Assembly: GCA_021292105.1 (NCBI GenBank)
Contig: CM037862.1
Span: forward strand, 690,501 to 754,500
Origin: Anadara kagoshimensis
Lineage: Eukaryota > Mollusca > Bivalvia > Arcoida > Arcidae
Direction: 5' to 3'
DNA: 64,000 nucleotides
This document shows, piece by piece, positions 1 through 64,000 of the stretch; position 1 is the stretch's first letter, and every line of letters starts with the position of its first letter. The position numbers and the translations under genes are program-made. A model generated the notes under the pieces. That model made no database searches. It had not been told where the DNA came from and saw only the letters and a list, made by a program, of their open reading frames with translations.

Positions 1-704
1 GTAATGTGATGTGAACTGCTCCAAATAATGTTCATTGTTATAATGAAAATTTCATTGTAACTAGTCACTGCATGAAATAATCATCCCTACCATAGGATGT
101 ATTATGTAAACAAATCGGTAAAACACTTGAACCAGGATATACAAAATGTATAAGTATTGAAAATGTTTGCATTGTGTCTAAATATAACTACACCTCATAT
201 ACTTCAAATACCCAGTATTACATACTACTAAAATTATATACGGTACATGTATATATCATAAACGTGGAAAAATCAAAATATCACAGGCTATAATCATCAT
301 TAGAAATATTTATATATTATTAATGCAATGGCTAAAGCTATATATTTTAGAAATGCACTGAATACAATTCTTAAGGCATTTTAAGACCATTTATTAAATT
401 ATTTACTTTTTATTCAGTATTTTGTGATATCACTTAATCGAATTTTAATATCATTGAATGGAATTATTGATATCACTATTTAATTTGATATACTTATTCA
501 ATGACAAAGAAATACAATTCATGTTACTGTATGGATAAGTGATACATGTATCACTAGATCTTATTTGATTTATTGATATCACTAATTCAATTTTTTGGAT
601 CACGCATTGGATTTCAGATATCTCTGAACATTTAAGAAATGACATTGCTTTGGGTCACTTCATGCTAGTATGATACCGGGTGTTCCGGGTACAAATTGCA
701 TGAA
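1..704. other. AT-rich intergenic or downstream flank, no gene seen
   Basis: Very AT-rich sequence with scattered GATATCA-like words between about 425 and 600. No convincing open frame, splice pair or RNA gene was found. It lies downstream of the terminal exon that ends near 705 on the minus strand. Confidence 0.5.
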
Positions 705-728
705 GAGCCTTATATTTACAATTCATTT

Positions 729-734
729 TTTATT
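729..734 (-). promoter_or_regulatory. Polyadenylation signal AATAAA for the 983-782 exon
   Basis: TTTATT on the plus strand reads AATAAA on the minus strand, 48 bases beyond the TAA stop at 782. This spacing fits a short 3' untranslated region and is the best evidence that the exon is a real 3' end. Confidence 0.45.
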
Positions 735-781
735 TCTAATCTGCTATATGGACTTAAAACTATTACTGTATTTCATTTCTG

Positions 782-983
782 TTAATTTACTTCCTCCGTT
801 GGTCTCAGTGCAACGTGGAACACATCTACCATCTCAATGAAGGATGACGTCATTGATGAGTGGGATAACAGGTGACCCTGCCTACTTCCATTCAGTTCAA
901 AAAGGTCAAACAGGTTTTCATTGACATATGAAGCAAATTTATCATAATGTTGAGGAATAGTTTTCATACACGGAAAATGGGTT
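782..983 (-). CDS. Probable terminal coding exon of an unrecognised gene
   Basis: On the minus strand a splice acceptor (pyrimidine-poor, ending ACAACAG) ends at 984. It is followed by an open frame of 66 codons to a TAA at 782. The exon begins with the last base of a split codon. The peptide reads THFPCMKTIPQHYDKF near its start and ends ALRPTEEVN; it is mixed and soluble-looking, with none of the low complexity of the surrounding DNA. An AATAAA signal lies 48 bases past the stop. I do not recognise the family. No upstream exon could be placed with confidence between 1,000 and 5,600, so the gene may reach across or beyond the alanine aminotransferase locus on the same strand. It could also be a pseudogene remnant. 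Confidence 0.5.
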
Positions 984-1009
984 CTGTTGTAAATATTTAG
1001 AGATGACAA

Positions 1010-2196
1010 TAAACATATGAGAAGAAAAACAATTTACACAAACTACAGTGATATCACAAGATAATGAATAAAAAGTAAAGTGACATCTCATCACATCATG
1101 TTTTACAGTAAAATTGATCTTATTTAGCAGACAGCATTATCCAAAGAGGAAAACAATAATTACAAACTAACACTGGTAGTAATCTTGACATAACATGATT
1201 GATTTTAATGCTAAGAGTTGGTAAAGTAAAAATAAGGAGTTTTGTATATTTAAAATCTTAACCTTAAATACTACATGTATATAAAGTTAGGGTGAGTCAT
1301 TTTGTTACTTGTTAAACGTTTTGATTTTCAACAAGTTTCATTTGCTTGGGATTTTATTAACAACCTTTTCAAAAATTACATTCTGAATAATATGGTTCTT
1401 AAATTTTTCGAATTCATAAACTTGTTGATACACTAAAATTTTGATGACTGGCATTAACCAGAAACAAATAATCAAATCACATATCTTCAGCACATATTAA
1501 TTTCTTGGTCACTTGCGATATATGCAAACAAAACTATGAACGTTTTACTATCTAAATGAACCCAAAACCTAAATCTGACAAAACCCACCAAATTTACTTA
1601 TTTAGCAAACAAAATTGTGTATAATATATACAGGGGAGATAACCACTTTTTTAAGTCAGAAGGATTGGTTATTTTGAACATTACCAGTACTTAATGTCGC
1701 ATGGGCAGTTTTTCATCTATTGGGGATGAGACAATATTTTTCTAATTAATCTTAACACAAATTCATGTGTTTTGTACAGACATTTATGATCTGCTTACTA
1801 CTACAATGCAATAATGGCAAAATTTAGAGTGTTTGTACACTTGGTTGCAATGTTTCAAATAAACACTATATGCCACTCAGTTCATTAATTTATACTGGTA
1901 CTGGGCTAACCAGTAGACACTTATGACAATGAAAAACTTTATAAGTTATGGTAAACTAGGGTCAAACAAACAGGGTTGAAATGCCTGGGTTTGAAGGCTC
2001 TACAGCCAGGAAGTCAGTTTCAATATTTGAGGTGCAAATCTAACAAAAGATAAACATGATCAAATTGTTTGTTCGGACTAGTTACTATAACAACAATATA
2101 TACAATATAAGTTTAGTGAGGTATAAACTAATCTAGAACACAGACTTATGTTAGCACCTAAATCAAAATATCAACAATAAACAAATACCTATTGTA
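1010..2196. other. Non-coding AT-rich stretch
   Basis: No gene is visible. The stretch is probably intron of the gene ending at 782, or intergenic DNA. A slightly less AT-rich patch around 1,960-2,040 has no open frame. Confidence 0.4.
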
Positions 2197-2198
2197 TA

Positions 2199-2410
2199 GT
2201 CTGTCAGCGATATTGTGGCAGAGTGTTTATAAACATGGACGAGTTTATTATACACAATAGATATTAATACTGTGTTATTGTGTAAGTATATTCACGCCTT
2301 CATGCATTTATTTTGTCAATCTCGCTTTAATACATCCCTATTTTAGGCTATCAACATTATATAGACTCTTCCATGTTTATAAACACTCTGCCAAAAAATC
2401 ACTGACGGAC
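2199..2410. mobile_element. 212-bp MITE with 45-bp terminal inverted repeats and TA target duplication
   Basis: The left end begins GTCTGTCAGCGATAT and the right end finishes with its inverted partner ATCACTGACGGAC. About 38 of the outer 45 positions pair, including an uninterrupted run GGCAGAGTGTTTATAAACAT. TA flanks both sides (2197-2198 and 2411-2412), the target duplication expected for Tc1/mariner-class elements. There is no coding sequence inside, so it is non-autonomous. Confidence 0.75.
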
Positions 2411-2412
2411 TA

Positions 2413-3570
2413 CAGTGTAGGCTACACCACCAAAATATCAACAACTAACAATACTTCAGTAAGCTTTGGCTTCACATTACTGAACTTATAAAACCAACAA
2501 TAAACCTGTCAGAAGAACAATTTACTTTACATGCTTTAATACTTTACCCTTAATATAAATCTAACAACCTTTAACACTCGACCAGACAACTTACACCGGG
2601 GAGGGGGGATACTGTATCAGTAGAAACATTAGTGGTAAGAAACTTTCATGGTTTCTATATTTTCTAAACTACTTCACAGAAATAAATTTCATGGTTCGGC
2701 TGTAGGTAAAGTGTACCAAAAGAAATAAGAACTTTCTGTGGAGAAGAGATATTAGCGGTACAAAATTGAACGTGAAAATCGGGAATATTTTTCCCCCACA
2801 AAGGTTTCTTCTGATACAGTATACAATAAAATCTTTGGTACTTTGGATCAGTGACACATTGGATCAGTGACACATAATAAATGCATAATGTGTCACTGTA
2901 TTAAATAAGTTGTAAAACGAGTCATAATCCTACATACAAAGTGACATTCAGTCATACAAAATGTGCAAGTTTACATGTACATGCTACAATTTGAAAAGAC
3001 AAGTGGGTTTTTTTCTAGTTTCTACTTTGAATACACAGGTGATACCACAAAAAAACATTACATATTTCAAGTTATTAAGTGAAATATAACATGATGATAA
3101 AAAGTAGAAAAATCAATATTTTGTTACACCAAGCTCTAGTAAAAAAATCTGCATATAAATACATTTATATCTTTATTAAATATCAATCCTTCTGTGTTTT
3201 GACCAAAAAATAAAATTTAATACTTGTGCAGTATCAAATGAGTGATCTATGAGCAATATAATTCCATAAAAAGCAGAATAACAGGGAACCCAAGATAAAA
3301 AAAAATTGATTCAATGGCAAATTTTGATCTTGAAAGGTACAAGCATGAAAATAATAATAATAATAGTCACAAAAGAAAATGCTGATTAGTTTAAAAATAG
3401 GAATAAAGTTTGATCTGATGCGATATTAAAAACATGTCTAAATTATACCTGTTTATCAAAGTAACACTATTCAGATTCCTTGATAACTAATATTTGACAA
3501 ATTGTTTGTTTAAAATAACTAACACTAGTTACAACAATATATATTATATTGATGATAAACCACACAAGTC
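2413..3570. other. Non-coding AT-rich stretch
   Basis: No supported gene. Open frames near 2,670-2,870 are short, overlap one another in two frames and have no recognisable domain. A TTTATT at 3172-3177 reads AATAAA on the minus strand. It could end a 3' untranslated exon of the aminotransferase that starts at 4441, but this is weak. Confidence 0.35.
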
Positions 3571-3572
3571 TA

Positions 3573-3790
3573 GAGGGGGACTTCGAGGTCATGTGGTCAA
3601 TCACTTAGGATCTGACAACAGACATGGGTTTAAATCTGACCTTGGCAGTTTCTAGTAAAGGACAATGTGTCAGTTCAGTTGCCTTATAAAGTCAGGGGTT
3701 ATCTTTAAGTAGTCTGGTTTTCTCCAAGAACCGACGCCTTGATATAACTGAAAAAAATTGACTGGGGCATATAAAAATAATTGTCTTGTA
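3573..3790 (+). mobile_element. Degenerate tRNA-derived SINE
   Basis: The 5' part resembles a tRNA promoter region: an A-box-like stretch (GAGGTCATGTGGTCAAT) and, about 35 bases on, a decayed B box (GGGTTTAAATC instead of GGTTCGAATC). The body that follows (TCAGTTCAGTTGCCTTATAAAG, then TCTGGTTTTCTCC and CGCCTTGATATAACTGAA) is of the kind found in central domains of mollusc SINEs. Edges are approximate and no target duplication was found. Confidence 0.55.
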
Positions 3791-4441
3791 TGATTAGCAT
3801 TCATTCAAGATATTTCTCATTGATGGGAGGGACCATCATATTCAAAGCTTAATTAGATCACTAGTGTACATGATCATGCATGACAAAGTAAAACTTTGAT
3901 CGAGTTGTAAAACCTCCATATAAGACCTGATTCTTAACATAGAGCAACGAAATACATTGTACAGTTCTGTAAAATCAAATTTTGTTTATATCAGTCATTT
4001 ACTCTTTATAACCATGTCAGGTGATTCAAATATTCAAATTCAGAATTTACCATCTTAACAATGACTTTGATTTATAAATTTCAATTGAAAAAAATTAACT
4101 TTACACAGTGAAAGTATGCAAAAAAGAGACTGATACATGTATATTCTGCACATCACAAAAAAGCAAAAATTAAAACATAACTTATTAACAGAAAAAATAT
4201 ACGACTAAAAAGTTTAAAAAAAAATTCTGCATCTGTATATATATATAATTTCATGGCACTATCATCATCATCATTATTAGGAATTCTGACTTCAGTAAAC
4301 ATCACAGCCAAGACCCAAGTGTACTAACAGCCACACAGATTGGTTTATATACACCAGTACTCCATATAATCTCTGTATAGTAAATACAGCCTGGTTATAT
4401 CATCCTAATAAGTTCACCAGGTGCCAGCCTAGCTGTCTTGT

Positions 4442-5610
4442 CTAAAACAGAAAATAAATACAATATTGTAAATATTAGGTACAGTAACAACCCCTACCCA
4501 AAACATGATGATCAACCCAGTATTATAAAAAAAACTGTCTATAAAGACCACTCAAGGGAATCTTTAAAAGTGGTCTTTTTGGACAGGTTGCTCTAATATA
4601 CAGGTTCAAAAAACACAAATAAAGACCAATTTGGATAACATTCTACTGGCTTCAAAAGTAGGACCCCAAGGTAGTCCTTATATAGAGATGACCTCAAAGA
4701 CAGGTTTGACTGTATACAGTACAACTTCTTTATCTTAAAATACAGGGTTAGATCAGAGATCAATTCTGGGATTTCTATATTGTAAGCAATTGGTCTACCA
4801 AATCAGCTACCCAGACTGCTACATTCTTCCCCCGTTATTCTTGGGTATTCCCATGGTCCTATGGAAAACCTCACCCTGATTCCCTTGGATGGACTTATAT
4901 TGCCAAAAGTGCTAGTCCACTATATCCAAAGGTAACACTGGCCATCAAACTGAAACAGGAAGGAGGAAAACAGAGGGTTGGACTGGATCAAACCCCTCGG
5001 ACTATAGGCTAGTCCATTACCATTAGAGATTATATAAGTATGTGGAATGTGAGATATGTTAATGAATAAACTATTTGTATTATAAATAACATCCTGCTTC
5101 TATCTGTAGTAGACACATTTTACATACCAGTACTAATGTCAGTAATGTTTTGTTTCATACAGAAGTATTTATTCTCTTAAAATATTTTTGTCATAGTTTA
5201 ACGTCTACATGTGGCTGGTCAGTTAATGTGTACTGTAGACTGTTTGTAAATCTAGAAATGTATATATATATATCCCATGAGGAAATAATTTAGTTAAGTT
5301 GTCTATATGCCTGTGGGATGGTTTGGGTGCTCTCCAATACTACTATACCCAAATTAATGACCATAAACTCCAGGGTCCCACCAGTGTCTGGAGTTTTATA
5401 ATCAGTAGTCCCAATATGTATTTGTCTTGTCTTTATGGGAGTTTCTCTAAGTATTTTGTAAGGTGACAAGTTTTTGTAAGTGAGCAGGTTTTGTTGGTTG
5501 TTGCCAAGTACATATTTTTCAGTTTTACAAATTTCTCTTTTGCAATGCAGTTTGACAGTTCTAATTCACAATAAAAGGACTTTCAAGTTTTCAAGTCTCA
5601 TTATACTTAC
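4442..5610 (-). other. Predicted intron just after the aminotransferase stop codon
   Basis: A strong donor, GTAAGTATAA, begins at 5610 on the minus strand, three bases past the TAG stop. A strong acceptor (pyrimidine-rich tract ending TTCTGTTTTAG) ends at 4442. The downstream exon would start at 4441 with ACAAGACAGC and be 3' untranslated. A splice junction this close behind a stop should not trigger nonsense-mediated decay. Alternatively, the acceptor may serve another transcript. No other gene is seen inside. Confidence 0.5.
4523..4712. mobile_element. pogo/Tigger-like MITE
   Basis: The right end reads AAAGACAGGTTTGACTG and is followed by TA. The left side has AAACTGTCTATAAAGACC, the inverted partner with changes. 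An internal hairpin (AAAGACCACT...AGTGGTCTTT) sits just inside the left end. It belongs to the same family as the copy at 48126-48265. It lies within the proposed 3' untranslated intron of the aminotransferase gene. Confidence 0.55.
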
Positions 5611-5613
5611 TAT

Positions 5614-7098
5614 CTATTTATATTTGTTCAAAAACTTCAGGTGAAATTCTTTAAATAACTTAAGAACACTCTGTATTTCTTCCAAAGGAGGCAATATGGT
5701 GATTCTAAAATGGTAGGTTCCTTCCACTTCTCTGAAGCCACTCCCTGGTACTGTACAGATTCCAGTTTCCTCTAACAAGGCTGTGCAGTAGAATGAATCA
5801 GGTGTCTGGTTGGCGGCTTTAGCTGCTTCTACGGCCTTCTGTGGTAAAAATAATCTTGGAAATGCATACATAGCACCTTGAACTTCATTACATTTTACTC
5901 CTTCAATTGAGTTGAAAAGGTCAGTAACTAGCTTTGCCTTTTGTTTCAATAAACTGAGTACATTCTCCTTTTCCTCCATAAATTTTTTGTATGAAGGCTC
6001 ACTAGGTTTTGGTGGATTTGTAACGACATCCATAACAATCTGTCCTAGAATTGGTGGGCATAGTTTAGCAGATATAGATTTCAGTAAACAAGCTTTTACT
6101 TCAGGGTCTAGATTGACTATTTCACAGTATCCTCCCCTGAACCCGCACTCTCCCATATACCCTTTAGATGCTGACATAAATGAGGCAAGTTCCATGTTGC
6201 TATATTCCGGACCCATCTCAGTTAAAACTTTCTTAAACGAGAAAAACTGTGAGCCCGCTGCATAGATATTATGTTGGTACACCTCATCTGCCAGGATCAC
6301 CAAATTTTCCTCTTTGGCAAATTTTATAACACTTTCTATATTTTCTCTTGTAAGCACCTGGCCAGTCGGGTTACCTGGGTTAATCACACATATAGCTCTT
6401 GGTATACATTTGCTCCGAGCTTCATTTAATGCTCGTTTCAACTCACTGACCTCCAAACTCCAGTGGTTGTCTTCGTTTAGGTAATAGTTTATAGCATAAG
6501 CATTGTATTCTGTGAGGGTCGCAGAGTATAATGGATACTGTGGTACTGGTATCATGACACCTGCCCGTTCATCTCCGGACTTTCCCGTCATTAGCATATT
6601 AAGAATGGTCTTGATGCCATCACTAGCTCCGGTACAGAGTATTATGTCATCTGCCTTACTTTTCTGTCCATCTCGTTGAGTGATATATGATGCAATATCC
6701 TCCCTAATTACTTCAATACCTGGACTTGCTGAATATGACCCTACACTGTGACCCTTACAACCAGACAGTATCCTCTCTGCCCTCTGTTTAGCATCATCTG
6801 GGAATGATAGCTCTTTCATATTAAGGAGTTCTGGGTATGTACAGAGAGCTACCACCTGTCTGATGAATGTAATAGGAGACTGACCGGTAGCATGGCAGTC
6901 TCCTATATTTGCCTTTACCACTCTTGTGAATGGTTTCTGTGCACCACTGGCTAGCTCCTTCTCTAGTTGTGTTGCCCTGGCAACAATTGGTCCACGGACA
7001 GCATATTCCATATCTCTGACGTTTGGATTTACTAGATCCATGGTAAATTTTCGTTTTGCCGGCCCGGCATTGCTACAGTTTTGATTCTGGGAGGCCAT
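5614..7098 (-). CDS. GPT: Alanine aminotransferase (glutamate-pyruvate transaminase)
   Basis: Class I/II PLP-dependent aminotransferase that interconverts alanine plus 2-oxoglutarate with pyruvate plus glutamate. The 494-residue protein is full length for the family. The substrate and PLP regions are intact: the NPGNPTG loop at residues 240-246, DEVYQ from 271, the Schiff-base lysine K312 in [17 protein letters not shown], and the C-terminal arginine R465 in FRITILP that binds the substrate carboxylate. The N-terminus ([10 protein letters not shown]) does not look like a mitochondrial transit peptide, and an in-frame TAA lies six bases upstream, so a cytosolic form is likely. The whole coding region is one exon, which is unusual because animal GPT genes are normally split. 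A donor right after the stop and the absence of a poly-A tract argue against a simple recent retrocopy. The similar length and conserved residues make the family certain; ALT1 versus ALT2 is not decided. Confidence 0.95.
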
Positions 7099-7529
7099 GT
7101 TTTATGTATCGTGACTTAAAAAGTTCTAGACGATTTGTTACAGTGATACAGATTCCAGCAGATATTTTTTTCCAAGTTTACACTGAAGTCTACTCCTGTA
7201 CGTAGTACCTACGCCGGTGTATTTTTATACTTGCTGTGAATTTGGTTTCCGGAAGTTTACCTGTGGCGTTCAAGGTCAAAATATGTCACGTTTTTCCTAG
7301 TTCGTTCGGAAGGCTTCTGTTAAATATTGTTCGACTGCAAATGAAACAGTTATCTCGATGGGAACCAATTGAGTTTTGAAGATCCATCTGACCGCTTCTC
7401 GACTTCTGACCACATACAATAATCATCAAATTAAATTGATATGTTCGAATATCTAATATCTGATATATAAGGTCAGTTTGTAGTCTTAAGTCTCTAAGAC
7501 CTTTACTGGTATTTATTACTGACTTTAAT
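7099..7529. other. Upstream flank of the aminotransferase gene
   Basis: This interval contains the presumptive promoter and 5' untranslated region of the minus-strand aminotransferase. It is somewhat less AT-rich around 7,190-7,300 than its surroundings. No TATA element at a convincing distance could be assigned. Confidence 0.3.
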
Positions 7530-8345
7530 CAAAAACAAACATACTACTAAACTAATCCATGTCAGACCGAATCACAACCCAGAAGCAAAGTAAAAACTAT
7601 GGAACTGCCAAGTTAGGTCCGACAACAGGGAAGTGAGACTGAGTGCTCCGGAAGGGTAAGCACCTCCTATTTAGCTAGCTACACTCGCCACGCGTGTAAT
7701 CAAAATTGTGTTAAAGGAACATGGGACTATGAGACGTTAAATATATCCAGGACAATCCTGAGTAATTATATCGTTTCCGCTTCTGGTTTAGAAATCCAGT
7801 GCCATGATTATTTAGTCTATTTTTAAACTGATTGAAGGATGTGCTGTTCACAATATCAATTGACAGGTAGTTCCAAGAATTAATTACTCGTTGGATAAAA
7901 CATTTGTTTCTTACATTAGTTCTACAGTGAACTTTATTTATTTTTGGCTATGCCCTTGAGTTATTACGGAACTAGCTTGTGGAAATATTGATTTTGCTGA
8001 GTCGATATCGCCATTCTTAATCTTGACGGACCGTGGAACTAATAAGTTTCTTTCTCCTAACTCTAACGATGGCAACCCTAAACTTATTAGTCGATTTGAA
8101 TATTCCTCGTTCTTAATGTCGTGTGACTAATTTTGTTGCTCTAACGGTTGAACATTCTCTAGAGTAATGACACTCGGCCTCTTGAATATGACGCTCCAAA
8201 TAGTGCTTGCATATAATTTCCATGCGTGGTCGAACCGTAAGGACGTATATAGCGATAATAACATATCTGTATCTATCATGGCTTTTTGAAAAGTCCTGTG
8301 TATGGGTCCTAACATTTGATTTGATTTGATTTGATTTGAATAGGT
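7530..8345 (-). mobile_element. Decayed LINE 3' fragment with tail repeat
   Basis: Minus-strand fragments of a reverse-transcriptase C-terminus are visible in several frames. Near 8,240-8,120 there is TVRPRMEIICK...RATKLV, then RLISLGLPSLELGERN near 8,060. From 7,930 to 7,800 there is VRNKCFIQRVINSWNYL...STSFNQFKNRLNNHG, typical of the end of CR1/Jockey-group ORF2 proteins. Stops and frameshifts break it throughout. From about 7,760 down to 7,530 it runs into the dispersed tail repeat found at seven other places in this window. A (TTGAT)5 microsatellite sits at its upper edge (8314-8339). Confidence 0.7.
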
Positions 8346-9640
8346 CACTGTCATTAAATGTCACTGTTCACCATATACAATTTCACTCAATAAAAACTGG
8401 CGAAATCGTGAAATCCTGCATGCCTGCTACCTAAATTACCATTAACTGTTTATCATCGCAAAATGCCTTAAATCATTGGCATTATGACAGAAATTCATTA
8501 TTTGGTGGAATTCTGGTACAACATAGTATCTACTAGTATTTCTATATTCAGGTGATTAAATACAATATGATACTCAGCCTTATCCATGTTATCGGCGACG
8601 GTTAAACCATTCTAGTTAAGATTTGACTTTAACTTGATGATTCAAAATTGTGCAAATATCCACAACTTATTTCCAATACATTAATAAAAGTTTTATCGGC
8701 ATCAAATAGTTCCAGAAAAAATTAAATTCAGATAAAGAGAATAAAATGTAACAAAAATCTCACTGACGATTTTCTGATTTTGCCGCTCCGACACAGCGGC
8801 AGTGTAATTTGCTGGTTACGAAAATATCAAATCGAACGAGTTTATAGCACGCAGCAAACCCTAGGAAAGCTTTGCAGTATCTTACGATTTGCATCTTCCA
8901 TGATCAACTCAATCGTTGGGTGTGCAAATTAAAATTAACTCGTACATGGACTCTTTGTCCCTGTAAGATTCCATAATGTTTCCATTAAAACGGCAATTAT
9001 TATTCGAACGCAGAAAAAAGATCGTTTTTTCGGAACATCTCTAGACTTTAAATAGTAGCCTGGTAAGTAATTATATTTTGCTCGATCTTTCGTTTGAACA
9101 TTGCCTTTTTTTCCACGATGTTATCGTTTCAAATGAATTAATGCATGTTTAGTGTATAATCAGCATATTTAGAACATGTTTAACACCGTATCTGTCTTGT
9201 GTCACACTTATTTACAAATAAATTACCATAACATAATATGGAGACGAGTGACACCGGACTGGCATAATAATCTGATCTCCAGGCTCACTGATTAATAGCT
9301 CACTATGCTGCTTAAGTCAACAGAAATAAAATAAGAATATTAAATGGACCCCATAGATGTAATTATACTTGTATACCGATAGTATTGATGTACCTATATA
9401 AAAATGCCCCCACCCCCGACCAGTCACTCAGTTTATCTTTATTCGTTAATTGATAGTGCATTTAAACAGGTCAAGAGCTAGCTACACATGCATGAAGCAA
9501 CCTACATCACAATAATAATAATAATAACACTTGTCCTTAACGGAGACAAACACTGAGTCCTATTTTGCAGCCTAGCTCAGTATACAGAAATAAAAATATA
9601 AAAATAAGAATTCTGAAGCCGACCCAGGAATTTGGAAAAG
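8346..9640. other. Intergenic, no gene seen
   Basis: AT-rich unique-looking sequence. Short (TAA)n at about 9,512-9,525. Nothing else supported. Confidence 0.4.
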
Positions 9641-9647
9641 GGATATA

Positions 9648-9727
9648 TCAACGGCCTTTTTATTGATAATAGGGAGCCGTGGGACGTCCCACGATCCCTG
9701 TCACCAAAAGGGACCGGGGGCCGTTGA
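9648..9727. repeat. 80-bp nested hairpin with a perfect 16-bp palindrome
   Basis: Outer arms TCAACGGCC (9648-9656) and GGCCGTTGA (9719-9727) are perfect inverted repeats. Centred between them, CGTGGGACGTCCCACG (9678-9693) is its own reverse complement. The block is GC-rich compared with its neighbours, and no open frame uses it. It may be a small foldback element or a transcript hairpin. Confidence 0.6.
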
Positions 9728-10676
9728 CGACATAAATAATTTGGATTAGGAAAGGGATACGGGGATCATGAGGCCTGGTCGATATTTTGGTTGACGCGAC
9801 TTGAGCAGTGTTGAGGTTCTGATTTTTTTTAATGTAGCATAAAATGCTGCAATTTCATGTATAATACGTGATCGACTGATTGTATGATTGGCAAGTTTTG
9901 GAAATGGATGCGATCCAAAGTCCGCCCTGGACTTCAAGTTCAACTTTAGAACCACTGTAAGCGGATAGCCCGAGCCACCGAATGTAGACAAGTGTTTGTA
10001 CAATTGCAAGTCACTTGCATGTAACAAAATCTTTAATCTCTTGAAATAAAAGTAGATCTATTTGTACCCAGACCAATTGGATCGCTACCACGGTTAGACT
10101 CTTCTCGTGGGTAATAGAAAAGAGCGAATACACTAAAACTGCACTACTTAACTCGAACACGAGTCCTTTATATTTTATAGCGAATTCTCAGATATATACA
10201 TATTATTTATAGCCGATGTTATTACCACGTATTTTTATACCCGTATAACCGTAGCCACGTAACTTCATACATCAATTAAATAATCCAATTTTGAATTAAA
10301 ACAAAATTTTATTGATATTTTCCCAAAAAGTTGTTGTCTAAATGTTGGATGATCGACTCTTTGATCGTGATGAACTGCAAAAAACGATCCCACCTGTATG
10401 GCGAAAACAAAATGGCGGATCTAAAACCGTATTTACGTTTTTCATCAAAATAATCCAGTATTTGACCCAAATATAACAAGTTTCTATTAAACATACTTTA
10501 ATTATCACTAAATTGATGTATTTGTAGCCAATCATAAAGTTATAAAGCCCATGTACTTGTACATACTATGAAATGTATATTAGTCAGTTAGTGTGGACAG
10601 TATACTTTAGAAATAGATATGAAATGTAATCATCTTTAATTTCAGAAGATGATTAAAATTGATTATGTATATTTTT
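9728..10676. other. Intergenic region upstream of the BTB gene
   Basis: A 93-codon minus-strand open frame at 10027-9746 has no recognised domain and is not called. The interval probably contains the promoter of the BTB gene. A possible splice acceptor (ATATTTTTAG, ending 10678) sits two bases before its ATG, so the true 5' end may be an unseen non-coding exon. Confidence 0.35.
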
Positions 10677-10680
10677 AGAA

Positions 10681-13092
10681 ATGGCGGGTCTAGTGACTGA
10701 CAGTGAAGATTGGCAGTCCTATAAGTGTATACTGGACTGTAACCGTCACATGTATGAGAACCAAATTGCTTGTGATATAAACTTTCTAGTCGGAGAAAAT
10801 GAAGTTCGCATCCCAGCCCACAAGTACATACTGGTCAGCCGTAGTTGCGTATTTTTCAGCATGTTTTATGGACCCCTGGCGGAGACCAAGACTGATATAC
10901 GACTTCCGGATATAGAACCGGATGTGTTTAAAACTCTTCTACAGTAAGTACCGTAACTTGACATAAATAAGGTATCTACTTTCCAATCGAACACAACCTG
11001 TCTTATAGTTCATAAGGATTGTGTCAAAAGTGTAAACTGAATTATTAATACTAAAAAAATCCGGTCCGTGGTCGAATCGCAAACACGAAAGCAAAATAAA
11101 AACTTCGATAACTTTAACTTGTTAAAGGTGGCATGGACTTCCACCAGGGAAGTGAGGCCTGGTGCTGCGGAAGGATAATTCCAACCAGTTTAGCTAGCTA
11201 CCGTGACCCGTCATGTGTGAAATCAAAATTGAGAATGAAAGGAGTAGAACTATGGAAATATATGATTCTAAGGTTGATAGCAGAAGTTTAGAAATCACCC
11301 ATGAAAGTAAACTTTTCCTTGTTTATCTTACTCTGGCAATCTTCGCCGTTTTAATTATTTAGTCCCAATTGTCCATACAAAGAAGACTCAATCTGCAGTT
11401 ATGTGGTGTCCTCAAAATAGTTCGGTTACAATTGCAAGTCAATTTAACACAATACACGCACACATTTATTGCAAATCCAAAAGCTAAATTTACTTCTTGA
11501 TTTATTATAACCAACCCGAATTTTAATCAATGACCACCATGGTCATGATCACAATTGCAATGTTTCAGTATGACGTTTTACACCCCATCCCTTTGCTGCA
11601 AATTTTGGATAAGTAAATTACATTGTATTTTTCTTAATATAAAATCCAATTTAGGGGATATATAGTAGTTATCTCCCCTTATATAGTAGTAGTAGTAGAT
11701 TGTGCATGGCAACATCTTAATGTCCAGCTATTCTGTCATTGAGTCATACTTAATGCCTTAAATGTCATGTTCTTATTCCCAATAAATGTTGGTGTCAGAT
11801 GGCATTACATGTAAACTAACATCAGAATGATACAACCAGCTAGCTACGGTGATGCCTTCAGTATGGACCGTTTTCATTCATCAATAGTAGATCACAAAAT
11901 ATTTAAACCAAACAAAAGTGATGGAAATCAAAATGTAACAAAGAGTTGAATGTTGTGCTAATTTTAAGTTTAAACTATTTTCAGGTATTTATATTTGGAC
12001 GAAATAGAGATCAAACCGGAAATGGTTTTACCGTTACTGTACGCTTCCAAGAAATATTCCGTCCAAAAACTGTCAAAAAAGTGTCTTAAATACCTGGCAT
12101 TGGATCAGTCATCGGACAACGTATGTGCAATATTAGAACAGTCCCATCTTTATGACGAAATCGAGCTTCAGAGCAAATGTATGGAATACATCTGTGCGCA
12201 TGCGAAGGAAGTCGTTGAATCAGAGGATTTCTTGAACATATGTCCCACGTGCCTTGAGCTTGTGCTAAAATCGGACCAATTACAAGTGGACGAAAAAACA
12301 ATACTCAAGTGTGTTTTAAAATGGTCAGAGAAGAGATGTGAGAGAAATGACCTTGACATTACTCCAGAAAATCAACGATCACAATTAGGTAAAATCTTAT
12401 ACTTAATACGATTTCCTCTCTTAGGAGAAACTTATTTTACTGACACTGTAACAGATTCTGAGATTTTGTCGGATTCAGAAAAAGTGGATTTATTTAAACA
12501 TTTCTTTAAGACAGGTTGTACATCTAGATTGTTTACTTGTAGAAATCGTTTTGTTAACCCTGATTCTTCCTCATCTAGTGATTCCTTTCAAAGTGACAAT
12601 GACACAAAACCCATACAGACATGTATACGATATCAAAATGTATACGAGGACGGATCTTGGTATTGTGGCGGGGAGCCCGACGCCATCAGCTTCCTGTGTA
12701 ACCATCCAATTATGTTACACGGTATTCTAGTCTACGGTTCATACATCGGTGAAGGTATTTATGACGTCACGTGTTCAGTTTATGATAACACTGACGTGGA
12801 GTTGGCCAATCGGAGAACTCAGTTAAAGACAAGCGAAAGTCAACATACATATCCGGTACTACTAGAAACGCCCATATCTATAATGCCAAGTAGAAAATAC
12901 GCACTTGTTGTCAAATTAATTAGTTCAGATGGTTTGGACACATATCAGGGTAAAAGTGGTCTAATGACTGTTAGCTGTGGTGGGGTTAGATTCACCTTCA
13001 GTAAGTCTAAATATAGTAGAAACGGAACTGACGTCAAGATAGGTCAGATACCCGGATTATTGTTCACGTGCTCGGAGGATTTCGACGAATGA
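10681..13092 (+). CDS. BTB-BACK-PHR protein, BTBD1/2/3/6 family (two coding exons)
   Basis: Exons join 10681-10943 with 11985-13092. The donor is CTACA|GTAAGT and the acceptor is ACTATTTTCAG|G. The split codon gives ...TLLQYLYLDEIEIKP, which restores the BTB fold exactly. The 456-residue protein has a BTB/POZ domain (about 28-125; HKYILVSRSCVFFSMFYG is its core), a BACK domain (about 130-235), a serine-rich linker (282-292) and a C-terminal PHR domain (about 302-456; CGGVRF and GQIPGLLF near the end). In known relatives the BTB-BACK part binds cullin-3 and the PHR part presents the substrate for ubiquitination. Target and paralogue cannot be told from sequence; BTBD6-like is my best guess. 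The intron carries a retroelement tail. Confidence 0.93.
11050..11260 (-). mobile_element. Retroelement 3'-tail repeat in the BTB intron
   Basis: Read on the minus strand it shows the family landmarks: CTCAATTTTGATT, GTAGCTAGCTAAAC, CCTTCCGCAGCACCAGGCCT, CTCACTTCCCTGGTGGAAGT and GTTTTTATTTTGCTT. It is diverged from the other copies and stops short of the terminal GGACATGGATTAGTATG motif. Confidence 0.65.
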
Positions 13093-13551
13093 CATTAACG
13101 TTGGTAAGATGCTTGGATTATTTTTCATGTGTTCGAATGATTTTGACGATTTATTTTAACCTTGGTCAAATATTTGGATTATTTTACACCTGATTTGTCG
13201 ATCCCTATGAATGCACCCTCTTTTTATGTTTTCTTGCGACAAGAAATGGATATGAAAATGAATTTCTAGTCAGTATGATTTGTCATAAGTTAAAAAATCA
13301 CCGAATTCATCTACTAGTATCTACAATTTTGTCACTTTAAACATGTCCGTGTATTTTTGTTCATCATTTATTTTGTCATTCATACTTAACTTGTGTTTTT
13401 CGTATTTTTGTATATTTAATTTTTGTATGAAGATTATATATTTATAGACTTTATTACTATTATTACTACTCTGGATCAAATATTACTTAAATCTGTATGG
13501 ATCAATAATATAAAACAGATGTTTTAATTGTTGAGATTTTTTAAAAGAAAT

Positions 13552-13557
13552 AATAAA
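13552..13557 (+). promoter_or_regulatory. Polyadenylation signal AATAAA of the BTB gene
   Basis: First good AATAAA after the stop at 13092, implying a 3' untranslated region of about 480 bases in AT-rich sequence. Confidence 0.5.
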
Positions 13558-14085
13558 ATACTTTACTAATTTAGTTTATTGTTTTACTTTTCGTAATTGA
13601 TATAGATTTAAACACTTGTTAAAACTTCTTTTAACCATGATCAAGTTTTTGGTTGGATCAACTAAGTGATCATAAATATTCATTTTTATTGAAACATGCA
13701 CTGAACGTTTGACCACACTGATTTAAAACACTCTTACTATTGAGCCAGGTGACTATTTTTAATCCTGAAGCACAAACTGTTTATGAAGTGTTTTTGTGAC
13801 TACCTGTTCAAGTATTTTAAAACAGAAAACGCGTTTTGATCATCTTCGGATCCTGAAGCATATACCGTCTGTGAAGTGAGACATGTTAGTCCTGTTATTT
13901 AAAAGCACATTACTTTATTAACCAAGTCGGTAAAAACTAATTCTAGCCTTAACCACACCACTGTATAACACGTTCTGGCCTTAACCACACCAATGTATAA
14001 CTTAAATAAGCCCATGTTTATCTTGTCATCCACATTGTTGTGTCATGTTCTGAGTTGATCTGCAAATTATCAAATGCTTTAAACA
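13558..14085. other. Intergenic; short tandem duplications
   Basis: Two copies of a ~33-bp word (CTTAACCACACCACTGTATAAC and a near match) lie at about 13,947-14,000. TCCTGAAGCA...TGTGAAGTG occurs twice around 13,765 and 13,852. No gene. Confidence 0.45.
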
Positions 14086-14089
14086 ATGG

Positions 14090-14230
14090 AGTTAAGTAGT
14101 GGAGTATTACGCCTCGGTTAATAGTCTCCTTTCTGTCGAGGCGGTCAGTTTATGGATGTGGAGGAAACCGGAGTGTCCAGAGAAAACCACCAACCATCGC
14201 CAAGCGAAATACCCATAAAGGAACGTTTAA
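14090..14230 (+). repeat. Dispersed repeat fragment (GTGGAGGAAACCGGAGTG type)
   Basis: The word CAGTTTATGGATGTGGAGG followed by AAACCGGAGTGTCCAGAG is echoed at 50,628-50,665 (CAGTTTATGGTTGGTGGAAG...AAACTGGAGTGACC). Two copies in one window, plus their composition, suggest an interspersed repeat. I recall similar words from SINE-like mollusc repeats, but the class is not settled. Confidence 0.5.
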
Positions 14231-15313
14231 GAATGTGAGTTGGAAACATAAACTGTCCAATGGTTTTTGTGAGCAATAGTAAGCACATGCGTTACATGTG
14301 TATGGTAATTACGTCTAAAACTAAAAGCTACTATGTAACATGTTTCAGATTAAATATTAATTAATGTATGTTAAAAGTATAAATCATCGCAAATAAAACG
14401 AGGGGATTTAACACAATAATGTCACGTATTAGTAAATGGGTCTTTGGCGATATTAACTGCAGGAACGTATCCTTCTGGATCACTCTCTGAGTTTCACTAC
14501 TGGAAGACGTGTACACATTGTACATGATCATGCTGATTTGACGGCTTTATTGTAGGAGTTTTAGTGTTCACGTCAGTCTAATTCCGAACCCCTGGTTATG
14601 TCTGTTAGGTAATTTAAACTGATTTTATTTAAAATCGATAAACTTCATGCACGTAGGAGGATCTACATATTCTGTTAGAACTCCGTTTTATGTGTTAGTC
14701 TGATGTATCGCAGCCACTCATACTGCAGTATTACAGGAGATTGTATAAAAACGGACTTTATTGATCAATTAAGTCCAAACATAAAACTATTTTTGAAGTA
14801 AGCGTACTTGAGGTAATTGAAGTTTTGTTCGTATTAAAATGTTGTTCCTCATGTCTAGAATAATTACCAACAAGAAAGGACGCACTGGTAAAATAATGTA
14901 TTGTAATTTCTTAAAGAAATAAAAACAATAGAGATTTGTAGCTTAATAAATATGTACATGTACTTCATATGATAGTAGCTTAGGCAATGGGAATTACGAC
15001 CACAACACAACAGACCAATTGACACATAAATAAGGAACAAAGTTAAAACATACCGATTTGTAAACTACTGACCATATCATCCGTCAACAGGTAATGCATA
15101 TGGTACAATAGTTTCTCAGTGTTTCTGAGTATTTCACTCTTTCAGTGTTAATATACCTGTAGCATTACGTGCATATGTTAAGGAATCGGTTACACAAAGA
15201 CATTATTGAAGAACACATGTACTTCTAACAACAACCAAAGCACGCTAAGAACACAAAGTTATAGTGTTCCGAGCACTATATACTAGATATCACACGTACA
15301 ATAAAACTCCACC
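14231..15313. other. Intergenic, no gene seen
   Basis: Ordinary AT-rich sequence up to the start of the 45-bp minisatellite. No supported feature. Confidence 0.4.
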
Positions 15314-18300
15314 GACTTCGGACGGATGCACAAGGTTACAATACTCCAAACACTTCGGACGGACACTCAAGAACACAAATTAATACTCCGAACACTTCGG
15401 GCGGACACTTAAGAACACAAGGTTACAATACTCCGAACACTTCGGACGGATACACAGGGTTACAATACTCCGAACACTTCGGACGGACACTCAAGAACAT
15501 AAGTTTACAATACTCCGAACACTTCGGACGGACACTCAAGAACACAAGGTTACAATACTCCGAACACTTTGGACGGACACTCAAAAACACGAAGTAACAA
15601 TACTCCGAACACTTCGGGCTGACACTCAAGAACACAAGGTTACAATACTCCGAACACTTCGGACGGACACTCAAAAACACGAAGTAACAATACTCCGAAC
15701 ACTTCGTACGGACACTCAAGAACACAAGGTTACAATACTCCGTACACTTCGGACGGACACTCAAAAACACAAGGTTACAATACTCCGAACACTTCAGTCG
15801 GATACTCAAGAACACAAGGTTACAATACTCCGAACACTTCGGACGTACACTCGAGAACACAAGGTTACAATACTCCGAACACTTCGGTCGGACACTCAAG
15901 AACACAAGGTTACAATACTCCGAACACTTCGGACGGACACTCAAGAACACAAGGTTACAATACTCCGAACACTTCGGACAGACACTCGAGAACACAAGGT
16001 TACAATACTCCGAACACTTCAGTCGGATACTCAAGAACACAAGGTTACAATACTCCGAACACTTCGGACGTACACTCGAGAACACAAGGTTACAATACTC
16101 CGAACACTTCGGTCGGACACTCAAAACACAAGGTTACAATACTCCGAACACTTCGGACGGACACTCAAGAACACAAGGTTACAATACTCAGAACACTTCG
16201 TATGGACGCTCAAGAACACAAGGTTACAATATTCCGAACACTTCGTATGGACGCTCAAGAACACAAGGTTACAATATTCCGAACACTTCGGTCGGACACT
16301 CAAGAACACAAGGTTACAATACTCCGAACACTTCGGACGTACACTCGAGAACACAAGGTTACAATACTCCGAACACTTCGGTCGGACACTTAAGAACACA
16401 AGGTTACAATACTCCGAACACTTCGGACGGATACACAGGGTTACAATACTCCGAACACTTCGGACGGACACTCAAGAACACAAGGTTACAATACTCCGAA
16501 CACTTCGGACGGACACTCAAGAACACAAGGTTACAATACTCCGAACACTTTGGACGGACACTCAAAAACACGAAGTAACAATACTCCGAACACTTCGGGC
16601 TGACACTCAAGAACACAAGGTTACAATACTCCGAACACTTCGGACGGACACTCAAAAACACGAAGTAACAATACTCCGAACACTTCGTACGGACACTCAA
16701 GAACACAAGGTTACAATACTCCGTACACTTCGGACGGACACTCAAAAACACAAGGTTACAATACTCCGAACACTTCGGACGGACACTCAAAAACACGAAG
16801 TAACAATACTCCGAACACTTCGGACAGACACTCGAGAACACAAGGTTACAATACTCCGAACACTTCAGTCGGATGCTCAAGAACACAAGGTTACAATACT
16901 CCGAACACTTCGGACGTACACTCGAGAACACAAGGTTACAATACTCCGAACACTTCGGTCGGACACTCAAGAACACAAGGTTACAATACTCCGAACACTT
17001 CGGACGGACACTCAAGAACACAAGGTTACAATACTCAGAACACTTCGTATGGACGCTCAAGAACACAAGGTTACAATATTCCGAACACTTCGTATGGACG
17101 CTCAAGAACACAAGGTTACAATATTCCGAACACTTCGGTCGGACACTCAAGAACACAAGGTTACAATACTCCGAACACTTCGGACGTACACTCGAGAACA
17201 CAAGGTTACAATACTCCGAACACTTCGGTCGGACACTCAAGAACACAAGGTTACAATATTCCGAACACTTCGTATGGACGCTCAAGAACACAAGGTTACA
17301 ATATTCCGAACACTTCGGTCGGACACTCAAGAACACAAAGTTACGATACTCCGAACACTTCGGACGTACACTCGAGAACACAAGGTTACAATACTCCGAA
17401 CACTTCGGTCGGACACTCAAGAACACAAGGTTACAATACTCTGAACACTTCGGACGGACGCTCAAGAACACAAGGTTACAATACTCCGAACACTTCGGTC
17501 GGACACTCAAGAACACAAGGTTACAATACTCCGAACACTTCGGACGGACACTCAAGAACACAAGGTTACAATACTCAGAACATTTCGTATGGACGCTCAA
17601 GAACACAAGGTTACAATATTCCGAACACTTCGTATGGACGCTGAAGAACACAAGGTTACAATATTCCGAACACTTCGGTCGGACACTCAAGAACACAAGG
17701 TTACAATACTCCGAACACTTCGGACGTACACTCGAGAACACAAGGTTACAATACTCCGAACACTTCGGTCGGACACTTAAGAACACAAGGTTACAATACT
17801 CCGAACACTTCGGACGGATACACAGGGTTACAATACTCCGAACACTTCGGACGGACACTCAAGAACACAAGGTTACAATACTCCGAACACTTCGGACGGA
17901 CACTCAAGAACACAAGGTTACAATACTCCGAACACTTTGGACGGACACTCAAAAAAACACGAAGTAACAATACTCCGAACACTTCGGGCTGACACTCAAG
18001 AACACAAGGTTACAATACTCCGAACACTTCGGACGGACACTCAAAAACACGAAGTAACAATACTCCGAACACTTCGTACGGACACTCAAGAACACAAGGT
18101 TACAATACTCCGTACACTTCGGACGGACACTCAAAAACACAAGGTTACAATACTCCGAACACTTCGGACGGACACTCAAAAACACGAAGTAACAATACTC
18201 CGAACACTTCGGACAGACACTCGAGAACACAAGGTTACAATACTCCGAACACTTCAGTCGGATACTCAAGAACACAAGGTTACAATACTCCGAACACTTC

Positions 18301-19055
18301 GGACGTACACTCGAGAACACAAGGTTACAATACTCCGAACACTTCGGTCGGACACTCAAGAACACAAGGTTACAATACTCCGAACACTTTGGACGGACAC
18401 TCAAGAACACAAGGTTACAATACTCAGAACACTTCGTATGGACGCTCAAGAACACAAGGTTACAATATTCCGAACACTTCGTATGGACGCTCAAGAACAC
18501 AAGGTTACAATATTCCGAACACTTCGGTCGGACACTCAAGAACACAAGGTTACAATACTCCGAACACTTCGGACGTACACTCGAGAACACAAGGTTACAA
18601 TACTCCGAACACTTCGGTCGGACACTCAAGAACACAAGGTTACAATATTCCGAACACTTCGTATGGACGCTCAAGAACACAAGGTTACAATATTCCGAAC
18701 ACTTCGGTCGGACACTCAAGAACACAAAGTTACGATACTCCGAACACTTCGGACGTACACTCGAGAACACAAGGTTACAATACTCCGAACACTTCGGTCG
18801 GACACTCAAGAACACAAGGTTACAATACTCTGAACACTTCGGACGGACGCTCAAGAACACAAGGTTACAATACTCCGAACACTTCGGTCGGACACTCAAG
18901 AACACAAAATTACAAACTCCGAACACTTCGGTCGGACACTCAAGAACACAAGGTTACAATACTCCGAACACTTCGGACGTACATTCAAGAACACAAGGTT
19001 ACAATACTCCCAACACTTCGGTCGGACACTCAAGAACACAAAGTTACAATACTCA
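15314..19055. repeat. 45-bp minisatellite array, about 83 units, with long block duplications
   Basis: The unit is made of ACAAGGTTACAATACTCCG, AACACTTCGGACGGACACTC and AAGAAC. Units differ at a few positions (GGACGGACA, GTCGGACAC, GTATGGACG, GGACGTACA; AAGAAC or CGAGAAC). The order of variants repeats in blocks. A landmark unit beginning GACACTTAAG and followed by a shortened GGATACACAGGG unit starts at about 15,404, 16,385 and 17,772, so blocks are about 0.98 and 1.39 kb. Because 45 is a multiple of three and the unit lacks stops in several frames, long repetitive open frames appear on both strands. They are not treated as genes. A decayed outlying copy lies at about 19,118-19,165. Confidence 0.95.
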
Positions 19056-19260
19056 TACGTGCATAAACTAATTTTCTATAACAAACATTTTTTCCATGTA
19101 CTTTAAAACTACCTCTACCTGGACGGACACTCAAGAGAACAAGGTTACAAAACTTCAACCACTTTTACGTGCTCCCGATTTAGAATAATGCCAAATTAGT
19201 ACAAAATAGTGCTTTGTTTTGAAGTAATTGAACTATTGAAGGTCACTCACCAATAAATAC

Positions 19261-19707
19261 ATATTATATACACAGTGTGTAGGTACAACCCTCAGTATCA
19301 GGTCGAGTCCTTTTTTCGTAGCCGTATCACTACGAGTCGCGTTGCGCGACGAGTATTGATACAGCTACGAAAAAAGGACGAGACCTGATACGAAGGGTTG
19401 TACCTACACACTGTGTATATAATATTTTTATCTAACATTTACAATTAGGTTATTTAAAATAATAAAAAACAATACTTTATGTGAAAAAATTACATTTTAC
19501 CACAGAAAACCACTGAACTATGTTTTGACCGACAAATCCAAGACTCTCTGATGACGTAACAATGAGAAATTGCACGTGCGCTTTACCGCCAATGTTGTAT
19601 CACCACATACAACACACTGTGGTGATACAAGATTCTGTATTATACGTGTTCGATAAAACTTGTATTTCACCAAATACAGACAGAAAAACTAGTCTAATGT
19701 TAGATAA
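19261..19707. mobile_element. Foldback/MITE element, copy 1 (447 bp)
   Basis: The left ~165 bases form a long hairpin. ATATTATATACACAGTGTGT runs inward to a GC-rich turn (GTCGCGTTGCGCGACGAG), and the other arm returns to GTGTATATAATAT. The rest is a shared ~280-bp body that starts TTATCTAACATT and ends AATGTTAGATA. The body includes CTGATGACGTAACAATG and GCACGTGCGC. Near-identical to the element at 24157-24566. Copy 1 alone has about 39 extra bases at 19594-19632 with 13-bp inverted arms (TTGTATCACCACA...TGTGGTGATACAA). No coding capacity and no clear target duplication. Confidence 0.85.
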
Positions 19708-20258
19708 TATTTATTAAAACAAACCATGGGGACATTTTACTCCGGATTAGAGTACAACTTATTATTAAAAATAATTCTATCAATGTCTTGGTAAAATTAA
19801 CTAATACTTAAAACTAGCTTGTTTTAACAAAGGATGCCTATACAACACAAGTTGTATTCAACTTACGTGTCTTATAATAATTACAACTATAAATCAATCA
19901 TAATTAAGACTTCTACAATCTTTCAAGTTGAATGCTCTCTAGTTTATTTGGTTGTAAATACCGATTTTTATAATAAAAATTAGTTTTACAGCAAATCGAT
20001 GCGCTGTGGACTACAAATGTGGTTTTAAGCCTTCTATTAAAGTTAGCTATAAAATGATGACATGAACGTTTAAAAACAAACAGTATTTCTTGTATGTTTG
20101 TATTAAAATGTAAATGATGGGATATGTTGTATCATATAAAACACTCACGGTCATGTAACAAAGATTAGTAATGCAGTATTTGTGAATGCAAGTTTGAATT
20201 GACGCGAAATGACTACATGTATGAATACGTTACGGTCACTCTTGAACAAATCAAACCG

Positions 20259-20300
<42 letters not shown>

Positions 20301-20808
20301 TTGGTACTACGATTCTGGTAACCTCTTCTGTAGAACGTCTAAAACGTATTGGAATCATTTTATCATACATTTAATTACTTCAATTCTAAATGTTTTATGT
20401 GCATGTTGTTTTATAATAACGGAATACAATTAAAATAGCGTATCATGATATGATTCAAGGGCTGTTTTAGATTAATTGATTGATTGAACGAGGTTTTAGT
20501 TCCCGGTAAAATCAGAATTTTTTACCTTTGCAGTGCGCTTAGCATATATGGCCAATTATGTTTGCACGCCTGTCGTTACACTGGACATCGTTTTTAAGGT
20601 CTCTTCCGAAGGACCACTGTTTTAGAACGCATTTATGCACACACACGCGCGTAAACACATACACACAAACACACACACATAAGGTACCCTTGTCTTTTGT
20701 TGATGATGCTCATTAGGTATTGGAGTTGTGTTAAGACACACTGTTAAGAGTCATATGTACCTATGAATGCTAATGGCGATTTGGGTATCTAATTACGGTA
20801 AACACAGC
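19708..20808. other. Intergenic with (CA)n microsatellite
   Basis: A pure (CA)19-20 tract lies at 20260-20298, with weaker CA-rich DNA near 20,640-20,680. No gene. Confidence 0.6.
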
Positions 20809-21600
20809 TCAAATCAGATGACATTTGATATTAATTCCGCCCAAAAAAATTCCTTTGTCCTGGAGTAAAATAAAAAGCAGCCCGAAGTAATGCGTGAAAC
20901 GGCTCATCCAAGTCTCTTGGCAAGTCTGAAAGTTAATTGTTGTGATATTATTCTCGTGTAAATAGCCAGTGCTTACATATTTAAAGAACCTTAGTCCGAA
21001 AGTTCTGACAAAGTTGAGATATTGAACACGTTGATGCAAGGTGTTTGTGGGTGTTAATCATGTTGCTGTAGATCCTCTCTGAATTTTTGAATGAGCGATA
21101 TTTTTATTGCGGACTTCAACAGCCATAGCTACTAAATTTATTCACTAAAGATAAATTCAATGCATTGGTTTTATGTCTTCAAATAATAATGTCGTATATG
21201 ATTTAAAATACTGCTGATAATTATCAAGTCAGCTATCTTAGTATAAATATTTAATTGATCAAATACCAAATTTCATTTCAAAAGGTTAAGCGTTTGGTTT
21301 GATATTGAATTCTAATACAAAAAAATTAATTATCATTTTTTTTTGGTGACCATCATAGATTTGGCAGCCATATTTTCAACAAACGGAAAAAGTAAAGGTG
21401 GAAACATACCTATCCTGACTATGCACATATAGAACAATTAGATCCACCATGTTTCCTGCTTTTAACAAAAAAGTTTGCGGAGCGTTAGATTTTTTATCCT
21501 CCCCGACTATAATGGCGAAACGGCTTTCCAAAGTCTCTTGAAAAGTCTGGCAATTCAAAATTGTGTATAAATTATGCCCGTGACAATGTTAAGATATTTG
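20809..21600 (-). repeat. Two diverged copies of an unclassified repeat
   Basis: AAACGGCTCATCCAAGTCTC and TTGGCAAGTCTGAAAGTT at 20,898-20,935 match AAACGGCTTTCCAAAGTCTC and TTGAAAAGTCTGGCAATT at 21,517-21,554. On the minus strand both fall in short open frames that share QT.QET..SRF. This suggests a decayed coding repeat present twice, about 620 bp apart. The family is not recognised. Confidence 0.45.
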
Positions 21601-23700
21601 AGAGAATTTTCATACTAGATTTTAGTTTTGGTGAAATTTTTCGAACTAAGAGTAAAACACACATTGTTCATTTATGTCGAATATTAATTTAACGAACTTT
21701 AAATTTCCTTTTGTCAAATTTTGATCATTTTTGAGAATTTTACAAAGACGTTTGTGTTTTCGATATTTTGTTTATCTAACAGCAAATCGATAACCTGTGT
21801 TTATTAAATCTCTTTAAATCAGTTCTTTGTGAGAATCTCCTTTCTGACACCTAAAATGACATTATTTTGTTTAAACATTCAAAAATGGTAAATGACAGTA
21901 TACTTAACTATATTATGTTGTATCTATAGTGAGAATCGGGGTTATTTTGGTTGAAACCCTCGAATAAATCGCTATTACAAGTCTTACTCATCATAAAGTT
22001 TATAAATAAATATCTTCAATGGAAATTCCTCTCGGAACGATGGCAACCACAATTAAATTATAGGAGAATATTAGATAGACAAACTACATGTCCACTGGAT
22101 AACAAAGATGAAGATGATTGATACAGAATTAAGATGGCCATGTTATTCTCTGATAATCAAGTTAATGTTTGATACTGGAGCTATCTGAGTGCAGCACGTA
22201 TAATCTAATTACTTTATTCATTTATTTCCCCATTGAGAGGATTTGACCAGATAGATTGTTTACAAAACATTTATCTTTTGGCTTTGAAAACTTCGACCAA
22301 ATATTATTCTTATAGTATTTCAAATCAAACTATGAAGTACATCATTCAACAGAAGTTTCGTATAAAATCTGTGGAACCCCCCCCCCCTTCCTCCTACGTC
22401 AAAGCGACAACAGCCACTAGTTTACAATAATACACATTATATGGACTAATTCCATGTATCCCAATCTATGTGATTTAATTTGCCAGATCTGCAGATCCGA
22501 AACAAACTTTGTCTACAGAACACGTTTGATTACCTTAAACAAGCTATGCAACAGTTCTTCCGTTTCTTATATTCAAAATACTCAAAGATAAAAACCAGGA
22601 AAACAAACATACAAAAAGTAACTTTATTATCGGTATAGATCGATAAACAGTCTGTTGTTATGCACCATGAATTATTGGCTTTTATCTAAAAAATAAAAAA
22701 GTAATATCCATCACAAGACATAAACCCAACTAGAGTAAACGTTTTGATGACCATGACTGACATTTTCAGTGATGCTGATAGGAACTTCGGAACTCTGGTA
22801 TAACCATTCATTCGGAAGGTCTCCGGGGAGATATTGCAGTCACAAATCAATAAGTAAATGTAATTGGAGTATGTGTATTTGGTATCTGTTATTCATGGCT
22901 TCTTGTCGTGTCTTCACAGAGGTGTACTTAATGTGCTTGTTTTTGACAGTTTTTAAGTAACTTAATGGAATTGCTACAATAACATATGATCGGAATACCT
23001 CGGTTTTTATTTATAAGTGTTACATAGCTATTTGCGATACTCAGAAGTGGTGATATATATTTTTTGAGTTCTTGTGAAGTCCGGGTTGATTGTTCTTTAG
23101 AGACTGGGTAAGTTATATTATACATCTTTATTATCTTTAATTCAGCTATAGATCACGTTTGTTTATAACGTTATTACTTATATAATATAACAATAATTAT
23201 GATAAACTGATATTGCCATGGTATTGTACAGCAGAAAATATTTGATTCCTTGACATATGAACATTTAAATAGAACCCCAAGCACTTTAATCTCGTCCCGG
23301 GTGAACGGTTTGGGAAATTAAAATAAATGTTAATTTTTACACTGTTGTTTATTCAGCTAATTTGATAATAACAGATGTTCAAACGTTGACAATGTTAGAG
23401 TTGTCCGACATTTGAGGGTTCTCATACATTTCATGGCTTTCGGACATTTTAGGGTTCTCAGACACTCGCGCAGACATTTCAGGGTTATCAGATGATTGAG
23501 GATTTTAAGGTGCTGTAGGATATTTGATGGGTCTCATGTTTTTAATTTGATACTATAGTCATATAACAAATAAATGAATAGCAACCACACACAAAGTGAT
23601 AGAGTGGGACGACATATTAACTTTGAACGGACACCGTGATGGTATCCCCTTGACTGAAGGGTATAACATCGGTTAGTAGGATTACTTTTAATACTTTTGT
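21601..23700. other. Intergenic, no gene seen
   Basis: AT-rich. A C9-10 run lies near 22,378-22,388. Between about 23,400 and 23,510 the words CGGACATTTTAGGGTTCTCA, GACATTTCAGGGTTATCAG and GACATTTGAGGGTTCTCAT form a decayed ~30-bp tandem repeat. Short open frames lack domains. Confidence 0.45.
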
Positions 23701-23778
23701 CATGTGCTGATTTTTAATTTTACTAGAATATTGCATTCAAAATGCATTATTTTAATAAAAATTCAAAATCAGCACATG
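23701..23778. repeat. 78-bp imperfect palindrome (hairpin A)
   Basis: The outer arms CATGTGCTGATTTTTAATTTTA and TAAAAATTCAAAATCAGCACATG pair almost throughout. The centre also folds (TGCATTCAAAATGCA). It is related to the hairpin at 25001-25053 through the TGTGCT...AGCACA ends. Confidence 0.65.
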
Positions 23779-24156
23779 CCATTCTTATCTTTAGATATAA
23801 TATAAAGTTGAAAGTACATTCCGCATTTCAGTCATCATTTTAAGACACGATTACAATTACAGAGATTGAGTTTTTAACATGTGCATCATGTCAGAAAAGA
23901 CAATGTTGTTGTCTATACAACTCAATAAAACATTTTGTTGTTTTGCATATTTTTTCCATCCTGTGGGATAGACGGCGACCTTGAAGGGTAGACCAATGCC
24001 GACACAATCTATATCATTAAACGTGCGAGCAACATTTCAAGCGTTTGTGCTCTAATGTATTTAGTATAAACTTGTTTTGATCATAATAACAAAACAATAT
24101 GTATTAGCAGCCCTTCCCAAATATGGACTCTGTGGGATATAAATAATGACATATAC
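23779..24156. other. Short intergenic spacer
   Basis: No gene or repeat recognised between hairpin A and the second foldback element. Confidence 0.4.
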
Positions 24157-24566
24157 ATATTATATACACAGTGTGTAGGTACAACCCTCAGTATCAGGTC
24201 GAGTCCTTTTTTCGTAGCCGTATCACTACGAGTCGCGCTTGCGCGACGAGTAGTGATACAGCTACGAAAAAAGGACTCGACCTGATACGAAGGGTTGTAC
24301 CTACACGCTGTGTACATAATATTTTTATCTAACATTTACAATTAGTTTATTTAAAATAATAAAAAACAATACTTAATGTGAAAAAATTACATTTTACCAC
24401 AGAAAACCACTGAACTATGTTTTGACCGACAAATCCAAGACTCTCTGATGACGTAACAATGAGAAAGTGCACGTGCGCTTTACCGCCAATGTTTCTGTAT
24501 TATACGTGTTCGATAAAACTTGTATTTCACCAAATACAGACAGAAAAACTAGTCTAATGTTAGATA
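24157..24566. mobile_element. Foldback/MITE element, copy 2 (410 bp)
   Basis: Same hairpin arm, turn and body as the element at 19261-19707, in the same orientation, but without the 39-base insertion between GCCAATGT and TTCTGTATT. Its hairpin arms match each other slightly better than those of copy 1 (for example GGACTCGACC is intact on both arms). Confidence 0.85.
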
Positions 24567-25000
24567 AAACATTTTACATAATATAGAGTAAGTATTAAAT
24601 ATGACCATCCATACACAAGAAAAGCTCTTAGTTAAAAAATTGAGAATTTCACTTTTTGTTATTTTTGTGATTTGCTTATACAAAATTAGAAATAAAAGTG
24701 AAATCACTTCAATAGTTGTAGAAACACTAAAAATCACAAAGCCATGTTTTGGTAACAGACTATTTTTATTGCATTTAAAATCTGTTTTCGGCTTCGTGAT
24801 TGGATTGTTCTTAAGGCTCCTTTCGCTGACGGAAATTCATATAAATTCATTATATGGTTTACAATTATATACTAAGAACGTGTTTTATATAAAAACGTAT
24901 AAAAGTCTACATCGCCTTACAATTTATACAACACAGATGGAGTCGTAAAAAGCTTGGTATTTTAATTTACAGTTTTAGCATGTAGTATTGTCATGTTTGT

Positions 25001-25053
25001 AATGTGCTACTTTTGAATTATATTATTTCATACAAATTCAAAAGTAGCACATG
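25001..25053. repeat. Hairpin B related to hairpin A
   Basis: AATGTGCTACTTTTGAATTA (25001-25020) pairs with AATTCAAAAGTAGCACATG (25035-25053) around a 14-base loop. Both this and hairpin A are preceded by a TTGTCATGT word. Confidence 0.6.
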
Positions 25054-25730
25054 ACAGCATTGGAACTTAGATAGGTATGTATTTCTAGTACCATCGATAC
25101 AGGCATGGTCCAAGAGATCGGAAATGGGAAAAATATGGCTAAAATGTTTATAAGGATGTGGCTAATTTTATCAAATGTTTATCCATGGAAAATAGGACAA
25201 TTACGGCTGAAATATGTTTTAAGTGACACTTGAAGTTTTCGTAAATCAAACTCGTTTCCAATTTTCAACACGAATTTGGGTTTTGTTGAAAAATTAACAA
25301 TATTTACAGATCATAGTGAGCAATAATGGAAGAAGTCAGCAGTAAAAGCAGCACAAGGCTGTTCGTCAAATCTTATTATAGTTGTAATGCAGTACACGTT
25401 CTCTATCTTACAGGATTAATTAGATATCTGTATTAGATTCTACTTGTGACTTAATCACGTTATTATTTAGTTACATGACTGTCATACATATAAACCAGCA
25501 ATTTGATTTCTCAATCCAGCTTTCGGCATTTCTAGGATTATATTCTTATTTAAATGTCTCGTTTTAAGTTAAGGACGTGATGTCAATTTGTATCCAATTT
25601 AAAACTAATTTAGAAACTTGACATACATATCACATCATAAACAAAGTTTGGTGCACTTTAAGGATTTTATTGATTTCAGAAAAAAAGTACGACTGCGCAT
25701 GATTTCTGTCATTCCTCTATGAAACACCAA

Positions 25731-25787
25731 TAGGAACGCCAAAGCCGCTGGCGTAGGATTCTCGAAAAAGCCGGTTTGGCGTTCCTA
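25731..25787. repeat. 57-bp hairpin, GGAACGCCAAA type
   Basis: TAGGAACGCCAAAGCCG (25731-25747) is the inverted partner of CCGGTTTGGCGTTCCTA (25771-25787) with one indel. It is GC-rich against an AT-rich background. No open frame. Confidence 0.55.
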
Positions 25788-27920
25788 CAGCACACCATGC
25801 ATTACAAACCAAAAAGAAAACAAATTAGATAAAAATCAACTTTCATTGGACGTAGCAAAATCATAGTAATAACCTACATGGAGTTTGATGGTTTGTTAGA
25901 TTGGTTGAATATTGTTTTACGTTACATCAATAATTTTCCCTGATGATTTTTTTTTCTTATTAATCTTTAAAACACAGTTGCATGTTCAGTTTCTGCAAGT
26001 ATTCTGATCTACTTTGTACTAATGTGCAGTCATTGGTCCATTAGGAGTACTGGTAGTCGCCCTCAACGTTGCAGATAAACGTAACAGTCTGCACAGTCTA
26101 TCGTACTGGTACCGAGGCGGAGGTCAAGGACAATGAAAAACTTGGGTTTAGTCATGAAGCCCAACACCTTAATCACTTTGCTACCTTGGCTCCGTGCGTA
26201 GTATGTGACAATTATACTTGTTGTAGTACACAAAAGTACATATGCATATGGCTAATTTAACAAAGACACACAATATTGCGCAAATTACCAGCAACAGAGG
26301 CGGGCCAGGTAAGTGGGGAAGCATTTTGTTTCCATGTAGCAGATTTCTGAGTATCCTAATTTTGAGTTGACATATAAACGTCTGATTATGAAGTATAAAT
26401 GAAAGAAAAAAGAAAACAGTTCTTGCTAAGCATACCGTTAAAATGTTTAAAATTTACTTTTTGATTGGATTCAAAACTCGTATTGTACATGAGTCTGATA
26501 ACCAAATAAAAACCTCTCACTTTGAGCTTCTTTTAGGCCAATTTATGGCTTTAGATATTCTCTATCGTAGATCTAGTATTAGTTCAGTAAAAGCTAAGGT
26601 TTTATTGAAAATATTAAGAATATTTGCAAAATTGTTTTGGTCATAAATTTGTAACAAAATAAAAAACCAACGAACAAGCCAAGTAATATTGTCATGAAGC
26701 ATATACTAGTTTATTATCAAATCATGAACATATAAATTATATAGAGTCCTCCTTGAATTCTTAGAAAATAAAAATAAATCGCAAACTAAAACAACTTGAG
26801 GCTTTATATATTTTTGTTTCATGTTTAACGTTATAATCAGTTATTACATAACAATGCATTATATATAACTTTGGTAGACAGACATTTTAAGATGAAAGCA
26901 TTATAAAAACTAACTTTGGAATAAATGACAATAGATAGCCGGATAATAACAGAGTTCTTACGAGAAATCAACTACAGGCTTAATTTAACCATTTAGGAAA
27001 ACTATGTGGATGTAATCCTTGGTAGCCTTTGATGTATTCTGTATATGATAAGTTAAAAGAGACATTTGAAACATAAATACAAGATAAAAGACCAAATAAT
27101 ATAAGCACTCCTAAAATTATATGACATCTTTAAAGGTTATCTCCGACCGGATCCATCAAGAAAATAGAAAATATGTACTATAAACATATTGGTACAGAAC
27201 TATATAGCAATATTAATTAAGTCTCTGAACTTGAAATTCCATTTCTTATTGGTTCCCACTAGCTACCAGACGTATATGGACGTATAAAACACCTGGTCAT
27301 AGCCTTGTGTAATCTGGCTGACAATAGTAGCACAGTGCAAAGATTAAAATGTCCTCATACAAGTGAAACACTTGCTAAGTGTGTAATATATAGCGAGTAT
27401 GTAAAGTAAGATTAAGACGTGACTTATCCTTTTGAAACATTTTATGTGTAGTTTTGTCCGAATTCGAGGGTTTACTATCCAACAATCTTCAGATATATAG
27501 GTTTATCGTGTGTTTTTGTGAATTACGGTTGCAATGGTTTTTGTTTGCATTCCACATTTTATTTGTTGTTGTAGTGTGTTCTTTGCGGCAAAGTGTTTAA
27601 TTATTTGGCTGTTACCATTGCTACTATTATATCGTATTGGTTGTTGGTGTTGTTGTTGTGTGTTAGTTCGTTGATGTACTGTCTCTTTTAACATATTCAG
27701 CTTTTTGTTATAATAGTGATTGATCTTTTTGTCTAATGATACGTTGCAACTGTTTTTGTTTGTTTTAAGCATTATTTTATTAAAATGTATTTTCCGCGTT
27801 GTTTCATTCATTACTTACTTTCGGCTTGGATAATAAAGAATTTTAGTTATTCAACAACAGTAATAAACTTGTTATCTTTGTTGTTTCTGCATGTTACATT
27901 GTACAATAGTGTTCACGGGT

Positions 27921-28454
27921 GACAACCACACGTTGTTATTGTGGTACTGGTGATATCAGCTACACGCTGTTATTGTGGTACTTGTGATATCAACTACACG
28001 CTGTTATTGTGGTACTGGTGATATCAACTACACGCTGTTATTGTGGTACTGGTGATATCAACCAAACGTTGTTATTGTGGTACTGCTGATATCAACCACA
28101 CGTTGTTATTGTGGTACTGGTGATATCAAACACACGTTGTTATTGTGGTACTGGTGATATCAACCAAACGTTGTTATTGTGGTACTGCTGATATCAACCA
28201 CACGTTGCTATTGTGGTACTGGTGATATCAAACACACGTTGTTATTGTGGTACAGGTGATATCATCCACGCGTTGTTATTGTGGTACTGGTGGTATCAAC
28301 CACACGTTGTTATTGTGGTACTGGTGATATCGACCACACGTTGTTATTGTGGTACTGGTGATATCAACCACACGTTATTATTGTGGTACTGGTGATATCA
28401 ACCACACGTTGCTATTGTGGTACTGGTGATATCAACCACGCGTTGTTATTGTGG
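27921..28454. repeat. 34-bp minisatellite, about 16 units
   Basis: The unit is TTGTTATTGTGGTACTGG then TGATATCAACCACACG. Variants include ACGCTG for ACGTTG and TACTGCTGAT for TACTGGTGAT. Pairs of units recur together, so there has been local block duplication. Confidence 0.92.
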
Positions 28455-28910
28455 CAGTAGGTTATGTACGTGCGGTTTTTCACTAGTCTTTGACATACAG
28501 GTGTTATGGTTAACACATGGTACAGCTTGTTGTTAGTCATTGTCGTGCTATGTGTAAATTTCACAAGTTTTATGTGGCCAAAAAGGATTGTTTTGGATAA
28601 GTTTTTTCCTCTTGGTCGTTGTCGCTAAGTAACATAGGTTCTATGACATCTAATTTAAACCAATGCATTTATTCATCTTAACTCCGTTTTTAGAAATGGG
28701 TACACAATTTTCCAGGCAATTTATTTAAATGCACGCGCGTGTCCTTTTAGTTTCTTGTGTTATTGGTTGTTAGTTGCCTTGATCATTAGCGATCCAAATA
28801 TAATTGGCTGAAAACAAGGTCATATTCTGAAAAAATATCAAATCTATCCTATCACTCAGTTTTGCCAAACGGGGCTCCTTGGAAGCTCGATTTCTTACAC
28901 CTCACTTCCC
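28455..28910. other. Spacer between the 34-bp and 48-bp arrays
   Basis: No gene. The last ~45 bases (GGGGCTCCTTGG...CCTCACTTCCCTT) resemble the GGAGCACCTGG...CCTCACTTCCCTGG part of the retroelement tail repeat and may mark where the 48-bp array began. Confidence 0.4.
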
Positions 28911-31900
28911 TTGGACATAATTGTAATGTTTGTATTTACTTTGACTTGGTATTGAGGTTTGGACATGATTGTAATGTTTGTTTTTACTTTTTTTGGTATT
29001 GTGGTTTGGACATAATTGTAATGTTTGTTTTTACTTTGATTTGGTAGTGTGGTTTGGACATGATTGTAATGTGTGTTTTAACTTTGATTTGGTAGTGTGG
29101 TTTGGACATAATTGTAATGTTTGTTTTTACTTTGATTTGGAATTGTGCTTTGGACATGATTGTAATGTTTGTTTTTATTTTGCTTTGGAAGTGTGATTTG
29201 GACATAATTGTAATGTTTGTTTTTACTTTGATTTGGTAGTGTGGTTTGGACATAATTGTAATGTTTGTTTTTAATTTGCTTTGGTATCGTGATTTGGACA
29301 TAATTGTAATGTTTGTTTTTACTTTGATTTGGAATTGTGCTTTGGACATGATTGTAATGTTTGTTTTTATTTTGCTTTGGTATTGAGGTTTGGACATGAT
29401 TGTAATGTTTGTTTTTACTTTTATCTGGTAGTATGGTTTGGACATGATTGTAATGTTTGTTTTTATTTTGCTTTGGAAGTGTGATTTGGACATAATTGTA
29501 ATGTGTGTTTTAACTTTGCTTTGGTATTGTGGTTTGGACATGATTGTAATGTTTGTTTTTATTTTGCTTTGGAAGTGTGATTTGGACATAATTGTAATGT
29601 GTGTTTTAACTTTGCTTTGGTATTGTGGTTTGGACATGATTGTAATGTTTGTTTTTATTTTGCTTTGGAAGTGTGATTTGGACATAATTGTAATGTGTGT
29701 TTTAACTTTGCTTTGGTATTGTGGTTTGGACATGACTGTAATGTTTGTTTTTACTTTGATGTGGTATTGTGGTTTGGACATGATTGTAATATTTGTTTTT
29801 ACTTTGATTTGGTATTGTGGTTTGGACATGATTGTAATATTTGTTTTTACTTTGATTTGGTATTGTGGTTTGGACATGATTGTAATATTGTTTTTACTTT
29901 GATGTGGTATTGTGGTTTGGACATGATTGTAATATTTGTTTTTACTTTGATTTGGTATTGTGGTTTGGACATGATTGTAATATTTGTTTTTACTTTGATT
30001 TGGTATTGTGGTTTGGACATGATTGTAATATTTGTTTTTACTTTGATGTGGTATTGTGGTTTGGACATGATTGTAATATTTGTTTTTACTTTGATTTGGT
30101 ATTGTGGTTTGGACATGACTGTAATGTTTGTTTTTACTTTGCTTTGGTATTGTGGTTTGGACATGATTGTAATATTTGTTTTTACTTTGATCTGGTAGTG
30201 TGGTTTGGACATGATTGTAATGTTTGTTTTTATTTTGCTTTGGAAGTGTGATTTGGACATAATTGTAATGTGTGTTTTTACTTTGATTTGGAAGTGTGGT
30301 TTGGACATGATTGTAATGTTTCTTTTTATTTTGCTTTAGTTTGTTTTTACTTTGCTTTGGTATTGTGGTTTGGACATGATTGTAATATTTGTTTTTACTT
30401 TGATCTGGTAGTGTGGTTTGGACATGATTGTAATGTTTGTTTTTATTTTGCTTTGGAAGTGTGATTTGGACATAATTGTAATGTGTGTTTTTACTTTGAT
30501 CTGGTAGTGTGGTTTGGACATGATTGTAATGTTTCTTTTTATTTTGCTTTAGTATTGTGATTTGGTATTGTAGTTTGGACATGACTGTAATGTGTGTTTT
30601 TACTTTGATTTGGTATTGTGGTTTGGACATGACTGTAATGTGTGTTTTTACTTTGATTTGGTATTGTGGTTTGGACATGGCTGTAATGTGTGTTTTTACT
30701 TTGATTTGGTAGTGTGGTTTGGACATGATTGTAATATTTGTTTTTACTTTGATCTGGTAGTGTGGTTTGGACATGATTGTAATATTTGTTTTTACTTTGA
30801 TCTGGTAGTGTGGTTTGGACATGATTGTAATGTTTGTTTTTATTTTGCTTTGGAAGTGTGATTTGGACATAATTGTAATGTGTGTTTTTACTTTGATTTG
30901 GAAGTGTGGTTTGGACAGGATTGTAATGTTTGTTTTTATTTTGCTTTAGTATTGTGATTATGACATAATTGTAATGTTTGTTTTTACTTTGCTTTGGTAT
31001 TGTGGTTTGGACATGACTGTAATGTTTGTTTTTACTTTGCTTTGGTATTGTGGTTTGGACATGACTGTAATGTTTGTTTTACTTTACTTTGGTATTGTGG
31101 TTTGGACATGACTGTAATGTTTGTTTTACTTTACTTTGGTATTGTGGTTTGGACATGACTGTAATGTTTGTTTTGACTTTGATTTGGTATTGTAGTTTGG
31201 ACATGACTGTAATGTGTGTTTTTACTTTGATTTGGTATTGTGGTTTGGACATGACTGTAATGTGTGTTTTTACTTTGATTTGGTATTGTGGTTTGGACAT
31301 GACTGTAATGTGTGTTTTACTTTGATTTGGTATTATAGTTTAGACATGACTGTAATGTTTGTTTTTACTTTGATGTGGTAGTGTGGTTTGGACATGATTG
31401 TAATATTTGTTTTTACTTTGATCTGGTAGTGTGGTTTGGACATAATTGTAATGTTTGTTCTACTTTGCTTTGGTATTGTGGTTTGGACATGATTGTAATA
31501 TTTGTTTTTACTTTGATCTGGTAGTGTGGTTTGGACATGATTGTAATGCTTGTTTTTATTTTGCTTTGGAAGTGTGATTTGGACATAATTGTAATGTGTG
31601 TTTTTACTTTGATTTGGAAGTGTGGTTTGGACATGATTGTAATATTTGTTTTTACTTTGATCTGGTAGTGTGGTTTGGACATAATTGTAATGTTTGTTCT
31701 ACTTTGCTTTGGTATTGTGGTTTGGACATGATTGTAATATTTGTTTTTACTTTGATCTGGTAGTGTGGTTTGGACATGATTGTAATGCTTGTTTTTATTT
31801 TGCTTTGGAAGTGTGATTTGGACATAATTGTAATGTGTGTTTTTACTTTGCTTTGGTATTGTGGTTTGGACATGATTGTAATATTTGTTTTTACTTTGAT

Positions 31901-34458
31901 CTGGTAGTGTGGTTTGGACATGATTGTAATGTTTGTTTTTATTTTACTTTGGAAGTGTGATTTGGACATAATTGTAATGTTTGTTTTACTTTACTTTGGT
32001 ATTGTGGTTTGGACATGACTGTAATGTTTGTTTTACTTTACTTTGGTATTGTGGTTTGGACATGACTGTAATGTTTGTTTTTACTTTGCTTTGGTATTGT
32101 AGTTTGGACATGACTGTAATGTGTGTTTTTACTTTGATTTGGTATTGTAGTTTAGACATGACTGTAATGTTTGTTTTTATTTTGCTTTGGTATTGTGGTT
32201 TGGACATGACTGTAATGTGTGTTTTTAATTTGATTTGGTATTGTGGTTTGGACATGACTGTAATGTTTGTTTTTACTTTGATTTGGTATTGTGGTTTGGA
32301 CATGACTGTAATGTGTGTTTTTAATTTGATTTGGTATTGTAGTTTAAACATGACTGTAATGCTTGTTTTTACTTTGATTTGGTATTGAGGTTTGGACATG
32401 ATTGTAATGTTTGTTTTTATTTTGCTTTGGTATTGTAGTTTGGACATGACTGTAATGTTTGTTTTTACTTTGATTTGGTATTGTAGTTTGGACATGACTG
32501 TAATGTTTGTTTTTACTTTGATTTGGTATTGTGGTTTGGACATGACTGTAATGTTTGTTTTTACTTTGATTTGGTAGTGTGGTTTGGACATGACTGTAAT
32601 GTGTGTTTTTAATTTGATTTGGTATTGTAGTTTGGACATGACTGTAATGTGTGTTTTTAATTTGATTTGGTATTGTAGTTTGGACATGACTGTAATGTTT
32701 GTTTTTACTTTGATTTGGTATTGTAGTTTAGACATGACTGTAATGTTTGTTTTAACTTTGCTTTGGTATTGTGGTTTGGACATGATTGTAATATTAGTTT
32801 TTACTTTGATCTGGTAGTGTGGTTTGGACATGATTGTAATGTTTGTTTTTATTTTGCTTTGGAAGTGTGATTTGGACATAATTGTAATGTGTGTTTTTAC
32901 TTTGATTTGGAAGTGTGGTTTGGACATGATTGTAATGTTTGTTTTTATTTTGCTTTGGAAGTGTGATTTGGACATAATTGTAATGTTTGTTTTACTTTAC
33001 TTTGGTATTGTGGTTTGGACATGACTGTAATGTTTGTTTTACTTTACTTTGGTATTGTGGTTTGGACATGACTGTAATGTTTGTTTTTACTTTGATTTGG
33101 TATTGTAGTTTGGACATGACTGTAATGTGTGTTTTTACTTTGATTTGGTATTGTAGTTTAGACATGACTGTAATGTTTGTTTTTACTTTGATTTGGTATT
33201 GTAGTTTGGACATGACTTTAATGTGTGTTTTTACTTTGATTTGGTATTGTAGTTTGGACATGACTGTAATGTTTGTTTTTACTTTGATTTGGTATTGTGG
33301 TTTGGACATGACTGTAATGTTTGTTTTTACTTTGATTTGGTATTGTGGTTTGGACATGACTGTAATGTGTGTTTTTAATTTGATTTGGTATTGTAGTTTG
33401 GACATGACTGTAATGTTTTTTTTACTTTGATTTGGTATTGTAGTTTGGACATGACTGTAATGTTTGTTTTTACTTTGATTTGGTATTGTAGTTTAGACAT
33501 GACTGTAATGTTTGTTTTTATTTTGATTTGGTATTGTAGTTTAGACATGACTGCAATGTTTGTTTTACTTTACTTTGGTATTGTGGTTTGGACATGACAG
33601 TAATGTTTGTTTTTACTTTGATTTGGTATTGTAGTTTGGACATGACTGTAATGTTTGTTTTTACTTTAATTTGGTAGTGTGGTTTGGGAATGATTCTAAT
33701 CTTTGTTTTTACTTTGATTTGGAAGTGTGGTTTGGACATGACTGTAATGTTTGTTTTTATTTTGCTTTGGTATTGTGATTTGGACATAATTGTAATGTGT
33801 GTTTTTACTTGCTTTGGTATTGTGGTTTGGACATGACTGTAATGTTTGTTTTACTTTACTTTGGTATTGTGGTTTGGACATGACTGTAATGTTTGTTTTT
33901 ACTTTGATTTGGTATTGTAGTTTGGACATGACTGTAATGTGTGTTTTTACTTTGATTTGGTATTGTAGTTTGGACATAATTGTAATGTTTGTTTTTACTT
34001 TGATTTGGTATTGTAGTTTGGACATGACTGTAATGTGTGTTTTTACTTTGATTTGGTATTGTGGTTTGGACATAATTGTAATGTTTGTTTTTACTTTGAT
34101 TTGGTAGTGTGGTTTGGGAATGATTGTAATGTTTGTTTTTATTTTGCTTTGCTATTGTGGTTTGGACATGACTGTAATGTTTGTTTTTATTTTGCGTTGG
34201 TATAGTGATTTGGACATAATTATAATGTTTGTTTTTACTTTGATTTAGTAGTGTGGTTTGGACATGACTGTAATGTTTGTTTTTACTTTGATTTGGTATT
34301 GTAGTTTGGACATGATTGTAATGTTTGTTTTTACTTTGCTTTGGTATTGTGGTTTGGACATGACTGTAATGTTTGTTTTTACTTTGATTTGGTATTGTAG
34401 TTTGGACATGACTGTAATGTTTGTTTTTACTTTGATTTCGTATTGTGATTTGGACATT
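28911..34458. repeat. 48-bp satellite array, about 115 units, strongly G+T-rich on the plus strand
   Basis: The unit is GGACATGATTGTAATGTTTG, TTTTTACTTTGATTTGGTAT and TGTGGTTT. Variants include CATGACTG or CATAATTG, TGTGTG for TGTTTG, TTTGCTTTGG, and TATTTTGCTTTGGAAGTGTGA. Only about two of 48 bases are C on the plus strand. Variant order is repeated in blocks, for example around 31,440-31,680 and 31,680-31,970. As 48 is a multiple of three and the unit lacks stops in several frames, open frames of up to about 630 codons arise. They are a by-product of the repeat, not genes. Confidence 0.95.
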
Positions 34459-36436
34459 GATTGAGTACTATGTTTGCTTATGATTACTCCTAGGAACTCT
34501 ATCTGTCGACAGCAGACATCAAATTTATAATGATGCAGTGTTTTGACGAATAGAACATCAGGCTGGGTATTATAACTGCAGTTCATTGATTACGTGTGGT
34601 TAACTTTAACTTGAATTAAATGTCTCTAAGAGGATTGTGGCCATTTCAGATACATGTCACTAACTTTGGTTCCTTATATACACGGTACCATAAAACACTT
34701 TTCAAGAAACCGAGAATCAAAACGATACAACTGATCTATTTCTTAAAGACAACACAAAGGACAATACACTTAGCTTGACATTCGGGTTTCAAAGGACCTC
34801 CGTGCGTTATATACAATGGTTTGTGTCTCAGGACCTCCACGAGCTGTATACAGTGGTTTGTATCTCAAAATTTAATCTCATTTAGAGACACAAATTCAGA
34901 TAGACAAATCGTTCATTGATTGTTGAGAAGACCAAAATATATATGAAGTAAGATAGGATTACCTAAACAGATTTATCATCTAACTATGTAACAGATCATC
35001 GATAGTCTGGCGTAACTCTATATAATACCAGTCTGGTGTAACTCTATATAATACCAGTCTGGTGTAACTGATATTAAACAGCTTTGTGATGTCTCGATAT
35101 TATAAACTTAACTTAACAAAAAAAAATAGAAGAAAAAAAAGAAAATAATCGTTACTAAGGAACATTGTTCTTTGGTAAGTGAGTTGTCTTGTCATTATTT
35201 CTTATCCAGTCCTATATAAAACACATAATTATCAGATGAATTCTCAAACCAGGATAAACCCCTTTATGTTTGATGTCATAAACCAAGATTCAGATTCAAC
35301 TAGTGATTCAAAGAGTATTTTTAAAACCGTGATATTAAATTCTGAAAAATCACTAGAAAGATAGTGTCAATCTAAATAGTCTGTTTTCGTAATACAAAAA
35401 TTAAAAGATATATATATATATATATATAGTATTAATGAGACAGAAAACAGAAATAAAAATTGAAAATAATGATACAAGCATCAAATCTTGCGCAATTGTT
35501 CTCCAAAGGAATTCTTAAAGGCCTTTTAAGCTTTTTGTTCTGTTACGGGGTTCTTCATTGTTTGCTCTGTTCGTTGTTTGCTGCATAACAGCGTTCTTGA
35601 ATGCATTGTTTGTTGGGTAAAGACGTTTTACTTGTTTGCTCTGTTACGGGATTCTGATAATGTGGTGCCGTTCTTGATTGTTTCGGCCATTACCAATTAC
35701 GAGGTTTTCAGATACAACTTCATAAAAATGCATATTCTATTTTCAATATGTTGTTTTCTTGGTTGTTATAAACAGTTCAATAAAGGTTGCTATATAAGTG
35801 GATGTTCAGAAACTAAGGAACCATTACAAGCTTAATTAGTTTGACCTAAAGCAACATTATTCCAGATTATTGCTGGTATAATGGAACTTTAACACGCGTG
35901 ATGAATCAATAATGCAATTTTACACGCTGATCAAGTTGTTTATGCATCTCTGTGGAGCACTGACAGACTTAATTTGTTCAACTTAAGTTGTAATATATCC
36001 AGTAACAACAGAATGTTACAGACGGAAATACAACAACCTGATAGAATAACGGTCTTCTCTAGCTCCCAATAGTCACGAGTAATCAATGTCTAATCTAACT
36101 CAATATCATGTCTAAGTTTTATGCTACCTTGTAGATATTTGAATTTTTTTCTTCAGAAAATGTTTCCAAGGACGTGACATTATTTATAATTACTTGTATA
36201 AAAATCTGTAACAGTGTGTCATTTTGTAGGCGTGTGATTGATACAGAGGGTCTACATTTGTTGCTGACTCAGTTGGTCTTGGATCAGAATGATATGTCAG
36301 TCAAGTCATCAAGGGTATAGGACCAAGTAGAAGATCGGACGATAAGTTTTCAATGTTTTACATGTACTAGTTGGAGCTTTAAGATGGTGCACTCAGTAGA
36401 TTAAAGGTACGCTTTTTTATTCATTTATTTATTTAT
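34459..36436. other. Intergenic with short tandem duplications
   Basis: A ~27-bp word (GTCTGGTGTAACTCTATATA) is repeated 2-3 times at about 35,007-35,068. A ~36-bp word (AGGACCTCC...GGTTTGT.TCTCA) occurs twice at 34,793-34,867. A (TA)10 tract lies at 35,408-35,428. No gene is supported; open frames at 35,179 and 35,578 lack recognisable domains. Confidence 0.5.
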
Positions 36437-36536
36437 TTCCCTGGTGTCTAACATTTGTCTAACATAACTTGTCAGTTTCAAAGTTTTGCTTCTGGGTTGT
36501 GATTCGGACATAGATTAGTATGTTTTTATTTATTTA
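36437..36536 (+). mobile_element. Retroelement tail fragment (3' end only)
   Basis: CTAACATAACTTGTCAGTTT, AAAGTTTTGCTTCTGGGTTG and TGATTCGGACATAGATTAG match the last third of the dispersed tail repeat. It runs straight into a (TTTA)n stretch. Edges approximate. Confidence 0.65.
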
Positions 36537-36631
36537 TTTAGTTTTTATTTTATTTATTATTTAAAGTAAGGGCTCTATCATGTCTATGTTAAGATTTCTG
36601 TGAGCATAATGTGACAAGTTCACAATCATTG

Positions 36632-36660
36632 GTGTGTGTGTGTGTGTGTGTGTGTGTGTG
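36632..36660. repeat. (GT)n microsatellite
   Basis: Uninterrupted GT dinucleotides, about 14-15 units. Confidence 0.9.
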
Positions 36661-36734
36661 ATATGCTAGTAATTTGCTGCGGTGTTTGTTGATTATTGTT
36701 TTTCTTTATTCTCATTCTCATCGAAGGAGCCTTG

Positions 36735-37635
36735 ATTACACCGTCTGAAATTTACTACTATACCCACGCTGAAACTGAATAGCTGTTATTAACGTATTAC
36801 TTTGATGTAGATCAAAACTGTAATGTTTCTCTCTGCTGATTTGTGAATAAAACTAAAATGTCAAAAGTTCTCTAGACTTGCTCAATATTCTCTCCATACT
36901 GAAACCCAATGTCGACGGCGCAATTAACAGTCTGCAACGTGCTCAATATTCTGCCGACGTTAACCCCAAATAAAAGTGTTCAAAACCTTGCTCACAATTC
37001 TGTTCACGTTAACCCCGAATATATGTAATAATGTCGATGATGCTTTATACCTTAACCTTCCTCGCCGTTCTGTCTGTGCTAATCTAAAATAGATATTGAT
37101 GGTGCTTAAAACCCCTAATAACTATAATGACTTGGTACATACTCTTCTGGCATTGCTAACCCAGAGTAGATGATGCCCACGGTCTCGAATGACTATTATG
37201 TCGGAGCTTATACCGTCTGAAACCTTTTGTACTATTCTATACATGCTTACAAGAATAGCTGTAACAATGCCAGTAGTGCTCGAAACCGCCTTTGAAATTT
37301 ATTGCTTTTCTGTTGACGCTTACCCTACCCTGATAGCTGTTACAAAGTCGGGGTGTTTGAAACCGTTTATAAATGACTAACTATTCTGTTAATGCTGACC
37401 GACCCAGAATAACTGTTATTAGGTAGATGTATAAAATAGTCTGAATGTATATTTTGTTCCCGATAACCCCGAATAAAAGTAAAAATGTCAAGGATGTCTA
37501 AAACCCGAATGACTGTAACAATGTAGATGGTGCTTATAACCGTCTGAATTTTTATTATTCTGCCCACGATGACCCGGATGGAAGTTATAAAGTCGATGGT
37601 GTTCTAAAACGTTCGAAACTTGCTCACTATTCTGC
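36735..37635. repeat. Degenerate ~70-bp tandem array, about 13 units
   Basis: The words GAAACTTGCTCA.TATTCTG, CCCACGTTAACCCCGAAT, AACTGTAACAATGTCGATG and GTGCTTAAAACCG recur in this order with heavy divergence. This is an old minisatellite. Short open frames inside it are accidental. Confidence 0.7.
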
Positions 37636-37828
37636 CCACGTTATGCTTATCTCGATATAACTTTATAGAATTAAGTCTGACGAATTATTGCTGACATTAA
37701 ATAGAGTGGGAGGCTATAAATAATTAAATACAGCCCAGAATAATTGCAATATGAGGTAATTAGGTCATAATTGAATAACACTTCAACAAATTAGGAGTAA
37801 TCCTCTCACTGCTGATGAAAATAAATAT

Positions 37829-37840
37829 TCTCTCTCTCTT

Positions 37841-37888
<48 letters not shown>

Positions 37889-37959
37889 ACTTTTACCGCC
37901 AGTGCCGACATTCTTATAGTGTGTGTGTGTGTGTGGTGTGTGTGTGTGTGTGTGTGTGA
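37829..37959. repeat. (CT)n(CA)n ... (GT)n inverted microsatellite pair
   Basis: A CT tract runs into a (CA)18-19 tract (to 37885). Only about 32 bases later it is followed by a (GT)n tract (37918-37959). The CA and GT tracts are inverted partners and can fold into a long stem. Confidence 0.9.
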
Positions 37960-38028
37960 GACATTACATGACATGATGATTACATTTAAACCCTAGTGTG
38001 ATTCTGGTCAATCTCAATCATGTGGTTT

Positions 38029-39244
38029 GATGTGCCAAAGTCAACTCGTCATGTATATAAATATACGTATTCTGTATTCTCTGTCATTTTATGTTTTTTA
38101 TTATGTACAAATAGTTCGTATTATTGTTAAAACAGCAATGTTGGATTTGTTCCAACCTCAAAACAGTTTAATATAAGATGCCTTATGCATAAAATAAGAA
38201 AATGCTTAAATAAACATATCGTGTAATGGACAATCAACAGGGATCGACCTTCCACGGCATTTGGTGTGACATTTCGTCGATAAAACTTTATCATGATGTT
38301 TCAAGCCAGCCACGCAACAGGACTTAAACCATTTTTATTGAATGTCATTTGCATATTGTAGTAATAACAATTCCTTCTTTACATTATATATCTCTGTAAC
38401 TATCGGACTTGGTTGTCTCGCTGCTTCTCCGAGATAGCTGTGAGACCTATTGAACAATAAGAGGTGTGTAATCAGACAAACAAGGGTTTTATATTTCTAG
38501 GATATGATGCTGATTTATGGTGTACACGTGTTCCTTTTAATTTCCTCCTATGATAGATTGTTCACTTGCATGCAAGACGTAGCAACACTTATTTGGAAGC
38601 AGAAAATTCTTAACGACGCAAATCGATATAATTGTAATTAATCATACATAAGATGTATCCGAGTGCTGTCAGATCACCTAAAATAACAATATGTTTTATG
38701 TATAGACTAGATTTTATCTATATTTATACCATATACGATCTATATGTTTGTGTGTAATGACACCTAGCCTTGTAAACTGTTGATGACGTCATATGTGTCA
38801 TATGTGTCAATAAACTTGTAGGATGTATAAAAAAAGTGCAGTGCCAAAATTGTGCACGTGACATCATACCATTGATGTCTTGATCTGACAAATAATAATC
38901 TTAAATAATAACCGCATCGTCCAATATCCCCTGCCATTGCAATCACTCTGTGACTCAAATCCGCTTGTTTTTTCTGAAGATATTTTTTTTTTAAAAATCC
39001 AGTCGGTTATATTGGAGACATTTATTGTTGCTTTTTTAAATCTGGCCGAGTTTTATTGAAGATATTATACGTGTATATTATACCGTTTTGACATATACAG
39101 TTATAAAAAACACGACCGCTGAGTTTTATTTTACAGACAGCTGTTTAACAATAACAAGAACTATTTGTACATAATAAAAACATAAAACACAGAGAATACA
39201 GAGAACGTATATTTATATTCACGACGAGTTGAGTTTGGCACATC
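38029..39244. mobile_element. 1.2-kb foldback element with ~107-bp terminal inverted repeats
   Basis: The left arm 38029-38136 starts GATGTGCCAAAGTCAACTCG and the right arm 39140-39244 ends CGAGTTGAGTTTGGCACATC. Inward they continue to match as TATAAATATACGT, CTGTATTCTCTGT, TTATGTACAAATAGTTC and TTATTGTTAAA. Arms are about 85-90 per cent alike by eye. The interior has no open frame of note. No target duplication was seen, so an inverted duplication by another route is also possible. Confidence 0.75.
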
Positions 39245-40468
39245 TGTAAACAAAGTTGGTACACCATCAGGATGACATAATCAGTCCGGTTGTTCAAAGC
39301 TCCATTAGCCTAACTAGTTAGATAACCAAAATTGTATCTTGTATTCAGGCAATATATCTGAAAAAGTAATGCACATAATTGTTATGTTCAAATAGAAGCA
39401 GTTGAAGTCAAAACTGTATTTAAACATCAAGTATTTTTTAAATTTAAATATTATGAATTTTCACTGACCATTTTGTTAAGCTAATTAACAACCGTGCCCT
39501 GATAGATAAAATTCAGAGATTGTTACTTCAGACACAAAGTGTCAGACTGAACGAAAATATTTTCATTGATTAGTTACCAGACTAATTTTCAGCGATTTAT
39601 AACCATATTTGGCAGAGACGATTTTCAGCGATTTATTACCATATTTGGCAGAGACTTTTCTCATTAAGAACTCCGCATTAAGGAATTAACTTTAATATAT
39701 TTCTGTTTGTATAGAATCTATAGATCAACAGTTTATATAATTCCTCAGTTTAATCCTATATTATAAGTTAAGCATTCATCGTACAGACAAGCCTCGTGCT
39801 ATCAGTGATATTGTAGAAGGCAATTCAATCCATCAATTTTAATTACGAATACATCAATAGGCAATCTACTCCGCTCTCATCTTAATTCTCTAAAATATAA
39901 ATGACTATCCAGCTAAGGCTTATAGATATATTAGTTTCAAAACAGCGGTGAATGTATCATGATATATTTTATACAAAATTAATGTAAAACGATATATTTT
40001 ATTTGATACCATGTATATCATTTATTTTTGTTTCCTAGGTAACCGTTTGGATTGCTGTCGTATCTAGAAATGATGACACGCACATTTAAACTTTGAAGTC
40101 ATGATAATAAGGTAGCAGCACGTTCAGTCGGTTAAGGAATAATAAATACGTCAAATGAAGACGACGCTGAGTACGTAGGGTACCGTCGGTGGATACCAAG
40201 GACATTGTCAGTTGATACCAAGGTTAATTTACTCAGGATTGTACACAGTAATTACAGGATACAAGGTTAGAACAAGATTAAATTCTCATGTTATAGTGAT
40301 TTTATCTGAAAGAAAAACGATTGTTTATGTAGTAGAAATCAATACTGAATATATACCATGTCATTAATTTATCAACAGAGTTAGAAGATGATCAGTGTTG
40401 ACTTAATACCATACACCTGTTGATCATACCAGACAGAACTGGGAGTGGCTGGTAAGGGAGCCAACAAA
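39245..40468. other. Upstream region of the SREB-like receptor gene
   Basis: A 35-bp word (GATTTATAACCATATTTGGC...) is duplicated in tandem at about 39,589-39,655. The interval probably contains non-coding first exon(s) and the promoter of the receptor. Possible acceptors end near 40,379 and 40,435, but none is compelling. Confidence 0.4.
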
Positions 40469-41728
40469 ATGGAAGTATTACCGGAAGTTCTACAAAATTT
40501 AACTTCGTCGGAAGATTCGCAACAAGGCGATCACATTTCAGAATTAGATGTTTGGATATCAACAGAGTCTTCATTGATTTTGAGTAAAAATATAAATAAA
40601 ACTGTTTTCTTAGGAGATGTACTAAGTGATAAACAGACGACACAAACAGTATTACTGATGAGCAATGCAAGAACACTTCCGTTTGCTTCTGACAACATTC
40701 TGAAAGTATTAACTCTAGCTGTGATAATAGTCGTCGGTATTTTGGGTAACGGAAGTGTCATCTACATAATAACACGTGAGCGGAAGCTCCACAGACCGCC
40801 ATTTTATTATCTTATAAGTTTCTGTGTTTCAGACATTTCCAGGTGTATTTTTTGCCTTCCTTTTGTTCTGGAATCCATTGCTCTAGGTTCAAAATGGACT
40901 CATGGAAGTGTGTCTTGTACTTTAATTGCTTTCGCCAACACATTCTTCATCTTTAGTTCTGTAATGGCGCTTCTTGCTATAGCTGTTGATAGACACTTGT
41001 CAATTGTTTATGCTCATTTTCACAAGCGACGGTCACGTGGTTTGTTAAATCTGGCAGTAGTAGCGATGGGCTGGCTTGTGTCATTTGCGGTATCATTTCC
41101 ACCTATATTTGGTATGGGCACCTATGAGTTTATTCCGGAAGAATCTCAGTGCGCGTTCCAACATAAACGGTATAATAAAAATGATACGCTTGGTTTCCTA
41201 ATTGTGTTTACTGGTGTCATGGCGTCAACGATATTTGTCTACATAAGGATATTTATATTTCTTCGAAATCATCGCAAGATGAGACCTTTACAACAAGAAC
41301 CAGCCAGAAGCAACAACTGGACTTTCTTTGGTCCTGGAGCCAATAATCAAATGATGATCAACTGGATGAACGGACTGCCTTTAGCCCCACCAAATCAAGT
41401 CCCAACCATAATGCAAAATCTAAACAGATCCTCTGGTCGTGTGAGAAACTTAAGATTCAGGAAAAATGAACATTTATCCCGATTATTCTTCATTGTTACT
41501 GTTGTATTTGATTTTCTTTGGATTTTATATTTGCTTCAAGCGTTTGTGATTGTTTTTGGTAGTGATGATCTTCTACCGTCGACGTTTTTGTCTGTGTCAG
41601 CATGGCTGACGTATTTTCAAGTGGCGTTGTGTCCGTTAATATACGTGTGCTTTGACAATCCATTTAGGAAGGCCATGAAGGCAGGGAATAACGCCTACTT
41701 TAGAAGAGACTCCATAAACCTAGAATAA
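40469..41728 (+). CDS. SREB-type orphan G-protein-coupled receptor (GPR27/GPR85/GPR173-like)
   Basis: The 419-residue protein has seven membrane segments and a single coding exon, as in vertebrate SREB genes. Family landmarks are N94 (TM1), D122 in TM2 after HRPPFYYLISFC, C150 and C228 for the extracellular disulphide, W202 (TM4), and the second-loop stretch GTYEFIPEESQCAFQH. The intracellular-loop-3 signature NWTFFGPGANNQ (283-294) is the strongest link to SREB receptors. Two NXS/T sites (N10, N43) lie in the outer N-terminus. The start chosen is the ATG at 40469; an in-frame GTG at 40445 is not needed. Oddities: DRH at 174-176 instead of DRY, CPLIY at 388-392 instead of NPxxY, and no TM5 or TM6 proline of the usual kind. 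SREB ligands and coupling are unsettled, so the function is not assigned beyond family. Confidence 0.92.
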   Translation: MEVLPEVLQNLTSSEDSQQGDHISELDVWISTESSLILSKNINKTVFLGDVLSDKQTTQTVLLMSNARTLPFASDNILKVLTLAVIIVVGILGNGSVIYIITRERKLHRPPFYYLISFCVSDISRCIFCLPFVLESIALGSKWTHGSVSCTLIAFANTFFIFSSVMALLAIAVDRHLSIVYAHFHKRRSRGLLNLAVVAMGWLVSFAVSFPPIFGMGTYEFIPEESQCAFQHKRYNKNDTLGFLIVFTGVMASTIFVYIRIFIFLRNHRKMRPLQQEPARSNNWTFFGPGANNQMMINWMNGLPLAPPNQVPTIMQNLNRSSGRVRNLRFRKNEHLSRLFFIVTVVFDFLWILYLLQAFVIVFGSDDLLPSTFLSVSAWLTYFQVALCPLIYVCFDNPFRKAMKAGNNAYFRRDSINLE

Positions 41729-42126
41729 CTCAAAAGTTAGAAGAAACTCCATCAATTTATATCAACAAGTTTAATTCTCGTTTTGCTTTATGGAATAATA
41801 CCGTGTTTAGAGGAGATGGTGTAAATTAGAATTTCTGATAATTGATTCAGTTTGTTATGTTTGTTTATTTATTCTTACATATGATGTTAACTGTTTGGAA
41901 GATTTGAACGTTATTAGCCAAATTTTTAAAACTACTGTTGTAGTCCTGGGACCAATTTCAATGAGGTACATGCGTACATGTGTGTTTTGAAATTTCATTG
42001 TTTTTATTCAGATGCAAGCTAATTGTTAATTTTCGACATATTCACTTTAAATTTTCTTTTATTCAGTTATTTTTATGTTCTATGACAAGTTTTACATTCC
42101 ATTCTAAATGTCTTATGAGACACAAA
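41729..42126. other. 3' flank of the receptor gene
   Basis: Likely 3' untranslated region and spacer. No canonical AATAAA is evident close to the stop; an ATTAAA occurs near 42,336. Confidence 0.35.
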
Positions 42127-42208
42127 AAACACAGGTGTACGTAAGTCTGGACAAACACACAGGTGTACGTAAGTCTGGACAAACACACAGGTGTACGTAA
42201 GTCTGCAT
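42127..42208. repeat. 28-bp tandem repeat, three units
   Basis: ACACAGGTGTACGTAAGTCTGG followed by ACAAAC occurs at about 42,131, 42,159 and 42,187. Confidence 0.85.
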
Positions 42209-42412
42209 GGACGACATGGTGTGTTCTATGAATATGCCATGACTGGATCTTATGAAAATGTAAACATCTTAATATCACGCCGCACCTTATTCCATCAGTC
42301 AGTCAGTCAGTTTTTGTGTATGGTTATTTTGTCACTATTAAATATAAGATGTATCAAATTTTTGACTTTCCTTTAAAAACTATACGTTTTTCCATCGTCA
42401 TTCAAAGTCGGG

Positions 42413-42935
42413 CGATAGAACATCTGACAAAGCGCTTTTTGATATAGAACGCCTGCCTGAGAACTGTGAGGACAGAATACATGACTAATAACTGTGGGGA
42501 TATAGAACACCTGACAAACCACTGTGTGATGGAACACCTGACATATCACTGTTGGATATAGAACACCTTACTAAGCACCTTGGAGATAGAAAACCTGAGT
42601 AATAACAAAGGGTATATAGAACACCTAACTAATCACTGTGCGGACAGAACACCTAACAAATCACTTTGGGATATAGAACACCTGACAAACCACTTTGGGA
42701 TATAAAACACCTGACTAATCATCGTGGGGACAGAACACCTAACAAACCACTTCGGGATATAGAACACCTGACTAATCACTGTGGGGACAGAACACTTAAC
42801 AAATCACTTAGGGATATAGAACACTTGGCAAATCACTTTGGAATAGAACACCTGACAAACCGCTTTTGGGGTAGAAACCTGAAAAAGCCTATTTGGGATA
42901 AAACACTCGACAAATCACTATGGGGTAGAACATAC
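42413..42935. repeat. Degenerate ~28-bp minisatellite, about 18 units
   Basis: Units of 26-30 bases built from ATAGAACACCTGACAAACCA then CTTTGGGAT. Two alternating types (GATATAGAACACC and GGACAGAACACC) recur in the middle, suggesting a two-unit block. Unit length drifts, so any open frame is short. Confidence 0.88.
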
Positions 42936-43985
42936 AGTGCTTTGTCATTGTTTAAAATTTAACAATGTAGATTTTAAATACTTACCTTAAAACAAGACTA
43001 CAAGTGTTCAAGTATTAACTTCTCAACAAACTTTGGTCGGAAAAGAAAGTTAATTTAAAAAAATTATGTCAATTAAAAGCAAAAAATTGAAAAAGCTGAG
43101 AAAAATATTCAAAACTCTGAAAATTATGTCCTTATAAAACATGTAAAATTTTAAATCTGTTTGAATCACACCACCCACTCAAAACAAGTGTTTTTTCCTC
43201 GCTTATAAGTGATTGGACTATAATATGATGGATATGGTAATTTTTATAATTCAATAGCGTCTTCTTTCACGATAAAGTTGAATATTTAAAACATAACATT
43301 TTTTCTTCCAGGCTTTGTCGTGAAGTAATCTTAACACTTACAATCACAGCATGCTCTCCAAAACTAATTACCAAATGGAAAACAGCTATAATAGTTGTTG
43401 CGTGTTTGTGACATTCCTCTGATGATAGAGCTATCGCGTGTGGATTGAAGGGCTATTGCGTGTTTTAGACATAACTTGGATTTAAGACGTTGTTTTGTTT
43501 GTCTTATTTCTTAAATTCGAATGAATCATACAATTTATAAGGAAGATAATTACATCACTCTAGATTTAATTACGATATGCATGCTATTCCATGTTATTTA
43601 ATACTTTCTGTAGCTTCCTTGCAGTATGTATTAGTAATACAAGTCATAAGACTTCCTGTATCCATTACAGAGGATGAGACAAAACATCAATAAATCAATT
43701 CTGAAATTTTAATGGAAGAAATACTAAACTAGATCTAAAAGCTTTTTAAATACTTGAGAAAAAAACGTTCTGAAACCTGTCTGGTGGAAGAAATAGGTAC
43801 ATACAAGAGAATAGGGGAAAACTTCTGACTATCTACGGTTTTATTGAAGACTGACAATTAGTCAATTGCATTTCAACTAAGGATTAAATTTGGTGCCAAA
43901 ACAATAAATATACGTACCATAAACGAAAGTTCCATATTTGTAGCTAAGGCTAAAATAATAACACTTGCTTTACAAGTTTCAAAAT
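42936..43985. other. Intergenic, no gene seen
   Basis: AT-rich. The final ~40 bases (ACAAGTTTCAAAATTTTGAC...) match the retroelement tail repeat just upstream of the terminal unit and lead directly into the next array. Confidence 0.5.
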
Positions 43986-45146
43986 TTTGACTTTTCTTTT
44001 GGATTGTGATTTTGGCGTAGATTAGTATGTTTGTTTTTACTTTGTTTTTTGGATTGTGATTTTGACGTGGATTACATTGTAGTATGTTTGTTTTTACTTT
44101 GCTTTGGATTGTGATTTAGACGTGGATTAGTATGTTTGTTTTTACTTTGCTTTTGGATTGTGATTTAGACGTGGATTAGTATGTTTGTTTTTACTTTGCT
44201 TTGGATTGTGATTTGGATGTGGATTAGTATGTTTGTTTTTTGTTTAGTATGTTTGTTTTTACTTTGCTTTTGGATTGTGATTTGGACGTGGATTAGTATG
44301 TTTGTTTTTACTTTGCTTTGGATTGTGATTTGGACGTGGATTAGTATGTTGTTTTTTGTTTAGTATGTTTGTTTTTACTTTGCTTTTGGATTGTGATTTA
44401 GACGTGGATTAGTATGTTTGTTTTTACTTTGCTTTGGATTGTGATTTGGACGTGGATTAGTATGTTAGTTTTTTGTTTAGTATGTTTGTTTTTACTTTGC
44501 TTTTGGATTGTGATTTGGACGTGGATTAGTATGTTTGTTTTTACTTTGCTTTGGATTGTGATTTGGACGTGGATTAGTATGTTTGTTTTTACTTTGCTTT
44601 GGATTGTGATTTAGACGTGGATTAGTATGTTTGTTTTTACTTTGCTTTGGATTGTGATTTGGACGTGGATTAGTATGTTTGTTTCTTGTTTAGTATGTTT
44701 GTTTTTACTTTGCTTTGGATTGTGATTTAGACGTGGATTAATATGTTTGTTTTTTGTTTAGTATGTTTGTTTTTACTTTGCTTTTGGATTGTGATTTAGA
44801 CGTGGATTAGTATGTTTGTTTTTACTTTGCTTTAGATTGTGATTCGGACATGGATTAGTATGTTTGTTTTTACTTTGCTTTGGATTGTGATTTGGACGTG
44901 GATTAGTATGTTTGTTTTTTGTTTAGTATGTTTGTTTTTACTTTGCTTTTGGATTGTGATTTAGACGTGGATTAGTATGTTTGTTTTTACTTTGCTTTGG
45001 ATTGTGATTTGGACGTGGATTAGTATGTTTGTTTTTTGTTTAGTATGTTTGTTTTCACTTTGCTTTTGGATTGTGATTTAGACGTGGATAAGTATGTTTG
45101 TTTTTACTTTGCTTTGGATTGTGATTTGGACGTGGGTTAGTATGTA
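43986..45146. repeat. Second 48-bp-type satellite array, about 20 units
   Basis: The unit is GGATTGTGATTTGGACGTGG, ATTAGTATGTTTGTTTTTAC and TTTGCTTT, with 48- and 49-base versions. Some units carry an extra ~20 bases (TTTTTTGTTTAGTATGTTTG), which is a partial duplication of the unit end. The unit is nearly identical to the terminal segment of the dispersed tail repeat (for example at 61,060-61,112) and homologous to the 28.9-34.5 kb array. Confidence 0.93.
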
Positions 45147-45303
45147 ATCAGATTTCAATATCTCCTCAAAACAATTTATTATATTTTTCGACTCTGTCCT
45201 TCAGACGATACAAAAGCTGAATAGTAGGTCATAAGCAGTGTCAGATTATATTAATGTTTGTTGGTAAGCTATGATAGAATAAAAGACAGCGTAAAAGACA
45301 ATT

Positions 45304-45425
45304 CAGCTGTCACATACCATTTTTTTAATTTAATCATAAAATACATTCAAAAAATGGTACTGTCATATACCATTTTTTGAATGTATTTTATGATTAAATT
45401 TAAAAAATGGTATATGACACAGCTG
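45304..45425. repeat. 122-bp near-perfect palindrome
   Basis: The left arm starts CAGCTGTCACATACCATTTT and the right arm ends AAAATGGTATATGACACAGCTG. The arms are about 56 and 58 bases long and differ at a few positions. The spacer is about eight bases (CTGTCATA). The core (AATTTAATCATAAAATACATTC and its complement) pairs perfectly. No coding content; probably a small foldback element. Confidence 0.85.
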
Positions 45426-45716
45426 CTAATGCATTATTGGCACAACATCATCCCCTAGTGTAATTCTCATATCAATATAATAATATATAGCTGTTTATAT
45501 ATAACTTTATCAGTGACCAATGGTCAAGTCATTGAGTATAGCTAGGGACATAAGGTAATTATACATGTATATATTCAGTCTACGTCTCTCGGATAAGCCG
45601 TCAGTCCGAGTGCCAAGCAGCATCAAGTATTTTATCATAAACACAAACACAATGAAACATGTCCAAATAACAATAAAAAAAACAGAGTCCACGCACTCAA
45701 AATTGTATCCAATCTT

Positions 45717-45893
45717 AAACAAACATACCAATCCATGTCCGAATTACAACCCAGAAGCAAAGCAAAAACTTTGAAACTGACATGTTAGGTTAGATACGTG
45801 AACTTCCACCAGGGAAGTGAGGTCGGGTGCCCCGGAAGGGGAAGGGTAAGCACCTCCTGGTTAGCTTGCTACACCCGCCATGTGTATACTTTA
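45717..45893 (-). mobile_element. Retroelement tail repeat, 5'-truncated
   Basis: On the minus strand it reads GCGGGTGTAGCAAGCTAACC, then CTTACCCTTCC and CCGGGGCACCCGACCTCAC, then TTCTGGGTTGTAATTCGGAC and ATGGATTGGTATGTTTG at the 3' end. It lies about 570 bases beyond the second satellite array and in the opposite orientation to it. Confidence 0.75.
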
Positions 45894-45970
45894 ATAAGCT
45901 TTTGCACTTTTAATAACGAATACTAACAGTATTACTGGCACTTGATATACACTACTTGGTCAACATATTC

Positions 45971-46351
45971 AGTAATGGTGGGATACCTCAGAGGTAACCC
46001 AGTACATCATACAAAACATCTAATACTGATGCTGAACAATGGTGGGATACCTCAGAGGTAACCCAGTACATCATACATGATATCTTATACTGATGCTGAA
46101 CAATGGTGGGATACCTCAGAGGTAACCCAGTACATCATACATGATATCTTATACTGATGCTGAACAATGGTGGGATACCTCAGAGGTAACCCAGTATATC
46201 ATACATGATATCTTATACTGATGCTGAATAATGGTGGGATACCTCAGAGGTAACCCTGTACATCATACATAATATCTTATACTGATGCTGAATAATGGTG
46301 GGATACCTCAGAGGTAACCCAGTACATTATACCTAATATCTTATACAGTTT
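45971..46351. repeat. 64-bp tandem repeat, six units
   Basis: GGTGGGATACCTCAGAGGTA then ACCCAGTACATCATACATG recurs at 45977, 46041, 46105, 46169, 46233 and 46297, exactly 64 bases apart. Units are nearly identical, so the expansion is recent. Confidence 0.95.
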
Positions 46352-48024
46352 TCAGACACGTACCACTCAGTATCAAGACAGATATATTGGAGTACAGAAT
46401 GTGCTTTCTTGTTAACGGATTCATTATTTAACAGCGTTAAGACACGACAAGAAGCCATTGGCACTTCAGCAGTCTTATTTACAGTCCTTTGTCAATAATA
46501 AGCAGCCGACAGCTTTACAGTGGCGGGAAATTGATTTTCTGCTCATACTGTGTTATTATCAAAGCTAAGTCTATAATTGACTAACACTTATCTTCATTTT
46601 GGGTATTACTTCAATATTGTATCCAGTATTTACACAAGTTACTTGTCCATTTGATGTAGGACTCTACATACAGAAACATAATGCTAATTACAACATAGAA
46701 TTATACCTGCAATTGTTAAATAAAATGATCTTAATATATTACAGGAATCTAATGATGTCCAAGACATGTACAGTAAGCTCTGCATTGACAGTTATTCCCC
46801 TACCATAGTTCAGGCAACATCCGGTCTAGTAATCTTAATAACAATTTGATTTGTCTTTGGTGAAATAATTGATGACATTATTTTTGTCTAATGATTATTA
46901 TCATGACTTATCAGACGCTACGTATATACACACAAAAGTGATATTAAATTCTCTGTCCACAAGCGATACTATAAGGCTCCAGTTTTATAATTATTCCTGA
47001 ACTAAGATTAACCTTAATTATAATCTGACAAATTTTGACCATCTTTTATCGTACTACAAATGAAAACAATTTGAACAACAGAATTACATTATATATACAA
47101 TACACTTTGACTGATCTTCAAATTGGTACCTTACATTCATCAATATCTTGAAAACTTAGCTGTAAAAATTCTTAACTAAGAAATGACTATTAAACTGGGG
47201 TCTGGTACTATGTAAGCAAAGCAGCAAGCAAACATGCGGTTATGTGACTTAATTCCACGAACTGGGGGATCTGTAATACTTTCTAAACATTACAGGAGTA
47301 ACATATAATCTATATACATTTTTAACTATCGTGTTATATTAATATAATTACATATATATCTGCTCAATAATTGCACACTACTAACCCCCAACAACGGGCC
47401 TGGGAAGAGCATGTGTAAAAAAAAATGACGAAAAATTAAATAAATATAATTATATTGACGCATATTAAGGATGAATTTGGAAATTTATAAATGACTGATT
47501 AAATTTAGTTAAATAATACAATATCAGGAGTCTGTTTTATTTTAATCTTGAATTTAATTTAGTTCTAGATGTTTATAAAGCTTAGTTTAATCAAGTGTGA
47601 TGATGTCAATTTAACACTAGGAAGGGATGATTCATTTTAAAAAAATAAGCAAACACCTATTTTTCTTTTAAATAGCTTTACCAGCATATTAAAAAAAACA
47701 TAGATGGAATAGAACGAAGAAACGCACAACTGAAATATTTCTATCATGTCGTAAATTCTTTACATTTTCTAGGGGAGTTGTCGTGTCATAAATATTTTCT
47801 GTTGGTTTTGTTACGTCGTAATTTTTAAATTTTTATGCTTATTTTTTAAGTTTTCTTGGAGAGTTGTCATGTAATTTTTTTATGTTCTTGTAAAGTTGTA
47901 TTTTTTTATTTTTTTATTTTAAATTTTCAGAAATGTTCCGTAAATTTTCACAAACACAACTGTTATAGGCCACCGCATCTAAAACAAGAAGCAACAACAA
48001 AGGCGGCGACGGAAAAAACTGAAA
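46352..48024. other. Intergenic, no gene seen
   Basis: AT-rich. No supported gene or known repeat between the 64-bp array and the short duplication at 48,025. Confidence 0.4.
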
Positions 48025-48090
48025 TGAAGTTGGTTGTCGCTTTGTTTCTTGTATATAGAAGTTGGTTGTCGCTTTGTTTCTTGTATATAA
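48025..48090. repeat. ~33-bp tandem duplication
   Basis: GAAGTTGGTTGTCGCTTTG then TTTCTTGTATATA occurs twice head to tail. Confidence 0.85.
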
Positions 48091-48125
48091 GTCAGTATTA
48101 TCAAACATAACTAAAATGGACACGT

Positions 48126-48265
48126 ACAGTTGAACCTTTCTTAAAGACCACATCTATACATGGGCCATCTTTATCCATATTATTTGAACTTGTATATAGG
48201 TCAACTGCCAATAAAGGCCACAATTACTGGGTCCCTTGGGTGGCTTTATAGACAGATTTGGCTGT
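48126..48265. mobile_element. pogo/Tigger-like MITE, second copy of the 4.6-kb family
   Basis: The left end ACAGTTGAACCTTTCTTAAA and GACC is the inverted partner of the right end GGCTTTATAGACAGATTTGG and CTGT. About 140 bp with no coding capacity. The TA flank is clear on the left only. Confidence 0.6.
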
Positions 48266-48284
48266 CAATGCTTATTTTAAAATA

Positions 48285-48471
48285 CAGTAAAGACTCGTTA
48301 TAATGCCCCTCGATAACTTTGCCACCTCGCTTATCGCCACACTATTTTCAAGTCCCAAAATCCATTTTGTTTATGATTTTCCTTTTGGGCCTCCCTCGAT
48401 TTATTGCCAAACCCCTTTATAACGCCAAAATTTGACTGAACAAATAGTGTCAATGAAACGAGGTTTTACTG
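48285..48471. mobile_element. 187-bp pogo/Tigger-like MITE with TA target duplication
   Basis: The left terminus CAGTAAAGACTCGTTATAAT and the right terminus CGAGGTTTTACTG are inverted partners. TA flanks both ends (48283-48284, 48472-48473). CAGTAAAACCTCGTTATAA-type ends are typical of pogo/Tigger-derived MITEs. Confidence 0.75.
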
Positions 48472-48754
48472 TACATGGAGAATGTATTTAAGTCAAAACT
48501 TAGTGTCTGTAATAAATCATATTTGTTTTGAATTTCCACTATTTGATTTAGTTAACGGTAATTTCAACTCAAGACCAATGTGCATTGGCAGGTTCTTTTG
48601 TTTTTCCTATAAGTATGATCACAGATGACAGACAATACCGCTATCAAGAGCAACAAAACAAGCAAAAATCAAAAGCGATAATAAAAATTATTTTGGCCGT
48701 CATCTTATTATTGTTGATAAATTTAATGTTCCAGTAACCAATTTCACCGGATTT

Positions 48755-48950
48755 CTTTGAAGTTCCATAATTCCTTGTTGCTGTCATTCTCAATTTTGAT
48801 TACACACGTGGTGGGTGTACCTAAACAGAATGTGTTCCCAGCCTCGCTTTCCAGGTTAAAGTTCACGCGTTTGACCTAATTAACAAATTTCAAAGTTTTT
48901 ACTTTGCTTCTGGATTATGATTTAGACATGAATTAGTATTTTTGTTTTTG
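48755..48950 (+). mobile_element. Retroelement tail repeat
   Basis: It shows CTCAATTTTGATTACACACG, TGGTGGGTGTACCTAAACAG, TTTCAAAGTTTTTACTTTGC and TTCTGGATTATGATTTAGAC followed by ATGAATTAGTATTTTTG. Diverged but full to the 3' end. Confidence 0.7.
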
Positions 48951-50440
48951 ATTTCACAATGTAAACACTTGATCAAAGTCAAATGTTTTATTTACCTTCT
49001 TATTTCGCTATTTTGCTGTATTGTGCTTGAATGTAGAATTTATTCAAAACATCATATCATTGTTATGTTTGAAAAAATAAGTTCACTCGTTACCTTGCTA
49101 CATGTGTTCTTTTCTTCGTTTTTTACCTAGTTAATTATTTGATCATTTTAATATCAAGTAGGTATCTTCTATTGTTTTTATAGATGATGTAGTTCATACA
49201 TACTATTTTCTTACACCAAATGCACAGTTAACAACAGTCTTCCTCTCCCAGGAGTTCGAGAACCTGTTTCTGATTTTGAGTTATGGTGGTGTAAATGTTT
49301 TAATCGGCTGTGGATGTTCAATAGTTTGTAACAGACAAGCTAAACTCAACATGGAATACTAGTATGGCTTAAAATTAAAAACATTTTACGATACCGGTCC
49401 TCTTGTTTGTATTGTTTTGGTCCATTTTCAATTAATATAATTGATTGTACACCACACTATCCACATAAGATCTGAAATATCACCAAATATTTTGACATAT
49501 AAGCGGCCCGGATGTAAGGTTTAATATAAGAAATAGGAAATTCCTTTGGGTAAATTTCAGCTCGTAAAGTCCTTTCGCTTTGGCTTATATTTTTGTTTTG
49601 TCTAATTGATATGAAATAGGATAAGGAACATGAATTCTGTCACGACCAGGAGGGATAGTTGTCATTTAACTCATATAGTTGTTTGACATTTATTTGACCC
49701 ATGGAAACATATACCATATACACAAAAGTATTATAAAAAAAAGTACTTGACAACATGACCCAAAGGGGCCGGACTATTACAACTAACGTAGAATTATGTA
49801 TAAAAACTATAACTGAAAATAATACATTTGACAATTACCAGAACCATCAACAACACGCTATAGCGCACAACGGAGGTATAATGGAACAAGGCAAGGCGAA
49901 CACATACAAATGTATTGAGAACACTTGATGTAATACACTGGAGCGCACTTTGCATGATATTAGAGTCAAATAGGTATATTATTTTGTCAAAACTATCAAG
50001 AACACATTACAGCTAATAGATAAAATAAAACAAACAAAACAATACATTTTGTATTGATTATAAACCTTTTACTTCGGATGCACACTAGATATTATAATAA
50101 CTGAACACAATTAATAGATGGTGTTCTATCTCCTAATATTGCTAAATTGGATTCTAATATAAGAACTTATACCTCAGTTATTAAACCCACCAAATTTTAT
50201 TTTTCTTTTGTCAATTTTCAGTTTATATGTATTTATTGAATACATGTTATAATTCATAAATGTGTATAATGTTACTTAACATTCTTATATCTCTACATAT
50301 ATAGAGGAATCAAATAAAGAATGGATGAAAGAATGAATCTACTTTCTCCTTTTATTTGAATTTTTATGATGGTTTTATTAATATGCTATGGTTTAGTATA
50401 TTCCCATCATTGGAACCTTACACATCGAAGCCAGCTGCTT
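48951..50440. other. Intergenic, no gene seen
   Basis: AT-rich, no supported feature. Confidence 0.4.
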
Positions 50441-50450
50441 ACAAATAAAA

Positions 50451-50760
50451 TGTTGACGCAGGAATATTGCAAGCCTAAACCAAAAATTTCATGGCTTTCT
50501 TAACAATATTGTTGATAACTATGATGTCTCTGCATTTAAAATTGTCCTGGATATATTTTGACATTCCATAGTTCCATGTTCTTTTCATTATCAGTTTTGA
50601 TTTTTCGCTTCATTCAAGATTATTATCAGTTTATGGTTGGTGGAAGAAACTGGAGTGACCTTCGATAAAATTGCCCACACCAGGATCTATCCAAGTGGGC
50701 CTTAAAGGCGACATGATTCCTAAGCTCGCGCTTCTCAGGCTCAGTCCTCCACAACAGCGT
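50451..50760 (+). mobile_element. Retroelement tail repeat (5' part) fused to another dispersed repeat
   Basis: TTGACGCAGGAATATTGCAA and ATTGTCCTGGATATATTTT then CATAGTTCCATGTTC match the 60.8-kb copy. From about 50,628 the sequence switches to CAGTTTATGGTTGGTGGAAG and AAACTGGAGTGACC, the repeat seen at 14,090. It ends ACAACAGCGTTAAAACAACA. Confidence 0.55.
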
Positions 50761-51814
50761 TAAAACAACAAACAATAAACTGCAGTATAATGCATACGTT
50801 ATCTAGTTTTTCTGCTATACACGTAATAGAGATGTAACTCCAGGAGAATAATTCTACATTAACCTTTGTTATTGTAAGACATACATAAAGATTACTGACA
50901 ATACAGAACTACAGCCTTAACAAGGTTTGTTCAACATTGGGTATCACAAATAATGGAAACAAATTAAAAAGAATCGATCGAACCGTAAAATACATGGCAC
51001 ATCTAAATTAACGTCTTAAATTAATGCCTTGTAAATGGGAATTTCATGGCATGTCCACTAAATAAAACAACAACAGTCAGACTTAATTTTCTATTACACA
51101 TGATAAATTGTTTTTCTACCTGACAGAGCTAATTGGATAAACGACTGGAATAATAATATCACCGTGGTTAACGTTCTTGTTACGTTTGAACACAGTTGGG
51201 TCATCTAAAACATCATTTCATTTGTCACAGAGAACAGTTTTTGGTATGTGTTAGTTTCTAATTTTAGCCAACGCTAGGGGAGTCAAATAGTTTATGATAG
51301 AATTGAGATGTTAGTCACACACATATACTTTGTTCATATTTATATTCTAATTCGCCAAGCTCAAACTAATATAAAATATTTTTAAAATAAAACTCAACAC
51401 ATAAACGTTAAGGACATATCAGCTTAATTACAACAATGTTACACATAAATTAAATAGATCTTCAACCTCACAGCGAACTCACTGTGTAATTTATTCAGAC
51501 TGAATGTACATGTATATATAATAACTTTCAAAAATCTACAATAGCAAAAGTATCACATAGTACAAGTTAAATACATTGGGCGAGGTTACAAAAGAATATG
51601 ACTGTGGTGCAACGAGTGGTTAACTTCGAATGCTGTATACCTACATGGCTAAAAACACGTACGTATTTTCGTAAATACTAATGCCCGTATAAGCACCCCG
51701 TGAATCCGCAATGCGGTAAAACCATACCAAATTTAGTGATCACATGATCACTTCTGGTTCACATATTGGACACCACCCGTTTTACGGGATCACTCATGTG
51801 CAACACGTAAGTTT
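50761..51814. other. Intergenic, no gene seen
   Basis: AT-rich, no supported feature. Confidence 0.4.
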
Positions 51815-52230
51815 TCAATTTAGTTTATTAGCATTAAACATGTTACAATCATTTTTATAGCCATACAACAACAATCATTATGCACAGGAAACAACTAAAT
51901 ACATTATTTTACAAAACATTTCATCTTAATTTAAATGCATTAAATATAAATTTTGCAACGTTTGTAATAATTATTTTCCTTTTATCCCCCATTAAACAAT
52001 AAAACTTTTGTAGATTTGGCCAACGACAATAATATTTCGGTAAATAACGATGTCTTAATGATATGTATTTTGGACAGACCAACAAAAAATGGTATTCGTT
52101 TTCAATAACTTTCATGTTGCAACATGTACAAAAACGCAAATTTTTATCTACCACGCTCAATAGCCAAGTCATGGTTACTTAATCTAAATTTTGTTAATAA
52201 TACTCTAAGCCACTCTAAATTTTAATAAAT
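51815..52230 (-). mobile_element. 5'-truncated LINE fragment (ORF2 C-terminus)
   Basis: The minus strand encodes LEWLRVLLTKFRLSNHDL near 52,225-52,160, then, after a frameshift, FCTCC...EYHFLLVCPKY...KFIFNAFKLR and a stop at 51921. The spacing CxCC...ExEYHFLLxCPKY is the zinc-knuckle-like end of many invertebrate LINE ORF2 proteins. It is a different family from the element at 54.2-59.4 kb. A CATTATGCACAGGAAACA word in its 3' region recurs at about 52,463 and may mark a second tail. Confidence 0.75.
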
Positions 52231-53340
52231 ATATGTTTTAGTGTTGATGATTCTAGAGATATAATATTCTTCAGATACTTTCTATTCAATCCTCATAGTT
52301 TATAATGTAATACACTTATTAAAATCCTTATTATACCTTGTCGCTTTTTGATGTTTTATTGTTTTTATATTCTGACACAAGAACACCTTCCACTCACTCA
52401 GATCACTATATAGATGTTATTATTCCATTTTAATTTATTGTTACATATATACACATACACATTATGCACAGGACACAGTCTTTTACAATAAAATGAAATG
52501 CTAATAAAACTACACAATATTAAGACTATATAAAACACATAAGGTAGACATATTACAGTAAAACCTTTATATATTAACCATAATTTCTGCTAATAAAAAA
52601 AAAAACCAAAGTGATAGTAATTGTATAGAGTTATTAATACTACACTCAATTAAAGATGATTAGTTCATAAATGTTCTTGTAAGATATCTCTTCCAAAATG
52701 TAACTATCAACAGCCTGATGGAACTTTAATGGGAAAATGGAATTTGGATCCCAGAATGCTATTTGTATAATATAATTTGACCGTTTTATAACACCTGCTG
52801 TGTCCAGTTAATTGAATGTGTAAAATAAAGATCACTTTTTTAACATTAATCTACGTTACAAAGGAATTCTTGTAATTGTACATTTCAGTGGCGTGTGAAA
52901 AAATGATTTGTTTTTAAGGATAGTTTTAGTTCAAGAAAAGGTCAGATTATTGTTCCAATACATCAAACATTAGCAGCTAGATGATAGTAATACGATTAGG
53001 TAGAATTGTTCTTTTTCTCGTTCACGATCCAATAGACTTCGTCTTTGTTTCTCGTGTAAAATTGTTTCAGAGAACATAATTCAATTAACTGGTCTTGGTG
53101 GCCAGGGCTTTTTTATTATCCCGAAATTATTTTATTATTTCTATCTCAAAATCATTTAGTTTAAACGATATTTATTTCAATAAATATATACATGAACAAT
53201 AACATTTCATCAAATAGACAGAAAGGGGATTCCGGAACAAGAGTGAAAACTCTTATATTAACCAGTCTCCCTGGATAATACATTACAAAACATGAAAGGA
53301 GCTTACTTAACTAATAAAAGTCAAGAATAAATGATTAATT
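52231..53340. other. Intergenic, no gene seen
   Basis: AT-rich. CATTATGCACAGGACACAG near 52,463 resembles the tail of the fragment just upstream. Otherwise no feature is supported. Confidence 0.4.
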
Positions 53341-54050
53341 AATATGTAAATAAATAGCGATTAAATAAATAAATAAATATATAAATAAGTACGTGAATAC
53401 ACAAATAATAAGCAAGTAAATAGGTATGCGAATATAGGTATATAAGAAACAAAAACAGAAAAAGAAGATACTAAAAAATGTAAATATGTAATTAATGTAA
53501 ATAGATAAATAAATAAATAGGTGTGTGAAAATAGGAATATAATAATAGGATACTAAAAAATGTAAACTATGTAATTAATGTAAATAGATAAATAAATAAA
53601 TAGGTGTGTGAAAATAGGAATATAATAAACAAAAACCGAAAAAGAAGATACTAAAAAGTGTAAGTAAGTAATAATATAATTGCATAAATAAGTAAATAAA
53701 TAAATAAATAGATAAAATAAATAGATAGATAGATAGATGTGTGAATATAAGATATAGGAAACACAAGCAGAAAAACTAGATAACTAAAAAAAGTGTAAAA
53801 AGTACTTAATGTAAATACATTTTTTTCTCTCATATGAAAAAGATAGATAAACAAAATAGATTGGCTAACTAACTAACTAATAATAATAATAATAATTAAT
53901 AATAATATTTATAACAATCACAACAATATAGCCAGAAACAAAAGCAAAAAGTAGATACTAAAAAAAGTGGAAAAAGTACTTAATGTAAATATATTTTTTC
54001 TCTCATATGAAAAAGGTAGATAAACAAAATAGATTGGCTAACTAACTAAC

Positions 54051-54093
<43 letters not shown>

Positions 54094-54187
54094 TATAACA
54101 ATCACAACAATATAGCTTTTGTAATATTTACTTTGTTAGATGATAAGCAGAGTAGGTGTAAAAGTGAATGTAAATAAATAAATAATA

Positions 54188-54226
<39 letters not shown>

Positions 54227-54240
54227 GTGGGTGTGTATAT
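53341..54240. repeat. Compound AT-rich tandem region downstream of the LINE
   Basis: Consists of (AAAT)n, (TAA)n (54,048-54,092), AGATAGATAG and longer duplicated units. GGTGTGTGAAAATAGGAATA recurs at about 53,520 and 53,603. A ~110-base block with CTCTCATATGAAAAAG and ATTGGCTAACTAACTAAC recurs at about 53,790 and 53,950. It abuts the 3' end of the minus-strand LINE, whose (ATTT)n tail is at about 54,226-54,170. Confidence 0.8.
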
Positions 54241-54269
54241 ATAATAAATTTACGCACTACTATCAACAG

Positions 54270-57200
54270 TTATCTCGCAAAACGTTTTGATTGTAAAATA
54301 AATTCTTGCACAGAAAGGAAAATTTCTTCGTTTTGTTCATTAGATAACATGGGGTCACCATACAATAATTTATCAATATTTAAGACATAAGGAAGTGTAT
54401 TAATAGTTCTTAAACGAATATTATCAAATAACTGACAAAATAAAAGAAAATGTCTTGAATTTTCTATATGTCCACAACGACAATAGGGATCATCAACTAA
54501 ATTTTTGTTAAACAAATGACATTTCAAGGAACTACATTCTAATCTAAGTCTTGCGTGAAGTATTTGTCCCATTCGACATCCACAGCTGAAATAATTAGGT
54601 ATTTTGACGCTAGTGTCTAAAAACGTTTTAAAGACTGTTAAGGAGTTATGTTTAATGTCGTTAGGGATGTCATTCCAATCTCTTATAACAGAAGGTAAAA
54701 ATGAATTAAAATAAGAAGATGTTCTACAGAGAATACTTTGGAAATTTTGGGAGCCTCGTGTGTTGTGCGAATGAATATCATTATAAGATGGTGGAACAAG
54801 ATTTGATAAATAAGTAGGAGCCAAGTTTTGATTCATTTTATAAAACTGTATTAACTTGTGGTTATTTCTTCTTTTAGCCAAAGTCTCCCACCCTGTTTCG
54901 ATATATAATAATTGGATACTCGTTAGTTTTGTAGCCCCACAGACAATACGGGCGGCTTCGATGTTTATGTTTTCAATTCTTTGCTTTAAAATTTCGGATA
55001 TATTATCCCAGACAATATCACCATATTCAAGCAACGGCCTAATAAAACTAAAATATATTTTTTCCAAAACGTTACGTGATAGGATAAACTTGTATTTTCT
55101 TAAAATGTATATTCTGAATTTAGCTTTAGCTTCAATAGTTTCGATATGTTTTTCCCATGAAAAATCAGAAGCGAAAGTTAAACCCAAGTGTTTATGTTCA
55201 TCAACGTCGTGAATTAACGTTCCGTTCATATAAAGACTAGGATGAAAAGGTTGTTTTGATTTTCTAGATATTAGCATAGTTTCTGTTTTGCTTGGGTTAA
55301 AAGATACCAACCATTTCTTTGACCATACATTTATTTTTTCTAAATTGTCATTGAGTAATGATGCTGATTGAAAAGGATCATCAACAATACAGTAAAGTGT
55401 AGTGTCGTCAGCAAAAAGTCTAATCTTACAGTTTATATCTGTGACAATGTCATTTATATATATTAAAATAATATTGGACCCAGTATTGACCCTTGTGGTA
55501 CACCGGCATTTATATTTAACCACTCAGAAGTGCTGTTTTTGATTACGACTCTGTTACGACGATTAGAAAGATAGTTTTCAAACCATAAAAGTAAATTACC
55601 CGATATACCTATTGAACGCAATTTTATTAATAGGCCCGCATGCCATACCCTGTCGAAAGCCTTACTTATGTCACAGAAAATTATTCGAACCTCTTTGCCT
55701 GAATCAAGAGCTTTGACAACGTCGTTAGATATATCAAGAAGTTGACAGACAGTAGAATCGCCAGTTCTAAAACCAGATTGTAGATTTGTGATAATATTGT
55801 TTTCTAACAGGAATACATTGAGATACTTAAGAACACATTTTTCAAAAACTTTACCAAGAATATTACAAAGAGAAATTGGTCTGTAATTTTTTACATCGCT
55901 GGGATCGCCTTTTTTATATAACGGAATTACATTCGCGTCTTTCCAACAGTTCGGAAAAATACTATTACTGAGTAATTTGTTAAACAATTTTGTTATGGGT
56001 AAACACAATTCGTTGCATGCATATTTAAGTAGTCGCGGATTAATAAGATCCGGACCACAAGCTTTAGATACGTCTAAAGATAACAAAATTTGTCGAACAT
56101 CATCAATTTTAAGTTCAATATTTTCAAGTACAATGTTTGGTGTGTTACATCGAGGTATGTTTATATTAGTGTCGTCAATAATAGACTGTTTACAAAAATA
56201 TTCATTTAATATGTTTACTTTTTTATCATCATCGTCGTAAAGTTTATTGTTGTAAAATAAGGGCGGTATTGAATCCTTTTTATGTTTATTGTTAATACAG
56301 AGTTTAGCAATTCGCCACCAAGATTTAGAGGATATATTGTTTTCGCGCAAGTCGTTCGCCAATTTATTAATATAATCTTTTTTCGCGTTTCGTATAGCAG
56401 TAACACACTTATTTCTGATTTCTCTGAATGCGGTCCAGTGATTAACTAAGTTTGTTTTCTTCGCTCTACTGTGAAATCGGCGGCGCTTTCTGATCATTCG
56501 TTTAATATTGCACTTGATCCATGGTTTATCGTTTTCCCTTATAGTGACGACTTTATTCGGTATACATTCTGTAGCGATTTTTAAAATGATATTAGAGATA
56601 TTTAGAGAAGATTGGTTTAAATCAAGATTGTTCAAGATATTATCCCAGTCGGTTTGTGATATTTTTTGTCTATATAGATCATAATTTCCATTTTTATAGT
56701 CCCAGATTTTTCGTGTAAATGTCTTATTAGTTGGTTTTTCTATACTTAAAACTAAAAAAATGGGACAATGATACCGTGTATTTACTTCACAAAAGGTTTC
56801 ACAAATACCACAACATTCAACAGGAGTATTTTCAGTAACTATAAATAAGTCTATGAGTGAACAAGAATGTTCTGTGTAATGAGTAGGTTCATTAATTAAC
56901 TGAGTAAAATTAAAATTTAATAACAAATCGTTAATATTACTAGTTGGATATTTAAACTGATCTTCATTAAAATCGCCAGTAATAACAATATAATCGTGTT
57001 TACATTCTGAAGCCAGTTCTATTGAATATTCTATTTCTTGCCAAGATGTGTTGGCATCAGGTGGCCTGTAGAAGGCACCCAGTAAAATTACTTTACCCTT
57101 AACGGTCAGTTCACACCAAAGACATTCTATATTTTGAACCTGTAATTCGGGCTTGTGTTTAAAGTATAGCGAATCATTTATATATATAATAACACCTCCT

Positions 57201-57916
57201 CCTAGTCTCGCTTCTCTATCGCGTCTTATCGGTTCGTGGTATCCGTCTAGACATATATCTGAAGTTAATATTGAAGGGTTGAGCCAAGTTTCAGTGAAAA
57301 TTAGGACGTCAAACTGGCTAGATTCACTATTGATTAAGTCGATTTTGGGTAGCAAGCTTTGTATGTTAAGATGCATAAAGGATAAATATTTATTTGACAA
57401 TATGTCGATATTTAAACTTGTATTCGAACTAGCTGTATTAGTATGCTTGTCGTCGTATACAGGGCCAGGGTTTTTTTCAACATCACCAGATATATAAAGT
57501 ATACTTTGTAAACATGTTTTTGCTAATGCAAGATAAAAAATATCGAGTATAAAATGGTATAAACACACAGGTATTTTTACATGATAACGGTTTAACATGT
57601 GACAACTTATTACTGAGTATATACTACTGATATAACCATAAACACAATGGTTATATATGCATTTATACACAGTCACTAACAATGGTAACATCAATATATG
57701 GTCATTACAAATACGCACAGAATAACATAGTATACACAAAACGGAAAATAAATTTAAAATTTTCAAATAACAACTAATAAGTAACAACAAAGTAACATAT
57801 TTAAAACTATTCGTCCAGACGACATTAGCATTAGAACAAATTGAATATTCTAAATATATTCTAGATGAGTTGAAGAGGCCAATTCTTGCACGATGTGTGT
57901 GTAGTGACACAGGCAT
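54270..57916 (-). pseudogene. LINE ORF2 (2A motif, endonuclease, reverse transcriptase), frameshifted
   Basis: The first frame runs 57916-55463 (817 residues) and the second 55523-54270. Order: hydrophobic leader (1-140), a 2A motif with its cleavage between G151 and P152, then an APE-like endonuclease (about 175-400: HLNIQSLLPK, TETWL, YRPP, GDFNED). The reverse transcriptase starts near 660 (NYRPISL, FCDISKAFDRVWH at 747-759, GVPQGSILGP at 805-814). The frame breaks right after GPILF by loss of one base in a short T run. The second frame resumes at LIYINDIV and contains the catalytic FADD, then a C-terminal knuckle CRCGHIENSRHFLLFC. Apart from the break, the reverse-transcriptase motifs are intact, so the copy is young. 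Confidence 0.9.
57461..57493 (-). other. 2A-type ribosome-skipping motif in ORF2
   Basis: Residues 142-152 of ORF2 read ISGDVEKNPGP, an exact match to the D-V/I-E-x-N-P-G-P consensus. In known 2A peptides the ribosome fails to join the last glycine and proline, releasing the upstream peptide while translation continues. Here it would separate a hydrophobic ~151-residue leader from the endonuclease-reverse transcriptase. 2A-like motifs are known from APE-type LINEs of trypanosomes and of some marine invertebrates, so the placement is credible. Activity is not shown by sequence alone. Confidence 0.85.
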
Positions 57917-58158
57917 TAAGTGATACCAGGATAAAAAATATAACGAGGTATGTGCAAAAAGGCCAAAACAACTATCAACATGATACTATGCAGTTCATCA
58001 ATGTGAACATTTAATAATGTATTAGGTACAATATACACCCACAATGTACAATTGGAAAAATAAGGAAAAAAGTGAAAGAAAAAGTAAAAAATATAAACTA
58101 AACTGTGAAAAAGTGTTGTAAAATACAATATCAAAAAAAGAACAAAAACTATGTACAT
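57916..58158 (-). other. Small hydrophobic open frame ending in a TAATG overlap with ORF2
   Basis: An 80-codon frame very rich in F, L, I, Y and V with two or three potential membrane segments. Its TAA stop overlaps the ATG proposed for ORF2 (TAATG). Stop-start overlaps of this form are used for reinitiation in the SART1 LINE, so coupling is conceivable. The AT-rich composition alone could also produce such a peptide. Confidence 0.3.
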
Positions 58159-58530
58159 CAGATTGTGTGATGGAATAATCGAAGACCTTGTTATCGATCG
58201 AGGGATCGGTGTTAGTATACATACGTAATTTATTATGAGGACTTGTATATGATTGCATTACATATGTGAAGATCGACCAAGGTAAACTGGCGCGCTGTTA
58301 ACTATCTCACAAAAATGACAGTTATACATGAAGAATGTATATAAATTGTATTAATTTGAAACAAAAAAATATCGCAATTTCTTGACTTTGTGTTTTCTGA
58401 GGTCGTAAACAACACGCCACCTTACCACGGTCGACTTATAAACAAAATTTATTGTTGATTATTAAAATACAATTAAAAGTCATTTATTGGTAGACCACAC
58501 TGGTTAGCTAGGCGTCAGTAAACTGGGTGT
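58159..58530 (-). other. LINE inter-ORF sequence
   Basis: About 370 bases between the ORF1 stop and the small hydrophobic frame, AT-rich and without a supported coding frame. Confidence 0.4.
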
Positions 58531-59417
58531 TCAATGGATACGAACAGCATATAAGTCATTAAGTACTATTTGATGCGACTGCGGCGTACGATGGACCAGA
58601 ATTGTGTTGTTGTTCCATTGGAATAGTTTGTAACTTAAAGGGATCCAAGTCGCTTTCGTTGTCGATACGGTATTTTTTGTCGTTTTTGTCCGATATGAAA
58701 TTTTTCCGTCCCATGTCCATGTTTTATTTACAAGTTTTTCTTTGTATAATTGCCTAGCCTTTGTGTATAATGACTGCCTTCTCTTTGTTAAATCTTCATT
58801 AATGAAGATATCCTTGCTCGAGGAGTTCTTCTTTAGCTCCACCGTGACTTCATTATTTTGCGCTTGAGGTTATAACGGGTAAACTTAACTAAGATTTGTC
58901 TAGGACGGTTGAGACCTGGTTTTCCTGATCTATGTGATCTACTTATGTCCTCGTCGCATACTTCAACACCCATTTTAGTAACGATGTCTCTCACGATGTC
59001 ATCTGTATTCTCCCCAGTTTGTTCGGGAACACCCGATATGCGGACAGCATTACGCCTGCCGTATTGCTCGAGCTCGTCAATACAGAGCTTGAGCTCCTGG
59101 TTTTCATTTCGAAGTATTTGGTTTTCATTTTTAAGAGTATTTACTTCTTTACTTAATTCTTTAAGATAGGAATCTAATGCCTGATTGACAGTACTTAAAA
59201 TTTCATTTTGGAGAGAATCTTTTACTGCTAAGGCTATGCGCTGTATGTCGGTTTCATTTAATGTATATTGATAAACCTTTTGTTCCTCCGTGTTACTCAT
59301 AGTTACGTTTAGATATGTAGTATTGTCGGAATTTGATGGTTCTAGGCTGAGATTCGTAAATCTCCGACGTCGTTTCTTATTTCTACTTTCTACGTTTTGA
59401 AAATTGTCGGACATCAC
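58531..59417 (-). pseudogene. LINE ORF1 (coiled coil plus RNA-binding domain), frameshifted
   Basis: The first frame runs 59417-58833 (194 residues) and the second 58842-58531 (103 residues). The first has a basic stretch (NKKRRRRF, 13-20), a leucine/asparagine-rich coiled coil (about 84-118) and the start of an RRM-like fold, LEQYGRRNAVRISGVPE (116-132), as in L1-type ORF1 proteins. The second continues with the usual C-terminal domain (FINEDLTKRRQSLYTKARQL). The frames overlap by about ten bases, and the break falls where other family members read straight through. No obvious slippery heptamer supports programmed shifting. ORF1 proteins trimerise and bind the element RNA. Confidence 0.82.
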
Positions 59418-59420
59418 ATA

Positions 59421-59904
59421 TTCAATGTATAAAGGTTAAATACTACAAACATGACCATTGACGTGCAACACAAGCGTATATCGATTTTATCTACAGGTAT
59501 ATATACAAGTATATATACAGGTAACGCATAGGTATATCGTGTACGTGGTGTACAGTGAGTAGTTTTTACATTGAATATATCATTGTTTATAAAAATTCAC
59601 AAAGTTCATAAAACTGGTTGGTGCAATCAAAATTATATCTATACCATCATGTGCAGCAGCTTCTTATAGTCCAACCTGCCAAAAATTGCATCTCTCGACC
59701 AACTCCAAAGTGACAATTATTTACATTTTTGCAGACCTCTACAGCTCCGTGTCACGACCGTTTGGCCGTCCAAAATAAATTAATTTAAGTCAATAAAAAT
59801 CATTTAAGTCAATATAAACATTTCATTCTGTACACAGAACTGTACCTTTAACCTTATCATATACAACCAGTGTTGGTGCATTACCAAATGTTTTTCATTC
59901 ATAA
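59421..59904. other. LINE 5' flank and spacer
   Basis: This probably includes the 5' untranslated region of the LINE, whose edge I could not place. No gene is seen. Confidence 0.35.
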
Positions 59905-60072
59905 TCTTGATTACATACATGGCTAGCTGAACATGATACCCTTACGCTTCCAGAGCACCCGGCCTCACTACTCTTGTAGATGTTTACGTAATCAACTAAA
60001 TTAACCAGTTTCTAAAGTTTGTATTTTCTTGTTTGGATTCTGCTTTGTAGATAGATTAGTATGTTGTTTAGA
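59905..60072 (+). mobile_element. Retroelement tail repeat
   Basis: CTTGATTACATACATGGCTA, CCAGAGCACCCGGCCTCACT, AACCAGTTTCTAAAGTTTG and GTAGATAGATTAGTATGTTG follow the family order with divergence. Confidence 0.65.
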
Positions 60073-60800
60073 TTGAAGCATGTCTGTCTTGTCTGTAGTT
60101 TATACGGGTGTGTTCAAAGCTTCAACGGATGCATAATGAGACAACAGCATACAATAATGTTAAAATTCCGAAGTAAAGGGGCTTCTTATTGTTTTCGAAG
60201 GAAAGCAGTTAGTTGTATTGGAATTTTATGGTGACGACAAGATGAACATTCAACAAGATATGGTAAGCGGTTAGGTTAAACACTTTTAGGTGTATATGTG
60301 GTTAAGACCAATCAAACATTTCTACGAATCTTCTTACTAAACTATGTATTAACAACAATAATGTTTACTTGATTCAATTTTAAGCATTATATATGTGGAA
60401 CCCGAAATTAACAAATAATATCATGACTACGTTCTGTTGTTGTAGAAATATAAAACATGTGGCTTTGTAGGTCATAAACAAATACTATCTGTGATCTATT
60501 AATAATAAAACATAAAACTAAGACGTCCACTGGCTATATAGATTACACCTATTTCTTTATATTGTCTCCTTTTGTCTCTCGTCTGTCGTTTTCTCGATTG
60601 CTTCAAAGCTTCTCAGTAGCAATATTGTAACACAAATATACTTGTCCAGGTTCAAATCAGAAAAAACAATTTCATGTATAAATGAGGCATAGTTGAGGGA
60701 AGCCCTCTTCCTGTCTTGCTAGCTACACCAGCCTGGTGTACAATTGAAACAGAAAGCAACGTGAAACTTGTACAACGAAGTAGGCTGCTTGCATATAATT
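60073..60800. other. Intergenic, no gene seen
   Basis: AT-rich. A patch at about 60,680-60,730 (GAGGGAAGCCCTCTTCCTG) echoes part of the tail repeat in inverted form, but too weakly to call. Confidence 0.35.
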
Positions 60801-61115
60801 GTTGACTCAGGGATATTGCAAGCCTAGATTTATCAAGACCCTTAAAAAGTTTTATGGTCGTCATCACAGTATTGATGAAAAGTTTGATGTCTCTGTGTCC
60901 AGGATTGCCCGTCTCATAGTTCCATGTTCCTTTCACTCAATTTTGATTACATACGTGGCGGGTGTAGCTAGCTTAACAGGAGGTGCTTACCCTTCCGGAG
61001 CACCTGGCCTCACTTCCCTGGTGGAAGTTTACGTGTCTAACCTAACTTGTCAGTTCCAAAGTTTTTACTTTGCTTGTGGATTGTGATTCGGACATGGATT
61101 AGTATGTTTGTTTTT
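60801..61115 (+). mobile_element. Retroelement 3' end: coding remnant plus best-preserved tail repeat
   Basis: The 5' part is open on the plus strand and reads LTQGYCKPRFIKTLKKFYGR then HHSIDEKFDVSVSR, which looks like the end of a retroelement protein. The tail follows: CTCATAGTTCCATGTTCC, GTGGCGGGTGTAGCTAGC, GTGCTTACCCTTCCGGAGCA, CCTCACTTCCCTGGTGGAAG, then CTTGTGGATTGTGATTCGG and ACATGGATTAGTATGTTTG. This copy is the best reference for the other seven. Confidence 0.75.
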
Positions 61116-61146
61116 TATTATTACATATTATACCGTTATTACTTGA

Positions 61147-61360
61147 ACAGCACTAGACGTAAGTTTGGAATAAAATTACTGCTGAGTAGTGTTTGGACCA
61201 AAACTGTTAAACCAATTTATTTTAAATGAGTTGAAAAATATCCAAAGGACAAAAATATATTTAACCAAATTGAGGCAAGGAAATACTTTGTATGAGGAAG
61301 TGTACCTTAGTTTTTGAAAATTTTCAGATTCTATTTAGCAGCATTTAGACAATTGTATAT
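61147..61360 (+). repeat. Diverged inverted single copy of the 339-bp repeat
   Basis: GTAGTGTTTGGACCAAAACT, AATATCCAAAGGACAAAAAT, ATATTTAACCAAATTGAGGC and TGTACCTTAGTTTTTGAAAA match the reverse complement of the tandem 339-bp units at 62.7-63.7 kb. Because it is single and strongly diverged, it is an older insertion of the same sequence. Confidence 0.7.
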
Positions 61361-62735
61361 TTTTAACAGTAACTAACTTTGGCCAAGTAAAATCTTTTGA
61401 ATTATAATGATTTCTTCACTCCAGTCAAGATTTTGTCTCAATAGTTCAATATCTTTTCTATGTTTCAAATGTAGCCATTGATAATATTTCCCTGACTCTG
61501 AATGGCCCTTGTTCTTGCATTTTCGAAGTATCATCATTGACTCTTATTTCGGATGATAAGGCCTTATTCTTCTGCTATTCGAAGTAAAAATGTTTCTGAA
61601 TATAATTATTTCTATCATAATTATTATTCCATAGTGACTGGGAATATAAGATAATCTAATTAATGAAGTAATTTGTATACAAATAATAAAATTAATATAT
61701 TTACTTTAACAGCGAGAAGCACAAACACAACACTCCTAGTTTACGACACGATAACGTTAAATTTTGCAAGTTTGCCGATCCTTTAGCAATATCGTCAAAA
61801 ATCATGACGTTATTGTTAACTTTGGTCATATTTTCGCATCAAATTTCGTCTTTAAAATTTTATACCGAGAAATCAAGCAAGGTGACATATGTATTGCTTT
61901 ACATTTTAAGAAAATTTAAATTAAGAACTACATTATTTAGTTTTTCAAAATCTTGTAGGACAATCTGTTATTTTTCTACACTTTTTCCAATTTTTCAGAG
62001 CCTGAAAAAATGCAATTTCCCATTAATCCTATGTTGAACTCCCGACATTTTTGACATTTTTGACGCTTTAGAGCTAAAAAGGTGAAAAAGTGACCACTAT
62101 ATTTTTTTACATTTTCGGATGCGCCTCAAAACGTTTTACAGATATGGAAAAAAATCCGAAACTTGTAGGATAGTGCTCATTTGTACCACTTGGCCTTAAA
62201 TAAACATTCAAAACACAAGACACTCCAAGGAAAAGTATGTAAGATAAATAAACAAATTAAATTAGTTCTAATACACATTTTTGTTCAGTTTTTATTTCTA
62301 GGTGTCAAAACTTTCATGTTAACCATTATCCTGTGAGATAGGAAGCCTCCTCTTATGTTTTGACCTAGTTCCGGTTATATTTTTATAATTGGAATAAAGA
62401 ATCTATCGTCGCTTTGCTTTTTAACATACTCGCAATCGGGATAATTTCGTTATATATCTGAAAACTCGAAATACAATCGGTACAAAGTATATAATTTATA
62501 TATCCTGATCTGAAGTCCAATGGTATACCTTTCATTTTTAAGTACAGTCAATTTTTCTATTCGACAACTTATTTTTCTCTATACATTTATTGGTGCAATT
62601 TGTTTTATAAAATAAGCATTTTTTTATTTTCCGTTGGTTATGAAAAAACTGCAGCTGATTTCTCTTTCTTTTGAACTAGTTTATATAGGCATAGTTTAAA
62701 AGGGCAATCCTGAAACAGTCTGAGTTCTAACATGC
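61361..62735. other. Intergenic, no gene seen
   Basis: AT-rich. An open frame at 61,804-62,037 lacks a recognisable domain and is not called. Confidence 0.4.
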
Positions 62736-63742
62736 CACCTCTGCTGGTGGCTGGTGCCCCGAGGATATCACCAACTCAGTAGGCAATAATTTTGTATTAT
62801 TGTCAGAAATATACTATAATTGTCTAAATTTCCTGAAAGTTAAAATTTGAAATTTCTCAAAAACTAAGGTATACTCCCTCATGCAAAGTATTCCCTTAGC
62901 TTAATTTGGTAAAATATATTTTGGTCCTTTGGGTAAGTTTTCAACATCTTCAAAAAAATTTGGTTTCATAATTTTGGTCCAAGCACTACTGATGAGGAAT
63001 TGTATTCCGAAACGGCCGTCTAGTTCTGTAAAAATTAAAACTGATATAATATGGAATTTAAACCCCTGAGCCGATATCTCTGCTGGTGGCTGGTGCCCCG
63101 AGGATATCACCAACCCAGTAGGCAATAATTTTGTACTATTGTCAGAAATATACTATAATTGTCTAAATTTCCTGAAAGTTCAAATTTGAAATTTCTCAAA
63201 AACTAAGGTATACTCCCTCATGCAAAGTATTCCCTTAGCTTAATTTGGTAAAATATATTTTGGTCCTTTGGGTAAGTTTTCAACATCTTCAAAAACATTA
63301 GGTTTCATAATTTTGGTCCAAGCACTACTGATGAGAAATTGTATTCCGAAACGGCCGTCTAGTGCTGTAAAAATTAAAACTGGTATAATATGGAATTTAA
63401 ACCCCTGAGCCAATATCTCTGCTGGTGGCTGGTGCCCCGATGATATCACCAACTCAGTAGGCAATAATTTTGTATTATTGTCAGAAATATACTATAATTG
63501 TCTAAATTTCCTGAAAGTTAAAATTTGAAATTTCTCAAAAACTAAGGCCCGGGTATACTCCTTCATGCAAAGTGTTCCCTTAGCTTAATTTGGTAAAATA
63601 TATTTTGGTCCTTTGGGTAAGTTTTCAACATCTTCAAAAAAATTTGGTTTCATTATTTTGGTCCAAGCACTACTAATGAGGAATTGTATTCCGAAACGGC
63701 CGTCTAGTGCTGTAAAAATTAAAACTGGTATAATATGGAATG
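62736..63742. repeat. 339-bp tandem repeat, three copies
   Basis: CTCTGCTGGTGGCTGGTGCC recurs at 62739, 63078 and 63417, exactly 339 apart. Units are about 97 per cent alike by eye; the third has a six-base insertion (GCCCGG) at about 63,547 and is cut short at 63,742. On the minus strand each full unit has a pyrimidine-rich acceptor-like tract ending TTTTACAG, followed by an open stretch DGRFGIQFLISSAWTKIMKP and then LPKGPKYILPN and a stop. That is exon-like, but its identity is unknown. Confidence 0.93.
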
Positions 63743-64000
63743 CATACAGAATATACTCGTTAGTTCAGTATGAAATACCATTGATCGAAGATTTGGTTGG
63801 TTGTATGTATGGTGTTTGAACGAGTTCCATTCATTAAATCAACAAGGAAAAGTGTCACCAAGAAACCTTTAAAACATTTATTTATAACGTAAGTCCAGAA
63901 CAAACAAATATAGTGACAACCAATAATTATTCAACTTTTTAATAACCAGATTATAATACACAGCTTTGTCCATTAATGACGTCATAAATTCTTTTCTTTA
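63743..64000. other. Window edge, no feature seen
   Basis: Ordinary AT-rich sequence. Confidence 0.4.

Follow-up and report, generated by a model that had tools for sequence, protein, structure and literature searches.

Our analyses point, with moderate confidence, to a two-part polyprotein encoded by ORF2 in a group of related LINE families of the APE type. In these families, a leader of about 104–152 residues would be followed by a 2A (StopGo) sequence and then by the endonuclease and reverse transcriptase (RT), and ribosome skipping at the 2A would free the enzyme and leave the leader probably in a membrane. One such element is present in the window (viz. the whole stretch of 64,000 nucleotides that was analyzed). 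In comparisons among eight families, the pN/pS values are well below 1 at the two ends of the leader, viz. a short block at its start and the 2A core, and about 1 just inside them; hence, the start block and the 2A are held as protein while the middle drifts. The constraint upon both ends around a hydrophobic middle that is almost free speaks for a genuine additional LINE protein and not for a relic, and on these sequence comparisons the leader probably is such a protein.

The Element in the Window

ORF2 of the window copy was identified by an open frame scan as an ATG-initiated frame of 817 amino acids (aa) on the reverse strand (57916..55463). Its leader consists of residues 1–143 (MPVSLHTHRARIGLF...LQSILYIS; 57488..57916, reverse strand), of which the first 15 constitute the N-terminal block (57872..57916, reverse strand), and the 2A core GDVEKNPG|P, with a predicted break between G151 and P152, occupies residues 144–152 (57461..57487, reverse strand). 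An earlier examination of the sequence (referred to below as the first-pass annotation) had reported ISGDVEKNPGP at residues 142–152 (57461–57493, reverse strand), followed by an APE-type endonuclease and an RT. This was confirmed by the open frame of ORF2, by Pfam and by a six-frame scan of the whole window, in which ISGDVEKNPGP was the sole match to NPGP or D[VI]ExNP. The window ORF2 carries the D[V/I]ExNPGP that forms the C-terminal part of 2A sequences, and this core is directly preceded by LALAKTCLQSILYIS in the window and by [LI]LYxS in four of the families (A–D, the window copy being a member of family D). Downstream of the core, an APE-type endonuclease (Pfam Exo_endo_phos, residues 184–370; 56807..57367, reverse strand; E 1.1e-8) is followed by the first part of the RT (Pfam RVT_1, residues 669–817; 55466..55912, reverse strand; E 4.3e-23), which is the domain order of APE-type LINEs, and the RT part matches the RTs of LINE-1 and R2 (PDB). 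The element may be CR1/L2-like.

The frame of ORF2 breaks within the RT domain and its remainder is found in another frame as far as 54270. This C-terminal part, 335 aa from its first ATG (CRCG...HFLLFC; 54270..55277, reverse strand), has a single Pfam match (PRANC, 0.068) that is below the cut-off for that family, and no RNase H was matched in it by Pfam. A T-rich stretch with simple repeats lies 3' of the element. The first 192 codons of ORF1 (58839..59414, reverse strand) show coiled-coil-like matches and an L1 RBD-like match (E 0.17), all of them below the Pfam cut-offs, and the frame of ORF1 is broken beyond about 58839. In view of the breaks in both ORF1 and ORF2, the window copy is dead as it stands. 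As is characteristic of a LINE, the element is multicopy and dispersed over contigs C1–C19, with many partial copies (among the best 150 of 456 candidates). No relatives were detected by tblastn (E ≤ 1e-3) or blastn (E ≤ 1e-5) in the surrounding 200 kb (20 loci of 10 kb), nor was NPGP or D[VI]ExNP matched there in any of the six frames; in a search of viral_contigs for relatives, two stretches fitted a pattern and none was confirmed.

The window also contains a number of tandem arrays. One of these, at 62739–63741, has a 339-base unit in 2.9 copies with a 96% match. The long ORFs at 16873–17967 (forward strand), 28984–30870 (reverse strand) and 31986–32975 (reverse strand) sit in other arrays, with a 45-base unit at 15329–19054 and 48/96-base units at 28911–34463, and they are probably satellite-like DNA and not genes.

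Occurrence of the 2A Motif in the Genome

Within the genome that was searched (1.115 Gb in 36 contigs), a codon pattern for GDVEKNPG had 48 matches and the pattern D[V/I/M]ExNPGP had 132 sites, compared with none for the reversed form of either pattern. A chance motif is ruled out by the latter control. The broken ORF1 and ORF2 of the window copy could suggest that these elements are nonfunctional, decayed copies in which the motif arose by chance, and this is exceedingly improbable in view of the 132 sites, of the near-identical leaders of family A that are found in ORFs of about 1200 aa, and of the constraint upon the motif between families.

Since both pattern searches select for the motif, a separate search was carried out with the endonuclease part of ORF2, using a query that starts at P152, with which the motif ends, and the best 150 of 456 candidates were scored. 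The first 100 of the 132 motif places were compared with these matches, so that the comparison covers contigs C1–C15; only matches with a query start of 30 or less were considered, and the expected place of the motif was defined as within 150 nt. Of 89 endonuclease matches on C1–C15 that were found in this manner without recourse to the motif (from the best 150 of 456), 56 have it at the expected place, which bears out its recurrence. The further expectation from the first-pass annotation, that other copies keep the motif, depends upon their similarity to the window copy: in the same sample, the motif is present in 56 of the 77 matches with an endonuclease identity of at least 41%, and the exact motif is absent from the other 21 and from all 12 matches at 37–38% identity, although an apparent miss may hide a displaced motif, such as the one about 600 bases away at C8:53042809. 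The window's own family (endonuclease identity of at least 96%) has the exact motif in 6 of 8 distinct copies (among the best 150 of 456 candidates).

Two loci that lack the exact motif are visibly decayed, and they read GDVEKNSGP (L054) and, after a frame break, GDIHKNPGP (L057). A third locus, L059 (C14:18791380–18791930; 38% endonuclease identity), reads GCIEINPGP, with C replacing D, after a leader of about 41 codons, and matches similar to it have open frames of up to 1109 aa; it provides a natural test of the D position in the 2A motif.

Other occurrences of the motif were also observed. Among the D[VIM]ExNPGP places listed on C1–C15, 41 of 97 are without a counted endonuclease match; some of these belong to fragments that fall outside the count, and others may be other elements or host genes that use 2A. 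At L048 (C9:7375562–7375584), GDVEKNPGP is located in a 230-codon frame for which no Pfam match above the cut-off and no resemblance to a LINE were seen, and which is maybe part of a host gene or of another mobile element. Decayed relatives (about 70% endonuclease identity) are clustered on both strands within 2 Mb at C14:60.36–62.25 Mb, where some pairs score identically, as if by segmental or inverted duplication.

Open Frame and Amino Acid Constraint in the Leader

For comparisons between families, one best-preserved copy was chosen to represent each of eight families (viz. D, B, A, E, M, G, C, and H). None of the eight representatives has a stop in the 104–152 codons upstream of the GDxExNPGP core. 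Among 20,000 Markov-1 sequences of the same composition, the number that were free of stops was 2 for D, 0 for B, 4 for A, 2 for C, 0 for E, 41 for M, 2 for G and 15 for H; a separate run for the window leader gave 0 of 20,000, and a model of the leader together with 1 kb upstream gave 3 of 20,000. When the motif-bearing copies of families A–D were read, the leader was found to be wholly open in 14 of 31 (5 of 14 in A, 2 of 6 in B, 4 of 5 in C, and 3 of 6 in D). The absence of stops from the leaders of other copies, on which the first-pass annotation had made its reading depend, holds for the representatives and for these 14 copies; the other 17 are truncated or broken, as is usual for LINEs. 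Among 43 matches in family A, ten leaders span residues 1–151 without stops, and four of these ten sit in ORFs of 1185–1212 aa; the family M leader lies within an ORF of 1245 aa. Leader, 2A and endonuclease share one open frame at these long loci and, to judge from the length of the ORFs, the RT would be present in them as well.

Full-length homologues of the leader, with 29–40% identity, were detected in other families by protein search, and the leader had no match in Pfam at E ≤ 1. In an alignment of the eight families, M1, R9, G13 and the core G-D-x-E-x-N-P-G-P are invariant, and the leader starts with MPVS in six of them. The pN/pS values, pooled over all 28 family pairs, are 0.46 for codons 1–15, 0.28 for codons 8–13 ([Y/H]R[A/V/L][R/S][I/T]G) and 0.12 for the last nine codons, which make up the 2A core; the corresponding values are 1.07 for codons 16–25 and 1.01 for the twelve codons that precede the last 18. 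The first-pass annotation had looked to conservation of both leader and motif with a ratio below 1, and in the comparison between families this is seen at the two ends of the leader and not just inside them. [Aromatic]RxR is an arginine-based ER-retention motif to which the [Y/H]R[A/V/L]R of the N-terminal block could be compared, a reading that we leave as speculation because family A reads YRVS.

Within families, the leader shows 27 nonsynonymous changes, 16 synonymous changes and 1 stop, with transitions accounting for 30 of the 44. Depending upon the transition bias that is assumed, its pN/pS is 0.49–0.67 (p 0.021, 0.061, and 0.14) and is significant only when no such bias is allowed for. 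Downstream of the 2A there are 91 nonsynonymous changes, 72 synonymous changes and 11 stops (pN/pS 0.34–0.49), and the leader does not differ significantly from this region in the within-family comparison (Fisher p 0.49). The 2A core was excluded from the within-family values, as the copies had been chosen by it.

Hydrophobicity of the Leader

Two 19-residue segments of the window leader (residues 45–63 and 113–131) have a mean Kyte-Doolittle value of at least 1.6. Segments of this kind number three in families A, B and C and two in D, and the best 19-residue window reaches at least 1.77 in all eight families. However, the hydrophobicity of the leader in families A–D is no more than its own T-rich composition predicts: the fraction of own-composition simulations that were as hydrophobic or more so was 0.10 for A, 0.37 for B, 0.23 for C and 0.72 for D, and two runs for the window leader gave 69% and 72%. 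In the eight families, the coding frame has a hydrophobicity of 0.99 compared with 0.78 for the other two frames (Wilcoxon p 0.08). The hydrophobic leader may be a membrane or secretory signal, as was suggested in the first-pass annotation: the segments are present, but with no excess over composition in families A–D and with a marginal difference from the other frames.

These results also bear on the possibility that a working 2A frees the endonuclease-RT and that the leader is merely a translated spacer, in which case selection would keep the frame open and preserve both the start block (for initiation) and the 2A, and the hydrophobicity would be a by-product of T-rich sequence. We consider this to be possible, although we would not expect it. 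The Kyte-Doolittle means that match the simulations of own composition are consistent with it, as is the composition of the leader in the window copy, which is close to that of the upstream inter-ORF DNA and has little codon-position asymmetry. The middle of the leader is, in addition, near-saturated and mostly unalignable, and the pN/pS values just inside both ends are about 1. However, the second codon position of the leader is enriched in T (0.48 vs. 0.405, p 0.016, eight families), which is expected if hydrophobic residues are favored, and the hydrophobicity of the window leader surpasses that of 96% of the sequences modelled on the leader and 1 kb upstream. A mere spacer would likewise not be expected to retain similarity through the middle, which stands out against shuffled peptides in the pairs D-E (z 4.0), B-E (z 3.1), D-M (z 3.0) and G-H (z 2.9; at most 2.2 in the remaining 24 of 28 family pairs), or a pre-core length of 140–152 codons in 6 of the 8 families. 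Acidic residues are not depleted in the leaders of the eight families (0.028 vs. 0.030). It is possible that hydrophobicity in itself is under selection.

The first hydrophobic segment begins at residue 33–45 in families A–D. A classical cleavable signal peptide is disfavored by this late beginning, and the leader would appear to be closer to a signal-anchor.

The Start Region of ORF2

Of the 9 families that were compared (family F being represented by the decayed L057), 8 have a GGTATNACTTAA-like motif whose stop codon overlaps the start codon of ORF2 or lies shortly upstream of it. In the window it reads GGTATCACTTAA (57916..57927, reverse strand), the TAA of which overlaps the ATG of ORF2 as UAAUG. 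The motif has the general form GGT-[A/G]TN-A[C/T]N-TAA before the ATG and is absent from family H. Relative to the ATG, the TAA is located at −2 in B, D and E (UAAUG), −3 in C, −4 in A, −5 in M, −9 in F and −15 in G, which has an additional TAA at −2. Pairwise identity per column averages 0.74 over the 12 bases preceding the TAA, compared with 0.38 over the next 18 bases upstream; the motif was sought as a TAA with GG nine bases upstream, and hence the two G columns agree by construction and part of the 0.74 arises in the same way. Neither this stop-start motif nor the N-terminal block was listed in the first-pass annotation. A splice-site reading of the start region was also considered and rejected, as CAG follows the ATG in A, B, E and M and is absent in D, G, C and H.

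The frame that ends in the TAA of the motif is open for 113 codons in D (from 58257), 160 in B (L028), 91 in A (L023) and 69 in C, for which the simulated P values are 0.003, 0.0045, 0.009 and 0.027, respectively. It is short in L031, L027 and L042 (25, 23, and 30 codons), and its protein shows weak similarity from one family to another (best P 0.037 of six pairs). Between ORF1 and ORF2, an open frame that is T-rich and hydrophobic was observed in the window (57916–58257, reverse strand), L028, L023 and L033; in each of four families, at least one copy has the stop of this inter-ORF frame overlapping or just preceding the start codon of ORF2. In the window, a possible small hydrophobic ORF of 80 aa from the first ATG (57916..58158, reverse strand) could be read from it, and a small extra ORF coupled to ORF2 is a lead that these frames can do no more than suggest.

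The stop-start motif suggests that translation may reinitiate at ORF2, and UAAUG termination-reinitiation is described for the LINE SART1 in the available text of PMC5972666. On this precedent, the start region could be mainly a feature of the RNA, in which the T-rich inter-ORF stretch and the motif link the translation of ORF2 to that of the upstream ORF through termination-reinitiation, with the N-terminal block retained for the sake of this coupling. The position of the TAA between −15 and −2 in 8 of 9 families and the length of the upstream frames in D, B, A and C are in accordance with such a reading; nevertheless, we regard it as unlikely. Differences between families within the N-terminal block are predominantly synonymous (pS 0.73 vs. 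pN 0.33), and the block is therefore held as protein; families C and D encode their shared RARIG by a different codon at every residue. The shortness of the upstream frame in three loci, the lack of clear conservation in its protein and the absence of the motif from family H also count against it.

Proposed Mechanism

In the reading that we favor, viz. that of a two-part polyprotein, ribosomes would start at the ATG of ORF2, most likely by termination-reinitiation or internal entry near the GGTATNACTTAA-like motif. They would produce a leader in which the conserved N-terminal block, containing one or two arginines, precedes the hydrophobic segments (two or three in families A–D), and this leader would probably be inserted in a membrane, most likely that of the ER. 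Once the leader has been synthesized, the bond between Gly151 and Pro152 would be skipped, and the endonuclease-RT would be released as a free protein with an N-terminal proline; where skipping fails, the endonuclease-RT would stay tethered to the membrane. Skipping at G151-P152, with the leader as a separate peptide, is very likely, and the entry of the leader into a membrane has about an even chance. The leader may have a role in retrotransposition.

Given the length of the ribosomal exit tunnel, the segment at residues 45–63 would have emerged long before translation arrives at the 2A, and the ribosome could therefore be docked at the time of skipping. Translocation of some upstream sequences into the ER inhibits the activity of 2A, as the available text of PMC2978324 indicates, so that skipping in these elements could be partial; this inhibition, described for artificial polyproteins, would then gain a natural setting in which it could be measured. 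The L-rich stretch before the F2A motif packs as a hydrophobic cluster in the exit tunnel, according to the available text of PMC12846837. A more extended form of the proposal, which is doubtful, is that the LINE makes three to four proteins (viz. ORF1, perhaps the small hydrophobic ORF, the membrane peptide released by the 2A, with its conserved [Y/H]R[A/V/L][R/S] block, and the free endonuclease-RT) and that, through the leader, the LINE RNA is docked during its translation at the ER or nuclear envelope, where the 2A frees the enzyme close to the RNA that encodes it. If this is true, there would be a membrane step within the LINE life cycle.

Comparison with Known Systems

Sequences resembling 2A have reportedly been described in non-LTR retrotransposons of the APE type by Odon et al. 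in 2013, and one such sequence is said to have been described in L1Tc of Trypanosoma cruzi by Heras et al. in 2006; either work may already describe similar leaders. As in those APE-type LINE 2As, the elements described here carry D[V/I]ExNPGP within the reading frame of LINE proteins that are expected to be separated by skipping. Judging from the portions of the literature available, both 2A in LINEs and 2A signal sequences have already been published. A conserved LINE leader of the present kind was not found among the titles and abstracts searched, which did not include Odon 2013, and we do not claim its absence from print.

The 2A signal sequences of the sea-urchin NLRs resemble the present arrangement in the combination of an N-terminal sequence with a 2A, which is active there and predicted here, and they are described in the available text as giving two fates to the downstream protein (Roulston et al., 2016; PMC4981915). 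The two-fate idea, which the first-pass annotation had put forward for this LINE, is here an analogy, as it is for the sea-urchin sequences that it has been published. By this analogy, the leader could be a 2A signal sequence for dual targeting, in which incomplete skipping deliberately sends some of the endonuclease-RT to the secretory pathway. The demonstration of this mechanism for the SpNLR 2A signal and the inhibition of 2A by ER translocation lend the idea some plausibility. However, it is quite improbable for these elements: a LINE enzyme acts on chromosomes, we know of no reason for its secretion, and the first hydrophobic segment of the leader begins only at residue 33–45 (families A–D). 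In the sea-urchin NLRs, which are immune receptors, the signal and the 2A together occupy the N-terminal 26 aa, according to the available text of PMC4981915, whereas here a leader of 104–152 codons precedes the 2A of a LINE, and the core in the window is located at residues 144–152; the present arrangement does not belong to the sea-urchin class. The start region may be compared with that of SART1 (Kojima et al., 2005, as cited in the available text of PMC5972666), which has a UAAUG stop-start overlap like that of families B, D and E. However, the stop in SART1 belongs to ORF1, whereas the stop in the present elements terminates a separate inter-ORF frame that is not open in every copy.
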